NCBI GenBank assembly: GCA_005888315.1 | Contig: VAWH01000072.1 | Coordinates: forward strand, 1 to 64,000 | Source of the DNA: Actinomycetota bacterium | Lineage (GTDB): Bacteria; Actinomycetota; Thermoleophilia; Gaiellales; Gaiellaceae | Length of the DNA stretch: 64,000 nucleotides | Direction: 5' to 3' | In this document: positions 1 through 64,000 of the stretch, piece after piece | How positions within the stretch are numbered: the first letter of the stretch is position 1 | Layout: each line of letters begins with the position of its first letter | The notes under the pieces: generated by a model | What the model was told of the DNA's origin: nothing | What the model saw: the letters and a program-made list of their open reading frames with translations, nothing else | The model's database searches: none | Position numbers and translations under genes: made by a program

Positions 1-157
1 CGCGGAGCTCCTCGGCGGCCGCCTCGGCCGCGCGGTCATTGCGCAGGTAACCGATCGCGACGCGTGTTGCGCCGAGCTCTGCGAAGCGGAGCGCGATCGC
101 CTTGCCGATTCCGCGCGAGCCGCCGGTCACGAAGACCGAGGCGCCGTCGAACCTCAT
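1..157 (-). CDS. SDR-family oxidoreductase, N-terminal fragment (runs off left edge)
   Basis: Only the first 52 codons lie in the window; the rest is to the left. The predicted start MRFDGASVFVTGGSRGIG contains the TGGxxGIG nucleotide-binding motif of short-chain dehydrogenases/reductases, followed by the helix GKAIALRFAELGATRVAIGY of the Rossmann fold. The family uses NAD(P)H on many substrates, so none can be named. The acidic/basic residue that would fix NADH or NADPH preference is not decisive here. The next gene on the same strand ends 38 bp upstream, with a hairpin between them, so separate transcription is possible. Confidence 0.85.
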   Translation of the reverse strand, partial: MRFDGASVFVTGGSRGIGKAIALRFAELGATRVAIGYLRNDRAAEAAAEELR

Positions 158-175
158 CGTCCGCGCGGGGCGTGT

Positions 176-194
176 CCCCGTGCCTGGCACCGGG
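176..194 (-). terminator. Small hairpin between two minus-strand genes
   Basis: GTGCCTGGCAC (180-190) is a 5-bp palindrome around one base, with further C/G pairing outside it. It sits just after the stop codon of the 195-482 gene and before the SDR start at 157. There is no T-run, so it is either a weak terminator or a REP-like hairpin. Confidence 0.35.
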
Positions 195-482
195 TCACGT
201 CCCGACGGAACGGTGAGGCTGCGGCTTGTCGGCGGGCGCGGAGCTCGGCAGCTCGTCCCAGCCGGGCACGTCGCGCCGGACGCGGCCGGCGGTGTCGGCC
301 TTCGAGGAGGCATGGCCGAGCCGGTCGAGCAGCTCCAGCTTCGCCTCGCCGTACTGCCGCACCGGGTCGTCCTCGGGCAGGTCCATCACGAGCTCCTCGA
401 TCCGCGCGCGCAGCTGGTACGCGAAGTGCGGCGTCGCCGGCCCGACGAGTGCGTCAATGGCCTCCCTGGTCGGCTGCGGCAT
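195..482 (-). CDS. Conserved hypothetical protein, 95 aa
   Basis: I do not recognise a named family. The ATG at 482 gives MPQPTREAIDALVGPATPHF, then a charged amphipathic helix (RARIEELVMDLPEDDPVRQY, about residues 25-44) and a flexible proline-rich tail. There is no signal peptide, membrane segment or Cys motif, so a small cytosolic helical protein is likely. The upstream in-frame extension is low complexity and overlaps the divergent EamA gene, so the short form is preferred. It starts 31 bp from the divergent EamA start, and the two could share a control region. Confidence 0.6.
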   Translation of the reverse strand: MPQPTREAIDALVGPATPHFAYQLRARIEELVMDLPEDDPVRQYGEAKLELLDRLGHASSKADTAGRVRRDVPGWDELPSSAPADKPQPHRSVGT

Positions 483-500
483 CACGAAAAGCCTAATCGG

Positions 501-513
501 TAGGGTCGAGTGG
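501..513 (+). promoter_or_regulatory. -10 box for leaderless EamA mRNA
   Basis: TAGGGT (501-506) lies 7 nt before the GTG at 514 and supports that start over the long upstream reading-frame extension. No clear -35 is visible. Confidence 0.55.
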
Positions 514-1419
514 GTGCGCCGTCCGGAGATCGCAGACCTGATGCTGCTCGCCACGGTCGTGATCTGGTCGCTCAACTTCACGGTCACGAAGTACGTCTTG
601 AACCATGGGTTCAAGCCGCTGGCGTACAGCGCGGTCCGCTTCGGGACCGCCGCCGTGCTGTTCATCGGCTTCACCTGGGCGCGAGAGCGCTCGTTTCGCC
701 TCCAGCGCCGCGACATCCCGTTCATCCTTGGCGCCGCGACGGTCGGGATCTTCCTCAACTCGGTCGCGTTCATCTACGGCACGAAGCTGACGACGGCCGC
801 GACCGTTGCGCTCATCTTCGGGACGATGCCGATTCTGACCGCGATCTTCGCCGCGGTAGCAGGGATCGAGCGGCTGCATTCGCGGTTCTGGCTCGCCGCG
901 GCGGTCTCGTTCGCCGGCGTCTGCCTGGTTGCGTTCGGCGCCCAAAGCGGCATCTCGGGCGACCTCTGGGGCTACGCTCTGGCCCTCTTCGCGACCGCCA
1001 CCTGGGCAGCGTATTCAGTCGCAATCGCGCCGCTGATGACGCGCTACACGGCCTCGCGGATCAGTGCCTGGGGGCTCACTGTGGGCGCCATCCCTCTGCT
1101 CGCAGTCGGCTCGCCCCAGCTGGCGTCGCAGGACTACGGTGATCTGCCCAGCCTCGTCTGGCTTGCATTCGTGTTCGCCGTCCTGGCACCGCTCTTCCTG
1201 ACGAACCTCCTCTGGTTCAACTCGATCGACCGGGTCGGCCCATCCCGGGCCTCGCTGTACACGAACCTGCAGCCGTTCCTCGGCGCCGTCTTCGCGCTGC
1301 TGATCCTCTCCGAGTCGATCACGGCCCTACAGGTTGGCGGAGGCGTTCTGATCGCCGCCGGCATTGTGCTCTCGCGGCGCGACCAGCCCGCTCTCGTCCC
1401 GCAGGAGACGACGCCATGA
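514..1419 (+). CDS. EamA/DMT-superfamily permease, 301 aa
   Basis: This is an integral membrane protein with about ten hydrophobic segments and two tandem EamA halves (roughly residues 8-140 and 150-290), the pattern of drug/metabolite transporters such as RhaT and YdcZ-type exporters. The first segment reads IADLMLLATVVIWSLNFTV and the second half begins near SGDLWGYALALFATATWAAY. The substrate cannot be deduced. The GTG at 514 is chosen because it places the first TM at the N-terminus and fits the upstream -10 box. The stop codon overlaps the ATG of a short ORF (1416) that in turn overlaps the MFS transporter, so the two exporters are probably translated from one mRNA. Confidence 0.85.
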   Translation: MRRPEIADLMLLATVVIWSLNFTVTKYVLNHGFKPLAYSAVRFGTAAVLFIGFTWARERSFRLQRRDIPFILGAATVGIFLNSVAFIYGTKLTTAATVALIFGTMPILTAIFAAVAGIERLHSRFWLAAAVSFAGVCLVAFGAQSGISGDLWGYALALFATATWAAYSVAIAPLMTRYTASRISAWGLTVGAIPLLAVGSPQLASQDYGDLPSLVWLAFVFAVLAPLFLTNLLWFNSIDRVGPSRASLYTNLQPFLGAVFALLILSESITALQVGGGVLIAAGIVLSRRDQPALVPQETTP

Positions 1420-1526
1420 CTCTGCTCGAGCGCCTCGCCCGCCAGCCGGCCAAGGCGTCGCTTGCGAGGCCGCTCCGCCCGGCGCCTGCTACGCACCGAG
1501 ACGGAAACCAGGTGCGAGCAGAATGA
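1416..1526 (+). CDS. Short coupled ORF, 36 aa, mimicking the start of the next gene
   Basis: The ATG (1416) overlaps the EamA stop by 4 bp and has a good Shine-Dalgarno sequence (AGGAGA, 1403-1408). The stop TGA (1524-1526) overlaps the ATG of the MFS gene. Its first ten residues, MTLLERLARQ, closely match MTLHERLARK of the MFS protein, while the remaining 26 residues (Arg/Ala/Pro-rich) match nothing I know. The matching codons differ mostly at third positions, so this is a diverged copy, not a fresh duplication. It could be a leader peptide for translational coupling or a remnant of another transporter gene. A TCGCTTGCGA repeat lies inside it (1458-1467). Confidence 0.5.
   Translation: MTLLERLARQPAKASLARPLRPAPATHRDGNQVRAE
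1454..1473 (+). repeat. Dispersed palindromic repeat, copy 1 (diverged)
   Basis: GGCGTCGCTTGCGA (1454-1467) followed by GGCCG resembles the repeat at 43113-43136 and the inverse repeats at 22983, 23093 and 23203. It falls where the short ORF stops resembling the MFS N-terminus. Confidence 0.5.
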
Positions 1527-3052
1527 CGCTCCACGAACGTCTTGCCCGCAAGCCGCCGGGTTACCAGTTCACGATCGGGCGGATCCTCGCGATCTACTCT
1601 GGGCTGATGGTGGCGCTGCTCTTAGCAGCGCTCGACCAGACGATCGTCGCTACCGCGCTGCCGAAGGTCGTCTCCGACCTCGGTGGGATCACGCAGTACA
1701 CGTGGGTCTTCACCGCGTACATGCTCGGCTCGACCGTGACTGTCCCCCTGTACGGCAAGCTGGGCGACGTCCACGGCCGCAAGCCGCTCTTCATCGTCGC
1801 GATCGTGATCTTCCTCGTCGGCTCCGCCCTCTGCGGCGCGGCGCAGAACATGTGGGAGCTCGTCGTCTTCCGCGCCGTGCAGGGCGTCGGCGCCGGCGGG
1901 CTCTTCCCCCTGACGCTGGCGATGGTGGGGATGATCGTCCCGCCCCGAGACCGCGGCCGCTACCAGGGGCTGATCGGCTCGGTCTTCGCAGGCGCCTCGA
2001 TCGTCGGACCGCTGATCGGGGGCTTCATCGTCGACAACCTGAGCTGGCGCTGGATCTTCTACGTCAATCTGCCCGTCGGCGGCCTCGCGCTGGCGGTGAT
2101 CCTCGTGACCATGCCGAGCCGGCCCTACAAGCAGGAGCACTCGATCGACTGGCTCGGCGCAGCCATCCTCGCAGCCGGAACCACAGCCCTGCTGCTCGGG
2201 CTCGTCTGGGGCGGCAACGAATACCCATGGGGCTCGCCGGAGGTGCTCGGCGCCTTGATGGCGGCCGTCGTCCTGATAGCGGCATTCGGGCTCGTCGAGC
2301 ACCGTGTCGTCGAGCCGATCCTGCCGTTCGACTTGCTGCGCAACCAGACCGTCTCCTCGAGCGTCGCGTGCATGGCGCTCGTCGGGGCGGCCATGTTCGG
2401 GACGATCAGCTTCGTGCCGCTCTTCGTCCAGGGTGTGATCGGCACCTCGGCGACGTCGTCGGGCGTCGTACTGACGCCGCTGATCCTGGGCGCGGTGACG
2501 ACGAGCTTCATCTCCGGCCAGATCGTCTCCCGCACGGGCCGCTACCGGCCGAACACGCTGATCGGTCCGATCATCCTCGGAGCAGGGATGCTCCTGCTCT
2601 GGCGCATGGACGTCCACACGACGAACGGCGAAGCCGCGCGCGCCATGGTCATCGCCGGGATCGGGCTCGGGATGATGATGCAGATCTTCGTCCTCTCGGT
2701 CCAGAACTCCGTGCCTCGAGCGGCGATGGGGACGGCGACGGCGCTCACGCAGTTCTCTCGCTCGATCGGCGCGACCCTCGGCGTGACGCTGCTGGGCGTG
2801 ATCGTCAACCAGAACCTGCCGAGCGGCCTCCAAACCAGCAGGGTCGCGATCCACCGCCTGCCCCCGGCCGGGCGGGCCGCGCTTGCGAATGCCCTGCACC
2901 CGGCGTTCCTCGCGGCGGTGTTCCTCTGCGCAGCCGTGTTCGTGATCTCGCTGCTCTGGGTCCGCGAGGCGCCGCTGCGGACCGAGCTGGAAGGCATCGC
3001 CGTCGGCGACGAGGTCTCTCCGCAGCCGGGAACTCGCGCGGCAGCGCGTTAG
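1523..3052 (+). CDS. MFS transporter, DHA2 (14-TM, EmrB/QacA) family, 509 aa
   Basis: This is a proton-coupled multidrug-type exporter of the inner membrane. About 14 hydrophobic segments are visible. The first carries the DHA2 signature LDQTIVATALPKV (about residues 37-49), followed by motif A-like GKLGDVHGRKPLF in loop 2-3 and the motif C-like stretch SIVGPLIGGFIV in TM5. The length is usual for the family. The ATG at 1523 is used because it begins the conserved N-terminal tail just before TM1; only a weak AGG lies upstream, so translation is probably coupled to the 36-aa ORF. The C-terminus is a short hydrophilic tail rich in Arg/Ala. The substrate is unknown. Confidence 0.9.
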   Translation: MTLHERLARKPPGYQFTIGRILAIYSGLMVALLLAALDQTIVATALPKVVSDLGGITQYTWVFTAYMLGSTVTVPLYGKLGDVHGRKPLFIVAIVIFLVGSALCGAAQNMWELVVFRAVQGVGAGGLFPLTLAMVGMIVPPRDRGRYQGLIGSVFAGASIVGPLIGGFIVDNLSWRWIFYVNLPVGGLALAVILVTMPSRPYKQEHSIDWLGAAILAAGTTALLLGLVWGGNEYPWGSPEVLGALMAAVVLIAAFGLVEHRVVEPILPFDLLRNQTVSSSVACMALVGAAMFGTISFVPLFVQGVIGTSATSSGVVLTPLILGAVTTSFISGQIVSRTGRYRPNTLIGPIILGAGMLLLWRMDVHTTNGEAARAMVIAGIGLGMMMQIFVLSVQNSVPRAAMGTATALTQFSRSIGATLGVTLLGVIVNQNLPSGLQTSRVAIHRLPPAGRAALANALHPAFLAAVFLCAAVFVISLLWVREAPLRTELEGIAVGDEVSPQPGTRAAAR

Positions 3053-3061
3053 AGTATGTCC
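3050..3061 (+). promoter_or_regulatory. -10 box for leaderless hppD mRNA
   Basis: TAGAGT (3050-3055) is 6 nt before the ATG at 3062 and directly abuts the alternative ATG at 3056, favouring 3062 as the true start. It overlaps the MFS stop codon. Confidence 0.55.
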
Positions 3062-4162
3062 ATGAGCTCGACCGACTTCATGCCGCTGGATGGCTGGGAT
3101 CACGTCGAGCTCTGGGTCGGGAACGCGAAGCAGGCGGCTTACTTCTACGAGCAGGCTTTCGGCTTCACCCGCACGGCCTACGCCGGGCCGGAGACAGGCG
3201 TTCGCGACCGTGCCTCCTATGTCGTCGAGCAGGGCGACATCCGCCTCGTCCTGACGAGCGGCCTACGCGCCGACAACGAGGTGACGCAGTTCGCCTGCCG
3301 TCACGGGGACGCCGCGCGTACCATCGCGCTGCAGGTGCCGAGCGCCGACGACGCGTATCGCACGGCCGTTCAGCGCGGCGCCCGCGGCATCGCGGAGCCG
3401 CACTGGGTGGACGACGAGTTCGGGCGCGTCGAGCTCGCGTCGATCGGGACCTACGGGGACGTCGTGCACACCTTCGTCGACCGGAAGGACTACGCGGGCA
3501 CGTTCCTGCCCGGCTATCGGTCGACGGCGGAGAACGGCCATGTCGGCCCCGGCGTCGGGCTGAAGGCGCTCGATCACGTGGTCGGCAACGTCGAGCTCGG
3601 CCGCATGAACACGTGGGTCGACTTCTACGAGCGCGTCTTCGGCATGACCAACATCGTTCACTTCGGCGACGACCAGATCCAGACGGAGTACTCGGCCTTG
3701 ATGTCGAAGGTGATGGCGGACGGAAGCGGCAAGATCAAGTTCCCGATCAACGAGCCGGCCGAGGGGAAGCGTAAGAGCCAGATCGAGGAGTACCTGGAGT
3801 TCAACCACGGGCCGGGCGTCCAGCACATCGCGATGCAGAGCGAGGACATCGTCGGCACCGTCACCAAGCTGAAGGAGCGCGGCGTCCTCTTCCTCGACAC
3901 GCCCGATGCCTACTACGAGGAGGTCGAAGGCCGCGTCGGCGAGATCTCCGAGGATTACAGCGACCTGAAGCGCCTGAAGATCCTCGCCGACCGCGACGAG
4001 GACGGCTATCTCCTGCAGATCTTTACGAAGACGGCTCAGGACCGGCCGACGGTCTTTTTCGAAGTGATCGAGCGGCACGGCGCGACGACCTTCGGCGAGG
4101 GCAACTTCAAGGCCCTCTTCGAATCAATCGAGCGCGAGCAGGCTCTGCGCGGAAACCTCTGA
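3062..4162 (+). CDS. hppD: 4-hydroxyphenylpyruvate dioxygenase
   Basis: HppD converts 4-hydroxyphenylpyruvate and O2 to homogentisate and CO2, the second step of tyrosine catabolism, with a non-haem Fe(II) in the C-terminal vicinal-oxygen-chelate domain. The 366-aa length is typical. The three iron ligands are visible: His172 (DHVVGN), His255 (GVQHIAMQ) and Glu334 (FFEVIERHG). The N-terminal domain (about 10-150) is the structural VOC repeat and the second spans about 165-345. The start at 3062 is chosen from the -10 spacing; 3056 would add two residues. The pathway continues with hmgA (8646) and a FAH-family protein (6675), so the region is a tyrosine/homogentisate catabolic cluster. Confidence 0.95.
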   Translation: MSSTDFMPLDGWDHVELWVGNAKQAAYFYEQAFGFTRTAYAGPETGVRDRASYVVEQGDIRLVLTSGLRADNEVTQFACRHGDAARTIALQVPSADDAYRTAVQRGARGIAEPHWVDDEFGRVELASIGTYGDVVHTFVDRKDYAGTFLPGYRSTAENGHVGPGVGLKALDHVVGNVELGRMNTWVDFYERVFGMTNIVHFGDDQIQTEYSALMSKVMADGSGKIKFPINEPAEGKRKSQIEEYLEFNHGPGVQHIAMQSEDIVGTVTKLKERGVLFLDTPDAYYEEVEGRVGEISEDYSDLKRLKILADRDEDGYLLQIFTKTAQDRPTVFFEVIERHGATTFGEGNFKALFESIEREQALRGNL

Positions 4163-4521
4163 ACCTCTCGCTCGACCACGTCCAGGTCGTCGTCCCCTCC
4201 GGCGGTGTCGAGGAGGCCGTGCGCTTCTATGCCGAAGTCGTAGGGCTCGAGCGGATCGAGCGGCCGGAAAGCATGGGCGGGGTCGGGGTCTGGTTCCGCG
4301 CCGGCTCGCAGGAGCTCCATGTCTCCGAGTACGAGCAGTTCGTGCCAGCCGCGAAGGCGCACCCGGCGTTCGAGCTCGGTGCCGCAGAGCTCGACGCACT
4401 CGCGCGGCGGCTCGGGGCCGCGGGCGCCGAGGTTCGCTGGGACGAGCGCCTACCCGGTGCCCGGCGGTTCTACTCGTTCGACCCGGCCGGCAATCGCCTC
4501 GAGTTTCTCTCCCGGCAGTAG
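4159..4521 (+). CDS. VOC/glyoxalase-family protein, probable CTG start, 120 aa
   Basis: A single vicinal-oxygen-chelate domain begins LDHVQVVVPSGGVEEAVRFY and ends FDPAGNRLEFLSRQ, the usual beta-alpha-beta-beta-beta layout with metal-type residues His and Glu near the ends. Reaction unknown. No ATG, GTG or TTG precedes the essential first strand; the first GTG (4219) would delete it. The only plausible codon is CTG at 4159, whose last two bases share the hppD stop in a CTGA overlap, so translation is probably coupled to hppD. It may act on a ring-cleavage or side-chain product of the same pathway, but this is a guess. Confidence 0.7.
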   Translation: MNLSLDHVQVVVPSGGVEEAVRFYAEVVGLERIERPESMGGVGVWFRAGSQELHVSEYEQFVPAAKAHPAFELGAAELDALARRLGAAGAEVRWDERLPGARRFYSFDPAGNRLEFLSRQ

Positions 4522-4530
4522 GTTGGGCGC
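4519..4530 (+). promoter_or_regulatory. -10 box for leaderless DUF2071 mRNA
   Basis: TAGGTT (4519-4524) is exactly 6 nt before the GTG at 4531; its TAG is also the stop of the VOC gene. Confidence 0.5.
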
Positions 4531-5298
4531 GTGAACGGGTTGCTCGATCTGTTCTCGGCGCCCGCCCGACAGGCGGCGGTCGAAAGCGAGACGGCCCACC
4601 GCCCCTGGCCGCCGTCCGAAGAGCCGTGGGCAATGGCGCAGACCTGGGACGACCTGCTGTTCGCGCACTACCGGGTCGCGGCCGAGGAACTGGCTCGGCT
4701 CGTACCGCAGGGGCTCGAGATCGAGCAGTACGACGGCAGCGCGTGGCTCGGGGTGACGCCGTTCGTGATCACGGGCTTCCGCCTGCGCGGGACGCTGCCG
4801 CTGCCTCGCCTGTCGACCTTTCCCGAGCTCAACGTCCGCACCTACGTCTCCGTCGACGACAAGCCCGGGATCTGGTTCTTCAGCCTCGATACCTCGAGCT
4901 TGCTCGCGGTCGAGGGCGCCCGACGCGTTTACAAGCTGCCGTACTTCCAGGCTCGGCTGTCGATCGAGCGGCGCGCGGGCCGGGTCGTTTGCGCCTGCGA
5001 GCGGAACGACAACTCCGAGCGCCGGTTCGAGGGCCGGTACCAAGCGGCGGGCGAGGTCTTCAACCCAGAGCCCGACTCGCTGGAATGGTTTCTCACCGAG
5101 CGCTACTGTCTGTACGCGATCGACCAGGGACGGCTGCACCGGGCCGAGATCCAGCACCCGCCGTGGCCGCTCCAGTCGGCAGAGGCGCGCCTGGAGACGA
5201 ACACGATGCCGCCTCCGGGGATCGAGCTTGGCGGGCCGCCGCTCTGCCACTTCTCGCGGCGCCAGGACGTCCTGATCTGGCCGCTCCGCCCGGTGTAA
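4531..5298 (+). CDS. YqjF/DUF2071-family protein, 255 aa
   Basis: The protein matches the DUF2071 (YqjF) family, which has an acetoacetate-decarboxylase-like fold. Recognisable parts are the N-terminal WDDLLFAHYRVAAEELARLV, the strand GSAWLGVTPFVITGFRLRG, ELNVRTYVSVDDKPGIWFFS in the middle, and the C-terminal SAEARLETNTMPPP. It has no signal peptide or membrane segment. The molecular function of the family is not established. The GTG start fits both the family N-terminus and the upstream -10 box. It follows the hppD-VOC pair by 9 bp but probably also has its own promoter. Confidence 0.85.
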   Translation: MNGLLDLFSAPARQAAVESETAHRPWPPSEEPWAMAQTWDDLLFAHYRVAAEELARLVPQGLEIEQYDGSAWLGVTPFVITGFRLRGTLPLPRLSTFPELNVRTYVSVDDKPGIWFFSLDTSSLLAVEGARRVYKLPYFQARLSIERRAGRVVCACERNDNSERRFEGRYQAAGEVFNPEPDSLEWFLTERYCLYAIDQGRLHRAEIQHPPWPLQSAEARLETNTMPPPGIELGGPPLCHFSRRQDVLIWPLRPV

Positions 5299-5334
5299 GA
5301 CACCGGCCGGCTCGTCTTTCGTGATGCTTCACGT

Positions 5335-6678
5335 GTGAGTCCGCAGCGCCGCACCGCGCTCGTCTCCGTGCTTGCAGCCTGCGCGCTGATCGCGCTCAAG
5401 GTCGCCGCGGGCATCCCTTCGCACAGCCTCGGTCTACTCTCGGAGGCGGCGCACTCCGGCATCGACCTCGTCGCGGCGCTCCTCACGTTCTTCGCGGTCG
5501 GCGTCGCGGGGCGGCCCGCCGATCCCAGCCACGCCTATGGTCACGGGAAGGCGGAGCATCTGGCGGCGCTGGCCGAGGCCGCGATCCTTGTCGTCGCCGC
5601 CGTCTTCATCAGCTGGCGGGCCGTTTCGCACCTGACCGGGCTGTCGCCGACTTCGGTGCACGCGGAGTGGTATGCGCTGCTTGCTCTCGCGGTCGTGATC
5701 AGCGTCGACTTCAGCCGGATGCTGGTGTCGCTGCGCGTCGGCCGGCGCTATGGCTCGGCCGCGCTGCAGGCAAACGCTGTTCACTTCGCAAGCGACCTCG
5801 CCGGTTCGGTTGCGGTGCTCGGCGGGCTGCTCGGCGTTCGCGCCGGGTGGAAGGAAGCCGACTCCGCCGCCGCGCTCTTTGTCGCCGTGCTCGTGCTCGC
5901 CGCGGCTGCGCGGCTGATGCGCCGAAACGTCGACGTGCTGATGGACCGGGTTCCGTCCGAGGCGCACGCGATCGCCTCACGGGCGATCGGCGCGCTCGAG
6001 CCCCCGGTGCAGCTTCGCCGCCTGCGGATGCGCCAAGCCGGCGGCAGGCAGTTCGCGGACGTCGTCATCGGCGTCCCGCCCGGCGCCGCGGTCGGCCAGG
6101 GCCACGCGGCCGCGGATGCGGTCGAGGCGGCGGTGCACGACGCGCTGCCCGAGAGCGACGTGGTCGTCCACGTCGAGCCCCAGGAAGACGAGACGGCCCT
6201 ACGCGAGCGCACGCTTGCCGCGGCGCAGCGCGTGCCGCAGGTGCGGGAGATCCACAATCTCTCGGTGCTCCGAACCGATGCCGGCGCCGAGGTCTCGCTG
6301 CACCTGAAGCTGCCCGCAGACCTCTCGCTCGAGGACGCGCACGCAGTCGCGAGCGAGGTCGAGCAGGCGATCGCCGAATCCGTGCCGGAGGTCTCGTCCG
6401 TGCAGACGCACCTCGAGCCACTCGCCGAGCCCGCGCGAGGGACGACGGTCGAGCGAGATACCGGCTTCGTCGAGGCGATCGTCCGCGCCGCGACCGGCGC
6501 CGTGCCGCGCGAGCTTCGCTTCCTCGAGACCGACGACGGCCTAGTGGCTTTCGTGACCCTCGGGCTCGATCCGGCGACGACCCTCGCAGATGCCCACCGC
6601 CGCGCCAGCGAGGTCGAGGAGTTGATCCGCCGTGAGCGGCCGGAGATCGCCGAGGTGATCGTGCACACAGAACCGTGA
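5335..6678 (+). CDS. Cation diffusion facilitator (CDF) metal efflux protein with three C-terminal repeats, 447 aa
   Basis: CDF proteins export divalent cations (Zn, Fe, Mn, Co) in exchange for protons. About six TM segments occupy residues 1-205. Both HxxxD metal sites are present: AAHSGID in TM2 and VHFASDLAG in TM5, with the loop motif HAYGHGKAEH. CDF proteins normally have one cytoplasmic ferredoxin-like dimerisation domain; here three related modules follow (about 215-285, 288-362 and 375-447), the last two introduced by SVLRTDAGAEVSLHLKLP and FLETDDGLVAFVTLGLDP. GTG start; a partial -10 match (GATGCT) lies 6 nt upstream. The stop overlaps the next start as GTGA. Confidence 0.9.
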   Translation: MSPQRRTALVSVLAACALIALKVAAGIPSHSLGLLSEAAHSGIDLVAALLTFFAVGVAGRPADPSHAYGHGKAEHLAALAEAAILVVAAVFISWRAVSHLTGLSPTSVHAEWYALLALAVVISVDFSRMLVSLRVGRRYGSAALQANAVHFASDLAGSVAVLGGLLGVRAGWKEADSAAALFVAVLVLAAAARLMRRNVDVLMDRVPSEAHAIASRAIGALEPPVQLRRLRMRQAGGRQFADVVIGVPPGAAVGQGHAAADAVEAAVHDALPESDVVVHVEPQEDETALRERTLAAAQRVPQVREIHNLSVLRTDAGAEVSLHLKLPADLSLEDAHAVASEVEQAIAESVPEVSSVQTHLEPLAEPARGTTVERDTGFVEAIVRAATGAVPRELRFLETDDGLVAFVTLGLDPATTLADAHRRASEVEELIRRERPEIAEVIVHTEP

Positions 6679-7499
6679 AGCTCTGTCTCTTCACACCGCT
6701 GGAGCGCCCGGTGCGCGGCTGGGTCGGCGCAATCGAGGGCGACCGCGTCGTCCATCTCGCCGCGCAGACGCTGGCCTCGTTCTTCACGGGTGGCGGCTCG
6801 GCTCGCGAGCACGACGAGTACGCGCTCGAGGACGTGCGGCTGCTGGCGCCGGTGCCGCGTCCGCCTTCGGTGCGGGACGCCTACGCCTTCGAGGAGCACA
6901 TTCGCAACGCCGCGCGCGTCACGGGCCGCCCCGGCGTCCCCGACGAGTGGTACGAGCTGCCCGTCTTCTACTTCTCGAACCCGGCCGCGATCTACGGGCC
7001 CGACGACGAGATCCTCTACCCGGCCGGCTCCGAGGAGCTCGACTACGAGCTCGAGGTGGCGGCCGTGATCGGGGCGGCCGGCGCCGTTGGAGGCTTCACA
7101 GTCATGAACGACTGGTCTGCGCGCGATCTACAGCGGAAGGAGATGAAAGTCGGCCTCGGCCCCGCAAAGGGGAAGGATTTCGCGACCTCGCTCGGGCCGA
7201 TCGTCGTCACCCCGGACGAGCTCGGCGACCTGCGCCTGGAGATGGTCGCACGCGTCAACGGCGAGGAGCGCTCGCGCGGCAACCTCGGCGACATGTATCA
7301 CTCGTGGGAGGCGATCCTCGAGCGCGCCGCCGCGAACACGAAGCTCGTCCCCGGCGACGTGATCGGCTCCGGCACGGTCGGCAGCGGCTGCATCCTCGAG
7401 CACGGCGACGGCCGCTGGCTGCAGCCCGGCGACGTGGTCGAGCTCGAGGTCGAGGGAATCGGCGTGCTGCGAAACCGCGTCGGGCCGAAGCGCAGCTGA
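6675..7499 (+). CDS. Fumarylacetoacetate hydrolase (FAH) family protein, 274 aa
   Basis: The FAH fold cleaves C-C bonds in acylpyruvates with a divalent metal; the fumarylacetoacetase step ends tyrosine degradation. The catalytic region contains the metal-ligand cluster ELDYELEVAAVIG (the ExE pattern), NDWSARDLQRKEM and the lysine-containing loop GPAKGKDFATSLGP, with the C-terminal barrel VIGSGTVGSGCILEHG. The length fits the YcgM/FAHD1 branch rather than the about 420-aa eukaryotic type, so true fumarylacetoacetase activity is inferred from its place between hppD and hmgA. Start GTG overlaps the CDF stop. No maleylacetoacetate isomerase of the zeta type is seen in the cluster. Confidence 0.88.
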   Translation: MKLCLFTPLERPVRGWVGAIEGDRVVHLAAQTLASFFTGGGSAREHDEYALEDVRLLAPVPRPPSVRDAYAFEEHIRNAARVTGRPGVPDEWYELPVFYFSNPAAIYGPDDEILYPAGSEELDYELEVAAVIGAAGAVGGFTVMNDWSARDLQRKEMKVGLGPAKGKDFATSLGPIVVTPDELGDLRLEMVARVNGEERSRGNLGDMYHSWEAILERAAANTKLVPGDVIGSGTVGSGCILEHGDGRWLQPGDVVELEVEGIGVLRNRVGPKRS

Positions 7500-7512
7500 G
7501 GGCCGAATATTA

Positions 7513-7534
7513 GTAACAGTCTGTTACTTGCCGT
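7513..7534. promoter_or_regulatory. Palindromic operator, copy 1
   Basis: GTAACAGTCTGTTAC (7513-7527) is a perfect 7-1-7 palindrome followed by TTGCCGT. An identical 22-bp copy lies 92 bp downstream. It begins 14 bp after the FAH-family stop codon, in the control region of the flavoprotein-hmgA pair. Confidence 0.75.
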
Positions 7535-7604
7535 CAGGAGCACGCGACCGGATGGATAGCCGTCCCGCACTCCGATCTCGTCCGCGAGGGCCGTGTCGAA
7601 CTTC

Positions 7605-7626
7605 GTAACAGTCTGTTACTTGCCGT
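7605..7626. promoter_or_regulatory. Palindromic operator, copy 2
   Basis: GTAACAGTCTGTTAC (7605-7619) plus TTGCCGT repeats copy 1 exactly. Its centre is 48 bp before the GTG at 7660, just upstream of the likely -10 (AACGAT, 7648-7653), a position suited to repression of a leaderless transcript. The regulator is not encoded next to it. Confidence 0.75.
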
Positions 7627-7659
7627 TCCGGCGGCGGGCTTTCGGTAAACGATAGGCCG

Positions 7660-8634
7660 GTGCAGGAGATCGCGGTCATCGGCGCAGGTGTGATGGGGCT
7701 CGCGACCGCACGTGCGCTTCGCCGACGCGGGCACGACGTCGTCGTCTACGAGCAGTTCGAGCTTGGACACACGCGCGGTTCCAGCCACGGGCGCTCGCGG
7801 ATCTTCCGCCTCGCCTACGCGGAGGAGGAATACGTCCGCCTCGCGCAGGAAGCGCTCGGACTCTGGCGCCAGCTCGAGACCGAGACGGGCGAGACGCTGC
7901 TCGAGCTGAACGGCCTGCTCGAGATTGTCCGCTCGCTCGACCAGAGCACGGCGGCGACGCTCGAGGCCTGCGGGGTCGAGTGGCACCGACTCGACCGCGA
8001 GGAGGCCGAGCGCCGGTACCCGATCCGCGTTGCGGAAGGCTCGTTCGCCGTGCTGCAGCCGGAAGCGGGGATCGTGCGCGCGGACAAGGCGCTCGCGACG
8101 CTCGCCCGCGGACTCGACGTTCGCTACGAGACGCGCGTCCACCCCGACGAGCTCGCTGCCGATGTCGTCGTCGTCACGGCCGGCTCATGGGTGAACGAGC
8201 TCCTCGACGACCCGCTGCCCGTCAAGGTCACGCGCGAGACGGTCTGCTACTTCCGACCCGAGAACGGGCGGCCGATCCCGTCGCTGGTCTCGTTCAAGCC
8301 GGACACCCATACCCACGACATGTACTCCCTTGCCGACCCTGTCCACGGCCTCAAGGTCGGCGCACACCATGCCGGCCCCCAGGCCGATCCGAACGAGACG
8401 GGCGAACCCGAGCCTCGCCTGGTCGAGCAGATCGCGAGCTGGACGCGGGAGGCCTACCGGCTCGCCGAGCCCGATCCCGTGGCCGCGGAGACCTGCCTCT
8501 ACACGACGACCCCGGACGAGACGTTCGTCCTCGAGCGCCGGGGCCGCGTCGTCGTCGGCTCGCCGTGCTCGGGCCACGGCTTCAAGTTCGCACCCGCGAT
8601 CGGCGAGCGCCTCGCCGAGCTCGCAACGGGCTAG
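7660..8634 (+). CDS. FAD-dependent oxidoreductase, monomeric sarcosine oxidase-like, 324 aa
   Basis: This DAO-family enzyme oxidises secondary or N-methyl amines. The N-terminal dinucleotide motif IGAGVMGLATARALRRRGHD (residues 5-24) ends in the ADP-ribose-binding region VVVYEQFELG. The GSSHGRSRIFRLAY stretch and the C-terminal SPCSGHGFKFAPAIGE match monomeric sarcosine oxidase and N-methyltryptophan oxidase; the Cys in that motif is the residue that binds FAD covalently in those enzymes. At 324 aa it is somewhat shorter than the usual 370-390. It lies 11 bp before hmgA behind twin operators, so it may be co-regulated with homogentisate breakdown, perhaps feeding on N-methylated aromatic amino acids (inference). 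GTG start. Confidence 0.88.
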   Translation: MQEIAVIGAGVMGLATARALRRRGHDVVVYEQFELGHTRGSSHGRSRIFRLAYAEEEYVRLAQEALGLWRQLETETGETLLELNGLLEIVRSLDQSTAATLEACGVEWHRLDREEAERRYPIRVAEGSFAVLQPEAGIVRADKALATLARGLDVRYETRVHPDELAADVVVVTAGSWVNELLDDPLPVKVTRETVCYFRPENGRPIPSLVSFKPDTHTHDMYSLADPVHGLKVGAHHAGPQADPNETGEPEPRLVEQIASWTREAYRLAEPDPVAAETCLYTTTPDETFVLERRGRVVVGSPCSGHGFKFAPAIGERLAELATG

Positions 8635-8645
8635 AGTTTCCCGCG
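8632..8645 (+). promoter_or_regulatory. -10 box before hmgA
   Basis: TAGAGT (8632-8637), containing the stop of the flavoprotein gene, is 8 nt before the hmgA ATG. It suggests an additional leaderless transcript starting at hmgA itself. Confidence 0.45.
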
Positions 8646-9863
8646 ATGCCTTTCTACCAGCGCCTCGGCGGCGTCCCCCGCAAGCGGCACATCCAGTTCC
8701 GCGACAACGGGTCGCTCCTGACCGAGGAGGTGATGGGGCTCGAGGGCTTCGTCGGGAACGAGTCGATCCTCTACCACCTCCAGTCGCCGTGCCGCGTGAT
8801 GAAGCTCGGCGACTTCGACGAGATCGAGCGCGAGGAATGGGTGCCCGAGGCCCACGCGCACCGGCTGTTCAACACCTACGACGTCGATGCCGGCGGCGAC
8901 GAGATCAGCGGCCGCCGACTGCTGATGTGGAACGACGACGTCGAGATCTCGCTCTGTCGCCCCGACTCACAAATGGACTACTTCTTCCGCAACGGCGAGG
9001 GCGACGAGGTGATCTTCGTCCACGAGGGCTCCGGCACGCTGGAGACGAACTTCGGCGAGGTGCCCTACAAGGAAGGCGACTACGTCGTCATCCCGCGCGG
9101 CACGACCTACCGCTTCCGCGCCGAGGGCGAGCAGCGCTACCTCGTCTTCGAGACGCCGGGCCTGATCGAGATCCCGCGCCGCTACCGCAACCAGGACGGG
9201 CAACTGCTCGAGGGTGCGCCCTACTACCACCGCGACATCCACCCGCCGACCGAGCTGCACACGCACCGTGAGAAGGGCGAGTTCCCGGTCAAAGTGCGCG
9301 TCCGCGGCGGGTACCAGACGTACGTGCTCGACTACCATCCCTTCGACGTCGTCGGCTGGGACGGCTACCTCTATCCCTGGACGTTCTCGGTCCACGACTT
9401 CGAGCCGATCACCGGCCGCATCCACCAGCCGCCGCCCTCGCACCAGACCTTCCAGGGCCGGAACTTCGTGATCTGTTCGTTCTGTCCCCGCAAGCTCGAC
9501 TTCGACGAACTGGCGGTGCCGATTCCGTACCACCATTCGAACCTGCAGTCCGAGGAGATGATCTATTACGTGTCGGGCAACTTCGGCTCGCGCAAGGGCG
9601 TCAATGTGGGCTCGATCACGCTGCATCCTTCGGGCCTGCCGCACGGGCCGCAGCCAGGCCTGGCGGAGAAGTCGATCGGCGTGCGCGAGACGCACGAGCT
9701 CGCTGTCATGTGCGACACCTTTCACCCGCTCCGCCTAACGAAGTTCGCGAAGGACCTAGACGACGGCAAGTACGCCTACTCCTGGTACGAGAACGCGGAG
9801 GAAGGCGCCGCTGCCTCGGTTGACGGCGACGCCACCGGCGCCGGCCTAACGTCCCACTTCTAG
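8646..9863 (+). CDS. hmgA: Homogentisate 1,2-dioxygenase
   Basis: HmgA opens the ring of homogentisate to maleylacetoacetate using Fe(II) in a cupin fold. The 405-aa protein has the family iron ligands at the expected spacing: His297 and Glu303 in PYHHSNLQSEEMIYY and His333 in LHPSGLPHGPQPG (human H335, E341, H371 show the same 6 and 36 residue offsets). The N-terminal domain carries FVHEGSGTLETNFGEVPY and IPRGTTYRF. The ATG at 8646 matches the family N-terminus (PFYQRLGGVPRKRHIQF). It works between hppD (3062) and the FAH-family hydrolase (6675). A variable acidic tail of about 20 residues ends the protein. Confidence 0.95.
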   Translation: MPFYQRLGGVPRKRHIQFRDNGSLLTEEVMGLEGFVGNESILYHLQSPCRVMKLGDFDEIEREEWVPEAHAHRLFNTYDVDAGGDEISGRRLLMWNDDVEISLCRPDSQMDYFFRNGEGDEVIFVHEGSGTLETNFGEVPYKEGDYVVIPRGTTYRFRAEGEQRYLVFETPGLIEIPRRYRNQDGQLLEGAPYYHRDIHPPTELHTHREKGEFPVKVRVRGGYQTYVLDYHPFDVVGWDGYLYPWTFSVHDFEPITGRIHQPPPSHQTFQGRNFVICSFCPRKLDFDELAVPIPYHHSNLQSEEMIYYVSGNFGSRKGVNVGSITLHPSGLPHGPQPGLAEKSIGVRETHELAVMCDTFHPLRLTKFAKDLDDGKYAYSWYENAEEGAAASVDGDATGAGLTSHF

Positions 9864-9875
9864 CCCGGCTGGATG

Positions 9876-9892
9876 TTCCGGCTGACCCGGAA
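9876..9892 (+). terminator. Weak hairpin after hmgA
   Basis: TTCCGG (9876-9881) and CCGGAA (9887-9892) pair around a 5-nt loop 12 bp after the hmgA stop. No T-run follows, so termination would need a factor. Confidence 0.3.
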
Positions 9893-9967
9893 GCGGTTGC
9901 CGGCATCTCTCCTTCGTATGGTGCCGCCGAATCTAGTACGGCTTTTCGCGGCTGACAAGATGCGCCG

Positions 9968-10675
9968 GTGTTCAGCCGCTCGGCGCGCATCTACGACGCG
10001 ATCTACGCGTCGGTCCGGGACTATCCACTTGAGGCCGCTGAGCTCGACCGCCTGATCCAGGAACGGCGGCCCGGCGCTCGGACGCTGCTCGACGTCGCCT
10101 GCGGGACCGGCGCGCACCTCGAGCACCTGACGGGATACGAGGTCGAAGGGCTCGACCTCGAGCCGGAGATGCTCGCGGTCGCGCGCCAGCGGCTGCCCGC
10201 CGTCTCCTTCCACGAAGGCGACATGGCCTCATTCGACCTCGGCAAGCGCTTCGACGCGGTCGTCTGCTTGTTCAGCAGCATCGGTTACGTGAAGACGGAG
10301 GAGCGGCTGCGCTCGGCGATCGCCTCGATGGCGCGACACCTCGAGCCGGGCGGAGTCCTCGTCCTCGAGCCGTGGCTGGCGCCGGACGAATGGAAAGACC
10401 GCCACGTCGGCGCGGTCTTCGTCGACGAGCCGGAGCTGAAGATCGCGCGGATGAACGTCCCGGAGCGCGAGGGCGACGTCTCGATCGTCGAGTTCCAGTA
10501 TCTCGTCGGCACGCCAGACGGGATCGACCGCTTCAGCGAGCGGCACGAGCTCGGTTTGTTCACGGTCGAGCAGTACCTCGGGGCGTTCCGCGCGGCCGGG
10601 CTCGACGCGGACCACGACCCGCAGGGTCCAATGGGTCGCGGCCTGTACGTGGCGGCCGACAAAGCGGGCTTCTAA
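9968..10675 (+). CDS. Class I SAM-dependent methyltransferase, 235 aa
   Basis: The SAM-binding motif I is LLDVACGTGAHLEHL (about residues 40-54), followed by the acidic residue of motif II (VEGLDLEPEML) and motif III-like FDAVVCLFSSIGYV. The overall sequence, including VLEPWLAPDEWKDRHVG and the C-terminal FRAAGLDADHDPQGPMGRGL, resembles the DesVI/TylM1 family of dTDP-aminosugar N-methyltransferases, but no sugar-nucleotide pathway is near, so the substrate is uncertain. GTG start, supported by MFSRSARIYDAIY, which is the usual N-terminus of this group, and by a partial -10 (CAAGAT) 6 nt upstream. Confidence 0.85.
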   Translation: MFSRSARIYDAIYASVRDYPLEAAELDRLIQERRPGARTLLDVACGTGAHLEHLTGYEVEGLDLEPEMLAVARQRLPAVSFHEGDMASFDLGKRFDAVVCLFSSIGYVKTEERLRSAIASMARHLEPGGVLVLEPWLAPDEWKDRHVGAVFVDEPELKIARMNVPEREGDVSIVEFQYLVGTPDGIDRFSERHELGLFTVEQYLGAFRAAGLDADHDPQGPMGRGLYVAADKAGF

Positions 10676-10711
10676 AGGTCACGAGAGCGGCTTACCATTC
10701 ATGTGCTGTCT

Positions 10712-10740
10712 TTGAGAAGCGTCCGGCCGGCCGGGAGTAT
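10712..10740 (+). promoter_or_regulatory. Candidate sigma70-type promoter for the SGNH-MBOAT module
   Basis: TTGAGA (10712-10717), a 17-bp spacer and GAGTAT (10735-10740) form a fair -35/-10 pair about 60 bp before the ATG at 10803. Unlike many genes here, it would give a leadered mRNA. Confidence 0.4.
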
Positions 10741-10802
10741 GGGTGCTGTGAGTTCTGCCGCAATTGACACCGAAGCGCTCGCGCGCCTGACGGCGGGACG
10801 GC

Positions 10803-11933
10803 ATGGCGACGATTAGAAAGAGCGTCGAATCGCTCGCGACCCCGGGGATCCTCCGCCGCCGCACCGGCGCCGAGGCGGAGAAGCTGGAGCGACCGCTCGA
10901 GCCGGGTGTGGCAAGCGTGCAGGCGATCGGTTACGGGAGGTTCGCGCTGGCGACCGTGGGGGCGTGCCTGGCGCTGCTCGTGGCCACACTGCTGATGAAC
11001 GTGCTCGTCGATCCGTTCGCGATCGCCGGCACGGGATTGCTGCCGACGGCGGTCGAGGCGGATCGGACGGTCAAGCTCGATCTGATCCGGAAGCTCGAGC
11101 GCAGCCCGGACATCGTGATCCTCGGCAGCTCGCGCGCGCGCCAGGGGGAGCCGTCGTTCCTGACGCAGCTCACCGGCGAGACCGCCTTCAACGCGGCCGT
11201 CACGGGCGGGACCGCGGCAGATGCATGGGTGACGGCGCGGTACGTCAACGACCGCTTCCCGCGCAAGCCGCACCACTACATCTGGTTCGTCGATGCGGGC
11301 ATCGCGACGAAGGGGATCAACCCGCAACTCGCGGAGGATCCTCGCGGGAAGCGGTACCTCGCGGGCAAGGGAGTCAGCTTCACGCTGGCGGACGTCGGCA
11401 CCTACATCGGCCCGCAGGCGAGCCTCGCCTCGTGGCGCGTGCTGAAGAAGTGCCTCCTCCACAGCTGCAAGGCGCGGCTGCGCTACCTCCCCGACGGCGC
11501 GATCGCCCGGCCGACCCTGAGGTACCTCCCGGAGCACGCGGCCTCGCTCCAGAACTCGATCTCGCGCCTTGTCGATGCCGTGCGAGCCCACCCGCCGCGA
11601 AAACCGAACACGAATCCGGCGCGCTATCGGTTCTTCGAGCGGACGCTCGCCTTCATGAATGCGCACGGGATCCGCCCGGTGATCGTCCTCAACCCGATCC
11701 ATCCGAAGGTCCTCGCCGTGCTGCGGAAGCACGGCTTCGCGCAACGCCGGGCCTCGCTCGCCTACCTGCACGCCCTGCATCGCCGCTACGACTTCGTGGT
11801 CGTCGACGGCGAGGACATCAGCCGCTGGGGCGGCTCGCCGCAGCAGTTCACGAACGCGACGCACATCAACCGCCGGAACATGCGGCGCCTGCTCCGCTAC
11901 GTCGTCGCCCACTCGGACGGGGCGCTCCGCTAG
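10803..11933 (+). CDS. Membrane-anchored SGNH-hydrolase-like protein (AlgJ/AlgX/DltD-type), 376 aa
   Basis: A cytoplasmic N-tail, one TM helix (about residues 46-68) and an extracytoplasmic SGNH-like domain are visible. Block I is VILGSSRARQGEPSF with the nucleophile-type Ser near 109; the C-terminal FTNATHINRRNMRRLL supplies the candidate catalytic His. Such proteins work with MBOAT acyltransferases to O-acylate cell-surface polymers (alginate AlgI/AlgJ/AlgX, teichoic acid DltB/DltD). The MBOAT gene follows after 3 bp and a shorter paralogue follows that. Which polymer is modified is unknown, and no glycosyltransferase is adjacent. Confidence 0.75.
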   Translation: MATIRKSVESLATPGILRRRTGAEAEKLERPLEPGVASVQAIGYGRFALATVGACLALLVATLLMNVLVDPFAIAGTGLLPTAVEADRTVKLDLIRKLERSPDIVILGSSRARQGEPSFLTQLTGETAFNAAVTGGTAADAWVTARYVNDRFPRKPHHYIWFVDAGIATKGINPQLAEDPRGKRYLAGKGVSFTLADVGTYIGPQASLASWRVLKKCLLHSCKARLRYLPDGAIARPTLRYLPEHAASLQNSISRLVDAVRAHPPRKPNTNPARYRFFERTLAFMNAHGIRPVIVLNPIHPKVLAVLRKHGFAQRRASLAYLHALHRRYDFVVVDGEDISRWGGSPQQFTNATHINRRNMRRLLRYVVAHSDGALR

Positions 11934-11936
11934 TAC

Positions 11937-13337
11937 ATGCTGTTCAACAGCTACCTGTTCCTCTTCGGCTTCCTGCCGCCCGTCCTCGTCGGTTGCTGGG
12001 CGCTCCGGCAGAAGAACCTGCGCCTCGCGTTCCTGACGCTCTCCTCGTGGTTCTTCTACGCCTGGTGGGACTGGCGCTTCCTGCCGCTGATGCTCTCGAC
12101 GACGATGGTCGACTACGTCGCCGCGCTCGCGCTCCAGCACACGGACGACGAGCGACGCCGCCGGCTGCTCCTGATCGGCTCCTTGAGCATCAACCTGAGC
12201 CTGCTCGGCTACTTCAAGTACGCCGGCTTCTTCGTCGGCTCGCTGAACGGGATCGGCCGCGCGCTCGGCGCGCCGGTCGACCTGCCCGACCTCCACATCC
12301 TGCTGCCGATCGGGATCTCGTTCTACACCTTCAACTCGATGTCGTACACGATCGACGTCTTCCGCCGGCGCGTGACACCGACGAAGCACCTTCTCGAGTA
12401 CACGACCTTCGTCGCGCTCTTCCCGCACCTGATCGCCGGGCCGATCGTGCGCTTCACCGACCTCGCCGAGCAGCTGCGCCGGCCGCGGCCGTCCCTGACC
12501 TCGAAGGCGGCTTCCGTCGGCCTGTTCTTTCTCGCCTGCGGGTTGACGAAGAAGCTGCTGATCGCCGACCAGCTCAATCCCTACGTCGACCGGCTATTCG
12601 CGCACTCGGGCGACCTAGGCTTCCTGACCTCCTGGGCGGCGGCGTTCGGCTATTCGCTGCAGCTCTACTTCGACTTTTCGGGCTACTCGGACATGGCGGT
12701 CGGCCTCGCCTGGCTGATCGGCTTCCGCTTCCCCCAGAACTTCAACTCGCCTTTCAAGGCGCAGAACATCTCGGACTTCTGGCGCCGTTGGCACATGAGC
12801 CTCTCCGCCTGGTTCCGCGACTACCTGTTCATCCCGCTCGGCGGCTCGCGTCGCGGCCCGGCGCGGACGACCATCAACCTCGTCCTGACGATGTTTCTCG
12901 CCGGGCTGTGGCACGGCGCCGCCTGGACGTTCGTCGTCTGGGGGCTCTTCCACGGGGTGCTGCTCGGCACGCACGGGCTGCTGCGGAAGCTCGGCTTGAC
13001 GCCGAGCAGCGTTTTCTTCAACCGGGCGGTCACGTTCCTCTTCGTCGTCGCGGCGTTCGTGATCTTCCGGGCCCCGGACCTCGGGACGGCCGGCACGATC
13101 CTCTCGTCGATGCTCGGCTTCGGCGGCCTCGACCACGCCGGTGCGCTACACACCTTCCTCCCCGCCCGCTTCCTGATCCTGCTCGGCGCGCTGCTCGTCT
13201 TCGTGCACGCCGCGCCGAACACCTGGCAGATCCGCGCGCGGCCACGGATCGTCTACGGGCTCGCCACCGGCACCGCCGCCGCGATCGCGATCATGACGAT
13301 CGCGAGCCCGCACCCCTTCATCTACTTCCAGTTCTGA
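11937..13337 (+). CDS. MBOAT O-acyltransferase, AlgI/PatA type, 466 aa
   Basis: This polytopic membrane protein transfers acyl groups across the membrane to surface polysaccharides. It begins MLFNSYLFLFGFLPPVLVGC, as AlgI does, and has about 10-12 TM segments. The invariant catalytic His is in AGLWHGAAWTFVVWG (about residue 322), with the second conserved motif DFWRRWHMSLSAWFRDYLF (about 280-298) and FDFSGYSDMAVG before it. Length is normal for the family. It is sandwiched between two SGNH-like genes with gaps of 3 and 2 bp, so the three proteins should form one acyl-transfer machine. Confidence 0.93.
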   Translation: MLFNSYLFLFGFLPPVLVGCWALRQKNLRLAFLTLSSWFFYAWWDWRFLPLMLSTTMVDYVAALALQHTDDERRRRLLLIGSLSINLSLLGYFKYAGFFVGSLNGIGRALGAPVDLPDLHILLPIGISFYTFNSMSYTIDVFRRRVTPTKHLLEYTTFVALFPHLIAGPIVRFTDLAEQLRRPRPSLTSKAASVGLFFLACGLTKKLLIADQLNPYVDRLFAHSGDLGFLTSWAAAFGYSLQLYFDFSGYSDMAVGLAWLIGFRFPQNFNSPFKAQNISDFWRRWHMSLSAWFRDYLFIPLGGSRRGPARTTINLVLTMFLAGLWHGAAWTFVVWGLFHGVLLGTHGLLRKLGLTPSSVFFNRAVTFLFVVAAFVIFRAPDLGTAGTILSSMLGFGGLDHAGALHTFLPARFLILLGALLVFVHAAPNTWQIRARPRIVYGLATGTAAAIAIMTIASPHPFIYFQF

Positions 13338-13339
13338 GC

Positions 13340-14245
13340 ATGCGCGTCTTCGTTCTCGCCACGATCTGCGTCGCGCTCGGGGCTGCCTCTGCGGGAGCCG
13401 GCTCCCTGAGCGGGACGCGGCTCGCGGGCTGTCCCGATGCCGGCGACCGGACGACGAAGCTGACGCTACTCGCGCGCCTGCCGCAGAACCCGGGGCTTCT
13501 GATCCTCGGCAGCTCGCGCGCCCGCTTGGCCGACCCCGCGTTCCTGCAGACGCTCACCGGCCGCGTCGGCTTCAACGCCGCGGTCACCGGCGGGACCGCC
13601 GCGGACGCCTGGGTGATGACGCGATTCGCAGCCGACCGCTGGCCGAGGACGAGCGGGCGCCGCTACCTCATGTTCGTGGACGCGGGCGTCGCGACGAGCG
13701 GCGTGCCGGCCCCCCTAGCCGCCGACCCGCGCGCCCGCAGGTATCTGGGCGGCGAGGGCGGTCGTCCATCTCTGGCCTGCAGGGTCAGTTCGCGGTATCG
13801 CGCCGACGGCTCGATCGCCCATTACCGCCCGAAGTTGCGGGCAGAGCGGGCCAGAATCGTCGCGAGCAGCGTGGCGGCATTGATCGCAGGCATTCGCGCC
13901 CATCCCCCGCAACCGGGGACTGTCGACCCGGCACGGTTCGCATACTTCGAGCGGACGATCGCCTTCATGAACCGGCACGGCGCCCGCCCGGTGATCGTCC
14001 TCAATCCGATCCACCCGCAGGTGCTGGCGGAGCTGGAGAAATACGGCTTCCCGAAACGCAAGGAGGCGCACGAGTACTTCGACCGCCTCAAACAGCGACT
14101 CGACTTCGTCGTCGTCGACTGCGAGGACATCCGGGTCTGGGGCGGGTCGGCCGACGAGTTCTCCAACGCGACCCACGTCGATCCTGTGAACATGCGTCGC
14201 ATGCTCAGGTACGTGGTCTCCCATTCGGCCGGGGCGCTGGGCTGA
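13340..14245 (+). CDS. Secreted SGNH-like protein, paralogue of the 10803 gene, 301 aa
   Basis: It is a shorter relative of the first SGNH protein: LILGSSRARLADPAFLQTLT, FNAAVTGGTAADAWV, PVIVLNPIHP and FSNATHVDPVNMRRML are all shared. The N-terminal TM anchor is replaced by a signal peptide (MRVFVLATICVALGAASAGA), and a stretch of about 30 residues in the middle is missing. The candidate nucleophile is Ser58/59. The ATG at 13340 lies 2 bp after the MBOAT stop. Having a tethered and a soluble version around one MBOAT parallels AlgJ plus AlgX in alginate acetylation. Confidence 0.75.
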   Translation: MRVFVLATICVALGAASAGAGSLSGTRLAGCPDAGDRTTKLTLLARLPQNPGLLILGSSRARLADPAFLQTLTGRVGFNAAVTGGTAADAWVMTRFAADRWPRTSGRRYLMFVDAGVATSGVPAPLAADPRARRYLGGEGGRPSLACRVSSRYRADGSIAHYRPKLRAERARIVASSVAALIAGIRAHPPQPGTVDPARFAYFERTIAFMNRHGARPVIVLNPIHPQVLAELEKYGFPKRKEAHEYFDRLKQRLDFVVVDCEDIRVWGGSADEFSNATHVDPVNMRRMLRYVVSHSAGALG

Positions 14246-14859
14246 GCGACGCTTCCGGCACGACCGTCCTCCTCGACTGGGACGGGACCGCGACCGTCGA
14301 AGACACGCTGATTCTCGCTCTTCGCGAGTTTGGCGTCTGGCAGGTCTACCTGGACGCCGCGGCGGCGCTCGACCGGGGCGAGATCACGCTGCACGAGGAG
14401 ATTCGCCGCGACGCGGCGTCGATCAAGACGCCGATCGGCGAGGTGGTCGGCTGGCTGGTCGACCATGTCCAGCTGCGGCCGGGTTTCCACGAGCTCGCGG
14501 ACGCGCACCGGCCCACGATCGTCTCCAGCAACTTCCGGCAGCTGATCGGGCCGATCCTCGAGCGCGAAGGGCTCGAGCTCGACGTGCGCGCCAACGAGAT
14601 TGCGTGGCATCCGGACGGCTGGCGGGCGAGATTTCGCAACGGCGAGGCCTGCGGAACCTGCGGCGAGCCCTGTAAGCGCGCCGACCTGCCGACGAACGGG
14701 AACGTCGTCTACGTCGGCGACGGCTACTCCGACCGCTGCGTGGCTCAGGCCGCCGACCGGGTGTTCGCCCGCGACGGGCTCGCGCGCTACCTGGACGAGC
14801 ACGGTGTTTCCTACGAGCGTTTTGACACCCTGTACGACGTCGTCCGCTCGCTCGCTTGA
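14242..14859 (+). CDS. HAD-superfamily phosphatase, MtnX-like, probable CTG start, 205 aa
   Basis: Motif I is VLLDWDGTATVEDT near the N-terminus, the motif II threonine/serine position is in TIVSSNFRQLIG, and the last motif is YVGDGYSDRCVAQAADRVF. The Cys cluster ACGTCGEPCKR is seen in MtnX-like phosphatases and could bind metal. No ATG, GTG or TTG precedes motif I; the first GTG (14443) would remove it. The CTG at 14242 overlaps the previous stop as CTGA. The stop overlaps the next start as TTGA. Substrate unknown; the chain of overlaps ties it to the DNA glycosylase gene. Confidence 0.75.
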   Translation: MSDASGTTVLLDWDGTATVEDTLILALREFGVWQVYLDAAAALDRGEITLHEEIRRDAASIKTPIGEVVGWLVDHVQLRPGFHELADAHRPTIVSSNFRQLIGPILEREGLELDVRANEIAWHPDGWRARFRNGEACGTCGEPCKRADLPTNGNVVYVGDGYSDRCVAQAADRVFARDGLARYLDEHGVSYERFDTLYDVVRSLA

Positions 14860-15689
14860 CTCTGCTTCGCCTGCCCGAGCCGTACGACTTCGAGCTCTCC
14901 ACCGAACGGTTTCGAGCCTTCGGCCCCGACCTCGTGAACCTCTGGCACGAGGGCGGTGTCCACCGAGTGGTCGGCAGTCGCGAGCTGCGGATCGAAGCCG
15001 CGCCCGGCGGAGTCGACGTCGAGCCGCTGGACGAGGAGACCGAGCCGGTCGCGCGAGCGGTCATCGGCGCCGACTTCGAGCTCGACCCCTTCTACGAGTG
15101 GGCGGACACCGATGAGGCCCTGCACGAGCTCGTCCCCAGGCTGGCCGGCTTCCGCCCGCCGCTCGCGCCCGACCCGTACGAGACGATCGTCAGCGCGATC
15201 ACCGCGCAGCAGGTCTCGCTGTTCGCGGCCTTCGCGATCCGGAACCGAATGGTCGAGCGCTTCGGCGAGCGGGGCGTCCATGCCTACGCGTTTCCGAGCC
15301 GCGAGCGCATGGCGGCGGCTCGCGAGGAGCAGCTGACCGAGCTCGGGTTCTCGCGCCGCAAGGCGGAGTACGTGCTCGGCGTCGCGCGCGCCGAGCTCGA
15401 GCTCGAGGCGCTGCGTAACCTTCCGGACGAGGAGGTGAAGGCGACGCTGACGTCACTGCGAGGGCTCGGCGAGTGGACCGCAGACTGGTTCCTCGCCCGC
15501 CATCTCGCGCGCCCGCGCGCGTGGCCGGCCGGCGATCTCGGCCTCGTCAAGGCGGTCTCGGCCTTCTACTTCGGCGGCGGCAAGCTGTCGATTGGAGAGG
15601 TGCGCGCTTTCGGCGAGCGGTTCGACCCGTTCCAGAACCTGACCGCTCACTACCTGCTGACCGGCTACCGGACCGCGCCGCGGGCATGA
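14856..15689 (+). CDS. DNA-3-methyladenine glycosylase, AlkA-like (HhH-GPD), 277 aa
   Basis: This base-excision repair enzyme removes alkylated purines. The HhH-GPD core is visible: AITAQQVSLFAAFAIRNRMV (about 108-127), the helix-hairpin-helix LTSLRGLGEWTADWFLARHL (about 192-211) and the catalytic Asp in AWPAGDLGLVKAVS. The N-terminal region (YDFELSTERFRAFGPDLVNL) is the AlkA-type beta domain. TTG start overlaps the HAD stop; the stop overlaps the next ATG. Confidence 0.88.
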   Translation: MTLLRLPEPYDFELSTERFRAFGPDLVNLWHEGGVHRVVGSRELRIEAAPGGVDVEPLDEETEPVARAVIGADFELDPFYEWADTDEALHELVPRLAGFRPPLAPDPYETIVSAITAQQVSLFAAFAIRNRMVERFGERGVHAYAFPSRERMAAAREEQLTELGFSRRKAEYVLGVARAELELEALRNLPDEEVKATLTSLRGLGEWTADWFLARHLARPRAWPAGDLGLVKAVSAFYFGGGKLSIGEVRAFGERFDPFQNLTAHYLLTGYRTAPRA

Positions 15690-16711
15690 AGATCCGGGAG
15701 GCGACGGCGCAGGATCGCGACCGCCTGCGGGAGCTCTACACCGAGTTCGTGAACGAGATTCCGCCGCTGCCGGGGATCCCGATCGACATCGATCACGAGC
15801 TTGGCGAGCTCGACGACTACCTCGGCAGCGAGAACATCGCGCTCGTGGCCGACGACGATGGCGGCCGGGTCGTCGGGTTTGCGCTGGCGAAGCTGGACCA
15901 TCCGGGCATCGGCAAGCTCAGTGATCTTTACGTCGCGCCCGAGGCCCGCCGCCAAGGCGCGGCGCGCGAGCTGATCCGTGCGGCGGCGATGCGTCTGCGC
16001 GACGCAGGGGGCGCGAAGGTCTTGACGCTCGGTGTGCAGGTGACGAACGAGGACGCTCGCAGTGCCTACGAGCGACTCGGCTTCCGGACCGAGGCGCTGC
16101 GCCTGTACGCGCCGATCGAACAGCTCCTGCAGCGGTCGGAGCGGGCGCCGCGGGGTCCGAGCTTCGGTTCCGCCCACGTGCAAAGCGATGATGAGAGCGC
16201 CGTCGAGCAGGCGGTGCGGAAGTACGTGCCGCGGTTCGGGCGGTCGGGCGGCAGCATCGTCACGGGCCCGCGCAACGGCTGGACTGCGGTGTACGACGAG
16301 CTCTGCGATCGCGAGCCGGGCGCGTTGCGCAGGCTCGGCAGCGAGCTCTCGAATGCGACCGGCGCCGTGACGGTCACAATCGGGCTCGAGGAGGGAGCGG
16401 TCGTCCGCTACATCGTCTTCGAGCGAGGCTCGGTCGTCGACGAGTACCTCTCCGTACCCGAGTACTACAAGCCGCTGCCTCCCGGCGACGCGATCGCGCT
16501 CGGCGCGAACCCGACGGTGGTCGCGCGGTTGACCGGGGCCGATCCAGGGGAGTTCCGCCGCGTGGCGCGAACCGCGGGCAACCCGGAGGAGCTCGGCTCC
16601 CCCCAGGAGCTGCTGGAGCAGGTCGCGGGCCTGATGGGCCTGAGCGGCGCCGGTCACGGCCACGAGGGCGCCGCCTCGGAGCCGGGCGCTCGCGAGATCG
16701 CGCATCGCTAG
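15686..16711 (+). CDS. Two-domain GNAT N-acetyltransferase, 341 aa
   Basis: Residues 1-150 are a GNAT domain: KLSDLYVAPEARRQGAARE is the acetyl-CoA motif A (consensus R/QxxGxG/A) and NEDARSAYERLGFRTEAL is motif B. Residues about 160-340 form a second domain of unknown type (AVEQAVRKYVPRFGRSGGSI, VVRYIVFERGSVVDEYLSVP) that may recognise the substrate. The last 40 residues are low complexity with His and Gly. ATG overlaps the glycosylase stop. The acetyl acceptor cannot be predicted. Confidence 0.8.
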   Translation: MKIREATAQDRDRLRELYTEFVNEIPPLPGIPIDIDHELGELDDYLGSENIALVADDDGGRVVGFALAKLDHPGIGKLSDLYVAPEARRQGAARELIRAAAMRLRDAGGAKVLTLGVQVTNEDARSAYERLGFRTEALRLYAPIEQLLQRSERAPRGPSFGSAHVQSDDESAVEQAVRKYVPRFGRSGGSIVTGPRNGWTAVYDELCDREPGALRRLGSELSNATGAVTVTIGLEEGAVVRYIVFERGSVVDEYLSVPEYYKPLPPGDAIALGANPTVVARLTGADPGEFRRVARTAGNPEELGSPQELLEQVAGLMGLSGAGHGHEGAASEPGAREIAHR

Positions 16712-16724
16712 TGGGCGCGTCCAC

Positions 16725-16737
16725 TAGGCTCGGGCGC
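16725..16737 (+). promoter_or_regulatory. -10 box for leaderless GST mRNA
   Basis: TAGGCT (16725-16730) is 7 nt before the ATG at 16738 and selects it over the in-frame GTG at 16711. Confidence 0.5.
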
Positions 16738-17307
16738 ATGATCCTCTACGACGCAGCCCGCTGCCCGTACTGCGCCAGGGTGCGCATCGTGCTTGCCGAG
16801 AAGGGCCTCGGCTATGAGACGGTCGAGATCGACCTGTCCGATCGTCCCGCCTGGCTGTACGCGAAGAACCCGAGCGGCAGGGTGCCGGTGCTCGAGGAGG
16901 ACGGCGGCTTCGTCCTTCCGGAGTCGCCCGTGATCATGGAGTACCTCGACGAGCGGTTCCCGGAGCCGCCGCTCTGGCCGGCCGACCCGGCCGAGCGCGC
17001 GTTCGGCCGGCTCTGGCTCGACCGGTTCGCGGTCCGTCTCGGTGACGACTACTACGCGCTCCGCCGCGACGAGCCGTCGCAGCTCGACGAGCGGCTCCGC
17101 GACCTCGACGCGGCTCTGGAGGCGCACCCGTTCCTGGGCGGCCGTGAATACGGGCTCGCCGACATCGCCTACGTCCCGTGGATCCTGCGCGCACGCGCGA
17201 ACCTCGCGGTCGACCTGGAGCCGTACCAGGCGCTCTCGGCCTGGCTCGAGCGGCTGAGCGAGCGTCCCGCTATCGCAGCCGAGCTCGAAGTCCTCGCGAT
17301 CCGGTGA
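16738..17307 (+). CDS. Glutathione S-transferase-like protein, 189 aa
   Basis: The N-terminal thioredoxin-like domain begins MILYDAARCPYCARVRIVLA with a CPYC motif, followed by the cis-Pro region GRVPVLEEDG and the ES motif of glutathione binding in LPESPVIMEYLDERF. The helical C-terminal domain holds the N-capping segment YGLADIAYVPWILR. Actinobacteria mostly use mycothiol, so another thiol partner is possible. A role as the missing maleylacetoacetate isomerase is conceivable because it is only 7 kb from hmgA, but the zeta-class SSCSxRVR motif is absent. Confidence 0.8.
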   Translation: MILYDAARCPYCARVRIVLAEKGLGYETVEIDLSDRPAWLYAKNPSGRVPVLEEDGGFVLPESPVIMEYLDERFPEPPLWPADPAERAFGRLWLDRFAVRLGDDYYALRRDEPSQLDERLRDLDAALEAHPFLGGREYGLADIAYVPWILRARANLAVDLEPYQALSAWLERLSERPAIAAELEVLAIR

Positions 17308-18092
17308 GCGAGCTGCCGCCCGTGGTCGACGCGGCCTGGCTTCGGGAGCGCCTCGGCGAAGCCGATCTCTTCCTCGGCGACGTCCGCGGCCCGAACGCGC
17401 ACGCGCGCGGGCACATCCCGGGGTCACGGCCGCTCGTGCTCGGCTCGCCGCCGCCGATGAGCGATTCCGAGGTGATCGAAGCGCTCGCCAGAGAGGTGGG
17501 CCTGCGACTGCGCCGGCACGGCGTCACCGGCGAGGAAAGGCTCGTCGTTTATGACCGCGGCGACGGCGTCGGCGCGATGCCGTCGGCCCAGCTCGCCGAG
17601 CTCGCGGGCCATCCGCGCGTGGCCGTGCTGCTCGGCGGCATCGCCGCCTGGCCGGACGAGCTCGCAACGGGCCAGGTCGAGCTCGAGCCGGTCAAGGCTC
17701 AGCTCGAGCCCCGGCTCGACGCGCTGCCGACCCGAGCGGAGCTCGAAGGCAGGCTCGGCGAGGAGGACCTGATGCTGCTCGACGTCCGCACCGAGGAGGA
17801 GTTCCACGGCCAGGGCGGCTATCCGTGTGATCCCCGCCAAGGCCACATCCCCGGAGCTCGGCGGATCGAGGAGGAGGCGCTGTTCGACGGCCCCGGCCTA
17901 CCCAAGCCCGCGGAGGAGATCCGCGCGGCGGTCGGCGCGCCCGAGGGAGCGGCAGTGATCGCGTACTGCCACTCGGGCTCCCGCTCGGCGCGCGCGACGC
18001 TGGCTCTGCGCGCGGCGGGATACAGCGCGCGCAACTACCCCGGCTCGTGGCACGAGTGGTCGCGCCACCCGGAGCTGCCACTCGAGCGCTGA
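17304..18092 (+). CDS. Tandem-rhodanese sulfurtransferase, 262 aa
   Basis: Two rhodanese domains are present, as in thiosulfate and 3-mercaptopyruvate sulfurtransferases. The first (about 1-125) has ARGHIPGSRPL but no active Cys; the second (about 140-260) has LLDVRTEEEF, the CDPRQGHIPGA loop and the active-site loop YCHSGSRSARATLAL with the persulfide-forming Cys. The loop CHSGSRS differs from the CGSGVTA and CGTGVTA types, so the sulfur donor is unclear. The GTG start overlaps the GST stop, coupling the two thiol-chemistry proteins. Confidence 0.88.
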   Translation: MSELPPVVDAAWLRERLGEADLFLGDVRGPNAHARGHIPGSRPLVLGSPPPMSDSEVIEALAREVGLRLRRHGVTGEERLVVYDRGDGVGAMPSAQLAELAGHPRVAVLLGGIAAWPDELATGQVELEPVKAQLEPRLDALPTRAELEGRLGEEDLMLLDVRTEEEFHGQGGYPCDPRQGHIPGARRIEEEALFDGPGLPKPAEEIRAAVGAPEGAAVIAYCHSGSRSARATLALRAAGYSARNYPGSWHEWSRHPELPLER

Positions 18093-18096
18093 CCGC

Positions 18097-18125
18097 AGGG
18101 ACAGTCCCTTGGAGGGACTGTCCCT
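18097..18125. terminator. Bidirectional hairpin with 13-bp perfect arms
   Basis: AGGGACAGTCCCT (18097-18109) and its exact complement AGGGACTGTCCCT (18113-18125) flank the loop TGG between two convergent genes. There is no T-run on either side. The GGACTGTCCC core recurs at 32323-32332, so it may also be a REP-type repeat. Confidence 0.65.
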
Positions 18126-18144
18126 GAAAACGCTTCGAACTGAG

Positions 18145-19203
18145 CTAACGTCGCCGCCGCGCCGGCGAGACCTTGATCACCTTGCTGATCGTGTTGCTCA
18201 CGATCGCCAAGGTGCAGGGCGCCAGCGGGAGTGCGCAGGCGGCTCCGGTCGGAGGCCGCTCCACGAGGAGATAGGTCACCTTCTTCGGCAGCCTCCGGTT
18301 GAAGACGTACTTGCCCTTCCGCGTCTTCGTCTTCGCGACGGCCTTGAAGCCGATCCCGTTCCTTCCCTTCACGCCCGCGAAGAGGACCAGTTGGACGCCG
18401 CTCGGCGCACTGCCGGCAACGTTGAGCCGGCCGGCGATCCGGTAATAGCCGCGGCGCGCCTTGATCCGCTTGAGCGAGATGTTGTATGGCATCGGCACGA
18501 CGCCTTGGGCCTCGCGAGTACCTGCCGCGTTCGGGACGCCTGTGCCCGGCGTGTACGGCGTGAACACGGAGCGCCAGAGCCGGGTGCCTGCGCTCGGCGG
18601 GTTCGTGAAGACGCCCGAGACGGTGGTGATCGCCGCGTCGAGGAACTTCGTCCCGTTCGGCGACCGGCGCGGGTTGCCGGCGGCAAGGGTCGGATCGCGG
18701 AAGCAGACGGTCAGCTTCACCGCGCTGAATGCGGCGTCGGGGCCGGTCGTGTGGTCGACGTAGACCGGAATCGGGTTTGCCGGCTGCCCCGCCACCGCGG
18801 CGTTCAGCGTCCAAACGGCCTCGTGCGCGACCCCAGGCGTGCAGGGATTGGAGGCCGCTGGATAGTTCGCCGGATTGTCCGCCTTCACGGGCCCTTTCAG
18901 CGTAAAGGTGTTCGTGCTGAGATCGAGGATCTTCACGTCCGCGGTGACCTGTCCGATCGTCGTCCCAGGCGCCTGGGTCAGCGTCGCCGTGTAACCCGGC
19001 GGGGCGTACATGACGATCTGCGCGGTGGGGTCGTCGGCTGTCTGCTGGCCGACCACGATCGTTACCGGCTTGCTGCCGCCGGGCACGTATGTCTGCTGGA
19101 AAATTGCCATCGCAGGCTGGTACGAAGCGGCCGCCATCGCCGTGAAGGCGAGCGCGAGCGCAGCGGCGCAGCCGCAAACTGTCAACTGAACGGATCTCCT
19201 CAT
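18145..19203 (-). CDS. Secreted protein of unknown function, 352 aa
   Basis: A signal peptide (MRRSVQLTVCGCAAALALAF, cleavage probably after TAMAAA) is followed by about 220 residues rich in Thr, Pro and Val with scattered Cys (NPCTPG, KLTVCFRDP) and a C-terminal basic domain of about 100 residues (ARRGYYRIAGRLN, KGKYVFNRRLPKKVTYLLVE). The latter looks like a beta-sandwich seen at the end of many secreted actinobacterial proteins. I do not recognise the whole. AGGAAGG 3-9 nt before the ATG is a good Shine-Dalgarno sequence, so this gene is leadered. It converges on the sulfurtransferase gene. Confidence 0.6.
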   Translation of the reverse strand: MRRSVQLTVCGCAAALALAFTAMAAASYQPAMAIFQQTYVPGGSKPVTIVVGQQTADDPTAQIVMYAPPGYTATLTQAPGTTIGQVTADVKILDLSTNTFTLKGPVKADNPANYPAASNPCTPGVAHEAVWTLNAAVAGQPANPIPVYVDHTTGPDAAFSAVKLTVCFRDPTLAAGNPRRSPNGTKFLDAAITTVSGVFTNPPSAGTRLWRSVFTPYTPGTGVPNAAGTREAQGVVPMPYNISLKRIKARRGYYRIAGRLNVAGSAPSGVQLVLFAGVKGRNGIGFKAVAKTKTRKGKYVFNRRLPKKVTYLLVERPPTGAACALPLAPCTLAIVSNTISKVIKVSPARRRR

Positions 19204-19301
19204 GGCCCCTTCCTTCTGATTTCGCCAGCGTGTTCTGGTCAGACGCGGATTTCGCGGGACAGTTGTAGCGCGAAAAAGGGTGCGCGTGTATCCCGCCCTT
19301 C

Positions 19302-19313
19302 TACAATCGCGCG
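19302..19313 (+). promoter_or_regulatory. -10 box for leaderless murI mRNA
   Basis: TACAAT (19302-19307), close to the sigma70 consensus, is exactly 6 nt before the murI ATG. Confidence 0.65.
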
Positions 19314-20132
19314 ATGGACGGGCGGGCGATCGGCGTCTTCGACTCGGGCACGGGCGGACTCACGGTCCTGCATGAGTGCCTGGTGACGATGCCGCACGAG
19401 GACTTCGTCTACCTCGGCGACCACGCGCGCCTGCCCTACGGGCCGCGGCCGCTCGACGAGGTTCGCGGATTTGCCCTCGAGATCGGCCGCTACCTCGAGC
19501 GACAGGACGTCAAGCTCGTGCTCGTCGCCTGCAACACGGCCACCTCGGCCGCCTTACCGCAGCTGCAGGAGGAGCTCTCGCTGCCGGTTGTCGGCGTCAT
19601 CCAGCCCGAGGCGCACGCAGCCGTCCAGGCGAGCCGCAACCGCAAGATCGGCCTGCTCGCGACCGAGGCGACGGTCGAGGCGGGACGCTACGGCGAGTTC
19701 GTCGCCGCGCTCGACGCGGGCGCGGACTTCACCGCCTTGGCTTGCCCGCGGCTCGTGCCGCTGATCGAGGGCGATGATCCCTTCGGCGCCGAGCTGACGG
19801 CCGCGGTGCGGGAGTGCGCCCAGCCGCTCAAGGACGCTGGAGTGGACACGGTCATCCTCGGCTGCACGCATTACCCACTGGTCCGCGCGGTTTTCCAGCG
19901 GGTTTTCGGCCGCGGCGTCACGCTGGTCTTCTCGGCCGAGGAGACGGCGCGCGAGGTGGCGGAGACGCTCGCGCGCAAGGGGATCGAGAACGAGGAAGAG
20001 CGTGAAGGGTCGTACCGGTTCCTCACCACCGGCGACCCGGACGTCTTCCGCACGCTCGGGCAGCGGTTCCTGCAGCTGCCGATTGCCGAAGTCGAGCACG
20101 TCGAGCTCGCGAAGCTGAAGCGGGCGGCATGA
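19314..20132 (+). CDS. murI: Glutamate racemase
   Basis: MurI makes D-glutamate for peptidoglycan without a cofactor, using two cysteines. Both are seen: Cys73 in VACNTATS and Cys184 in LGCTHYPLV, along with the N-terminal [13 protein letters not shown] (Asp10, Ser11) and PYGPRP. Length 272 aa is normal. The stop overlaps the rph ATG. The murI-rph-rdgB order is common in Gram-positive bacteria. Confidence 0.95.
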
Positions 20133-20845
20133 CTCGTTCAGACGGCCGGCGTCCCGACGAGGTGCGCCCGCTGCGCCTGGAGCCGAACTGGCTCGAGCAG
20201 CCGCACGGCTCGGTGCTCTACGCGCAGGGGAAGACGACGGTGCTCTGCACGGCCTCGATCGAGGACGGCGTGCCGCGCTGGCTGCTCGGCAAAGGGCGAG
20301 GCTGGATGACGGCCGAGTATTCGCTCCTGCCCGCCTCGACGGGCGAGCGCACGCAGCGCGAGGCCTCGCGGGGCAAACAGGGCGGCCGTACAGTCGAGAT
20401 CCAGCGCCTGATCGGACGCGCGGTGCGCGCGGTCACCGACTTCGAGGCGCTCGGCGAGCGGACACTCTGGCTCGACTGCGACGTGCTGCAGGCCGACGGC
20501 GGCACGCGCTGCGCGGCGATCTGCGGCGCCTACGTCGCGGCGCGGCTCGCGCTCGACCGGTTCGGTCTTTCGAAGACCCTGCGCGAGTCGGTCGCAGCCG
20601 TCTCGGTGGGCGTAGTCGAGGGCGAGGCGCTGCTCGATCTCGACTACGCCGAGGACTCGACCGCCGAGGTGGACATGAATGTCGTGATGACCGGCGGCGG
20701 GCGGTTGGTCGAGGTGCAGGCGACCGCGGAGCAGGAGCCGTTCTCGCGCGAGCAACTGGACGAGTTGCTCGAGCTCGCGGCGCTCGGGATCGAGCGGATC
20801 GCCGCTGCTCAGGAGGAGGCTGTCGGTGCTGCCGCTCGCCTCTAG
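20129..20845 (+). CDS. rph: Ribonuclease PH
   Basis: RNase PH is a phosphorolytic 3'-5' exoribonuclease that trims tRNA 3' ends. The family signature [16 protein letters not shown] starts the protein; [38 protein letters not shown], the phosphate-binding [16 protein letters not shown] and the C-terminal [20 protein letters not shown] follow in order. Length 238 aa matches the family. ATGA overlap with murI; it overlaps the following mgtC-like gene by 20 bp. Confidence 0.96.
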
Positions 20846-21527
20846 TCTCCCGACGCTCGGCTGGCCTGAGGTACTCGGGCGGGTCGCGCTCGCGGCCGCG
20901 CTGGGAGCCGTGCTCGGCCTGGAGCGAGAGCTTCGCGACCGCGAGGCCGGCCTGCGGACGCACCTGCTCGTCTCGGTCGGGTCGGCCCTGTTCACGATCG
21001 TCTCGGCATACGGCTTCCGCGAGTTCCTCACCTCGGGCGCGAGCGTGGTGCGCGCCGACCCCACGCGGATCGCTGCCCAAATCGTGACCGGGATCGGCTT
21101 CCTCGGCGCCGGAGCGATCATCCGCCAGGGCCTTGCCGTTCGCGGCCTGACGACCGCAGCGACCCTCTGGGTGGTCGCGGCGATCGGCCTCGCGTCGGGG
21201 GCGGGCGACTACTCGGCCGCGGTGATCACGACCGGGGTAGCGCTGGTCGCACTGTGGCCGCTGCGCATGTTCGCCTACCGCGTCGTCCACCGTTTCCGCG
21301 GCGAGAGCGGTTTGCTGCTCGTGCAACTGCCCGCCGGTGAGAGTCCGGCCGAGGTGATCGACGCGGTCGAGGCCGATGCCCGCGTCGAGACGATCGAGAT
21401 CCGGCAAGAGGGCGACCGCCGCACGCTCGAGTTGACGCTCGAACTGGCCCGGCCGGAGCTGACGCAGAAGCTCGTTTCGAAGCTCGCCGATGTCGAGCAC
21501 GTGCTCGAGGTGCGTTGGGCCGACTAA
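20826..21527 (+). CDS. MgtC/SapB-family membrane protein, 233 aa
   Basis: The N-terminal half (about 10-140) has four to five TM helices with the family motifs [40 protein letters not shown] and [19 protein letters not shown]. The C-terminal about 80 residues are a soluble ACT-like domain. MgtC proteins inhibit or modulate the F-ATPase and are linked to low magnesium in Salmonella and Mycobacterium; that role is only a family analogy. GTG start inside rph; the TTG of rdgB lies inside this gene, so the cluster is translationally coupled. Confidence 0.88.
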
Positions 21528-22099
21528 GAGTCAGGCTCGCCTCCCGGAACGAGAACAAGCTGCGCGAGCTGGAGCGCCTGCTCGGGGACTGGCAGCTCGG
21601 CCTCCTCGATGCGGAGAACTATCCGCCCGAGACAGGCGCCACCTACTACGAGAATGCGCTCAGCAAGGCGCGGCACGGGGCGAAGCTCGTCGACGAGGGC
21701 GCCTGGGTGCTCGGCGAGGACTCCGGGCTCGAGGTGGACGGCCTCGGCGGCGGCCCGGGGGTCCGTTCGGCGCGCTTCGGCGGCGGCGAGCCGGTCGAGC
21801 GCCTGCTCGCGGAGCTCCGCGACGTCGAGGACGAGGGCCGAAGGGCCCGCTACGTCTGCGAGCTGGTCGCCATCTCGCCGAGGGGGGAGCTACGCGGTAC
21901 AGGGGTCCTCGAGGGCCGGATCGCCGACGAGCCGCGCGGCGACGAAGGGTTCGGCTACGACCCGATCTTCATTCCCGCCGGCGAGGAACGAACGGTCGCG
22001 GAGCTCGGCAACGAGTGGAAGGCCGAGAACTCCCACCGCGCCCGCGCCGCGCGGGATCTGCTGCGAGCCATGTCCCGCCGCGGCTGGTCCGGGGTCTGA
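21515..22099 (+). CDS. rdgB: dITP/XTP pyrophosphatase (HAM1 family)
   Basis: RdgB hydrolyses deaminated purine nucleoside triphosphates to keep them out of DNA and RNA. The family opening SRNENKLRELERLL, the acidic ETGATYYENALSKARHGAKL, GEDSGLEVDGLGGGPGVRSA and the C-terminal FGYDPIFIPAGEERTVAELG are all present. Length 194 aa is usual. TTG start overlaps the end of the mgtC-like gene by 13 bp. The stop sits in the loop of a terminator hairpin. Confidence 0.95.
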   Translation: MGRLRVRLASRNENKLRELERLLGDWQLGLLDAENYPPETGATYYENALSKARHGAKLVDEGAWVLGEDSGLEVDGLGGGPGVRSARFGGGEPVERLLAELRDVEDEGRRARYVCELVAISPRGELRGTGVLEGRIADEPRGDEGFGYDPIFIPAGEERTVAELGNEWKAENSHRARAARDLLRAMSRRGWSGV

Positions 22100-22109
22100 T
22101 CCCGGACCA
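22085..22109. terminator. Hairpin between convergent rdgB and yihY-like genes
   Basis: TGGTCCGGG (22085-22093) and CCCGGACCA (22101-22109) are perfect 9-bp arms around a 7-nt loop that holds the rdgB stop codon. It can serve both strands. Confidence 0.6.
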
Positions 22110-22110
22110 A

Positions 22111-22923
22111 TCAGGCGAGGCCGGCTGTTTCCGGCAGCGCCGCCTCGCGGCGGGCCGCCCGGCAGGAGTTGATCTCGGCGCCGAAGACGATCGCGTTCGC
22201 CATCACGTACAGCCAGACGAGCAGGAGCGCCGGGCCGCCGAAAGCCCGCAGCGCGATCGAGATGCTCGACAGCCGCACGTAGATTGGCAGCACCTGGAAC
22301 GAGGCCTCGAGCAGCACCGCCGCGATCGCTGCGCCGGGAAGCACGTCGACGAGATGGAGGTTCGCGTTCGTGAGCAGGTAGTAGACCGCGACGAGGAAAC
22401 CGAAGACAGCGGCCAGGGAGAGCAGGAGCGAGAGCGTGTAGGCGACGACCCCATTGCCCACAATTCCCGGCGCGTAGCGCTTGAGGACGTCGAAGCCGAC
22501 GGAGCCGGCGAGCAGCCCCACGAAGAGCGTCACGAGCAGTGCCAGCAGCATCAACACCGCGAGCGCCTTGCCGCGCAGGAAGGGCCTGTTCGGACGCCCG
22601 TAGACGATGTTGAAAGCCGACTCGAGCACGCTGAAGAACGAGAGCGAGGTCCAGAGGAGGGCGACGCCGCCGATGATTCCGAGCGTCGCGGCGTTGTTCT
22701 GCACCGACCGCACCGCCTTGACGATCGCCGAGACCGAGGTGCCGGGAAAGACCTTCTTCAGCTCGGTCACCAGATAGCTGGACTCGTCGGCCCGTCCGGA
22801 CAGTCCGAGCAAGGAGAGCGCGAGAAACGTCAGCGGCACGAACGAGAGCAACGCGAAATACGCGATCATCGCCGCGAGGTGGGGCCCGCGGTCACGGAAG
22901 AACTTGGCCAGCGGGCGATACAC
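22111..22923 (-). CDS. YihY/BrkB-family inner-membrane protein, 270 aa
   Basis: Six TM segments follow the family start PLAKFFRDRGPHLAAMIAYFALLSFVPLTF (first part). Characteristic pieces are ALLWTSLSFFSVLESAFNIV and FGGPALLLVWLYVMANAIVF near the C-terminus. YihY was once annotated as RNase BN, which is now known to be wrong; some members act as envelope or osmolyte-associated proteins. GTG start. Its promoter must lie in or next to the 110-bp tandem repeats upstream. Confidence 0.88.
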   Translation of the reverse strand: MYRPLAKFFRDRGPHLAAMIAYFALLSFVPLTFLALSLLGLSGRADESSYLVTELKKVFPGTSVSAIVKAVRSVQNNAATLGIIGGVALLWTSLSFFSVLESAFNIVYGRPNRPFLRGKALAVLMLLALLVTLFVGLLAGSVGFDVLKRYAPGIVGNGVVAYTLSLLLSLAAVFGFLVAVYYLLTNANLHLVDVLPGAAIAAVLLEASFQVLPIYVRLSSISIALRAFGGPALLLVWLYVMANAIVFGAEINSCRAARREAALPETAGLA

Positions 22924-22950
22924 GACCCGGGGAGTATCGCCGGGTTTAGC

Positions 22951-22982
22951 GGCCGCGCCGCCCAGGTCGGCGCGGCCTTTTT
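22951..22982 (+). terminator. Intrinsic terminator in repeat copy 1
   Basis: GGCCGCGCCG (22951-22960) pairs perfectly with CGGCGCGGCC (22968-22977) around a 7-nt loop and is followed by TTTTT (22978-22982). It works on the plus strand only. Confidence 0.85.
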
Positions 22983-23060
22983 GGTCGGCATCGCAAGCGA
23001 CGCCTCGGCCGATGCCGAATCGAAGTCCGATCCGAAGCGTCTCCCTCAGCCGGGTTTAGC

Positions 23061-23092
23061 GGCCGCGCCGCGCAGGTCGGCGCGGCCTTTTT
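23061..23092 (+). terminator. Intrinsic terminator in repeat copy 2
   Basis: Same 10-bp stem and T-run as copy 1, 110 bp downstream; the loop differs by one base (CGCAGGT rather than CCCAGGT). Confidence 0.85.
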
Positions 23093-23170
23093 GGTCGGCA
23101 TCGCAAGCGACGCCTCGGCCGATGCCGAATCGAAGTCCGATCCGAAGCGTCTCCCTCAGCCGGGTTTAGC

Positions 23171-23202
23171 GGCCGCGCCGCCCAGGTCGGCGCGGCCTTT
23201 TT
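23171..23202 (+). terminator. Intrinsic terminator in repeat copy 3
   Basis: Identical to copy 1. It ends 30 bp before the -10 box of the next plus-strand gene, so it would insulate that promoter from upstream plus-strand reads. Confidence 0.85.
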
Positions 23203-23231
23203 GGTCGGCATCGCAAGCGACGCCTCCGTGT

Positions 23232-23243
23232 TAGCGTGAGCCC
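23232..23243 (+). promoter_or_regulatory. -10 box for leaderless roadblock-protein mRNA
   Basis: TAGCGT (23232-23237) is 6 nt before the ATG at 23244, just beyond the last repeat. Confidence 0.5.
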
Positions 23244-23666
23244 ATGGACGCTGCCGCCGCCCTCGAGCGCCTGCAGGAGATCTCGTCGCAGGTCCGGGCC
23301 GCCGTCATCTTCGAGCGCGGCGGCAAGGTCGCGGGCGCCACCCTGGCGGACGACCAGCGCGCGAAGCAGGTCGCAGAGGAGGCCGAGGCGCTGCTGGCCG
23401 ACGCGGAGCAGCGACGCGACCGCGCCGACGACGACGAGTTCGCGCAGCTCGAGGTCGCGCTGCAGGCCGGGAGCGTCTTCATCGTCCGAGACGGCGACCG
23501 TCTGATCGCGGCGACGACGCCGCCCGAGCCCACGGTCGGCCTTGTCTTCTACGACCTGAAGAGCTGTCTGCGCGAGCTGGCGGCCCCGGCGGCGCCCAAG
23601 AAGCGCTCCCCCGCCAAGCGCAAGCCCGCGGCCGGCCGCAAGGAGAAGACCGATGCGAAGTCGTAA
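23244..23666 (+). CDS. Roadblock/LC7-like domain protein with basic tail, 140 aa
   Basis: Residues 1-110 look like a roadblock/LC7 fold: helix LERLQEISSQVRAAVIFERG, helix AKQVAEEAEALLADAEQRRD and the strand-turn-strand VFIVRDGDRLIAATTPPEPT ending in LVFYDLKSCLREL. Bacterial members regulate small GTPases such as MglA, but none is adjacent. The last 25 residues are Lys/Pro/Ala-rich (KKRSPAKRKPAAGRK), like a nucleic-acid or membrane-contact tail. The next small membrane protein gene overlaps its end by 14 bp. Confidence 0.65.
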   Translation: MDAAAALERLQEISSQVRAAVIFERGGKVAGATLADDQRAKQVAEEAEALLADAEQRRDRADDDEFAQLEVALQAGSVFIVRDGDRLIAATTPPEPTVGLVFYDLKSCLRELAAPAAPKKRSPAKRKPAAGRKEKTDAKS

Positions 23667-23856
23667 CCTCCTGACCGGGATGATGCTCGGGGCGGGTTCG
23701 GTCGCCGGCACGTTGCTCTTTCGCCGCCGTCTGGCCCGCCGGCGCGAGCGCGTCGACGTCTATTTCGGAGACGGGTCGATGATCTCGCTCGCGAAGCCCG
23801 ACGAGGCGGAGCCGCTGCTGCGGCGCGCCCGGCAGATCCTCGAGCTTGCAGGCTGA
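23653..23856 (+). CDS. Small membrane-associated protein, 67 aa
   Basis: One hydrophobic segment (LLTGMMLGAGSVAGTLLF, residues 6-23) is followed by a very basic patch RRRLARRRER and a short soluble tail (VYFGDGSMISLAKPDEAEPL). No named family is recognised. The ATG lies within the end of the roadblock gene and the stop lies 11 bp inside pyrE, so it belongs to a tight three-gene unit. Confidence 0.6.
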   Translation: MRSRNLLTGMMLGAGSVAGTLLFRRRLARRRERVDVYFGDGSMISLAKPDEAEPLLRRARQILELAG

Positions 23857-24430
23857 GCTCACCCGCGAGGAGCTCGGCGCCGCGCTGCGCGAGTACGCGT
23901 ACCTCGAGGGCGACTTCGTCCTCCGCTCCGGCCGTCGCTCCCGTTACTACCTCGACAAGTATCGCTTCGAGACCCGTCCCGATCTGCTCGGGCCGCTCGG
24001 AGAGCGGATCGCGCGCAACGTGGCCGAGCACGAACCCGAAGCCGTCCGGCTGGCGGGACCGGAGCTGGGGGCGGTGCCGCTGGCGGCTGCGGCCTCGCTC
24101 GCCTCGGGGCTGCCGTTCCTGATCGTCCGCAAAGAGCCGAAGGAGTACGGCACCGGCAACCGCCTCGAGGGCCTCTTCGAGCCCGGCGAATGCGTGTGCC
24201 TGGTCGAAGACGTGGTCACCTCGGGTGGTGCGGCTGTGGCCGCCGTCGCGGCGCTCCGGGAGGCCGGCCTGACCTGCCGGACGGCGGTCTGCGTGGTCGA
24301 TCGCGAGGAGGGTGGAGTGGACGCGTTGGCCCGTGTCGCGGTCAGGCTGCGAGCGCTGTTTCGCGCGTCGGAGCTGATCAAGCTTGAAAAACCCCCGCAA
24401 AAACCTTGTAAAACCCCCGCAAAAACGTGA
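23846..24430 (+). CDS. pyrE: Orotate phosphoribosyltransferase
   Basis: PyrE joins orotate to PRPP to give OMP, the fifth step of UMP synthesis; pyrF downstream does the next step. The PRPP-binding loop is VCLVEDVVTSGGAAVAAVAA (about 117-136), with the orotate loop GRRSRYYLDKYRFET near the N-terminus and IVRKEPKEYGTGN in the middle. The C-terminus is an unusual KPPQKPCKTPAKT tail encoded by two 17-bp direct repeats, probably an accident of regulatory DNA for hup overlapping the gene end. TTG start overlaps the preceding gene. Confidence 0.92.
   Translation: MQAELTREELGAALREYAYLEGDFVLRSGRRSRYYLDKYRFETRPDLLGPLGERIARNVAEHEPEAVRLAGPELGAVPLAAAASLASGLPFLIVRKEPKEYGTGNRLEGLFEPGECVCLVEDVVTSGGAAVAAVAALREAGLTCRTAVCVVDREEGGVDALARVAVRLRALFRASELIKLEKPPQKPCKTPAKT
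24388..24426. repeat. Two A/C-rich 17-bp direct repeats before the hup promoter
   Basis: AAAACCCCCGCAAAAAC occurs at 24388-24404 and 24410-24426, a 22-bp period (about two helical turns). They lie in the pyrE 3' end, directly upstream of the hup -35. They may be activator or UP-element-like sites. Confidence 0.7.
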
Positions 24431-24433
24431 TGG

Positions 24434-24462
24434 TTGAGCCAAATCGCCGTCCCTGTTAGGGT
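24434..24462 (+). promoter_or_regulatory. Candidate hup promoter
   Basis: TTGAGC (24434-24439), a 17-bp spacer and TAGGGT (24457-24462) lie 45 bp before the hup start, leaving room for a leader with the Shine-Dalgarno sequence GAGAGGAGAG. Confidence 0.55.
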
Positions 24463-24507
24463 CCGGCGCGGTCCCAGCCCTGTCAAAGCGGCACGAGAGG
24501 AGAGCAC

Positions 24508-24807
24508 GTGACCAAGCAGGAATTCGTCGAGCGAGTAGCGCAGAAGAGCGGCCTCGGCCGTCGCGAAGCGGGCGAGGCAGTGGATGCCGTGATCGAGTCG
24601 ATCACAGATGCGCTGAGGAATCGGGAAGAGGTCGCCTTCACCGGGTTCGGCAAGTTCACGACGCAGCACCGCGCGGCGCGCCAGGGAGTCAACCCCCGGA
24701 ACCCAAGCCAGAAGGTGCAGATTCCGGCCGCTTGGGTACCGAAGTTCTCGGCCGGAAGCTCGCTCAAGCAGGCCGTTCGCGGCGGAGGCGGCAACGGCTC
24801 GATGTAG
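24508..24807 (+). CDS. hup: DNA-binding protein HU
   Basis: HU bends and compacts DNA as a dimer. The 99-aa protein starts TKQEFVERVAQKSGLGRREA and has the family core FTGFGKFTTQHRAARQGVNP followed by the DNA-intercalating arm region NPRNPSQKVQIPAAWVPKFS. It lacks the long Lys/Ala-rich tail of mycobacterial HupB; the C-terminus is only a Gly-rich stub. GTG start with a strong Shine-Dalgarno sequence (AGGAGAG), unlike the leaderless neighbours. Confidence 0.95.
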   Translation: MTKQEFVERVAQKSGLGRREAGEAVDAVIESITDALRNREEVAFTGFGKFTTQHRAARQGVNPRNPSQKVQIPAAWVPKFSAGSSLKQAVRGGGGNGSM

Positions 24808-24836
24808 CAGACCGAGGTCTTCCCTCCAGCGATTTC

Positions 24837-24862
24837 CAGAGGCCGCCGCAAGGCGGTCTCTG
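24837..24862 (+). terminator. Hairpin with GCAA tetraloop after hup
   Basis: CAGAGGCCGCC (24837-24847) pairs with GGCGGTCTCTG (24852-24862) through one G-U pair around the loop GCAA, a stable GNRA tetraloop. Only a short T/C-rich tail follows. Confidence 0.6.
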
Positions 24863-24888
24863 CGTCTCTAGGAGTCCGGGTCCGAGGC

Positions 24889-24902
24889 TAGGCTTCGAGC
24901 GA
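24889..24902 (+). promoter_or_regulatory. -10 box for leaderless pyrF mRNA
   Basis: TAGGCT (24889-24894) is 8 nt before the pyrF ATG and downstream of the hup hairpin. Confidence 0.5.
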
Positions 24903-25811
24903 ATGAAGGTCGAGACCCCGCCGGCGACGAGAACCTTCGCCGATCGCGTCGCCGAGGCGGTCGAGCGCAAGCGCTCGCAGCTCGTCGTCGGCCTCGACCC
25001 GCGCCTCGACCTGCTGCCGGTCGAGCTCCGCGGCGACGCCCACGTCGCCCGCAGCGCAGCCGCCGACGCAGTCGCGCGGTTCTGCTGCGGGATCGTCGAC
25101 GCCGTCGCGCCGTACGCAGTCGCGGTCAAGCCTCAGCTCGCCTTCTTCGAGGCGCTCGGCGCCGACGGCGTTCGTGCCTTCGAGCAGACGTGCCAGTACG
25201 CGCGCTCGGCGGGCCTGCTCGTCATCGCCGACGCGAAGCGTGGCGACATCGGCTCGACCGCCCGCGCCTATGCCGCCGCCTATCTCGAAGGCGAAATCCC
25301 GGTCGCGGACGCGATGACCGTCAACCCGTACCTCGGCAGAGACTCGCTGGAACCCTTCTTCGGCGCCTGCCGCCGTCAGGGCGGCGGCGTCTTCTGCCTC
25401 GTGAAGACCTCCAACGAGGGAGGCGGGGACGTCCAGGACGTCCGGCTCAGCGACGGCGGCGTGCTCTGGCAGCACGTCGCCCGGCTGGTCGCGGAGTGGG
25501 GTGAGGATCTCGTCGGCGAGCATGGGCTTTCCAGCGTCGGCGCCGTCGTCGGCGCCACCCACACGCGCGCCGTCAGCGAGGCGCGACGCATCCTGCCGCG
25601 GTCGATCCTGCTCCTTCCCGGCGTCGGGGCCCAGGGCGCGTCCGCGGGCGACGTGGCGCGCGCCTTCACGAGCGGCCCGGCGAGTGCGCTCGTGGCTGCC
25701 TCGCGCAGCGTCACCTACGGCTTTCGCACCTCGGGCGAAGACTGGCGGACCGCCGCCTCGCGAGACGCGGCGCGGCTCAAGAGCGAGATCTGGGCCGCCT
25801 CCGGCTGGTAG
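24903..25811 (+). CDS. pyrF: Orotidine-5'-phosphate decarboxylase
   Basis: PyrF decarboxylates OMP to UMP. It belongs to the longer (about 300-aa) group 2 family of actinobacteria and plants. Visible motifs are SQLVVGLDPRLDLLP near the N-terminus, AVKPQLAFFEALG, the catalytic LLVIADAKRGDIGSTARAYA (Asp-Lys-x-x-Asp) and LLLPGVGAQGASAGD for phosphate binding. The ATG at 24903 agrees with the family start and the -10 box; the earlier in-frame codons overlap hup. Confidence 0.95.
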   Translation: MKVETPPATRTFADRVAEAVERKRSQLVVGLDPRLDLLPVELRGDAHVARSAAADAVARFCCGIVDAVAPYAVAVKPQLAFFEALGADGVRAFEQTCQYARSAGLLVIADAKRGDIGSTARAYAAAYLEGEIPVADAMTVNPYLGRDSLEPFFGACRRQGGGVFCLVKTSNEGGGDVQDVRLSDGGVLWQHVARLVAEWGEDLVGEHGLSSVGAVVGATHTRAVSEARRILPRSILLLPGVGAQGASAGDVARAFTSGPASALVAASRSVTYGFRTSGEDWRTAASRDAARLKSEIWAASGW

Positions 25812-25812
25812 T

Positions 25813-25824
25813 TACTCTTTAGCC
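25813..25824 (+). promoter_or_regulatory. -10 box for leaderless carboxypeptidase mRNA
   Basis: TACTCT (25813-25818) is exactly 6 nt before the GTG at 25825. Confidence 0.5.
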
Positions 25825-26943
25825 GTGAAGCGTCGCCTGGTCGTCGCCGCCGCGGCCCTCGCGCTCGCGACGCCCGCTCTCGCCGCCCTCCCGCAGGTGC
25901 ATGCACGCGCCTATCTGGTCGAGGACGGGCAGACGGGCCAGGTGCTTGCGCGCTACCACGAGCGGGCCCGCGTACCGATCGCCAGCCTGACGAAGCTGAT
26001 GACCGTTCTCCTGACCGTCGAGCGGACCAAGCCGAGCGACGTGGTCACGGTTGCGCCGGGGGCGGCCTCCGTCGGCGAGTCCTCGATCGAGCTCCGGCCC
26101 GGCGAGCGGCTGACCGTCCGTGAGCTGCTGGAGGGCGCGCTGATCCAGAGCGCGAACGACGCCGCGGACGCGCTGGCGTATTACGTCGGTCGAGGAAGCG
26201 AGGCCCGGTTCGTGGCGATGATGAACACACGCGCGCGGCAGCTCGGACTGCGAGACACGCACTACACGCGCCCCGACGGCCTCGACGCTCCCGGTCACGT
26301 CTCGAGCGCTCGCGACGTAACGAAGCTCGCGCGGCTGCTCATGCGCCATGCACTCGTCCGCTCGATCGTGCGCCGGCAGAGCGCCACGATCGCCGGCGGC
26401 CGAGTCCTGCACACCTGGAACGACCTGCTCGCGACCTTCCCCGGCGTCTTTGGAGTCAAGACCGGCCACACCTCGGCGGCCGGGTGGAACGAGGTCGCGT
26501 CGCTGGATCGCCGCGGGGTCTTCGTCTACGGGACGATCCTCGGCTCGCCAGACCGAACGACGCGAAACGCCGACCTGAGCGCGCTGTTGCGCTGGGCGCT
26601 CTCGCGCTACCGCCGGATTCCTGTTCTCCGCGCGGGTCACGTCTACGCGAAGGTTGAGGTTGGTTACGGCCAGGCGCCGGTCGACCTCGTGCCGGCGCGG
26701 GGCCTGATCCGCCCGGTACGGATCGACCAGCCGCTCCTAGAGCGCGTGGTCGCAATGGCTGCGGTGGCTCTGCCCGTTCTCCGCGGCGAGCGGCTCGGCG
26801 AGATCCGGGTCTACCAAGGGCCTCGGCTGGTCGCGCGGCAGCCGCTCGTCGCCGGCAGAACGGTCAAGCGGCCCGGTGCGCTCGGCCGCGCCGCCTTCTA
26901 CGGCGGGCGTACCCTCGACCACATGTGGGGCTGGCTGCCTTGA
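25825..26943 (+). CDS. D-alanyl-D-alanine carboxypeptidase (PBP5/6 type), 372 aa
   Basis: This secreted serine peptidase trims the terminal D-Ala from peptidoglycan stem peptides. A signal peptide (RRLVVAAAALALATPALA) precedes the S11 peptidase domain with all three active motifs: SLTK (Ser54, Lys57), SAN (109-111) and KTG (212-214). The C-terminal about 110 residues (YAKVEVGYGQAPVDLVPARG) are the beta-rich PBP5-like domain; a last amphipathic/hydrophobic segment may tether it. GTG is chosen by the signal peptide and the -10 box. The stop overlaps the TTG of the kinase gene. Confidence 0.93.
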   Translation: MKRRLVVAAAALALATPALAALPQVHARAYLVEDGQTGQVLARYHERARVPIASLTKLMTVLLTVERTKPSDVVTVAPGAASVGESSIELRPGERLTVRELLEGALIQSANDAADALAYYVGRGSEARFVAMMNTRARQLGLRDTHYTRPDGLDAPGHVSSARDVTKLARLLMRHALVRSIVRRQSATIAGGRVLHTWNDLLATFPGVFGVKTGHTSAAGWNEVASLDRRGVFVYGTILGSPDRTTRNADLSALLRWALSRYRRIPVLRAGHVYAKVEVGYGQAPVDLVPARGLIRPVRIDQPLLERVVAMAAVALPVLRGERLGEIRVYQGPRLVARQPLVAGRTVKRPGALGRAAFYGGRTLDHMWGWLP

Positions 26944-27893
26944 TAGTCACCGTGACGCTGAACGCAGGGCTTGACCGGACGCTGACGGTGCCGAACTTCC
27001 AGCGCGGCCAGCGCCACCGGGCAAGTCAAGGCCTGATGCTGGCGGGCGGCAAGGGGATCAACATCGCCCGCGCGCTGAAGCTGCTCGGCGTGCCCGTGGT
27101 GGCGACCGGCCTCGTCGGGGGACGTACGGGCATCCGGATCGTCGAGGAGCTGACGAGCGAGGCGATCCTGAACGACTTCGTCCGTATCGAGGACGAGTCG
27201 CGCACCTCGACGGCCGTCGTCGATCCGACCGCGCCCACCTACACCGAGATCAATGAATGGGGGCCCGCGGTCAGGCCGGAGGAGCTCGAGATGCTGCTCG
27301 ACAAGCTCGCCTACCTCGCACAGGGCGCCGACGCCGTCGTCTTCGCCGGCTCCCTCCCGCGCGGCGTCGACGAGGCGTTCTACGAGGAAGCGATTCGCCG
27401 GGTCAATCGCGAGCGAGTGAAAACCGTGCTCGACTCGGAGGGACAGCCGCTCCGGCTCGGTGTTCAGTCCGAGCCGTTCCTCGTCTCGCCGAACCAGAAC
27501 GAGGCCGAGGGACTCGTCGGCCAAGAGTTCAACGAGGACGAGGACTTCATCCTCGGGCTCGAGGCGATCGCAGAGCGCGGCGCCCGCAATGTGCTGATCA
27601 CCCAGGAATCCGGCTGCTTCGCGCTGCTCCGGCCGGACCGGACCGCCCACCGTTATCGGGTCACGGCGCCGAGCATCGAGCCGGTCTCGGTGGTCGGCTC
27701 GGGGGACGTGTTGCTCGCCGCCTTCCTCGCCGCGCACCTCAGGGGCGAACCGCCGGAGGGCGCGCTGCGCGGCGCCGTCGCGACCGGGACGGCGTCGACG
27801 CTCGAGGTGGGCGCCGGCCGGTTCGAGCAGCGAGAGGCCGACCGGCTCGCGAGTGCCGTCGAGGTCACCGAGCTGGAGCCGGTGGCGAGTTAG
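26940..27893 (+). CDS. PfkB-family sugar kinase, 1-phosphofructokinase/LacC branch, 317 aa
   Basis: The protein phosphorylates a sugar phosphate, most likely fructose-1-phosphate or tagatose-6-phosphate. It begins IVTVTLNAGLDRTLTVPNF as FruK and LacC do, has GGKGINIARALKLLGVPVVA, and ends with the anion-hole and catalytic Asp motif VVGSGDVLLAAFLAA. The TTG at 26940 overlaps the previous stop as TTGA and matches the family N-terminus, while the upstream GTG would add five unrelated residues. No PTS gene is nearby, so the substrate stays open. Confidence 0.88.
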   Translation: MIVTVTLNAGLDRTLTVPNFQRGQRHRASQGLMLAGGKGINIARALKLLGVPVVATGLVGGRTGIRIVEELTSEAILNDFVRIEDESRTSTAVVDPTAPTYTEINEWGPAVRPEELEMLLDKLAYLAQGADAVVFAGSLPRGVDEAFYEEAIRRVNRERVKTVLDSEGQPLRLGVQSEPFLVSPNQNEAEGLVGQEFNEDEDFILGLEAIAERGARNVLITQESGCFALLRPDRTAHRYRVTAPSIEPVSVVGSGDVLLAAFLAAHLRGEPPEGALRGAVATGTASTLEVGAGRFEQREADRLASAVEVTELEPVAS

Positions 27894-27913
27894 CGAGCCG
27901 GGCGCGATCGAGC

Positions 27914-27926
27914 TAGTCTTCGCGCC
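27914..27926 (+). promoter_or_regulatory. -10 box for leaderless GH25 mRNA
   Basis: TAGTCT (27914-27919) is 7 nt before the TTG at 27927. Confidence 0.5.
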
Positions 27927-30643
<2,717 letters not shown>

Positions 30644-30646
<3 letters not shown>

Positions 30647-32218
30647 GGCGAGGTCGTTGCGCTTCCTCAGCCGGAGCCGCCGGCGGAGGAGCGTCCGGTG
30701 CTCGTCGTCGACCTCGGCGGCCAGTACTCGCAGCTGATCGCGCGCCGGGTACGCGAGTGCCGCGTCTACTCCGAGCTGGTCGGTCACGGTGTGACGCCTG
30801 AGGAGGTGCGGGCACGCAACCCGCTCGCCTTGGTCTTGAGCGGCGGGCCCGCATCCGTCTATGCGGAGGTCGCCCCGCGGATCGACCCGAAGCTCTACGA
30901 GCTCGGGGTGCCGACGCTCGGCATCTGTTACGGCATGCAGCTGATGGCGCGGGACCTCGGCGGCAGCGTCGAACGGACGGGCGTGTCCGAGTTCGGCAAG
31001 ACGCAGGTTCGGGTGCACGAGGGCGCGCTCTTCTCCGGCCTGCCGGAAGAGCAGACGACCTGGATGTCGCACCGCGACTCCGTGACTGCGCCGCCCGCTG
31101 GCGCGCGCGTCGTCGCGGGGTCGGAATCGACGCCGATCGCGGCGTTCGAGCACGCCGAGCGGAAGCTCTACGGCGTCCAGTTCCACCCGGAGGTTGTGCA
31201 CACGCCGTGCGGGACCGAGGTGCTGAAGAACTTCCTCTACTCGGTCGCCGATGCGCCCGCCACTTGGACCGCGGCGGCCGTGATCGAGGAGCAGGTCGAG
31301 CGGATCCGTGCGCAGGTGGGGTCGCAGCGAGTTCTGTGCGCCTTGTCGGGCGGCGTGGATTCGGCGGTGGCGGCGCTGCTCGTCCACAAGGCGCTCGGCG
31401 ACCAGCTGACCTGCGTCTTCGTCGATCACGGGCTCCTGCGGAAGGACGAGGCGGCGCAGGTGGTGGAAACCTTCCGCGGGCACTTCCACGTGCCGCTCAT
31501 CCACGTCGACGCCGAGGAGCGTTTCCTGGCGCGGCTCGAGGGCGTCGACGACCCAGAGGAAAAGCGGACGCGGATCGGCGAGGAGTTCATCCGCGTCTTC
31601 GAGGCGGAGTCGCGGAAGCTTGGAGCGGTGAAGTATCTCGTCCAGGGCACGCTCTACTCGGACGTGATCGAGTCGGGCGGCACCGACGGCGTCGCCGCGA
31701 AGATCAAGTCGCACCACAACGTCGGCGGCCTGCCCGAGGAGATGGAGATGGAACTCGTCGAGCCGCTGCGCCTTCTCTTCAAAGATGAAGTGCGCCGTGT
31801 CGGCGAGGAGCTCGGCTTGCCGGAACGGATGGTCTGGCGGCATCCGTTTCCCGGCCCGGGGTTGGCGATCCGGATCATCGGCGAGGTCACGCACGAGCGG
31901 CTCGAGATCCTGCGTGAGGCGGACTCGATCCTGCTCGACGAGATCCGGCGTGCCGGGCTCTACCGCGAGCTCTGGCAGTGCTTTGCCGTGCTGCCGGCGA
32001 TCCGCTCGGTCGGCGTCCAAGGCGACGAGCGCACGTACGCGTACCCGATCGTGATCCGAGCGGTCACGTCCGAGGACGCGATGACCGCCGATTGGGCGAG
32101 GCTGCCCTACGATCTGCTCGAAACGATCTCGAGCCGGATCATCAATGAGATTCCGGCCGTCAACCGGGTCGCGCTCGACATCTCGTCGAAGCCGCCGTCG
32201 ACGATCGAATGGGAGTGA
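30644..32218 (+). CDS. guaA: GMP synthase (glutamine-hydrolysing)
   Basis: GuaA aminates XMP to GMP. The class I glutamine amidotransferase domain (about 18-215) has the nucleophile Cys95 in [12 protein letters not shown] and the His/Glu pair in [13 protein letters not shown]. The ATP-pyrophosphatase domain follows with the P-loop [20 protein letters not shown], and the C-terminal dimerisation domain ends [18 protein letters not shown], the invariant family tail. Length 524 aa is normal. The ATG at 30644 is directly after the inverted-repeat arm; longer in-frame extensions would run through the repeat. Confidence 0.96.
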
Positions 32219-32236
32219 CCGCCGCGCGAGCGGCGG
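32219..32236 (+). terminator. Hairpin after guaA
   Basis: CCGCCGC (32219-32225) and GCGGCGG (32230-32236) flank GCGA, a GNRA loop, immediately after the guaA stop. There is no T-run. The rest of the 227-bp gap to 32446 holds the 32310 inverted repeat and nothing else recognisable. Confidence 0.45.
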
Positions 32237-32309
32237 GCGCTGCCTGAAGCCGGCGCAAACGGCCCTTAGCTAACTCCGCAGTCGCGCCATCTCGCGGCGG
32301 GAGCGCGCT

Positions 32310-32343
32310 GGCAGTTCGCTGAGGACTGTCCCCACGAACTGCC
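32310..32343. repeat. Inverted repeat with GGACTGTCCC core
   Basis: GGCAGTTCG (32310-32318) and CGAACTGCC (32335-32343) enclose a 16-nt loop containing GGACTGTCCC, the core also found in the 18097-18125 hairpin. It may be a REP-like element or the terminator of the convergent pair. Confidence 0.5.
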
Positions 32344-32445
32344 ACAAACGGCCATGGCAAACTGCAACGAAAGTGTGACGTTTCGCCCACAGCACGGCCG
32401 GCGCGGACAGGCCGCGACCCTGAGCACGGCTGGAAAACGGCAGAC

Positions 32446-33522
32446 TCAGGCAGGGAGCTGAACCGGTGGGTAACGGCGACGCACCTCGTCCACGTACGTG
32501 CTCAGATGCTCGGCGAGCGCAGGATCGTGGATCTCGAGCACGTTCTCCGCGTTCTGCTCGCCCGATCGGGAGAGGTTGAACGAGCCCATGAAGACGACGT
32601 CGTCGGCGACGACGATCTTCGCCTGCATGAAGTCGTGCACGGTGCCGAGGCCGTACGGCGTCGACGGCTTTCCGGTGAACCGGCCGGCGACCACGCGCTC
32701 GAGCAGCGGCAGCTTCCAGGCCACGTTCCCGTTTTCGTGCCACTGGTAGACGACGCCCTGGATCTGCGGCGCGTCGAGGCAGCCGGCGACGTCGAGCTTG
32801 CCCTCGGCGACGAGCTGCGCGAGCGTCGCGAGCACCGGAGCCGCGGTGATCACCGGCGAGCAGATGCGCACCCGCTGCTTCGCGCGCCCGATCGCACCGG
32901 CGATCCGCGCTGATAGGTCCTCGCCGTAGCCGGGGGTGAACCAAGGCCGGATCAGCAGGCCGTCGACGTGCAGCCGCCTCGGCGCCACGAAGCCGGTCTC
33001 CTCGACGAGATCCTTGCCCCAGAGCTGCTCGAAGTCCTCGAGAAACGCCGTCCCCAGCTCCGAGGACTCGACCGTGAGGATGACGTTCTCCTGCCGCGAC
33101 CAGGAATCGTCCGTCCAATTCATCGACCCGCTCCACACCGCCTGCCGATCGCGGATGACGAACTTGTGGTGCATCAGGTCCGGCACACCCGCGACACCCT
33201 TCGCCGGCACACCGAGCGACTCGATCAGCTCGACGTCGGGCTCCGGCGGCGGCGGCACCGGGATCGGATTGCGGTGATCGATGTTGTAGACGATCCGGAC
33301 GGCAACGCCTCGCGCGGACGCCTCGCGAATCGCGCCCCCGACGACCGCCGCCGTCTCGGGAGCGAGATGGAAGTCGTACTGCGCCAACTCCAGCGTCTCT
33401 CGCGCCTCGCCGAGCCAGTCCGCGATCGCGTGCGCGATCTCCAGCGGCTGCTGGCCGCCGTCAGTCAGAGTGCGAACCGTGAGCTTCGTCGAGGAGCTGG
33501 CCGCTGCCGAGATCGGCGCCAC
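32446..33522 (-). CDS. Phospholipase D-like protein, 358 aa
   Basis: Two PLD domains are present (about 25-180 and 200-350). The first has a good HKD motif, DLMHHKFVIRDRQAVWSGSMNWT. The second reads HDFMQAKIVVADDVVFMGSF: the Lys and Asp are in place but the HxK histidine is Gln. Relatives include cardiolipin synthases, Nuc-type endonucleases and mitochondrial PLD6. There is no TM segment or clear signal peptide, so a cytosolic phosphodiesterase or nuclease is possible. GTG at 33522 is preferred to TTG at 33528 (TAGAAG lies 6 nt upstream of the GTG). Its 5' end overlaps the divergent uracil-DNA glycosylase gene by about 44 bp. Confidence 0.8.
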   Translation of the reverse strand: MAPISAAASSSTKLTVRTLTDGGQQPLEIAHAIADWLGEARETLELAQYDFHLAPETAAVVGGAIREASARGVAVRIVYNIDHRNPIPVPPPPEPDVELIESLGVPAKGVAGVPDLMHHKFVIRDRQAVWSGSMNWTDDSWSRQENVILTVESSELGTAFLEDFEQLWGKDLVEETGFVAPRRLHVDGLLIRPWFTPGYGEDLSARIAGAIGRAKQRVRICSPVITAAPVLATLAQLVAEGKLDVAGCLDAPQIQGVVYQWHENGNVAWKLPLLERVVAGRFTGKPSTPYGLGTVHDFMQAKIVVADDVVFMGSFNLSRSGEQNAENVLEIHDPALAEHLSTYVDEVRRRYPPVQLPA

Positions 33523-34027
33523 GTTCAACTTCTACCGGGAAGGCGCGCGCGCCGCGTTGCTGAGGCATCGCCTCGAGAACTACCTGGCGGCGCGCACGCA
33601 CGCTCGCTTCCTCCTGGTCGGCGAGGCGCCGGGCTACCGTGGCGCCCGGATCAGCGGCCTGCCCTTCGCGTCCGAGCGCCAGCTCACCGGCACCGGCCCG
33701 GCCGAGGCGACGGCGACCATCGTCCGAGCGACCCTCGAGGAGTTGGAGCTCGAAGACGACGTCCTCTGCTGGAACGCGGTGCCGACGCATCCTGGCACCG
33801 AGACCGGGAACCGGCGCCCGACCCGGGTCGAGATCCACGCCGGCAGGCGCTTTCTCGAGCGCCTGGTGCCCGGCCGCCGCGTGATCGCGGTCGGACGCAT
33901 CGCTGCCGCCGCCGCCGGTGGGACCTACGTGCGCCATCCCAGCCATGGCGGCGCCGAGGCGTTTCGTAACGGATTGCTACGATTCGCGGCCGGCGGGCGC
34001 CCAGTCCGCCGCTTCTCTGTCAGATGA
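33479..34027 (+). CDS. Uracil-DNA glycosylase superfamily protein, 182 aa
   Basis: The motif pair of the UDG fold is visible: [20 protein letters not shown] (motif A region, GEAPG as in family 4) and the C-terminal [14 protein letters not shown] (motif B, HPS). [17 protein letters not shown] corresponds to the central strand. It lacks the four Fe-S cysteines of classical family 4 enzymes, so it is a divergent member whose base specificity is unknown. GTG at 33479 is taken over 33470 because CAGAGT lies 7 nt upstream. The stop overlaps the rplM ATG. Confidence 0.75.
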
Positions 34028-34455
34028 AAACCTGGAACGCAAAGCCGGGCGAGATCGAGCGCCGCTGGTACGTCGTGGACGCCGAGGGAAAAACCCTCGG
34101 TCGCTTGGCGACCCAGATCGCGGACACTCTGCGCGGGAAGACGAAGCCCCAGTACACGCCGCACATCGACACCGGCGACTTCGTCGTCGTCGTCAACGCC
34201 GAGAAGATCGGCGTTACGGGCAACAAGCTCGACGACAAGCTCTACTACCGGCACTCGGGTTATCCGGGCGGCCTTCGCAGCCGGCCGCTGCGCGACCAGC
34301 TCGAGCGTCGGCCGACCGAGGTAATCCGCAAGGCGGTCAAGGGCATGCTCCCGCGCAACCGCCTCGCCCGGCAGCAGCTGACCAAGCTGAAGATCTACGC
34401 AGGGCCGAACCACCCGCACGAGGCCCAGGCGCCCAAGCCGCTGGAGGTGAAGTAG
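34024..34455 (+). CDS. rplM: 50S ribosomal protein L13
   Basis: An early-assembly 23S rRNA-binding protein. The sequence has [56 protein letters not shown] and [20 protein letters not shown], all family hallmarks, in 143 aa. ATGA overlap with the glycosylase gene; rpsI starts 1 bp after its stop. Confidence 0.97.
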
Positions 34456-34456
34456 C

Positions 34457-34861
34457 GTGGCTACCGCCGCCGAGCCGGCTCAGTACCAGGGCACAGGCAA
34501 ACGCAAGACCTCGGTCGCCCGCGTGATCCTGCGCCCAGGCGACGGGGCGACGTGGTTCAACGGCAAGACGATCGAGGACTACTTCCCGCGCCTCACGCAC
34601 CGCGAGCTGGCGCTTTCCCCGCTGAAGATCGCCGGCGTCGAGGGAACCTTCGACGTCCGAGTGCGGGTCCACGGCGGCGGTCCGAGCGGGCAAGCCGGCG
34701 CGGTCCGCCACGGGATCGCCCGCGCGCTCGTCGAGGCCGATCCGAACCTGCGCGAGCCGCTCAAGCGGGCCGGCTTCCTGACACGCGACGCCCGCATCGT
34801 CGAGCGCAAGAAGGCCGGTCTCCACAAGGCCCGCAAAGCGCCGCAGTTCAGCAAGCGCTAG
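34457..34861 (+). CDS. rpsI: 30S ribosomal protein S9
   Basis: S9 contacts the P-site tRNA through its extreme C-terminus. The 134-aa protein has [59 protein letters not shown] and the invariant ending FSKR. GTG start. The L13-S9 pair followed by glmM is a standard actinobacterial order. Confidence 0.97.
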
Positions 34862-34870
34862 CGTCGCCAC
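34859..34870 (+). promoter_or_regulatory. -10 box for leaderless glmM mRNA
   Basis: TAGCGT (34859-34864) contains the rpsI stop and is 6 nt before the glmM GTG. Confidence 0.45.
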
Positions 34871-36130
34871 GTGCGTCGCTACTTCGGCACCGACGGTGTT
34901 CGGGGGATCGTCGGCGAGGACCTGACGATCGAGCTCGTCGAACGGCTCGGCAAGGCGGCGGCGCTCTGGTCGAAGGGCGGTCGCGTCTTCGTCGGCCGCG
35001 ACACGCGCGGCTCGGGGCCGGAACTGGAAGAGGCGTTCGCACGCGGCATCGTCGAGGCCGGGGGAAACGCTGTCCTCGCAGGCGTGCTGCCGACCCCCGC
35101 CGTTGCGCTGCTCGCGCTCGACCTCGGCGTCGTCGTCTCGGCCTCGCACAACCCGCCCGAGTACAACGGGATCAAGATCTTCGACCGCGACGGCCGGAAG
35201 CTGACTGATGCGGCCGAAGAGGAAATCGAGGCTCTGCTCGAGGCCGAGGGCCCCGGCGGAGGGAAGGTCGACCGCGTCGATGTTGCGACCGACAGTTACC
35301 TCGAGCACATCGTCGAGCGCTTCGGCAGCGATCTCTCGCACCTCCGCGTCGCCGTCGACTGCGCCAACGGCGCCTACTCGGCGATCGCGCCGAAGGCGTT
35401 CGAGCAGCTCGGCGCGGAGGTGACCGCGGTCGCGGCCGAGCCGGACGGGACGAACATCAATCTCGGCTGCGGCGCCACCGATCTGTCTCTCCTGCAGCGC
35501 ACCGTCCTCCAGGGCGACTTCGACCTCGGCGTCGCCTTCGACGGCGACGGCGACCGGATGCTGGCCGTCGATGCCAACGGCACGCCGGTCGACGGTGACC
35601 AAATCCTGGCGATCCTGGCCGACCATCTCGGCGTCGAGCTCGTCGCGGTAACGCAGATGACGAACTTCGGCTTCCACCGCTTCGCCGAGGAGCGCGGGAT
35701 CCGTCTGGTCACGACGGAGGTCGGAGACCGCTACGTGCTCGAGGCGCTGCGCAGCGAGGGCGGGCTCCTCGGCGGCGAGCAGTCGGGCCACATCATCTAC
35801 TTGAAAGACCACGTCACCGGCGACGGCCTCGCCGCGGCAATGCTGCTCTGCGCCGCGCTCCGAGACCGCACTCTTGCCAAGGCCGCCGCGGTGCTGCCGC
35901 GCTACCCCCAGGCGACAAACAATGTGCGTGTTGGCACGAAGTCCCTGTCCGACGACTTGTTCGCCGAGATCGAGCGAATCAACGCGGAGCTCGACGGCTC
36001 GGGCCGGATCCTCGTCCGCGCCTCCGGAACCGAGCCCGTCGTGCGCGTCCTCGCCGAGGCCGAAAATCCCTGGAAAGCGCAGGAGCTCTGTGCTAGGATC
36101 AGCGCTCTCGTAACACGAGAGCTCGGCTGA
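34871..36130 (+). CDS. glmM: Phosphoglucosamine mutase
   Basis: GlmM interconverts glucosamine-6-phosphate and glucosamine-1-phosphate for UDP-GlcNAc. It opens RRYFGTDGVRGIVGEDLTIE; the phosphoserine loop is VVSASHNPPEYNGIKIF (about 93-109), the Mg loop DLGVAFDGDGDRMLAVD, the sugar loop GGEQSGHIIY and the phosphate loop RILVRASGTEPVVRVLAEA. At 419 aa it is about 25 residues shorter than the E. coli enzyme but all four loops are intact. GTG start. Confidence 0.96.
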   Translation: MRRYFGTDGVRGIVGEDLTIELVERLGKAAALWSKGGRVFVGRDTRGSGPELEEAFARGIVEAGGNAVLAGVLPTPAVALLALDLGVVVSASHNPPEYNGIKIFDRDGRKLTDAAEEEIEALLEAEGPGGGKVDRVDVATDSYLEHIVERFGSDLSHLRVAVDCANGAYSAIAPKAFEQLGAEVTAVAAEPDGTNINLGCGATDLSLLQRTVLQGDFDLGVAFDGDGDRMLAVDANGTPVDGDQILAILADHLGVELVAVTQMTNFGFHRFAEERGIRLVTTEVGDRYVLEALRSEGGLLGGEQSGHIIYLKDHVTGDGLAAAMLLCAALRDRTLAKAAAVLPRYPQATNNVRVGTKSLSDDLFAEIERINAELDGSGRILVRASGTEPVVRVLAEAENPWKAQELCARISALVTRELG

Positions 36131-36199
36131 CCGGACGCGACGCAGCGGCCGGAGGAGCAGCCGGGCTTTGTGCATTTATGGGAGCGATCGGACAACGTC

Positions 36200-36211
36200 C
36201 CTCGATCGAGG
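36200..36211. promoter_or_regulatory. 12-bp palindrome in the glmS leader
   Basis: CCTCGATCGAGG is a perfect palindrome in the 123-bp glmM-glmS gap, about 43 bp before the glmS ATG. It could be an operator or a leader hairpin. I see no glmS ribozyme core in this leader. Confidence 0.35.
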
Positions 36212-36253
36212 CTTCACCCGGAAGTTAGGTCAGGCACGAAGGGAGAGCTTCAG

Positions 36254-38080
36254 ATGTGCGGGATCATCGGATACGTCGGACGGAGACCGGCCAAGGCTCT
36301 TCTTCTCAACGGCCTCGAGCGGCTCGAGTACCGCGGCTACGACTCGGCCGGTCTGGCGTTACTCGAGGCCGAAGGGCTCGACTACGTCCGCGCCGTCGGC
36401 AATCTCCAGGCGCTGAAGGAGGCGGTCGGCGACAACGGCTCGGTGTCGACGACCGGTCTCGGCCACACGCGCTGGGCCACACACGGCCGCGTCTCCGAGT
36501 TGAACGCGCATCCGCTGGCCGGCTGCGACGAGGACAAGATCGCCGTCGTCCTGAACGGGATCGTCGAGAACTTCCGCGAGCTCAAGGCCGCGCTCGAGGC
36601 CGAGGGTCACATCTTCCGCTCCGAGACCGACGCCGAAGTCGTCACCCATCTCGTCGAGCGCCACTATCGCGGTGACCTGGCCGCGGCCGTCCACGCCGCC
36701 TACAAGGAGCTCGAAGGCCACTTCGCCTTCGTCGTCGTCCACCACGATCACCCGGGCGAGCTCGTGGGGGCGCGCCTGCAATGCCCGCTGCTCGTCGGCG
36801 TCGGAGAGGGCGAGATGTTCCTCGCCTCCGCAACGGCGGCCTTCCTGGGGGAGACGCGCAGGATTCAGCTGATCGACGACGACGAGATCGTTGCGATCAC
36901 CCCCGAGGGCACGCGGTTCCTGCATGTCGAGAACGGCGAGGTCGAGCGCGAGACGCTCGAGGTCGACTGGGACGAGGAGGCAGCCGAGAAGTCGGGCTAC
37001 GAGACCTTCATGCTGAAGGAGATCTACGAGCAGCCCGACGCGGTCAAGGAGACGCTGGGGGACCGAGTCCGCCACGGCCACCTCGTGCTCGAGAGCCTCG
37101 GCCTCACCGACCAAGAGCTGCGGAACCTGCGCCGGATCGTCATCCTCGCCTGCGGCACCGCCTACCACTCAGGGGTCGTCGGGCGCTACATCATCGAGGA
37201 GTGGGCTCGGATCCCCGTCGAGCCCGACATCGCCAGCGAGTGGCGCTACCGGAATCCGGTGCTCTCCAAGGACACGCTCGTGATTGGGATCTCGCAGTCG
37301 GGCGAGACCGCGGACACGCTCGCCGCGATGCGGCTCGCCCGCGAAAAGGGTGCGCGCACGCTGGCGATCACGAACATGATGGGTTCCCAGATCACGCGCG
37401 AAGTCGACTCGTCGCTCTACACGCGCTGCGGTCTCGAGGTCGGCGTCGCCGCGTCGAAAACCTTCACCGCGCAGGTCGCGCTGCTCTCGCTCGTCGCGCT
37501 CAAGCTCGCCGAGGTGCGCAAGACGCTGCCGCCCGAGGAGGTCGAACTGATCCTCGACGAGCTCTACGCGCTGCCGACGAAGATGACCGCCTTCCTCGAA
37601 GGGCACCACCCGATCGAGGAGATCGCCGAGCGCTTCCACGACAAGCCGTTTTTCCTCTACCTGGGCCGCCACATCGGCCTGCCCGTGGCGCTCGAAGGGG
37701 CTCTCAAGCTGAAGGAGATCTCATACATCCCGACCGAGGCCTACTCGGCTGGCGAGATGAAGCACGGCCCGATTGCGCTGCTCGACGAGGAGACGCCGGT
37801 TGTCTGCGTCGCCACCAAATCGCACGTCTACGAGAAGGTGATCTCGAATATCCAGGAGGTCCGCGCCCGCGGCGCCCACGCGATCGCGATCGCCACCGAC
37901 GGGAACGAGGACATCCAGCACCATGCCGACGACGTCATCTTCGTGCCGCGGTCGCCTGCGTTCCTGCAGGCCGTCCTCGCGGTGCTGCCATTGCAGCTGC
38001 TCGCCTACCGGATCGCACGGCTGCGCGGGTTGAACGTCGACCAGCCGCGGAACCTGGCGAAGACCGTCACAGTGGAGTAG
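36254..38080 (+). CDS. glmS: Glutamine-fructose-6-phosphate aminotransferase (isomerizing)
   Basis: GlmS makes glucosamine-6-phosphate, the entry step of UDP-GlcNAc synthesis. The mature N-terminal Cys nucleophile is present (MCGIIGYVGRRPAKAL), followed by YRGYDSAGLALLEAEG and HTRWATHGRVSELNAHPLA of the glutaminase. The isomerase part has two SIS domains (about 290-430 and 460-600), with ACGTAYHSGVVGRYIIEEWA and GISQSGETADTLAAMRLA, and the family ending PRNLAKTVTVE. The ATG at 36254 has GGGAGAG 8 nt upstream and puts Cys at position 2. A diverged second copy of the 3' end lies at 39466-39555. Confidence 0.96.
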   Translation: MCGIIGYVGRRPAKALLLNGLERLEYRGYDSAGLALLEAEGLDYVRAVGNLQALKEAVGDNGSVSTTGLGHTRWATHGRVSELNAHPLAGCDEDKIAVVLNGIVENFRELKAALEAEGHIFRSETDAEVVTHLVERHYRGDLAAAVHAAYKELEGHFAFVVVHHDHPGELVGARLQCPLLVGVGEGEMFLASATAAFLGETRRIQLIDDDEIVAITPEGTRFLHVENGEVERETLEVDWDEEAAEKSGYETFMLKEIYEQPDAVKETLGDRVRHGHLVLESLGLTDQELRNLRRIVILACGTAYHSGVVGRYIIEEWARIPVEPDIASEWRYRNPVLSKDTLVIGISQSGETADTLAAMRLAREKGARTLAITNMMGSQITREVDSSLYTRCGLEVGVAASKTFTAQVALLSLVALKLAEVRKTLPPEEVELILDELYALPTKMTAFLEGHHPIEEIAERFHDKPFFLYLGRHIGLPVALEGALKLKEISYIPTEAYSAGEMKHGPIALLDEETPVVCVATKSHVYEKVISNIQEVRARGAHAIAIATDGNEDIQHHADDVIFVPRSPAFLQAVLAVLPLQLLAYRIARLRGLNVDQPRNLAKTVTVE

Positions 38081-38127
38081 ATTCGGTTGGCGGAACCGTC
38101 GGCGCGTCTGCGGTGTAGAGGAGACGA

Positions 38128-39465
38128 ATGAAGAGAAGCGCGCTCGCAGTGCTGGTCGCCTTCGTAACGCTGGCCGCAGTCGCGGCCGCCGCTTCGTCGC
38201 GCGCGCCCACAGTGGCCGTCCCTCAGGCCGCGAAATCGCCCGCGAAGGAGGTTCGGCCCCTGTTGGCGGTCGTGCCCGGCGCGCGCGGCCCCGTCCTCGG
38301 GCGCGCGGACAAGCGCGCGATCTGGGTCGCGCGGCGGAGTCCAAAGGTTCGCCTCTACAACAGCGTCCGCGCGTGGGCCTTCGCGCCGGAGGCGAGCGCG
38401 ATCGCGCTCGCGACGCAGCCGGAGGCCAGCGACGGGGGTGCGAAGCTCCACTTTGTCGAGCCGTGGCTGCTGTCGCGTGTCGCGGTGAGTCGTCTCCCGT
38501 GGGGGAACGTCGCCGCGCTTGCGTGGGGGGACGACCGCGTCAACGTCGTTCTGCAGGATTCGGGCCAGATCGAGATCGTGAGCGTCGACGCCGCGACGCA
38601 CCGCGTCTCGGTCCCCGCGAAGATCGACCGCGCGCTCGTCGGTAGCGATCGGGCCGGTGGCAGGCTCGTGCTCCTGACCGCTCCCGCCCACGGGATCGGG
38701 ACCGCGTCTCTCGTGGTCATAGAGCCCACGGGCGTGCTGCGGTCCGTCACGCTGGCCGAGACCCAGGCCGGCACCGACGCAGGCGACAAAGACAGCCCAC
38801 CGGACTTCGCCAAGATGCGTCAGAACATCCCGGCGCTCGCCGTCGAGCCCGACGCCGGCCGCGCGTTCGTGATTCCGGCGAACGGGTCGGTCGCGGAGGT
38901 CTCCCTCTCGACCCTCGCCGTCTCGTACCACTCGCTCGCGCAGCCGGTCTCGCTACTCGGCCGCCTCCACGACTGGGTCGAGCCGAAGGCCGAGGCCAAG
39001 GGCCTCACCGGCCCTGTCCGCACCGCCCGCTGGCTCGGCAGCGGCGTCGTCGCGGTCACCGGAGGCGATGAGACCGCAACCGTGGACGCGAGCAACCAGG
39101 TCCATGTCAGCTGGGCGCCCGCCGGGCTGACGCTGATCGACACGAACACTTGGGGGACGAAGCTGATCGATCGGGGCGCGGATTCGTTCGCCGTCGACGG
39201 CGATTCGCTGCTCGTCACCGGCTCGACCTGGAGCGACAGCGACCGAACCGGGATGGGGCTTGCGGTCTACGGTTTCGACGGCGCGCGAAAGCTTTCCGTC
39301 TTTCGCGGCGATGCCGCGCGGGTCGTACTTGCCTTCCGCGGCAAGGCGTATGTCGATCTCGGTCGGCCGTATACGGCGACGGTGGTCGACCTCGCGAGCG
39401 GACGCATCCTCGCCGACCGCCATGCGCCGCTGGCGCGGCTCCTGATCGGAGACGGCTCGAATTAG
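38128..39465 (+). CDS. Secreted beta-propeller-like protein, 445 aa
   Basis: A signal peptide (MKRSALAVLVAFVTLAAVAA) is followed by repeated short beta-rich units such as LYNSVRAWAFAPEASAIALA, WGNVAALAWGDDRVNVVLQD and LVVIEPTGVLRSVTLAETQ, typical of WD40/YVTN-like propellers. No catalytic motif is seen. GAGGAGA 5-11 nt before the ATG is a strong Shine-Dalgarno sequence. It lies directly after glmS and is followed, with no gap, by a glmS-tail fragment, so it may be a resident gene of the glmS-acpS interval. Confidence 0.6.
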   Translation: MKRSALAVLVAFVTLAAVAAAASSRAPTVAVPQAAKSPAKEVRPLLAVVPGARGPVLGRADKRAIWVARRSPKVRLYNSVRAWAFAPEASAIALATQPEASDGGAKLHFVEPWLLSRVAVSRLPWGNVAALAWGDDRVNVVLQDSGQIEIVSVDAATHRVSVPAKIDRALVGSDRAGGRLVLLTAPAHGIGTASLVVIEPTGVLRSVTLAETQAGTDAGDKDSPPDFAKMRQNIPALAVEPDAGRAFVIPANGSVAEVSLSTLAVSYHSLAQPVSLLGRLHDWVEPKAEAKGLTGPVRTARWLGSGVVAVTGGDETATVDASNQVHVSWAPAGLTLIDTNTWGTKLIDRGADSFAVDGDSLLVTGSTWSDSDRTGMGLAVYGFDGARKLSVFRGDAARVVLAFRGKAYVDLGRPYTATVVDLASGRILADRHAPLARLLIGDGSN

Positions 39466-39555
39466 CCGCTGCAGCTGCTGGCCTACCGGATCGCACGGCT
39501 GAGGGTCAACGTCGACCACCCCCGGAACCTGGCGCAGACGGTCACGGTCGAGTAG
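39466..39555 (+). pseudogene. Diverged fragment of a second glmS gene (last 29 codons plus stop)
   Basis: In frame it reads PLQLLAYRIARLRVNVDHPR followed by NLAQTVTVE and TAG. The glmS C-terminus at 37988-38080 reads PLQLLAYRIARLRGLNVDQP then RNLAKTVTVE. Over 29 codons there is one codon deletion and about ten base changes, mostly synonymous, so the fragment descends from a working but different glmS. It starts exactly after the stop of the 38128 gene and has no start of its own. Confidence 0.9.
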
Positions 39556-39589
39556 CGCCCTCGGTCTCGCCGCCGCGCTGACGCTGGCG

Positions 39590-40576
39590 GTGGCTCCCTG
39601 GTCCTCTCAGCACGCGACGACGGTCCCAACGTTCCGCAGCGCGGCACTCGCCTACGAGCGCGTCGACGGCCGGAAATCGTCGATCTGGGTCGCAAACGCC
39701 GATGCGTCGCATCCCCGCCGGATCGCGCGGGTGGGATATGCGCCTTCGTTGTCGCCTGACGGCCACTGGCTGACGTACGCGTTGCCCTCGCGGCGCGGCG
39801 GGCTCGGTGCCGTCCAACTTGTGAACCTCGTCAGCGGCAAGTCGCGACCGATCGGCCACGTCGGTGTGGTGTGGTCTCCGGAGAGCCGACGACTCGCGCT
39901 GCTGGACGAGACGGGCCTCTCCGTGCTCGAAATCACCTCCCGACGCCGACGAATCGTTTTGAAGCTGCGGAACCTCGCGCTCGGTTCCTTCGATTCCGGT
40001 GGGACCGCTCTCACCTACGCACAGGACAACGGCAAAGCTGGACGCGCGCGGCGCAGCGACGTCTACACCGTTCGGTTGTCGGACCGGAAGGTGAACCGGC
40101 TGACGCGCAACGGCCACAGCGACGACCCAACTTGGGGCGGAGGCTGGATCGCGTACCGGCGTTTCCGCTTTTCCAACGAGTGGGCGATCGGCTCCGTCCG
40201 TGTGATGCGAAGCGACGGAAGCGGCGATCGGCTCATCGCGCGCGGCCACGATGACGTCTCGCAAGCAGAGCAGGGCATCGAGCCGGTCCAACTCTCGGCG
40301 CGCGGAAAGCACCTTGTTGTGTGCCTCGCCTTCGAGTTCGGCTGCCCCCCGGCGGCTTTCACGATCCCCGCCGGCCGGCGCGTGCGGTTGTCCTTCCGGA
40401 GAAACCCGCGCACGCTGCCGACGCCCGATGGAATCTCACGGGATGGCGCGGAGATCCTCGTCAGCGAGGATCCGTTCGAGAGCAATCTCGGCTACCACGT
40501 TTATGTCGTTCCTTTCGGCGCCGGGAAGACCCGGCTCCTCCTGCGCGGCGCTCGCTCGCCCAGCTGGACGCGCTGA
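39590..40576 (+). CDS. Beta-propeller (TolB/PD40-like) protein, probably 5'-truncated, 328 aa
   Basis: The protein has PD40/TolB-like blades: GYAPSLSPDGHWLTYALPSR, GHVGVVWSPESRRLALLDET, TYAQDNGKAGRARRSDVYTV and DGISRDGAEILVSEDPF. The codons just before the GTG at 39590 encode a signal-peptide-like run (SALGLAAALTLAVAPWSS) but no ATG, GTG or TTG exists in that frame before the stop at 39500, and the frame runs into the glmS-tail fragment. The gene therefore seems to have lost its true start at that junction. It may be expressed from the GTG without a full signal, or be decaying. Confidence 0.6.
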   Translation: MAPWSSQHATTVPTFRSAALAYERVDGRKSSIWVANADASHPRRIARVGYAPSLSPDGHWLTYALPSRRGGLGAVQLVNLVSGKSRPIGHVGVVWSPESRRLALLDETGLSVLEITSRRRRIVLKLRNLALGSFDSGGTALTYAQDNGKAGRARRSDVYTVRLSDRKVNRLTRNGHSDDPTWGGGWIAYRRFRFSNEWAIGSVRVMRSDGSGDRLIARGHDDVSQAEQGIEPVQLSARGKHLVVCLAFEFGCPPAAFTIPAGRRVRLSFRRNPRTLPTPDGISRDGAEILVSEDPFESNLGYHVYVVPFGAGKTRLLLRGARSPSWTR

Positions 40577-40599
40577 AGCTTCGACGGCCACGGGGCGGG

Positions 40600-40612
40600 T
40601 AACGTCGCCCGC
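40600..40612 (+). promoter_or_regulatory. -10 box for leaderless permease mRNA
   Basis: TAACGT (40600-40605) is 7 nt before the GTG at 40613. Confidence 0.5.
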
Positions 40613-41893
40613 GTGAGCGTCCTCTCGACGATCGGCAACGGCCTCTGGAACGCCTTCCAGATGGCCTGGGAAGTGTGGTGGGCGCTCGTCCTCGGTTTCG
40701 CGCTCTCAGGGATCGTTCAGGCGTGGGTGCCGCGGTCGCGGATCGAGCGCGCGCTCGGCGGCCGCGGGCCGCGGGAGATCGGCCTCGCGACGGGGCTCGG
40801 CGCGGCGTCGTCGTCGTGCAGCTACGCCGCGATCGCGATCGCGAAGTCGATGTTCGCGAAGGGTGCGAGCTTCGCCTCGGCGATGGTGTTCCAGTTCGCC
40901 TCGACGAACCTCGTCTTCGAGCTCGGGATCGTGATCTGGGTCTTCATCGGCTGGCGGTTCACTCTGGCGGAGCTCGTAGGCGGGTTGGTCCTCATCGCCC
41001 TGATGTGGCTCGGTCTGCGGCTGTTCGTGACGCGGCGGCTGGAGGACGAGGCGCGCCGGCACGCAGAGGCTGCCGAAGCCGGCCACCAGCACGCGTCTGC
41101 CGGGACCGCGGGCCTATTCCTTCGCCGGCGGCTGACCTCGGTACAGGCGTGGTCCGACGTCGCCCACAACTTCCGCGGCGACTGGGAGATGCTCTGGAGG
41201 GAGATCATCAGTGGCTTCGTGATCGCCGGTTTCATCTCGCTGCTGCCGAAGGATTTCTTCAACAGCCTCTTCGTCACCGACGCGTCGCCGCCGGTGCGGC
41301 TGCTCGAGAACGTCGTCCTTGGGCCGATCGTCGCCGTGCTCTCGTTCGTCTGCTCGGTCGGGAACGCCCCGCTGGCAGCGGTGCTTTGGGGAGGCGGGAT
41401 CTCCTTCGCCGGCGTGATCGCGTTCATCTACGCCGACCTGCTGATCATTCCGATCGTTATCGCGTACACGAAGTACTACGGCCGCGAGCTGACCGTTCGT
41501 CTCGTCGCGATCATGTTCGCCGCGATGGTGCTGGCCGCGCTCGCGGTCGACGGAATCTTCAGCGCGGCCGGGCTCGTGCCCTCGAAGCGCCCCTCGATCG
41601 ACTCGATCTCGAGCCGCGGCATCTCCTGGAACTACACCACCTTTCTGAACATCGTCTTCCTTGCGGTCGCTGCGGTCCTCGTCGCGCTGACGCTCCGCCG
41701 GGGCGCGAGGGATCCCGTCTGCGGGATGACGGTCGACCGCGGTGCGGGCAAGCCGACCTCGACGTATGCAGGCCACACCTACTACTTCTGCGGCGAGGGC
41801 TGCAAGGCGAAGTTCGAGGCCGAGCCGGAGCGCTACGTCGACGCAGCGGGGCGGCAGGCGGTCGCCCTGGGCCACGCCGGCGAACCGCGCTAG
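40613..41893 (+). CDS. Permease (DUF318/ArsP-YraQ type) with C-terminal YHS domain, 426 aa
   Basis: About eight to ten TM helices carry the two-repeat pattern of the DUF318 permeases: GLGAASSSCSYAAIAIAKSM in the first half and SFVCSVGNAPLAAVLWGGGI in the second, each with the family Cys. ArsP members export organoarsenicals; other members are uncharacterised. Residues about 365-410 are a YHS domain (DPVCGMTVDRGAGKPTSTYA, FCGEGCKAKFEAEPERY), a Cys-containing metal-binding module found on heavy-metal transporters. A role in metal or metalloid export is likely. It converges on arfB with a 4-bp overlap. Confidence 0.85.
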   Translation: MSVLSTIGNGLWNAFQMAWEVWWALVLGFALSGIVQAWVPRSRIERALGGRGPREIGLATGLGAASSSCSYAAIAIAKSMFAKGASFASAMVFQFASTNLVFELGIVIWVFIGWRFTLAELVGGLVLIALMWLGLRLFVTRRLEDEARRHAEAAEAGHQHASAGTAGLFLRRRLTSVQAWSDVAHNFRGDWEMLWREIISGFVIAGFISLLPKDFFNSLFVTDASPPVRLLENVVLGPIVAVLSFVCSVGNAPLAAVLWGGGISFAGVIAFIYADLLIIPIVIAYTKYYGRELTVRLVAIMFAAMVLAALAVDGIFSAAGLVPSKRPSIDSISSRGISWNYTTFLNIVFLAVAAVLVALTLRRGARDPVCGMTVDRGAGKPTSTYAGHTYYFCGEGCKAKFEAEPERYVDAAGRQAVALGHAGEPR

Positions 41894-42303
41894 TCGTCGC
41901 CCGGCCGACGGCGCAGGCGCTTCGTCTCGCCACGTTGCCGCTTCTGCTCCAGGCGTCGCTTCCTGGCGGCAGCGCTCGGCCTCGTCGGCTTGCGCCTGCG
42001 CTCGACCTTCAGCGCCTCGCGGAGCGCCTCGACGACTCGCTCGATCGCGAGTTCGCGGTTCCGCCACTGGCTGCGCTCGTCCTGGGCGACCGCGCGCAGG
42101 ACCGGACCCGCCCTGGCGATCACTCGGCGCTTCTGCGCGTCGCTGAGCCCGACCGAGCGTTCGACGTCGAAGACAGCCTCGGCGCGGGTCTCGGTCTTCT
42201 GCGCATGTTGCCCGCCGGGGCCGCTCGAGCGCGAGAAGCGCAGCTCGATCTCGGAGCGCGGGATCGAGACGGATCTCGTGACGCGAATAGACTCGCCCGC
42301 CAT
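41890..42303 (-). CDS. arfB: Peptidyl-tRNA hydrolase ArfB-like (class I release-factor domain), 137 aa
   Basis: ArfB-type proteins rescue stalled ribosomes by hydrolysing peptidyl-tRNA. The RF-1 domain has IELRFSRSSGPGGQHAQKTE with the catalytic GGQ, followed by RAEAVFDVERSVGLSDAQKR and a very basic tail (KRRLEQKRQRGETKRLRRRP) that enters the mRNA channel. Length matches YaeJ. The ATG at 42303 shares two bases with the divergent HAD start (CATG), and both starts fit their families. Confidence 0.9.
   Translation of the reverse strand: MAGESIRVTRSVSIPRSEIELRFSRSSGPGGQHAQKTETRAEAVFDVERSVGLSDAQKRRVIARAGPVLRAVAQDERSQWRNRELAIERVVEALREALKVERRRKPTRPSAAARKRRLEQKRQRGETKRLRRRPGDD
42288..42301 (+). promoter_or_regulatory. 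-10 box for leaderless HAD-IIA mRNA
   Basis: TAGACT (42288-42293) is 8 nt before the ATG at 42302, inside the divergent arfB coding region. Confidence 0.45.
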
Positions 42304-43078
42304 GGCAGCGATTCTGCTCGACCTCGACGGCGTCCTGCACATCTCCGGCAAGCCGATCGACGGCGCCGCTCACGCGGTGCAGCGGCTGCGCGGGGCCGGC
42401 CACCGTCTTCGCTTCCTCACGAATAACACCACGCAATCGCGGTCGCAGCTCGCCGAAACGGTCCGAGGCTTCGGGATCGAGCTCGAGGACGCGGAGCTGC
42501 AGACGACGCCCGTCGCGGCTGCACGCGTCCTCCAGGGGAGGCGTGTCCTGGCGCTGACGATGCCTGCCGTCCGCGACGACCTCGAGGGCGTCGAGCTGGT
42601 CGGCGACAACGCCGACGCCGTGCTCCTCGGCGGTGCGGACGAGACCGCCGAGCCGAACCGGGTCTTCAGCTACATGAACCTCGCCCGCGCCTTCGCCGAG
42701 CTCGAGGCCGGCGCAGACCTCTTCTGCCTTCACAAGAACCCTTGGTGGCAGACCTCGCGCGGGGCGCTCCTCGACGCGGGCGCCTTCGTGGTCGGGCTCG
42801 AGTACGCCACCGGCGCTCAGGCGACCGTGCTCGGGAAGCCGAGCGCCTCGTACTTCGAGGCGGCGCTGGAAGCCGTCGACTCGGACCCCGAGCACGCGTG
42901 GATGGTCGGAGACGACGTCGACGCCGACATAGTCGGCGCAGGTGCATTGGGGATGCACACGATCCTCGTCCGCACCGGCAAGTTCCGCGACGACGCGGGC
43001 GCCTGGAGCGCACAGCCGGAGGCGGTGGTGGATTCGATCGCCGACGTCCCCGACTGGGTCGAGGCGGCCGGTTCCTAA
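42302..43078 (+). CDS. HAD-IIA family hydrolase (LHPP/NagD-like), 258 aa
   Basis: The HAD motifs are in place: ILLDLDGVLHISGKPIDGA at the N-terminus (DxDGxL), LRFLTNNTTQSRSQLA for motif II, the Lys in LGKPSASYFEAAL and WMVGDDVDADIVGAGALGMH at the end. The C2 cap between (about 80-175) fits NagD/LHPP relatives. Likely a phosphatase of a small metabolite or phospholysine/phosphohistidine; the substrate is not deducible. It is followed after 10 bp by an acpS-like short ORF. Confidence 0.88.
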   Translation: MAAILLDLDGVLHISGKPIDGAAHAVQRLRGAGHRLRFLTNNTTQSRSQLAETVRGFGIELEDAELQTTPVAAARVLQGRRVLALTMPAVRDDLEGVELVGDNADAVLLGGADETAEPNRVFSYMNLARAFAELEAGADLFCLHKNPWWQTSRGALLDAGAFVVGLEYATGAQATVLGKPSASYFEAALEAVDSDPEHAWMVGDDVDADIVGAGALGMHTILVRTGKFRDDAGAWSAQPEAVVDSIADVPDWVEAAGS

Positions 43079-43088
43079 ACTTAGTCCC

Positions 43089-43202
43089 GTGCCTGTCGGG
43101 ATCGATCTGACTGAGGCATCGCTTGCGATGCCGACCTGGAGGTCGTGGCGGCTTTGCCGGCGCGACCGTCTTCCCCCGGCTCAGTCGAGAATTGCAGGAT
43201 GA
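43089..43202 (+). pseudogene. Short ORF (37 aa) copying the first codons of acpS
   Basis: The GTG at 43089 opens MPVGIDLTEASLAMP; real AcpS starts MTVGIDLIEIERVRR. The DNA match covers about 27 bp with mainly third-position differences, then ends in the repeat TCGCTTGCGATGCCGACC. The TGA (43200-43202) overlaps the acpS ATG, as in the 1416-1526 ORF. It has no convincing Shine-Dalgarno sequence. It may be a remnant of a second acpS or a coupled leader. Confidence 0.65.
43113..43136 (+). repeat. Dispersed palindromic repeat, copy at acpS
   Basis: The 24 bp agree at 23 positions with the inverse of 22983-23006, 23093-23116 and 23203-23226 (core TCGCTTGCGATGCCGACC at 43119-43136). GGCATCGC and GCGATGCC form a perfect 8-bp hairpin around TT. 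Confidence 0.85.
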
Positions 43203-43561
43203 CTGTCGGTATCGACCTGATTGAAATCGAGCGCGTCCGGCGCGCGCTCGAGCGCTACCCGTCGTTCCGTCAGCGCTGCTTCACGGAGGCCGAGCGCGCC
43301 TACTGCGACTCGCGGCCGAATCCGCCGCAGCACTACGCCGCCCGCTTCGCCGGCAAGGAGGCGATCGGCAAAGCGCTCGGCTTCGGCGTCGCGCGTGCCT
43401 TCGCGTGGCAAGAGGTCGAGATCGCCGGCCGGCCGAAGCCGGGCGTCACCCTCTCCGGGCGGATGCAGGCTTGGGCGGAAGGGCTCGCTGCGGGCGCGAT
43501 CGACCTCTCGATGTCGCACTCGCGCGAGCTGGCGACGGCGGTTGCCGTAGTCGATGGGTGA
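43199..43561 (+). CDS. acpS: Holo-[acyl-carrier-protein] synthase
   Basis: AcpS transfers 4'-phosphopantetheine from CoA to ACP. The Mg-binding Asp is in MTVGIDLIEIERVRRAL and the Glu in YAARFAGKEAIGKALGFG; the C-terminal AIDLSMSHSRELATAVAVV completes the fold. Length 120 aa is typical. ATG overlaps the stop of the short ORF upstream. It continues the actinobacterial glmS-acpS-nnr-alr order, here interrupted by the 38.1-43.2 kb block. Confidence 0.94.
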   Translation: MTVGIDLIEIERVRRALERYPSFRQRCFTEAERAYCDSRPNPPQHYAARFAGKEAIGKALGFGVARAFAWQEVEIAGRPKPGVTLSGRMQAWAEGLAAGAIDLSMSHSRELATAVAVVDG

Positions 43562-44879
43562 ATTCGAGCCGCTCTACACGGCTGAAGAGATGAAGGCGGC
43601 GGAGGAAGGGCACGACGTCGAGGCGCTGATGGAACGGGCGGGCGCCGCCGTTGCAGCGGTGGTGGCGCGCGACTATCCCGGCGCGCGCGTCGTCGCGGTC
43701 TGCGGCAAGGGCGCGAACGGCGGCGATGGCCGGATCGCGGCCGCGAAGCTCGCGGCGGAGGTTGCCGAGGTGGGAGCCGAGCTGCCTGCGGGGGACGTCG
43801 TCATCGACGCGATCTTCGGCACCGGCTTCCACGGCGAGCCGCGCGAGGAAGCGGCAAGGTCGATCGAGGCGATCCGCAGCGCCGGCGTGCCGGTGGTGGC
43901 GGTTGACGTGCCCTCCGGCGTGAATGCGTCGACAGGCGAGGTCTCCGCGGTTTGCGTCGAGGCAACAACGACGGTCACCTTCCAGGGCGAGAAAGTCGGC
44001 CTGGCGGTGGCGCCGGGCAGCCTCCACGCGGGCAAGGTCGAGGTCGCCGACATCGGGCTCGAGCATGCGGACACAGCCCATGCTCTGGTCACGAGCGAGA
44101 TCGCGCGGCGCGTTCCCCAGCGGCAGCGCGGCGGGAACAAGTACCGCTCAGGTTCGGTGCTTGTGGTCGGCGGCGCGCCCGGTCTGACCGGCGCCGTCTG
44201 CCTCGCTGCGGAGGCGGCGTTCCGCGCCGACGCCGGGTACGTCAGTGTCTGCGCGCCGCGCGAGTCGCTGCCGGTCGTCGAGGTGCGCCTGCTCGAAGCG
44301 GTCAAGCGCCCCCTGGAGGAAGCCTTCGACGCCGCCGGACGCGCCGAAGCGCTGGCGCTCGGTCCGGGCCTCGGGCGCGGTGAAGAGGCGAAGCCGCTGG
44401 TCCGGCGGCTGCTCGAGGAGACCGACCTGCCCGCGGTCGTCGACGCCGACGCCCTCTTCGGCTTCGAGCCGGTCGAGCGAGGCGCTGCGACGGTGTTGAC
44501 TCCTCATTCCGGCGAGCTGGCGAGGCTGCTCGACGTCGAGACGCAGTGGGTCGACGCGCATCGCCTCGAAGCGGCCCACCGCGCCGTCGAGCGCTTTCGC
44601 TGCGTCGTCCTCCTGAAAGGAAGCGAGACGATCATTGCCGCGCACGGCGCACGAACGCTGATCAGCGCCGGCACTCCCCGCCTTGCGACGGCAGGCACCG
44701 GCGACGTCCTCACGGGCATCATCGGCGCTTTCCTGGCGAAGGGGATCGAAGGCCAGCTCGCCGCCGCCGTTGCTGCTCGCGTTCATGCCGACGCGGCACT
44801 CGCGGCGCCGCACGGGCGCGGCCTCGTCGCCAGCGACGTGACTGCAGAGCTCCCCCGCGTGCTCGATGCAGCGGTCTGA
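43554..44879 (+). CDS. nnr: Bifunctional NAD(P)H-hydrate epimerase / ADP-dependent dehydratase
   Basis: Nnr repairs hydrated NADH and NADPH. The N-terminal YjeF epimerase domain (about 1-170) has EALMERAGAAVAAVVARDYP, the nucleotide loop VCGKGANGGDGRIAA and VPVVAVDVPSGVNASTGEV; it is a little shorter than usual. The C-terminal ribokinase-like dehydratase (about 185-440) has ALGPGLGRGEEAKPLVRRLL, VLTPHSGELARLL and the GTGDVLTGIIGAFLAKG motif. ATG lies 8 bp before the acpS stop. Confidence 0.93.
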   Translation: MGEFEPLYTAEEMKAAEEGHDVEALMERAGAAVAAVVARDYPGARVVAVCGKGANGGDGRIAAAKLAAEVAEVGAELPAGDVVIDAIFGTGFHGEPREEAARSIEAIRSAGVPVVAVDVPSGVNASTGEVSAVCVEATTTVTFQGEKVGLAVAPGSLHAGKVEVADIGLEHADTAHALVTSEIARRVPQRQRGGNKYRSGSVLVVGGAPGLTGAVCLAAEAAFRADAGYVSVCAPRESLPVVEVRLLEAVKRPLEEAFDAAGRAEALALGPGLGRGEEAKPLVRRLLEETDLPAVVDADALFGFEPVERGAATVLTPHSGELARLLDVETQWVDAHRLEAAHRAVERFRCVVLLKGSETIIAAHGARTLISAGTPRLATAGTGDVLTGIIGAFLAKGIEGQLAAAVAARVHADAALAAPHGRGLVASDVTAELPRVLDAAV

Positions 44880-45845
44880 GCTGACGATCGACCTCGGCGC
44901 GGTACGGCGCAACGTCAAGCGGCTGCTCGACGTGCTCGAGGGCGCGGAGGTCTGGGCCGTCGTGAAAGCGAACGGCTACGGGCACGGCGCCGTGGACGTG
45001 GCCGGCGCGGCTCTCGGGGCCGGGGCGAGCGTGCTCTGCGTCGCCACCGTCCCCGAAGGCCTCGCGCTCCGCGAGAAGTTCGGCGAGACGCGAATCCTGG
45101 TCATGGGGCCGACGGCGACCAGCGGCGAGCTCGCGCGCGCACGGGACGCCCAGCTGGAGCTCGTCGCCTCGAGCGGCGAGGTTCCGGAGGGCGTTCGTGT
45201 CCACGTCAAGCTCGACACCGGCATGGGCCGCTGGGGCCTCTCCGAGCTGCCGGAGCCGGGGGCGAACGTCGTCGGCCTGATGAGCCATCTCGCAAGCGCC
45301 GACTGCGACCCCGAGTTCACCGAGACGCAGATCGTGCGTTTTCGCGAGGCGACGGAGCCGTACCGGCACCTGACCAGGCACCTGGCGAACAGCGCCGGCG
45401 CGCTCCGCTTTCCGGGCGCGCGGTTCGACGCCGCCCGCTGCGGGATCGCGATCTACGGCCTGCGCTCCACTGGAGAAGCCGGCTCGCGCAGGTGCGGCTG
45501 CTCGGCGCGGGGGAGAGCACCGGCTACGGCCGGCGCTTCGTGGCCGAGCGGCCGACCTGGATCGGAATCGTCCCGGTCGGCTACGCGGACGGCTTCCGCC
45601 GCGACCTGACCGGGACCGAGATTCGCGTCGGCGGCGAGCTCCGGCGCGTCGTCGGCACCGTCTCGATGGACGCCTTGACCGTCGAGCTCGACCGCGAGCT
45701 GCCTGTCGGGATGCCGGTGACGTTGATCGGCGATGAGGTCCTGGCGGAAGATCATGCCCGCGTGGCCGGAACGATCAACTACGAAATCGTGTGCGGGATC
45801 AATACCGATCCCGCACGCACGAGGCGGGTGGTCGTCGATTCGTGA
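44866..45845 (+). pseudogene. alr: Alanine racemase, frameshifted between its two domains
   Basis: The PLP-barrel half reads well from ATG 44866: ELTIDLGAVRRNVKRLLDV, the PLP lysine in VWAVVKANGYGHGAVD, VKLDTGMGRWG and RCGIAIYGL. From about 45465 the reading frame shifts: PALHWRSRLAQVRLLGAGES and TGYGRRFVAERPTWIGIVPV (with the catalytic Tyr), VGTVSMDALTVEL and the end VVVDS lie one frame back and stop at 45845. About a dozen residues of the usual linker (after YGL) are also missing. The change looks like an out-of-frame deletion of some 35-40 bp. As given, no functional racemase can be made; assembly error is possible but a single-base error would not explain the missing linker. Confidence 0.85.
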
Positions 45846-46884
45846 GCTCGTCGAAGAGCTGTTCGCCGGCGAAGAGGCCTGGATCGTCGGCGGCGCCGTC
45901 CGCGATCGGGTGCTCGACCGGCCCATCGTCGACGTGGACGTCGCGCTTGCCGAGCCGGAGCGCGCGGCGCGGCGCTACGCCCGTACGTCCGGAGGCGCGC
46001 CGTTCCCGCTTTCCGAGCGCCACGGCGCCTGGAGGGTTTCGCTCGCGGACGGCCGGACGGTCGACTTCACGCCGCTGCCCGGGCCGATCGAGGACGACCT
46101 GGCGACTCGGGACTTCACCATCAACGCGATCGCCGAGCGGGCGGGCGGCGACGAGAAGGTCGACCCTTTCGGCGGCTATGCGGACCTCGAGGCGAGGCGC
46201 CTGCGCGTCGTCGAGGAGTCCGTTTTCCGGAACGATCCGCTGCGGCTCCTGCGCGGGCCGCGGCTGGAGGACGAGCTGCCGTTCGGCTTTCGGCTCGTCG
46301 CCGAGACCGAGGCGCTCGTCCGCCGCGACTGCGAGCTGGTCACGACGCCCTCCAAGGAACGGATTCTCGGCGAGCTGCGGCGGCTTTCGGCAGGCGGCTT
46401 CACGAGGCTCGACGAGCTCGGCTTGCTCGAGCCGCTGGGCGGCTCGCTCGCCGGCATCGAACGAGCCGGTGCCGCGGCCCATCCCGACTACGACCTGGTC
46501 GTTGTCTTTGGCGAGAACCTGCTGAAGCTGCCGATCTCCAACGAGACGAGGCGGTTTGCGCGCTCGCTCCTGCGGGCCGAGCGGCCGGCTGACGACTCGC
46601 TGCGGGCGATCCACCGCTTCCGCCGCGAGACCGAGCCGTGGGCGCTCGAGGCGCTCGCGTTCCTGGGCGCGCGCGAGCTCGAGGACGCTGTGGTCCGCGC
46701 GCGGGAATCCGAGCCGAAGCAGCCGCTCTTACGCGGCGGCGAGCTCGACTTGCCGCCCGGCCCCGAGGTCGGCCGGCTGCTCGAGCAGATCGCCGAGGAG
46801 CGCGCCGCAGGCACGATCACGACGAAAGAGGAGGCCCTTGAGTACGCACGACGCAACGCGGGCTCGGTTCGCAGCGACGGCTGA
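45838..46884 (+). CDS. CCA-adding / poly(A) polymerase-like nucleotidyltransferase, start uncertain, 348 aa
   Basis: The nucleotidyltransferase head has AWIVGGAVRDRVLDRPIVDV with DVAL (the GGxxRD and DxD pattern), DLATRDFTINAIAERAG (RDFTIN) and RNDPLRLLRGPRLEDELPF. The C-terminal half is helical; no HD phosphohydrolase motif is obvious. Whether it adds CCA or A tails cannot be told. No ATG, GTG or TTG stands near the domain start; choices are ATT at 45838, 3 bp before the alr stop, or ATG at 45754 inside alr. ATT is a known rare start for E. coli pcnB and infC. I list the ATT form with low start confidence. Confidence 0.75.
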   Translation: MRELVEELFAGEEAWIVGGAVRDRVLDRPIVDVDVALAEPERAARRYARTSGGAPFPLSERHGAWRVSLADGRTVDFTPLPGPIEDDLATRDFTINAIAERAGGDEKVDPFGGYADLEARRLRVVEESVFRNDPLRLLRGPRLEDELPFGFRLVAETEALVRRDCELVTTPSKERILGELRRLSAGGFTRLDELGLLEPLGGSLAGIERAGAAAHPDYDLVVVFGENLLKLPISNETRRFARSLLRAERPADDSLRAIHRFRRETEPWALEALAFLGARELEDAVVRARESEPKQPLLRGGELDLPPGPEVGRLLEQIAEERAAGTITTKEEALEYARRNAGSVRSDG

Positions 46885-47539
46885 CCGGATCGCGGCGCTC
46901 CAGGAGCGACGCGCCGGGGAGCTCGCCGCCCGGGTGGGCGAGTTCGTGCCGGTGAGTGGCGAAGAGCGCGCGCTCGACGCAGGCGCCGGCACGGGGGCGC
47001 TCGCCTTCGCGCTGGCGCCGCTCGTGCGCGAGGTCGTCGCAGTCGAGCTCGTTCCGGAGCAGATCGAGCGAGGGCGGGCCAAGGCGCCGCCGAACGTCAG
47101 CTTCGTCGAGGGCGACGCGGCGAAGCTCGATTTCGAGCGCGCGTCCTTCGACCTGGCCGGCACCCTGCGGACGCTGCATCACGTCCCCCGGCCGGAGCTC
47201 GTAATCGCCGAGCTGACCCGGGTGACGCGATCGGGCGGGCTCCTGCTCGTCGTCGACCAGATCGCGCCGACCGACCCGCTCGCCGCCCTCGATCTCAACC
47301 GCTTCGAGCGGGCCCGCGACCCCTCGCACACGCGGGCTCTCGCCGACGTCGACCTGCGCCAGCTTTTCGAGGCGAACAGCCTCGTGCTGCTAAAGGCCGA
47401 GTTCGTGCGCGAATCGCGCGAGCTCGATCCGTACCTCGACCTTGCCGGCTGCGAGGGGAAGGCGCGAGAGCAGGCGAAGTCGCTGGCGCCGCCGGACTAC
47501 ACAGCCGAGCTCGGCTGGTACCTGCTGCGGCGGCCCTAG
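46838..47539 (+). CDS. Class I SAM-dependent methyltransferase, 233 aa
   Basis: Motif I is ALDAGAGTGALAFALAPLVR (about 38-57), then VVAVELVPEQIERGRAKAPP, FVEGDAAKLDFERASFDLAG and RTLHHVPRPELVIAELTRV, close to UbiE/ubiquinone-biosynthesis-type small-molecule methyltransferases. The C-terminal half (PDYTAELGWYLLRRP at the end) is family-variable. TTG start overlaps the preceding gene by 47 bp. Substrate unknown. Confidence 0.82.
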   Translation: MSTHDATRARFAATADRIAALQERRAGELAARVGEFVPVSGEERALDAGAGTGALAFALAPLVREVVAVELVPEQIERGRAKAPPNVSFVEGDAAKLDFERASFDLAGTLRTLHHVPRPELVIAELTRVTRSGGLLLVVDQIAPTDPLAALDLNRFERARDPSHTRALADVDLRQLFEANSLVLLKAEFVRESRELDPYLDLAGCEGKAREQAKSLAPPDYTAELGWYLLRRP

Positions 47540-47549
47540 TCCGTGAAGT

Positions 47550-47562
47550 TACGATGCACCGC
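47550..47562 (+). promoter_or_regulatory. -10 box for the SelW-like gene
   Basis: TACGAT (47550-47555) is 7 nt before the GTG at 47563, the leaderless spacing used across the window, and favours GTG over the in-frame ATG at 47554. Confidence 0.5.
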
Positions 47563-47778
47563 GTGCGCGTCGAGATCTTCTACTGCCCGGTCTGAAACGG
47601 CTACGACGCACGAGCCGCGAGTCTCGCGGCTGAGCTAACCGAGCAAGGGTTCGACGCGCAGGCGATCGAAGGGGAGAAGAGCCAGTACGACGTCGTCGCC
47701 GACGGACGGCTCGTCTTCTCGAAGCAACAGCAGGGCCGCTTCCCTGAGCCGGACGAGATTCTCGCCGCCTTGGCTTAG
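47563..47778 (+). CDS. SelW/Rdx-type selenoprotein with in-frame UGA (CxxU), 71 aa
   Basis: Read through TGA (47593-47595) as selenocysteine, the frame gives MRVEIFYCPVUNGYDARAAS then LAAELTEQGFDAQAIEGEKS and ends FPEPDEILAALA. This is the SelT/SelW/SelH (Rdx) thioredoxin-like fold: redox motif C8-P-V-U11, the helix RAASLAAEL and a final EPDEILAAL helix. Length (71 aa) matches bacterial SelW-like proteins. The UGA falls exactly at the second redox residue, and a bacterial SECIS-like stem-loop follows (47613-47631). Conventional gene calling ends at the UGA and misses it. The TAG stop overlaps the convergent marR stop by 3-4 bp. Confidence 0.88.
47613..47631 (+). promoter_or_regulatory. Bacterial SECIS-like stem-loop, SelW-like gene
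   Basis: AGCCGCGA (47613-47620) and TCGCGGCT (47624-47631) form a perfect 8-bp stem with loop GTC. The loop G is 26 nt after the UGA, within the range accepted for bacterial SECIS elements (G in the first two loop bases). Confidence 0.8.
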
Positions 47779-48176
47779 CTGTCGAGATGCGCGATCGCCG
47801 TCCGCAGCTCTTGACGCTCCTGCTCGTTCGACGTGAACGCCTGCATCAGCCGGCGCTCGCCCTCTGCGGACAGTCGCAGATGAGTGACGCGGCCGTCGGA
47901 GTCAGACTGCTCGCGGTCGATCAGACCGGTTTCCTCCGCCCGGTGGACGAGCTCGGTAACGGTGCTCTGCGCGAGCTGCAGCCGCTCTGCAAGCTCGGTT
48001 ACGGTCGATTGCTCGCTCCCATCGGCGGCGCCCTTGATCATCAACAGCAAGAGGTAGCGCTGCGGCGTCAGTCCGGACTTGCGGGCGTTCCGCTCGGCCT
48101 TGCGCAGAAAGGCGCGTAACGCGGCACGGAAGTCCGCAACGCGTGCTACCTCGCTCGCAGGAACCGACGCTTCCAT
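47775..48176 (-). CDS. MarR-family transcriptional regulator, 133 aa
   Basis: A winged helix-turn-helix is visible: LTPQRYLLLLMIKGAADGSE, STVTELAERLQLAQSTVTEL (recognition helix) and the wing REQSDSDGRVTHLRLSAEGE. The N- and C-terminal helices form the dimer. MarR proteins respond to phenolics, drugs or oxidants. The -10 box TAGAAT is 6 nt before its ATG, with an inverted repeat covering the -35 side, so autoregulation is likely. It ends over the stop of the selenoprotein gene, and lies downstream of an SDR gene on the same strand. Confidence 0.9.
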   Translation of the reverse strand: MEASVPASEVARVADFRAALRAFLRKAERNARKSGLTPQRYLLLLMIKGAADGSEQSTVTELAERLQLAQSTVTELVHRAEETGLIDREQSDSDGRVTHLRLSAEGERRLMQAFTSNEQERQELRTAIAHLDS

Positions 48177-48182
48177 AGATGG

Positions 48183-48188
48183 ATTCTA
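48183..48188 (-). promoter_or_regulatory. -10 box for leaderless marR mRNA
   Basis: On the minus strand TAGAAT ends 6 nt before the ATG at 48176. Confidence 0.6.
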
Positions 48189-48224
48189 GGAGGGTTTGGA
48201 CGCTATTTCGCCAAACCCCTCCTA
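48187..48224. promoter_or_regulatory. Inverted repeat, likely MarR operator or SDR terminator
   Basis: TAGGAGGGTTTGG (48187-48199) and CCAAACCCCTCCTA (48211-48224) are complementary over 13 bp with one extra C. The repeat adjoins the marR -10 box and ends in the SDR stop codon, so it could bind MarR or terminate the SDR transcript. Confidence 0.55.
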
Positions 48225-49004
48225 CTTCCGTCTACGCAGGGCATTGCGAGCGCGTGCCGCGCGAGCGAGCGTCGCGGGGGCGACCGCCTGGACAATGGCG
48301 GCGGGCCGGTACCAGCGCGGGACGAATTGCTCGAGCCGGTTTCGCTCGACGGCGCGGATCACGCGCTCGGCGACGAGGTCCGGGTCGGCGACGAGCCGCT
48401 TGAGCAGCCGGCTGCGGAAGCGCGAGCGGTTCGGGAAGCCGGGAGTGTGGACGAAGCCCGGCGTGATCGTGTGCACGGTGATCCCGCTGCCCGCGAGCTC
48501 GACGCCGGCCGAGCGGGAGAAGGCGAGCTGCGCGTGCTTGGAGGCGCTGTAGGGCCCCGAATGGCCGGCCGCGACCGTACCGGCGACCGAGGCGATGTTG
48601 ACGACGTCGGCAGGAGCGCCGGCCTCGAGCGCCGGCAGGAACGCACGCAGGCACCAGACCGAGCCGAGATAGTTCGTGCGGACGAGCTGCTCGATCTGCC
48701 CGGGCTCGAGATCGAGGAAGCCGCCCCCGCCGCCGGGAATGCCGGCGTTGTTGACGAGCAGGCGGATTGCCGGGTGCCGCTCGCCAACGGCTGCGGCGAC
48801 CCGCGCGACTTCGGCGCGGTCGGCCACGTCGCAGACCTCGTACTCGGCTCCGAGCTCGCTCGAGATCTCGCGCAGCCGCTCCTCGCCGCGCGCGAGGAGC
48901 ACGACTCGCCAGCCGCGCTTCGCGAGCGCGCGGGCGATCGCGGCGCCGATCCCGCTCGAGCCGCCGGTGACGACTGCCACCGAGCTCGTGGAACCTAGCG
49001 GCAA
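48222..49004 (-). CDS. SDR-family oxidoreductase, 260 aa
   Basis: Classical short-chain dehydrogenase: VAVVTGGSSGIGAAIARALA (TGxxxGIG), LLVNNAGIPGG (NNAG), Ser in VVNIASVAG and the catalytic GPYSASKHAQLAFSRS (YxxxK). The C-terminal extension of about 50 residues (RLEQFVPRWYRPAAIVQAVA) is basic. Substrate unknown. The ATG at 49004 overlaps the end of the subtilase gene by 10 bp, so the two are co-transcribed, possibly with marR. Confidence 0.9.
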   Translation of the reverse strand: MPLGSTSSVAVVTGGSSGIGAAIARALAKRGWRVVLLARGEERLREISSELGAEYEVCDVADRAEVARVAAAVGERHPAIRLLVNNAGIPGGGGGFLDLEPGQIEQLVRTNYLGSVWCLRAFLPALEAGAPADVVNIASVAGTVAAGHSGPYSASKHAQLAFSRSAGVELAGSGITVHTITPGFVHTPGFPNRSRFRSRLLKRLVADPDLVAERVIRAVERNRLEQFVPRWYRPAAIVQAVAPATLARAARARNALRRRK

Positions 49005-52000
49005 ACCCTGACGTTCCGGCGCGCCTGCGCCGAGCCGCCGCGGGCACGAGCGACCACGCGGAGCTTGTGTGGTCCTCGCTTCGCGGCGCGTGTCGCCCAG
49101 CGTGCCGTGTAGAGGCCGAGGTCTCCCCTACGAACGGTCCTGATCAGGCGCTTCCCATCGTAAAAGCGGATTGCCGTGATCTTTCGGCCTGCCGAAGCCG
49201 CGACGGCCAGTGGCGTCGACCCTCGCACGCACGAGGTCCCGAGCGGCAGCAGCCAGGTGACGGTCGGCCGTGTGGTCCCGCGGAGATTGACTCGCTTGAT
49301 CGTCGTGTTCGGCAGTACGTTGGCCCCGATCTGGTCGATGTTCTTGGTCTCCTGGTTGTCCTGCGCCAGCGCCGCGCCCTTGAATAGGCCTCGCCGCACG
49401 CGCGGGGCCGAGCGGGGAATCGGGAAGAGGGCCAGGCCGCTGGACGGGTCGTACAGCGCCGCCCCGAGCAGGACGCGCGGCCGGTACTGGATCACCAGCG
49501 AGAGCGGGTCGACCCCGGAGCCCCGGTCGGTCACCCGCGCCGCCAGCAACGGCCGGCCGGCGGTCACGCGTTTCGTCAGCAGCTTGAACCTCGGCGGCGT
49601 CACGTCGTTGATCCAGGAGCGGAGCAGGTAGGCCCCCGCGAGCGAGCGGCCGGTAAAGATGTCGCGGCCAGAGTCGACGGCGACGTAGTAGCGCTTCTGG
49701 CGCGGGAAGATCGCGCCGGCGACGCCGAGGTCGAGCCGGTAGTCGGCGCTGAGCAGGTTCGCGTTGACCGGCGTGCCCGGGTACCCCTGTACGTCGTTCT
49801 CGTCGCGCGAGCCGAGGAACCAGGGCTCGACCAGGGCTCCGGCCGAGACGCCGACGATCGCCACGCCGACGTTCGCGACGGGCTGGTTGACGTGGAGGTA
49901 GTAGAGCTTCTCGCCGCCACTCTCGTTCATCTGGGCGCCCGTGTAGGTTGGGGGCGGCCCGAACGGGCTCGCCGGGAAGCGGTATTGGCTGATGTTCGAC
50001 GTGCCCGTGCGCGTGTCGCCGGTCTGGAACCGCTTCAGGGGCAGCACCGGACCGATCGCGGCGCCGGGGCGCTCGACGGCGAAGTAGTACGGGACCCGCC
50101 TCACGTCGGAGCCTCGCGTGAGCGTGATGAAGCCGTAGTCATCCCCGGTCGCGGCGCTCGCGTCCGCGCGGACGACGACTGGGATCTCCGCGGTCCCGCC
50201 CGGCAGGACGGCGACGGACGCCGGCAGATCGATGAACGAGCCCGAAGTCGCCGCCTGGGCCTGGAGGCCCGGCGTCCACACGCCCGCGCCGCCGCCCGCG
50301 TCCCGAATCTCGAGCAGAAGCGAGCGCCGCGCGGCGCCGGCGCTGACGTCGAGGTCCTCGAACGAGAGCGAGACCGGCGTCGTAAAGAGCTTGGGATCGT
50401 CCGCCCGCGGAACGTTGACGAGGCCGGCGCCTTCGAGCAGAACCGAAGCCTCCTGTGTCCGAGCGGTGTCGCCCCAGGCCGCGCCGGCGGTTGACATCAG
50501 CGCCGACTTGACCTCGGCCGGCGTCCAGCTCGGATGCCGCGCGACGAGCAGCGCGACCGCGCCGGTGACGTGCGGTGCCGACATGCTCGTCCCGTCGAAG
50601 ACGGCGAATGGTTCCCCGAGCGCCTCGGGCAGGGTCGCGGAAAGGATCTGACCACCCGGGGCCGCGACGTCGGGCTTGAGCCGGTGCCCGAAATCGGTCG
50701 GCCCGGCTGAGGAGAAGCTGGTGACAATGCCGCTGCGGCCGGTGTTGAGCTCGTTGAACGAGCTGGCGAAGCGGATGGGAGCGCGGCCGCCCTTGGAGTC
50801 CAGGTAGGCGCGAAGGCGCGCTCCGTCGAGGTCGGAGACCATGCCTGCGGCCAGCGGCAGCTGCAGGGGGATGAAGTTCGCCTCGCCGGGGCGGTTGTCG
50901 ACGAGGACGAGGCCTGCCGCGCCGCCGATCTCTGCGTTCGCGGCCTTGGTCGAGAACGCGCAGATGCCCCGAGAGACGAGCAGGATGGCGCCTCGGGCCG
51001 ATTCGGTGGGGAGCGTGCCCCGGTTGTTCGGATCGGACGCGGGACCGCACAGATGCCGCTCGACCGGTCTGCCGTCCGTGCCGACGATCGTGCCGACGTC
51101 GGCGAGTGTCTGGTCGGCGGTCGTCCAAGCGCCGGGAGCCTGCTCGATGTCCGCGAAGGGGATGTTCTTCAGCGTCGCGGGCGCATCGCTCGTCGTCAGG
51201 CTCAGTGACGGCGCGAAGACGTGGCTGTTCGAGACGGCCGCAACCGAGATCGCGTCCGGCGCCGTCCCCGGGGAGCCGACCGAGCCGAGACCCCAATCGT
51301 CGCGGTCGTTTCCGGCCGAGATCACCGGCACGACGCCGGCGTTCGCGACGTTGTGGACGGCCTCGACGAGCGCATCGCTGACCGGATCGGCCTCAGGGCC
51401 GCCGCCCGAGAAGTTGATCACGTCCATGCCGTCGTTCACGGCCGCCTCGAACGCGGCGACGATCTGCGGCGTGAATGCGTCGTAGCCCGTCGGCGTCGGC
51501 GTGTTGAAGACGCGGTAGCTGCCGAGCCAGGCCCGTGGCGCGATCCCGCTCAGGCCGGCAACCGCCGGATGGTCGAGGCCCGGCCCGACGTTCGTGCCCG
51601 CGTCGCCGGCGGCGATCCCGGCCACGTGAGTGCCGTGGAAGGACGACCGTCGGTCGAGCGGCAGCTTGCCCTGGGCCCCGGAGCCCGGGCCTGGATAGGC
51701 GCGGGCGACGATCACCTTCGGCGTCGTGTACGCGGTCGCGCCGCGCGGGAAACCGGCCGGATAGCTGAACCCCGCCGGGTTGAAGAACGGGTTCGACTGG
51801 TCGATCCCGTCGTCGACGATGCCGATCTTGACTCCGTCGCCGCGGTCGCCAGTGGTCGCCCACATCGTGTCGGCGCCGATCACCGCGGGGCTGCGGTTGG
51901 TGTCCAGCTCGTAGCGGACGCTCGGGTAGATCTTCGTCACCGCAGGCAGGCGCGCGAGCGCCGGCAGCTTTCGGGCCGGGAGCGAGACGGCGAACCCGTC

Positions 52001-52384
52001 CATGACGACCCGGTAGCGATACGCGATTCGCGCCGACGGGATCGCGCGCCTGAGCTCAGCCGCGGCGACCCGCTGCGCGCGGGCGAGCCGGGCGAGGTAG
52101 GCGCGCGAGCTCGAGCTGCGGACATTCAGCCCCGTCGTGCTGATTGCGCTGAAGAGGTTCCGGTTGTAGGCGGCGAGCGGGGGCAGACGCAGGTCGGCGA
52201 GAACAGTGAGCCGGCGCGACGACGCGGACGGGATCTTCAGCGTCCCGGCGCGCACTCGCGGGAGGCTTCGCTCGCCGTACGTCCGGCGGATCGGCTGGAG
52301 CGTCGCGGAAGCGGAAGACGCAAGGATCAGCGCCGCGGCAAGCGGAAGAAGTGCAAGGCGGCGCAAGGTTTTCAGGGTAGCCAA
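48995..52384 (-). CDS. Secreted subtilisin-like serine protease (S8) with PA domain, 1129 aa
   Basis: A signal peptide (RRLALLPLAAALILASSASA) and an inhibitor-I9-like propeptide (about 55-160) precede the S8 domain. The triad is Asp191 (VKIGIVDDGIDQSNPF), His253 (SSFHGTHVAGIAAG) and Ser600 (FDGTSMSAPHVTGAVALL), with oxyanion Asn359 (ISAGNDRDD). A PA domain is inserted (about 440-545, e.g. GAILLVSRGICAFSTKAANA). After about residue 640 come Fn3-like/beta-sandwich regions and a C-terminal domain with two Cys (SCVRG, RVCR). TTG start. It is exported, presumably to degrade external protein. It starts only 21 bp from the divergent fabI. Confidence 0.93.
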   Translation of the reverse strand: MATLKTLRRLALLPLAAALILASSASATLQPIRRTYGERSLPRVRAGTLKIPSASSRRLTVLADLRLPPLAAYNRNLFSAISTTGLNVRSSSSRAYLARLARAQRVAAAELRRAIPSARIAYRYRVVMDGFAVSLPARKLPALARLPAVTKIYPSVRYELDTNRSPAVIGADTMWATTGDRGDGVKIGIVDDGIDQSNPFFNPAGFSYPAGFPRGATAYTTPKVIVARAYPGPGSGAQGKLPLDRRSSFHGTHVAGIAAGDAGTNVGPGLDHPAVAGLSGIAPRAWLGSYRVFNTPTPTGYDAFTPQIVAAFEAAVNDGMDVINFSGGGPEADPVSDALVEAVHNVANAGVVPVISAGNDRDDWGLGSVGSPGTAPDAISVAAVSNSHVFAPSLSLTTSDAPATLKNIPFADIEQAPGAWTTADQTLADVGTIVGTDGRPVERHLCGPASDPNNRGTLPTESARGAILLVSRGICAFSTKAANAEIGGAAGLVLVDNRPGEANFIPLQLPLAAGMVSDLDGARLRAYLDSKGGRAPIRFASSFNELNTGRSGIVTSFSSAGPTDFGHRLKPDVAAPGGQILSATLPEALGEPFAVFDGTSMSAPHVTGAVALLVARHPSWTPAEVKSALMSTAGAAWGDTARTQEASVLLEGAGLVNVPRADDPKLFTTPVSLSFEDLDVSAGAARRSLLLEIRDAGGGAGVWTPGLQAQAATSGSFIDLPASVAVLPGGTAEIPVVVRADASAATGDDYGFITLTRGSDVRRVPYYFAVERPGAAIGPVLPLKRFQTGDTRTGTSNISQYRFPASPFGPPPTYTGAQMNESGGEKLYYLHVNQPVANVGVAIVGVSAGALVEPWFLGSRDENDVQGYPGTPVNANLLSADYRLDLGVAGAIFPRQKRYYVAVDSGRDIFTGRSLAGAYLLRSWINDVTPPRFKLLTKRVTAGRPLLAARVTDRGSGVDPLSLVIQYRPRVLLGAALYDPSSGLALFPIPRSAPRVRRGLFKGAALAQDNQETKNIDQIGANVLPNTTIKRVNLRGTTRPTVTWLLPLGTSCVRGSTPLAVAASAGRKITAIRFYDGKRLIRTVRRGDLGLYTARWATRAAKRGPHKLRVVARARGGSAQARRNVRVCR

Positions 52385-52391
52385 GAAGCCT

Positions 52392-52405
52392 TAAACTCGC
52401 CCGCC
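52392..52405 (+). promoter_or_regulatory. -10 box for leaderless fabI mRNA, in a 21-bp divergent gap
   Basis: TAAACT (52392-52397) is 8 nt before the fabI GTG. On the other strand the same CTTAAA region gives TTTAAG close to the subtilase TTG, so the two promoters must overlap. Confidence 0.5.
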
Positions 52406-53182
52406 GTGGCTGATTTCGACGGCAAGCGCGGCCTCGTCCTCGGCGTCGCCAACAAGCGCTCGATCGCGTGGGCGATCGCGAAACGGCTGGCCGACGGCGG
52501 GGCCAGCCTCGCCTTCACGTACCAAGGCGAACGGATCGAAGCCGGCGTCCGCGAGCTTGCGGGGACGGTCGACTCGCCGCTCGTGACCGAGTGTGACGTC
52601 CGCTCCGACGACGATGTCGCCCGTGTCGTCGCCGAGGTGGGGGAGGCCTTCGGCGGGGAGCTCGATCTGCTCGTCCATTCGGTCGCATTTGCGGCCGCCG
52701 AGGATCTCGCGGGCCGCTTCACGGATACGCCGCGGGAGCGTTTTTGGATGGCGCTCGACGTCAGCGCCTACTCACTCGTGGCCGTCGCGCGGGCGGCTGA
52801 GCCGCTGCTGGCGGCGGCCGGCGGCGGCTCGATCCTGACGATGACGTACCTCGGCGGGGAGCGCGCGGTCCCGCACTACAACGTCATGGGCGTCGCGAAG
52901 GCGGCGCTCGATTCCTCGGTGCAGTACCTGGCCTGGGATCTCGGCCAGAAGAACATCCGCGTCAACGCGATCTCGGCGGGGCCCGTCCGAACGCTCGCCG
53001 CCCGCTCGATCGCCGGCTTCCCGACGATGGAGGCGATCGTCGAGGAGCGCGCCCCGCTGCGCCGCCATATCAGCGCCGACGACGTCGGTGCCGCGGCCGC
53101 GTTCCTGCTCTCGGACGATGCTCGCAACGTGACCGGGACGACGCTCTACGTTGATTCCGGGTATCACGCGATGGGGATGTAA
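52406..53182 (+). CDS. fabI: Enoyl-[acyl-carrier-protein] reductase (NADH)
   Basis: FabI completes each elongation cycle of type II fatty-acid synthesis. The divergent SDR nucleotide motif GLVLGVANKRSIAWAIAKRL, LDLLVHSVAFAAAEDLAGRF, the active YNVMGVAKAALDSSVQYLAW (Tyr-x6-Lys) and the substrate loop SAGPVRTLAARSIAGF are all FabI/InhA features; the last is typical of FabI. Length 258 aa is usual. GTG start. Converges with the peroxiredoxin gene after 17 bp. Confidence 0.94.
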   Translation: MADFDGKRGLVLGVANKRSIAWAIAKRLADGGASLAFTYQGERIEAGVRELAGTVDSPLVTECDVRSDDDVARVVAEVGEAFGGELDLLVHSVAFAAAEDLAGRFTDTPRERFWMALDVSAYSLVAVARAAEPLLAAAGGGSILTMTYLGGERAVPHYNVMGVAKAALDSSVQYLAWDLGQKNIRVNAISAGPVRTLAARSIAGFPTMEAIVEERAPLRRHISADDVGAAAAFLLSDDARNVTGTTLYVDSGYHAMGM

Positions 53183-53199
53183 CGCGACCGCCGGGCCGG

Positions 53200-53658
53200 C
53201 TAGAGCGCCTTCGCAGCCGCCAGTAGCACGTCGAAGTCCGGCACCTCGGCGTCTTCGTAGGCCCAGACGCCGCGCACCGTCGCCGTTCGGTCGACCAGGA
53301 AGGCCGAGCGGTGCGGGACGTCCTTGAAGCCGCGGAACTCAGACGCGATCCCAAATCCCTCGATCGCCTCGGCATTCCAGTCCGAGAGGAGCGGGAAGTT
53401 CAAGTCGAGCGCCTGGATCCAGGCGATGTGCGTCCAGGGCGAGTCGCGCGAGATGCCGAACCTCTGGACGCCGGCTTGGTCGAACTCCGCGCTCCTGTCA
53501 CGCAGGAGCTCCATCTCGTTCGTTCAGGTCGAGGACCAGTCGAAGAGGTAGAAGAGGAACAGGGCGGGGCGCTCGGTGACGAGGTCGCGCAGCGAGATCG
53601 GCTCCTGCGGCGCGAGCCAGACGGTTGCGTCGGGGATCTGGTCGCCGCGAGCGCGCAT
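53200..53658 (-). CDS. Selenocysteine peroxiredoxin with in-frame UGA (TxxU), 152 aa
   Basis: From ATG 53658 one frame runs to TAG at 53200 with a single in-frame TGA (53526-53524, codon 45). The peptide starts MRARGDQIPDATVWLAPQEP; around the UGA it reads LFYLFDWSSTUTNEMELLRD, then FGISRDSPWTHIAWIQALDL and VPHRSAFLVDRTATVRGVWA. This is the AhpE/Prx fold, and the UGA replaces the peroxidatic Cys of the TxxC motif; the conserved Arg is in VPHRSAF. The length is exactly that of AhpE-type enzymes. A SECIS-like hairpin follows the UGA (53509-53491). Conventional calling reports only the C-terminal 104 aa. The enzyme should reduce peroxides with a selenolate. Confidence 0.9.
53491..53509 (-). promoter_or_regulatory. 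Bacterial SECIS-like stem-loop, peroxiredoxin gene
   Basis: On the minus strand GCTCCTG (53509-53503) and CAGGAGC (53497-53491) form a perfect 7-bp stem with loop CGTGA; G is the second loop base. The loop begins 22 nt after the UGA. Confidence 0.8.
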
Positions 53659-53671
53659 GGAGCGGAGCTTA
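53659..53671 (-). promoter_or_regulatory. -10 box for leaderless selenoperoxiredoxin mRNA
   Basis: TAAGCT on the minus strand (53671-53666) is 7 nt before the ATG at 53658 and supports translation starting upstream of the UGA. Confidence 0.6.
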
Positions 53672-53715
53672 AAGCTGCAGGTCGATGATTTCCGCCCCGC
53701 GCGGAGTCCGACGCT

Positions 53716-54690
53716 TCAGGGAGTGATCAGCGCGACGTCACGGGTCGCGGGGGCAAGGCGGGTCGAGCTTCGGCGGTTGCCCGCGAACTCGGTGACGATT
53801 CCCTGGGAGAGCGAGGCGGTGGCGACAAGGCCACGCTCGATCGAAAGATTGAACGAGCCGGTCGGTGTTTGGATCGTCCTGACGAGCCGCCGCGTGCGCC
53901 AGTCGAAGACCCGCAGGCGGCCCGAGTTTCCGCTCGAGACGTAGGCGTAGCGCCCGAACGCCGGCAGTCCGTCGGCATCGTCGAAGCGGACGTGCCCGGG
54001 GGCGCGGCCGCAGTAGAGGGTTGCCACCGGGCGCTTGGTGCGTGCGTCGAACACGCGCACGAAGGGCCGGTCGTCGTAGGTGACCCAGACGTAGCGCCCG
54101 TCGGGGGTGAACGCCAGATCGTGTGCAAGGCCCTTCGGGTCGACGTGCCCGATGACGCGCGGCCTCGCGATGCGGCCCGTTGCGCGACTCGTGTCCAGAA
54201 CTGTGATCGAGGTTGCGCGCTCGCCGAGCGCGACCCAGAGCCGTCGCTCGTCGGGAGCAAACGCCATGTGGTGCGCGCCACGGCCGACAAAGACTTTGCG
54301 GATGACCCGCCCGAGGATGACGGCGAGCTGGCCCCGCGCGTCGTCCGTCACGTAGAGGTAGTCGCCGTCCGGTGCAAAGGCGGCGATGTGCGGCGAGCCA
54401 AAACCTCTGATTACCTTCTTGATGCGCAGAGTCCTCGGGTCGACGAGCGTGACCGCGCCGGCCCGCGTGCTGACAACGGCGGCCGCGCCGGCGTACGCCT
54501 CGACGTTCTGCGGATCGGCCGGAACTCGGAGGCGCTTCACGACCCGGCCCGACGGCAGCGAGGCGACCACGAGCTGGTTCAGGGTCTCGGCCGTGACGAG
54601 CGCGTAGGTCGGGCGCCCGCCTCCCCCGCGGGCCTGCGAGGCGGGTGTGAGGACCGCGCCGATCAGGACGGCGAGCACGGCGAGCTTCAT
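53716..54690 (-). CDS. Secreted YVTN-type beta-propeller protein, 324 aa
   Basis: A signal peptide (MKLAVLAVLIGAVLTPASQA) is followed by seven-bladed-propeller repeats: FGSPHIAAFAPDGDYLYVTD, GRGAHHMAFAPDERRLWVAL, AHDLAFTPDGRYVWVTYDD and FGRYAYVSSGNSGRLRVFDW, the YVTN pattern of bacterial surface or periplasmic propellers. No enzymatic residues are evident. The start at 54690 is set by the signal peptide. It is divergent from the GAF-like gene. Confidence 0.75.
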   Translation of the reverse strand: MKLAVLAVLIGAVLTPASQARGGGGRPTYALVTAETLNQLVVASLPSGRVVKRLRVPADPQNVEAYAGAAAVVSTRAGAVTLVDPRTLRIKKVIRGFGSPHIAAFAPDGDYLYVTDDARGQLAVILGRVIRKVFVGRGAHHMAFAPDERRLWVALGERATSITVLDTSRATGRIARPRVIGHVDPKGLAHDLAFTPDGRYVWVTYDDRPFVRVFDARTKRPVATLYCGRAPGHVRFDDADGLPAFGRYAYVSSGNSGRLRVFDWRTRRLVRTIQTPTGSFNLSIERGLVATASLSQGIVTEFAGNRRSSTRLAPATRDVALITP

Positions 54691-54745
54691 GCAATTCGTA
54701 CGACCGAGCGCCCGGCCGCCGTCCCCGCGCGGAATAATCAAGGCG

Positions 54746-55237
54746 ATGGAGGAAGGGCAGGAACGAGCCGTTGCCACGCTGAGCGCCGAGACCTCGCTGC
54801 CGGGCTTGCTCCACGCCGCGACGCGGGAATTCCTCGAGATCGTCGATGGCGATGCCTCCGCGATCTCGCGGGTTGTCGGTGACGTCTTGATCCAGGTCGC
54901 CGAACGCGCCCGCGACGATCGCACCCTCGTTCTGGGCCACGGCTATCTGATCTCCGATTTCCCGCTGACCGAGGCGGCCTTGCGCCACGACGAACCGCAC
55001 TGCGTCTCGCTGCTCGATCCCGATCCCGATCCGCGGGAGGCGTCGCTGCTCCGCGAGCTGAAGCTCGATTCGCTGCTGATGCTGCCGCTGATGGGGCCGG
55101 CGGGCGGCTGGGGCCTCGCCGAGATCTATGTCAACGGGCGGAGCTTCGATGGGGACGACGTCGCCCGGGCGCGCCCACTCGCGGCGGCTTTCGGCGAACG
55201 GCTCGCTGCCCTACCCTCGCCGGCGTCCGGCCGCTAG
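54746..55237 (+). CDS. GAF-like domain protein, 163 aa
   Basis: The sequence looks like one GAF domain: N-terminal helix LPGLLHAATREFLEIVDGDA, VLVLGHGYLISDFPLTE-like strand region, LDSLLMLPLMGPAGGWGLAE and the final helix VARARPLAAAFGERLAAL. GAF domains bind small ligands and usually regulate partners; here it stands alone without an output domain. ATG at 54746; its 3' end overlaps the convergent zinc-ribbon gene by 27 bp. Confidence 0.65.
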   Translation: MEEGQERAVATLSAETSLPGLLHAATREFLEIVDGDASAISRVVGDVLIQVAERARDDRTLVLGHGYLISDFPLTEAALRHDEPHCVSLLDPDPDPREASLLRELKLDSLLMLPLMGPAGGWGLAEIYVNGRSFDGDDVARARPLAAAFGERLAALPSPASGR

Positions 55238-55567
55238 CCCGCGCACGGTCTCCAGCAGGCGCGGCCGCGAAGCCTTGGGCGGGCCGTGCACGAGGATGAA
55301 TCGCGCCAGCCGCTGCGCCTCTTCCTCGTCGAGGGAGACGGCCGCTTCGGCGCTGCCGGTCTCGTTCCAGACGCTGAAGCGAATGTGGCGCTCGGGCTCG
55401 CTGCTTCCGAAGTAGCGCGAGACGCGGAGCGCCTTGCCTTGATCCCCCTCGAGCTCCTCGTGCGGGCGAAAGAACTCGACGAGCTTCCGCCGCTGCGGCG
55501 CAGAGCACCAGGGGCAGTAGTGGAACCTCGCCTCGACGGGTCCGCCGCACTCCGGGCAGTCGCGCAT
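55211..55567 (-). CDS. Small zinc-ribbon protein, 118 aa
   Basis: The N-terminus MRDCPECGGPVEARFHYCPW with CSAPQRRK has two CxxC pairs, a zinc ribbon. The remainder has a beta-rich block (RHIRFSVWNETGSAEAAVSL) and a helix (EEEAQRLARFILVHG). Function unknown. A clear Shine-Dalgarno sequence (GGAAGGAGG) precedes the ATG, unlike most neighbours. It lies 93 bp downstream of ileS, on the same strand. Confidence 0.65.
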   Translation of the reverse strand: MRDCPECGGPVEARFHYCPWCSAPQRRKLVEFFRPHEELEGDQGKALRVSRYFGSSEPERHIRFSVWNETGSAEAAVSLDEEEAQRLARFILVHGPPKASRPRLLETVRGLAAGRRRG

Positions 55568-55660
55568 CCGCGCCTCCTTCCCCCAGAGGCTACAACGGCG
55601 CGCCGGCGTCCGGAAGAGGCGTGCCTCCGTGCGAGGACGGAGACAGGCTCCGAAGAGACG

Positions 55661-58600
55661 TTACGCCTTAGCGATCTGCGGCTCCGCCGAGCCGCCGTCG
55701 GTGTCGATCTCGACGGCCAGCGTCTCCTGCTTGATCCAGTCCTCGTGCTGCAGCAGCTCCTTCTGCGCCGCCGGCAGGGTGATCCGGATCCGGTCGGTCA
55801 ACTTCAGGCCCTGCTCCTTGCGCAGCGAGTTGATCCGGTGGATCAGATCGAGCACGAGGGCTTCGAGCTCGAGCTCCGCATCGAGGGCGGTGTCGAGCGC
55901 GACCGTGACGCCGTCGCCGCTCGCGACCGCCCAGCCTTCCTTGCCCGTCCGCTCGACCAGGACCTCGTCGGGGCCGAGCTCGTGCTCGCCGACGCGGAAG
56001 CGGCCGCCGTCGAGCTCCTCGAACTCGCCGGCTTCGAGCGCGGCCCTCACCGGCCGGAGCTCCTTACCGAGCTTCGGGCCGAGCACGGGCAGGTTCGGCT
56101 TCACGCGCAGCTCCGTCGCCTCGACCGGCCCGAGCTCGACCTGCTTGACTCGCAGCTCGTCGCGCACCTCGGCCGCGTGCTCGTCGGAGAGCCACGTACC
56201 GTCCACGACCAGCCGTCGCAGCGGTTGGCGCACCTTCAGGCCCGCGGACTGCCGCGCCATGTGGCCGAGACGCACGACGCGCCGCGTCTCAGCGATCTCG
56301 CTCAAGAGAGTCTCGTCACGCGCCCGTTCCTCGGGCCAGCCTGCGAGGAACACCGACGCGGCACCATGAGGAACGAGATTCCGCCACAGATGCTCGGTGA
56401 GGAAGGGCATCACCGGCGCGATCACACGAACGCCCTGAACGAGGGCGTGCCACAAGGTGCGCAGAGCGACCTCGTCGCCGTCCCAGAAGCGACGGCGCGA
56501 GCGGCGGATGTACCAGTTCGAGAGGTCGTCGACGAAGTCGTCGAAGGAACGGATCACATCGATGGTGCGGAACTCCTCGTAGGCCGAGGTCGCGTCTGCA
56601 ACGAGCTGCGCCGTCCTGGCCACCACCCAGCGGTCGAGCGGCTGCAGCTCGGCGTCCGGACCGCCCTCCAGGTCTTCGAGCCGTGGCCGGAAGCCGTCGA
56701 TGTTGCCGTAATCGACCAGGAACTTGACCGAGTTCCAGAGCGTCAGCAGCCGCCGCTTCACCTCCTCCGCGGGCGCGAAGCCGAAGCGGATGTTCTGCGT
56801 CGGCGGCTGCTGGCAGTAGAGCCAGCGCATCACGTCGGCACCCATCCGCTCGAACGCCTCCTCGGCCTCGATCAGGTTCCCCCAGGAGCCGTGCATCTCG
56901 CGGCCCTCGGCGTCGAGCAGCTTCTCGTAGGTGAGCACCTGCCGGTACGGCGCCTTCCCGGTCAACGCGACCGACATGAACATCAGCGAGTAGAGCCAGA
57001 GCCGGATCTGCTCGCGCATCTCGGAGACCCAGTGCGCCGGGAACCACTCTTCCCAGTAGCTCTGGTCGGGCAGGTCGGCGTGGGAGAGCTCGCGCGAGGC
57101 TCCGGTCGCGTAGCCGCCCTCGATCCACTCGGGGTTCTGCCAGCCGAGCGTCGAGAAGGGGACGATGCCGGCGTCGAGCCAGACGTCGCCGACCTCCGCC
57201 ACACGCTTGACCGGCTCGCCGCAGGACTGGCAGCGGATGAGCACGCGATCGATCCAGGGCCGGTGCAGCTCCTCGAGCTGCTCGATGCCTTCGACCGCGC
57301 GGTCCTCGAGCTCGGCCCTGGAGCCGATCACGTTCAGCTCTCCGCACGTGCAGCGGTAGAACGGCAGCGGCAGCCCGTAGAAGCGGCGGCGCGAGATGTT
57401 CCAGTCGTCCATGTTTCGCAGCCAGTCGTCCATCCGCTTGCCGTACTGCGGCGGCGTCCACTCGACCGTCGCGTTCGCGTCGAGCAGCGGCTGCCGGATC
57501 TCCTCGACGCTGATGAACCAGTCGTCGGAGACGCGCCAGATCAACGGCGTGTCGCAGCGCCAGCAGTGTGGGTAGCGGTGCTCGTAGAGGCCGGCCTCGA
57601 CGAGCAGCGCCCGCTCACGCAGATCGCCTGCGATCTGGTCGGCGGCGTCGCCTGTCGACGTCCCGTGCAGCCAGCCGTAGTCCTCGTAGAAGCGGCCGGC
57701 TTCATCGACCGGCGTCAGGACGGGCAGGCCTTCGCGGCGGCCGAGCTCGAAGTCCTCTTGGCCGGCGCCGGGCGCGATGTGGACGATCCCGGTGCCTTCC
57801 TCGAGCGAGACTTCCTCCCAGGCGACGGCGCGGTGCTCGACCTCGGCGGCTGCGGGCAAGTGGTCGTACGGCCCTCGGTAGCGCCAGCCGACGAGCTGCT
57901 CGCCGCGCAGCACCTCTTCGAACGTCTCGTCCGGGTAGCGCGCGACCGCCACCCATTCGCCGTTTTCGCGCCGGCCGTACTGCGCGTCCGGATCGACCGC
58001 CGCGGCCACGTTCGCAGGCAGCGTCCAAGGCGTCGTCGTCCAGACGACTAGGTACTCCCGCTCGCGCTCGAGCAACGGGAAGCGCACGTACAACGACGGG
58101 TCGGCACGCTCCTGGTAGACGCCGGCCTGAGTCAGCTCGTGCTGGGAGAGTGAGGTGCCGCAGCGCGGGCACCACTCGGTCGAGCGGTGGCCGAGGAAGA
58201 GCCAGCCTTTCTCGTCCACGACCTTGAGGAAGCGCCAGATGTACTCCATGTTGGTGTCGCTGAACGTGAAGTAGTCGTTGCCCCAGTCCATCCACTGACC
58301 GAGCCGCTTGCAGCCGCGCGTCAGTTCCTCGGCCGCCCAAACGACCACCTCGCGGCACTTGGCGGCGAACTTCTCGAGCCCGTACTCCTCGATCTCGCGC
58401 TTCGAGTTGAGCCCCAGTTGGCGCTCGACGCCGACCTCGATCCAGAGCCCCTGGCAGTCGAAGCCGTTCTGGTAACGCTGGTCGAAGCCGCGCAGCGCCT
58501 TGTAGCGCTGGAAGACGTCCTTGAGCGTCCGGCCCCAGGCCGTATGGACGCCGAGCTTCTTGTTGGCGGTGACCGGCCCGTCGATGAACGACCACTTGGG

Positions 58601-58723
58601 ACCGCCGCGGTTCCGGTCGCGCACCTGCTCGAAGATCCCTTCGTCCTCCCACCACTGCAGAATCTCCTCTTCGAGCCGAGGATGGTCGGGAACCGACGGC
58701 AGCGGCGTGAAGACCTGCTCCAT
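55661..58723 (-). CDS. ileS: Isoleucyl-tRNA synthetase
   Basis: IleRS charges tRNA-Ile and edits Val. The 1020-aa protein has the HIGH-type region GPVTANKKLGVHTAWGR (about 49-65), the CP1 editing domain with YLVVWTTTPWTLPANVAAAV, several zinc-like Cys pairs (WCPRCGTSLSQHE, CQSCGEPVKR) and a long C-terminal domain. The KMSKS-type loop reads GREMHGSWGNLIEAEEAFER (about 608-627): the second Lys, present as MHKSWGN in related enzymes I know, is Gly here. TAGAAT lies 6 nt before the ATG. No T-box leader is possible with so short a 5' end. Confidence 0.94.
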   Translation of the reverse strand: MEQVFTPLPSVPDHPRLEEEILQWWEDEGIFEQVRDRNRGGPKWSFIDGPVTANKKLGVHTAWGRTLKDVFQRYKALRGFDQRYQNGFDCQGLWIEVGVERQLGLNSKREIEEYGLEKFAAKCREVVVWAAEELTRGCKRLGQWMDWGNDYFTFSDTNMEYIWRFLKVVDEKGWLFLGHRSTEWCPRCGTSLSQHELTQAGVYQERADPSLYVRFPLLEREREYLVVWTTTPWTLPANVAAAVDPDAQYGRRENGEWVAVARYPDETFEEVLRGEQLVGWRYRGPYDHLPAAAEVEHRAVAWEEVSLEEGTGIVHIAPGAGQEDFELGRREGLPVLTPVDEAGRFYEDYGWLHGTSTGDAADQIAGDLRERALLVEAGLYEHRYPHCWRCDTPLIWRVSDDWFISVEEIRQPLLDANATVEWTPPQYGKRMDDWLRNMDDWNISRRRFYGLPLPFYRCTCGELNVIGSRAELEDRAVEGIEQLEELHRPWIDRVLIRCQSCGEPVKRVAEVGDVWLDAGIVPFSTLGWQNPEWIEGGYATGASRELSHADLPDQSYWEEWFPAHWVSEMREQIRLWLYSLMFMSVALTGKAPYRQVLTYEKLLDAEGREMHGSWGNLIEAEEAFERMGADVMRWLYCQQPPTQNIRFGFAPAEEVKRRLLTLWNSVKFLVDYGNIDGFRPRLEDLEGGPDAELQPLDRWVVARTAQLVADATSAYEEFRTIDVIRSFDDFVDDLSNWYIRRSRRRFWDGDEVALRTLWHALVQGVRVIAPVMPFLTEHLWRNLVPHGAASVFLAGWPEERARDETLLSEIAETRRVVRLGHMARQSAGLKVRQPLRRLVVDGTWLSDEHAAEVRDELRVKQVELGPVEATELRVKPNLPVLGPKLGKELRPVRAALEAGEFEELDGGRFRVGEHELGPDEVLVERTGKEGWAVASGDGVTVALDTALDAELELEALVLDLIHRINSLRKEQGLKLTDRIRITLPAAQKELLQHEDWIKQETLAVEIDTDGGSAEPQIAKA

Positions 58724-58735
58724 CCCTCGATTCTA
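58724..58735 (-). promoter_or_regulatory. -10 box for leaderless ileS mRNA
   Basis: TAGAAT on the minus strand (58735-58730) is exactly 6 nt before the ileS ATG. Confidence 0.65.
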
Positions 58736-58802
58736 GGCTCAGGGAACAACGGGTCCGCGCCGGGCGTTTCAGTGAACGACGACAGAGGAAAGGAACAACG
58801 AA

Positions 58803-59132
58803 ATGAGCACTGCTGTAACCGAGTCGAGCTTCGAGCAGGAGGTCCTACAGAGCGACAAGCCTGTGATCGTCGACTTCTGGGCCGAGTGGTGCGGGCCGTG
58901 CCACGCTGTCTCGCCCGTGCTCGACAAGATCGCCGAGGAGCGGGACAGCGACCTGAAGCTCGTCAAGGTGAATATCGACGAGGAGCCTTCGCTGGCTCAG
59001 AAGTACGGCGTCGTCTCGATTCCGACGATAATCCTCTTCCGCGCCGGCGAGCCGGCAGCGGCTGCGATCGGCGCCCAGCCGAAAAGCGCGATCGAGAAAT
59101 CGCTGGGCCTGTCCGAGAACGGCGCCGGCTAA
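58803..59132 (+). CDS. trxA: Thioredoxin
   Basis: A 109-aa thioredoxin with the redox motif FWAEWCGPCHAVSPVLDKIA, the cis-Pro strand VVSIPTIILFRAGEPA and the usual helices. Thioredoxin is the general disulfide reductant and a likely electron donor for thiol enzymes; whether it serves the selenoproteins is unknown. AGGAAAGGA lies 8-16 nt before the ATG, a strong Shine-Dalgarno sequence, so this gene is leadered. Confidence 0.95.
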   Translation: MSTAVTESSFEQEVLQSDKPVIVDFWAEWCGPCHAVSPVLDKIAEERDSDLKLVKVNIDEEPSLAQKYGVVSIPTIILFRAGEPAAAAIGAQPKSAIEKSLGLSENGAG

Positions 59133-59161
59133 AGCGAATTCGCACGCTGGCAGAGGCTCAC

Positions 59162-59179
59162 CCGCGGAGGTCTCCGCGG
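59162..59179. terminator. Hairpin after trxA
   Basis: CCGCGGA (59162-59168) and TCCGCGG (59173-59179) flank GGTC between two convergent genes. No T-run. Confidence 0.5.
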
Positions 59180-59201
59180 CCAGGGTCCGTGTCCGCCCGG
59201 T

Positions 59202-59348
59202 CTAGTTCTTGGCGTGCTCGAGGTACGAGAGGAACGCGGCATGCTTGGCGAGATACGCCTCAAGCTCCGCGATTCCAACGCCGGCCCAGTCCTCCAGCCA
59301 GCTCTCCTCGAGATCCGCTTCGATCCGGTGGAAGCCTCGATCGCTCAT
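59202..59348 (-). CDS. Small conserved protein, 48 aa
   Basis: The peptide starts MSDRGFHRIEADLEESWLED and continues WAGVGIAELEAYLAKHAAFL with a short Tyr/Leu/His tail. It is acidic at the N-terminus and helical throughout, with no TM segment. Such short Trp/Glu-rich proteins are common in actinobacteria, but I know no function. The ATG at 59348 is the first one that leaves a coherent helix; longer in-frame versions are antisense to the lipid kinase gene. Confidence 0.5.
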   Translation of the reverse strand: MSDRGFHRIEADLEESWLEDWAGVGIAELEAYLAKHAAFLSYLEHAKN

Positions 59349-59420
59349 GACATGAATGATCGACCCGATTCGGCCGAGAATCCATGAGCCGAACGGCCTA
59401 AATTGGCTGGCCGAAGGGCC

Positions 59421-59435
59421 TATGCTCGCGCGGCC
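59421..59435 (+). promoter_or_regulatory. -10 box for the lipid-kinase gene
   Basis: TATGCT (59421-59426) is 9 nt before the TTG at 59436 and favours it over the TTG at 59403, which lies upstream of the box. Confidence 0.45.
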
Positions 59436-60230
59436 TTGGCCGGCTTCCTCCTGATCAATCCGCGCTCGGGGCGAGGCGGTCCAAGCCCCGACGAGCTCGC
59501 TGCAGCAGCGCGCGCCCGAGGGATCGACCCGCACGTGTTGGGTGGGGAGGACGACGTCATGGCGGTTGCTCGCGAAGCGGACGCCGCCGCGATCGGGATT
59601 GCCGGCGGCGACGGGTCGCTGGCGCCGGTTGCGCAGGTTGCACTCGAGCGCGAGCTGCCCTTCGTCTGCGTTCCCTTCGGGACGCGTAACCACTTCGCGC
59701 GCGATGTCGGTCTCGACCGCGACGATCCGTTTGCGGCGCTCGAGGCCTTCGGCGGCGAGGAACTGCGGATCGATGTCGGCCGGGCGGGCGAGCGGCTGTT
59801 CCTGAACAACGTCTCGGTCGGGGCCTACGCCTCGCTCGTCCGCCGACGTGAGGCGCGCCGGCGCCGTCGCGAGTCGCTGGCACGGCTGCGCGCTCTCATG
59901 CGAACGATTCGCCATCCATACCGCCTGCGCCTACGCGTGAATGGCGAGCCGCTCGCCGCTCGCGTCGTCGTCGTAGCAAACAACGCCTACGAGCTGAGGC
60001 TGTTCGACCTCGGCGCCCGGCGAAAGCTGACCGAGGGACGCCTGCACCTCTACGCAGCGGGCGGTCTGCTCCCGACAGCCTGGGAGGAGCGCGTGGGCGA
60101 GACGTTCGAGCTCGACGGCCCGCGCGGCCTGCAGGCGGCGATCGACGGCGAGCCGACCGAGCTCGCGACGCCGGTCGCCTTGCGCGTTCAGCGGCGAGCG
60201 CTACGCGTGCTCGTCCCGCCAGGCCGCTAG
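59436..60230 (+). CDS. Diacylglycerol/lipid kinase family protein (DgkB/YegS-like), 264 aa
   Basis: The catalytic domain opens FLLINPRSGRGGPSPDELAA, followed by the nucleotide and catalytic motif AIGIAGGDGSLAPVAQVALE (GGDGS) and VPFGTRNHFARDVGLD. The C-terminal beta-sandwich has LFLNNVSVGAYASLVRRREA and GGLLPTAWEERVGETFELDG. Such enzymes phosphorylate diacylglycerol or related lipids with ATP at the membrane. The 3' end overlaps the convergent NUDIX gene by 30 bp. Confidence 0.88.
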   Translation: MAGFLLINPRSGRGGPSPDELAAAARARGIDPHVLGGEDDVMAVAREADAAAIGIAGGDGSLAPVAQVALERELPFVCVPFGTRNHFARDVGLDRDDPFAALEAFGGEELRIDVGRAGERLFLNNVSVGAYASLVRRREARRRRRESLARLRALMRTIRHPYRLRLRVNGEPLAARVVVVANNAYELRLFDLGARRKLTEGRLHLYAAGGLLPTAWEERVGETFELDGPRGLQAAIDGEPTELATPVALRVQRRALRVLVPPGR

Positions 60231-60713
60231 CACGAGCGGGACATTCTCGAACGCGAGCTCGTCCGCAGCGGGAAGCTCGTCAGGGTCGAACCAGTGCAGC
60301 TCCGAGACGTCATCGGCCGGCGCAGCCTCTCCGCCAACCACGCGCGCTGTCCAGTAGAGGTTCAGCGTCGCCTCTGCCGTCGAGTCGCCGCCGTAGCGAT
60401 CCATCCAGATGCCGAGAAAACGCTCGGGCTCAACCTCCAGGCCCGTCTCCTCCCTCAGTTCCCGGCGAAGGCCGTCTAGGGGATCCTCGCCTTCGTCGAG
60501 AAAGCCGCCCGGGATGTCCCAGAAGCCCTGAAAAGGCGCGACGGCCCTGCGCGCGAGCAAGACGCGTCCGGCGTCGACGCAGAGTGCACCGGCGGTCGGC
60601 TTCGAGCTCCCGTAGGCGATGAAACCGCAGGCAGAACAGGCGAGCCGCGCGCTGTCACCCGCGAGCTCGCTGCGGCAACGCGGACAGAAGGTCCAACCCT
60701 CGAGCTCGCCCAT
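60201..60713 (-). CDS. NUDIX hydrolase with N-terminal zinc ribbon, 170 aa
   Basis: The N-terminus MGELEGWTFCPRCRSELAG with ACSACGFIAYG forms a two-CxxC zinc ribbon, as in NudC-like and ADP-ribose-type NUDIX proteins. The NUDIX box is GGFLDEGEDPLDGLRRELRE followed by ETGLEV. Likely a (di)nucleotide or nucleoside diphosphate-X pyrophosphatase. The ATG at 60713 places the ribbon at the N-terminus; the upstream extension is antisense to the crp-like operon. A 24-bp palindrome begins 2 bp upstream. Confidence 0.9.
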   Translation of the reverse strand: MGELEGWTFCPRCRSELAGDSARLACSACGFIAYGSSKPTAGALCVDAGRVLLARRAVAPFQGFWDIPGGFLDEGEDPLDGLRRELREETGLEVEPERFLGIWMDRYGGDSTAEATLNLYWTARVVGGEAAPADDVSELHWFDPDELPAADELAFENVPLVLAAWRDEHA

Positions 60714-60714
60714 C

Positions 60715-60738
60715 TGATGTAGGTGTACACCTACATCA
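60715..60738. promoter_or_regulatory. 24-bp perfect palindrome between divergent genes
   Basis: TGATGTAGGTGT (60715-60726) is exactly mirrored by ACACCTACATCA (60727-60738). It sits 2 bp before the NUDIX start and 23 bp before the small acidic ORF, so a dimeric regulator bound here could control both directions. Confidence 0.75.
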
Positions 60739-60760
60739 CCCTTCCGACCAAGGAGCACTG

Positions 60761-60889
60761 ATGCAAGAACAACCGGAGCCGACCTCCGAAGAAGAAGAGC
60801 AGGCGCCCGAGGACCAGGAAGAGCATGAAGCGATGCGCGGGCCGGGCCACGAAGACCCGCCCGAGGTGGAGGAGATTCACGACGCATGA
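60761..60889 (+). CDS. Small acidic peptide, 42 aa
   Basis: The peptide MQEQPEPTSEEEEQAPEDQE then EHEAMRGPGHEDPPEVEEIH-type sequence has about 18 Glu/Asp residues and almost no hydrophobic ones, so it should be disordered. AGGAG (60751-60755) is a strong Shine-Dalgarno sequence, and the TGA overlaps the ATG of the cNMP-binding gene, so it is very probably translated. I do not recognise it. It could be a charged spacer partner or a leader. Confidence 0.6.
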   Translation: MQEQPEPTSEEEEQAPEDQEEHEAMRGPGHEDPPEVEEIHDA

Positions 60890-61260
60890 GTCCCAAATTC
60901 GTTCCCGCCGGGCTTGCCGAACTGCAACGCATCGGGCTGCTTGCCGAGCTCCCGGGCGAAACTCTGGTCAGGCTCGCCGGCAAGATGCGCCGCGAGCAGG
61001 TCGCGGCCGGCGGCGCGGTCGTCGAGGAAGGCGAGGACGGCGACCGCTTCTACGTCGTCCTCGCCGGGATGTTCACGGTCAGCCAGGCCTCGCTGGGGCC
61101 GCGGCGAGTCCTGAGGCCCGGCGACTACTTCGGCGAGGTCGCGCTCGCGATGGACGTGCCCCGCACCGCCTCCGTGCGGGCCCTGACGCAGGCGACGGTT
61201 GCGAGCTGCGACCGCGAGACGTTCGACGAGTTCATCCGGCCGCTTTTCGCTGACGCCTAG
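60886..61260 (+). CDS. Stand-alone cyclic-nucleotide-binding domain protein, 124 aa
   Basis: One cNMP-binding domain fills the protein: LLAELPGETLVRLAGKMRRE, GGAVVEEGEDGDRFYVVLAG and the phosphate-binding cassette GDYFGEVALAMDVPRTASVR. The PBC Arg (PRTAS) is intact, so cAMP or cGMP binding is plausible. The helix-turn-helix of CRP/FNR is absent; it must act on a partner. It overlaps the acidic ORF (ATGA) and converges on the next gene with a 4-bp overlap (CTAG). Confidence 0.85.
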   Translation: MSPKFVPAGLAELQRIGLLAELPGETLVRLAGKMRREQVAAGGAVVEEGEDGDRFYVVLAGMFTVSQASLGPRRVLRPGDYFGEVALAMDVPRTASVRALTQATVASCDRETFDEFIRPLFADA

Positions 61261-63362
61261 CGGAGGATCCCGGTGTGGCCCAGTGAGTAGCGGCCCGGCT
61301 GCGGCCATACACACACGCCATGGGGCCCGTAGCCGACCGAGATACGTGCGAGCACGCGGCCGTCCTTGGTGCTGATCGCATAGACCTGCGCGTCGTAGCG
61401 CGCCGACAGCCACAGCACCTTGCCGTCGGCAGAGACCCCGCCCATGTCCGGGCTGCCGCCGACGTTCCACTTGGCGACAAGCTTCCGGGTGGCGAAGTCG
61501 AGCACGGAAATCGTGCCCTCGTTCCGATTGGTGACGTAGAGCAGCTTCGCGTCGCGGCTGGGATACAGGCCGTGTGCACCGGCGCCCGTGTGGATGAACC
61601 CGAGCACATGCCGGCCAGTTCGATCGATCTCCCAGACCCCGTTCGAGGCCATGTCAGCGACGTAGAACACCTTTCCGTCGGGCGAAAGCTTGACATCCTG
61701 CGGCATCGCGCTTGCGCGCGGCAGGTGCAGGACGCCGACAACTCGCTCCCGCCGCACGTCGACCTTCACCATCTCCGCGGAGAATTCGCAGCTGGCCAGC
61801 AGGAAACGTCCGTCCGCGGAGAAGTCCATGTGATCGACCCCGCTGCACGGCACGCGGAGCACACGGTGAAGCTTCATCGTATGGGCGAAGCGGAAGTCGA
61901 GCCGGTGCTCGCGCTCGGCGACCACGATCGCGTAACGGCCGTCGGGGGTGAAGTAAAGGTTGTAGGGGTCGCTAACGTGCACCGGTCTGCCCTTCGGCCG
62001 CCCGGTAATGGGGCTGACGGGCGTCAAACTGTTACCGACGTCGTTGTCCACCCAGAGCGTCTTCAGGTCGTACGAAGGCGTCACATGCTGGGGCAGCAGA
62101 CCAACGCGGTAGTGCGCCACGATCTTGAAGGTCCGCTGGTCGATCACGTCGACGGTGTTGCTGGCGCTGTTCGGGACGTAGACCCGCGGCGGGACGTTGC
62201 GGACGACGCGGCTGAAGGCGTTCGCGCCGTCGTGGGCGTAGACGTTGACCGCGAGTGGGGTAGCGTGCGGGGTCGGTGGCCGCCTTGCTCGCGGCGTGCG
62301 AGCCGTGACAGCTGCCAGGCTCGTCAGCCCGGCCAAAGTCGTCCGGTTGCGGCCCCCGGCGACCATGACCGTTCGACCCACCGTCGCCACGGCTGCATCG
62401 GAGAGCGGCTGCGGGAGCCGTCCCACTATCCGGATCCGGCCGCTGAGTGGATCGACCGCGACGATCCTGGCCGTCGGAGTGTTCGGTCCCGCTGAGCGGC
62501 CGCCGACCACGAGCGCGCGATTGCCGAGCGCAGCCGCGCCGGCATGTGTCGTCGGCGCCGGCAGCTTGCCGAGAGCGCGCACAGCCCGTGTCTCGGGATC
62601 GAACACGTAGACGGCGCGGCTCGCAGTCCCGTTCGGGAGCGAACCGCCTGCGACGACGAGCTTGCCGCCCGCGGCAGTCACGGCCGCATAGCGGAGCGGC
62701 GTCGGCAGGCGGGCGACGACGCGAGCGCTTCTGCCGGGGTGCCAGCTCACGATCGTGTTGAGCCAGCTCGTGCCTGTATACCCCCCGACGACGTAGGCCT
62801 CGTCGCCGAGAACTGCGGCGGCGTGGTCGCTGCTAGGGGCCGGCAGTCGCCCGACTCGAGTCGTCACACCGGTCGCGGGGTCGACGCGGAGGATCTGGTC
62901 GAGCTGGCGGATCCCGTCACCGCCGCCGAGCTCGTAGGCGAACGAGCCGATTCGGACTGCCGCACCGTCGTGGAAGACGGTCGGCAGGCGACCGATCGTC
63001 CGCGAGCGGCCGCCCTCGATCGCGCGGACCTCTCCGGTCGAGGTGTCCGCGGAATCGAGTCCGCCGAGAATGAGAATCCGGCGTCCGAACGTCGCGATTG
63101 CCGCGTCCTGAGTCGGGATCGCCAGGGAGCCTGCGGCATGCGACGCGATCCGCAGCGCACCGGCCCGCTGCGCGTGCCGCCGAGCGGCAGGTAGCGGGGC
63201 GGCAGATCGATGGGAGGCCGCGCGATCGTCGTGATCGAAACCTGCCGCCCAGACTCCGGCTGCGCCGGCGCCGGCGGCGATCAGCAGACTCGCGATCGCG
63301 ATGCGACGCCACCGCTTCGGGCTCGCCCGCCGCTCCGCACGCGTGAGAGGCGTCTCGGCCAC
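61257..63362 (-). CDS. Membrane-anchored double beta-propeller protein (Kelch plus YVTN), 701 aa
   Basis: A basic N-tail and one TM helix (WRRIAIASLLIAAGAGAAGV, about 18-37) anchor the protein. Residues about 85-345 form a Kelch propeller (RRILILGGLDSADTSTGEV, DEAYVVGGYTGTSWLNTIVS, GGKLVVAGGSLPNGTASRAV). After a proline-rich linker, residues about 395-700 form a YVTN propeller (PPRVYVPNSASNTVDVIDQR, LYVTNRNEGTISVLDF, DGRVLARISVGYGPHGVCVW). Both are displayed outside. No enzymatic motif. GTG start. Bacterial proteins with two different propellers in tandem are fairly common among surface proteins. Confidence 0.8.
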   Translation of the reverse strand: MAETPLTRAERRASPKRWRRIAIASLLIAAGAGAAGVWAAGFDHDDRAASHRSAAPLPAARRHAQRAGALRIASHAAGSLAIPTQDAAIATFGRRILILGGLDSADTSTGEVRAIEGGRSRTIGRLPTVFHDGAAVRIGSFAYELGGGDGIRQLDQILRVDPATGVTTRVGRLPAPSSDHAAAVLGDEAYVVGGYTGTSWLNTIVSWHPGRSARVVARLPTPLRYAAVTAAGGKLVVAGGSLPNGTASRAVYVFDPETRAVRALGKLPAPTTHAGAAALGNRALVVGGRSAGPNTPTARIVAVDPLSGRIRIVGRLPQPLSDAAVATVGRTVMVAGGRNRTTLAGLTSLAAVTARTPRARRPPTPHATPLAVNVYAHDGANAFSRVVRNVPPRVYVPNSASNTVDVIDQRTFKIVAHYRVGLLPQHVTPSYDLKTLWVDNDVGNSLTPVSPITGRPKGRPVHVSDPYNLYFTPDGRYAIVVAEREHRLDFRFAHTMKLHRVLRVPCSGVDHMDFSADGRFLLASCEFSAEMVKVDVRRERVVGVLHLPRASAMPQDVKLSPDGKVFYVADMASNGVWEIDRTGRHVLGFIHTGAGAHGLYPSRDAKLLYVTNRNEGTISVLDFATRKLVAKWNVGGSPDMGGVSADGKVLWLSARYDAQVYAISTKDGRVLARISVGYGPHGVCVWPQPGRYSLGHTGILR

Positions 63363-63385
63363 GGACGTCTAGGATGCCCGACCGG

Positions 63386-64000
63386 CTAGGCGGCTGCGCC
63401 GGTTCCGCTCGATTCGGCGAGGACGGCATCCGCAAGCCGCGGCCAGGCCTCCTTGGCCCAGTCGCCGAAGGGTGTGTCGCAGAGGCAGGCGCAGGCGAGC
63501 CCCGCTTCCGGATCGATCCAGAGGAAGCTGCCGCTCTGTCCGAAGTGGCCGAAGGTACGCGACGAGTTGCGCTCGCCGGTCCAGTGCGGCCGCTTTCCGT
63601 CGCGCAGCTCGAAGCCGAGCCCCCAGTCGTTGGGATCCATCCGGCCGAAGCCGGGGAGGACGCCGACGAGACCCGGGAAGGCAACGGCTGTCGCCTCAGC
63701 CAGGGTCTCAGGGGCGATCGAGCTCGGAGCCAGCAACTCGCGGCCGACAGAGAGCAGGTCGTCGAGGGTGCCACTTACCCCGGAGGCCGGCGACCCGTCG
63801 AGCGAAGCGGTCAGGCCGAGCGGCTCGAGCACAGCCTGTCGTAGGTACTCGGCGAACGGCATCTCCGCCCGCTCGGCGACCACGTTTGCGAGCACTTCGA
63901 AGCCGGCGTTCGAATAGATCCGCCGCGTGCCCGGCTGCGCGATCGGTGTCTCGCCGTCGGGCGGCAGTCCCGATGCATGCGCGAGCAGGTGCCGCGCGGT
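63386..64000 (-). CDS. Serine hydrolase, class C beta-lactamase fold (5' end beyond window)
   Basis: The visible C-terminal 204 residues hold the YxN motif in TRRIYSNAGFEVLANVVAER, PFAEYLRQAVLEPLGL and the KTG-equivalent region FGHFGQSGSFLWIDPEAGLA. This is typical of class C beta-lactamase/esterase-like proteins (D-aminopeptidases, EstB, PBP4*). The SxxK serine lies outside the window to the right. The end runs to AESSGTGAAA. It is 23 bp from the propeller gene start on the same strand, so the two may form an operon. Confidence 0.85.
   Translation of the reverse strand, partial: TARHLLAHASGLPPDGETPIAQPGTRRIYSNAGFEVLANVVAERAEMPFAEYLRQAVLEPLGLTASLDGSPASGVSGTLDDLLSVGRELLAPSSIAPETLAEATAVAFPGLVGVLPGFGRMDPNDWGLGFELRDGKRPHWTGERNSSRTFGHFGQSGSFLWIDPEAGLACACLCDTPFGDWAKEAWPRLADAVLAESSGTGAAA

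Follow-up and report, generated by a model that had tools for sequence, protein, structure and literature searches.

Selenocysteine (Sec) at the peroxidatic position of peroxiredoxins (Prx) is already known, TxxU Prx having been reported in PMC1794560, PMC2398784 and PMC13188914, with 253 GOS sequences listed under this name (PMC2398784) and the motif PxxxTxxU called highly conserved in a 2026 review (PMC13188914). The locus described here, located in a window of 64,000 nucleotides (the whole stretch of DNA that was analysed) from an uncultured soil actinobacterium, resembles these proteins (PF00578, TxxU; PrxU of Eubacterium acidaminophilum and the GOS Prx) in that its AhpC/TSA domain has a UGA for the peroxidatic residue, whereas its family departs from the described PxxxTxxU pattern, with 70 of the 72 Sec members carrying leucine at -7 in place of the proline of PxxxT/SxxC(U) (isoleucine and proline occur once each), 64 of 72 carrying serine at -3 (threonine in the other 8) and 54 of the 69 full-length Sec members devoid of cysteine, as is the window protein itself. 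The score against the PrxU model NF040737 is 27.8 bits, far under the cut-off of 270 bits.

The closest sequence match is a PrxQ/BCP protein, Aeropyrum 2cx3 (E 3e-18), and the same group provides the highest TM score among the best fold matches, Sulfolobus SsBcp4 3hjp (TM 0.93, rmsd 1.5); among Cys relatives from other phyla, the nearest are for the most part PrxQ-like with CxxxxC, whereas the resolving cysteine at +5 that is present in most PrxQ members (CxxxxC) is missing in all Sec members. The mycobacterial AhpE (1-Cys, 1xxu; TM 0.89, 29% identity, E 6e-12) shares the single catalytic chalcogen, the lack of a resolving cysteine, a similar length (153 aa) and a similar fold, but the window protein has Sec instead of Cys, lacks the motif proline and comes from a genome in which no mycothiol MshA was found above cut-off, leaving AhpE-style mycothiol recycling unsupported. 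The thiol peroxidase Prx-SUH (NF045827) and the SelL-related family (NF040769) are likewise Prx-fold families linked to selenocysteine; they gave only weak HMM hits among 52 members (best 5.7e-09 and 1.1e-08, respectively), and the Sec motif of Prx-SUH differs, being CxxU (PMC13188914). The window protein does not reach the cut-off of any curated NCBIfam model, and a literature search, which is weak evidence of absence, returned no paper on selenoproteins of Thermoleophilia or Gaiella; Sec-peroxiredoxins as such are known, but the lineage-wide variant in Thermoleophilia/Gaiellales-type bacteria is apparently undescribed.

Reading frame and active site of the window peroxiredoxin

The gene occupies positions 53200–53658 of the minus strand, from an ATG at 53658–53656 to a TAG at 53202–53200, and encodes 152 aa with a UGA at codon 45 (53526–53524) as the sole in-frame stop. 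A sequence-only reading of the window had described such a frame interrupted once, with the coordinates right and the strand left out, and had expected ordinary calling to keep only the C-terminal 104 residues, which is what standard ORF calling returns (53200–53514, minus strand). When the whole genome was searched with the AhpC-TSA Pfam model (PF00578), the locus was recovered above cut-off with '1 TGA' inside, and with U read as C the match scores 85.7 bits against a cut-off of 26 and runs across the UGA (3.1e-24), both flanks having been described as one 152-aa domain.

The local sequence is YLFDWSST-U-TNEMELLRDR, in which the UGA is aligned with the peroxidatic cysteine of solved peroxiredoxins, as had been proposed; the accompanying TxxU motif does not hold, since the protein exhibits SSTU with serine at -3, to which S/TxxU is fitted instead. 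The conserved downstream arginine noticed in the same reading is the catalytic R117 (codon at 53308–53310, minus strand), which is invariant in 52 sequences and aligned with the arginine of 2cx3. An AlphaFold2 model built on the 52-sequence alignment, with C for U, reached a mean pLDDT of 97.7, and its best solved fold matches are all peroxiredoxins, namely the Burkholderia AhpC/TSA-family protein 5enu (TM 0.85), Sulfolobus Bcp4 and Mycobacterium tuberculosis AhpE. Placement in the PrxQ/AhpE group is supported by both the sequence search and these predicted-fold matches; the narrower label of AhpE-like is better widened to this group, as the PrxQ-type structures outrank AhpE by sequence and by fold.

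A cysteine at +5, corresponding to the PrxQ-type resolving residue, was never found among the Sec members, nor was any conserved second redox residue, and with most of the full-length members free of cysteine the protein looks like a '1-Sec' enzyme. The motif proline is mostly retained in Cys relatives outside the clade and also inside it in L150 and L163, the members that keep it being L150, L161 and L163. The leucine at this position in nearly all Sec members and the missing second redox residue would also suit a selenoprotein whose main role is not that of a peroxidase but of a selenol-based reductase or sensor, for example in thiol-disulfide exchange or peroxynitrite reduction; but the Prx active-site Ser/Thr at -3 and Arg117 are retained, the predicted fold is fully that of a peroxiredoxin, and the proline kept in the three members suggests a change within a peroxidase scaffold, and such a role is considered rather unlikely. 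A peroxidase remains the preferred assignment, with the reservation that more confidence attaches to Sec insertion than to the activity, because the motif proline has become leucine, a resolving cysteine is lacking and no reductant is obvious.

The hairpin downstream of the UGA

A putative bSECIS element, GCUCCUG-CGUGA-CAGGAGC, is located at 53491–53509 of the minus strand, with a perfect stem of 7 bp, a loop of 5 nt and G as the second loop base, as the sequence-only reading had stated; the stem starts at the 15th nucleotide after the UGA (a spacer of 14 nt) and the apical loop begins after 21 nt. The bSECIS model allows a loop of 3–9 nt, a stem of 4–16 bp, G in loop position 1–2, a UGA spacing of 16–37 nt and an MFE of -7.5 or lower (PMC13188914), and the window hairpin lies within all of these limits (5 nt, 7 bp, position 2, 21 nt and -12.5 kcal/mol). 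The core hairpin was equalled in stability by 6 of 200 shuffles and the wider fold of the window sequence by 17 of 200, so that the latter is by itself only mildly unusual and the case for a SECIS is carried by comparative evidence. The sequence CTCCTGCGTGACAGGAG occurs once in the genome, and a genome search allowing 2 mismatches found no second copy of the window SECIS.

Among the 71 distinct UGA sequences, all six inner pairs are kept in 66 and the apical loop appears in the minimum-energy fold of 70, the loop being CGUGA in 68 and CGGGA in 3, whereas a null of synonymous codons drawn from family usage (2000 trials) yielded on average 0.12 sequences with such stems out of 71, and at most 2, a null that ignores relatedness. 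The loop was formed in none of the 13 Cys sequences folded (7 of the family and 6 of the outgroup), and the hairpin is missing from each of the seven clade members that encode Cys. The peptide LLRDR is spelled CUC CUG CGU GAC AGG in the UGA genes and mostly CUG CUG CGC GAC CGC in the Cys genes, and the arginine codons of the hairpin are AGG in 47 of 48 and CGU in 45 of 48, as against 4.2% and 3.6%, respectively, of the arginine codons elsewhere in the same genes. Codons +1 to +13 show zero synonymous differences in the two closest genus-level sets, compared with a pS of 0.356 on the upstream side and 0.279 on the downstream side. With so little variation in the stem there are few compensatory changes, and the argument thus consists of synonymous constraint and absence from the Cys branches and not of covariation. 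On these comparisons of sequences, the hairpin is under selection.

Selenocysteine machinery and the distribution of Sec and Cys forms

The genome that contains the window is 94.8% complete and harbors selA (L052:3222-4523), selB (about 4520-6217) and a tRNA-Sec with a UCA anticodon (6228-6320) in one cluster, SelA having been read in this genome from the ORF list beside selB and searched by HMM in the relatives, while selD lies on a different contig (340.9 bits, cut-off 125). A second UGA gene of the same genome is of the FdhA type (formate dehydrogenase alpha-type; L172:1501-2244, equal to C106:28072-28815), with its UGA where such a gene would be expected to have it (QARI-U-HSSTV); a strong hairpin, GGUCCCCA-GUU-UGGGGACC, follows directly. 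The absence of Sec machinery, which the sequence-only reading had named as fatal to its claim, is hence not what the genome exhibits.

The search set comprised 101 whole genomes, namely the own genome and 100 relatives, and the same frame with TGA at the same codon was observed in 48 of them; the codon is TGA throughout the Sec orthologues (48/48), and TGC or TGT stands in its place where the protein has Cys. Scanning about 85,000 species, each represented by one genome, added 24 distinct UGA sequences, for 72 distinct in total. Of the 48 UGA-bearing genomes, 37 yielded at least one of SelA, SelB and tRNA-Sec. The 11 in which none of the three was detected, which count against Sec insertion, are all fragmented MAGs of an estimated 66–91% completeness, most of them incomplete and two at 91%, and for four of these (G003, G005, G024 and G042) the machinery is present in relatives of the same genus. 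The single-contig relative G020 has neither the Prx gene nor Sec machinery. With two exceptions, the clear family members (at least 44% identity) all derive from MAGs assigned to Thermoleophilia, to Gaiellaceae or to unnamed Actinomycetota. The exceptions, L122 with a Burkholderiales title and L130 with an Acidobacteriota title, are nested among the actinobacterial sequences and probably reflect mislabelling or contamination of the bins.

The family forms one group in the tree with support of 100/98, including 76 sequences (69 UGA and 7 Cys), and the whole tree with outgroups requires six changes of the Sec/Cys label, at least five of which are forced by well-supported branches. Cys members are found at four places in the clade, namely in the g32 genus (L036, L037 and L059), in L065, in L078 and in L150/L163. 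The three g32 members also exhibit an extra cysteine at +26 in place of arginine (GISCDSPW as compared with GISRDSPW), possibly a new resolving cysteine accompanying the Cys state.

Decoding of the UGA as another amino acid, such as Trp, Arg or Gly, or its passage by leaky suppression, is highly improbable, since another gene of the window (53716-54924) uses UGA as a normal stop, the substitutes at the UGA site are the Cys codons TGC and TGT and not Trp, and a SECIS hairpin is present together with SelB and tRNA-Sec; genome-wide reassignment of UGA is likewise rejected by the stop of gene 53716-54924. A pseudogene, or a sequencing or assembly error with a 104-aa product or none, would agree with the truncated form that standard ORF calling delivers, but the same UGA recurs in 48 genomes and 72 distinct sequences, purifying selection acts on both sides of it, the internal Met is unconserved and a frozen hairpin would be purposeless, so that this explanation is effectively refuted by the comparative data and retains a negligible probability. 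Sec insertion at codon 45 is, on this comparative basis, very likely, given the shared UGA, the frozen hairpin that is lost in the Cys forms, the Sec machinery and the second UGA gene.

Additional Prx-like genes with UGA were observed among the relatives. In L079 and L080 (relatives G007 and G036) the UGA of a Prx-like gene lies four codons further downstream (FDFTGS-x-EGG-U-Q), with a clear hairpin in L080 (UGUCCCA-GUU-UGGGACA), and the two possibly represent a further Sec Prx-like family. L081 and L082 (relatives G089 and G099, of another family of the same class) are more distant Prx with a peroxidatic UGA, the motif proline kept (YPLDWTPV-U) and an AGGAGG Shine-Dalgarno ahead of the gene. 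L085 and L086 (relatives G047 and G057) contain a Prx-like YRGGW-U-PYC frame with a UxxC motif, and the window-type Prx there has Cys, not UGA.

Translation start, proposed mechanism and significance

The part of the frame that precedes the UGA evolves under protein-level constraint (pooled pN 0.097, pS 0.356), where the sequence-only reading had offered loss of such conservation in orthologues, or a start only after the UGA, as grounds for abandoning it. The Met just downstream of the UGA, with which the truncated ORF begins, is not kept in 34 of the 72 Sec orthologues, which have Leu, Val or Phe there, and a promoter-like box and the start codon are conserved upstream; an internal start past the UGA is accordingly taken as unlikely. 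The TAAGCT that had been noticed 7 nt ahead of the ATG is indeed located there (53671–53666, minus strand), and 58 of 73 orthologues have a TAnnnT whose end lies 5–10 nt ahead of the start codon, the distance being 6 or 7 nt in 54; from base composition, 2% would be expected. As a ribosome-binding site TAAGCT is rejected, having no Shine-Dalgarno complementarity, and Shine-Dalgarno sequences are nearly absent among the 73 orthologues. In high-GC Actinobacteria, leaderless genes are marked by such an arrangement of a TAnnnT -10 box and scant Shine-Dalgarno sequences (PMC3160421), and TAAGCT is accordingly most likely a -10 box, with translation from or near the 5' end. In the same genome, TAnnnT lies 6 nt before the start, with no well-placed Shine-Dalgarno, in the genes for IleRS (window 58730-58735), a MarR-type protein (48183-48188) and selA (L052:3210-3215), whose upstream sequences make them probable leaderless genes too.

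The locus is interpreted, with a probability of roughly 0.88, as a selenoprotein gene whose product is a PrxQ/AhpE-group peroxiredoxin of one domain, with peroxidatic Sec at UGA 45, a '1-Sec' mechanism and a probably leaderless mRNA. The mRNA would start at or near the ATG from the TAAGCT -10 box, and Sec would be inserted at codon 45 by SelB and Sec-tRNASec, directed by the hairpin immediately downstream. Sec45, together with Ser42 at -3 and Arg117, would then attack the hydroperoxide to give a selenenic acid, which, as the protein is without any cysteine, must be reduced externally, presumably by a thiol or a redoxin. SelB-dependent decoding and peroxiredoxin chemistry are the established knowledge behind this mechanism. 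The broader proposal of a Cys-free Prx clade (LxxxSxxU) with Sec as the sole chalcogen redox centre and leaderless mRNA, lineage-wide in soil Actinobacteria and with labile Sec/Cys exchanges and SECIS-less Cys branches, is favoured on balance, at clearly lower confidence.

Very probably, then, the source soil actinobacterium and dozens of its relatives read an internal UGA as Sec at a peroxiredoxin active site. The gene family is likely truncated in the genomes of soil Actinobacteria, because the active site precedes the codon that annotation treats as a stop and only the back two thirds are retained. It would represent a clear-cut instance of Sec serving peroxide defence without the motif proline or any resolving cysteine, and, as Sec and Cys forms coexist in the clade at about 65% identity, pairs of them would directly test what Sec gains for a one-residue peroxidase in rate and in resistance to overoxidation. 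The family would also provide a test case for whether SelB recoding operates when the mRNA is leaderless and its 5' end lies only 44 codons away.
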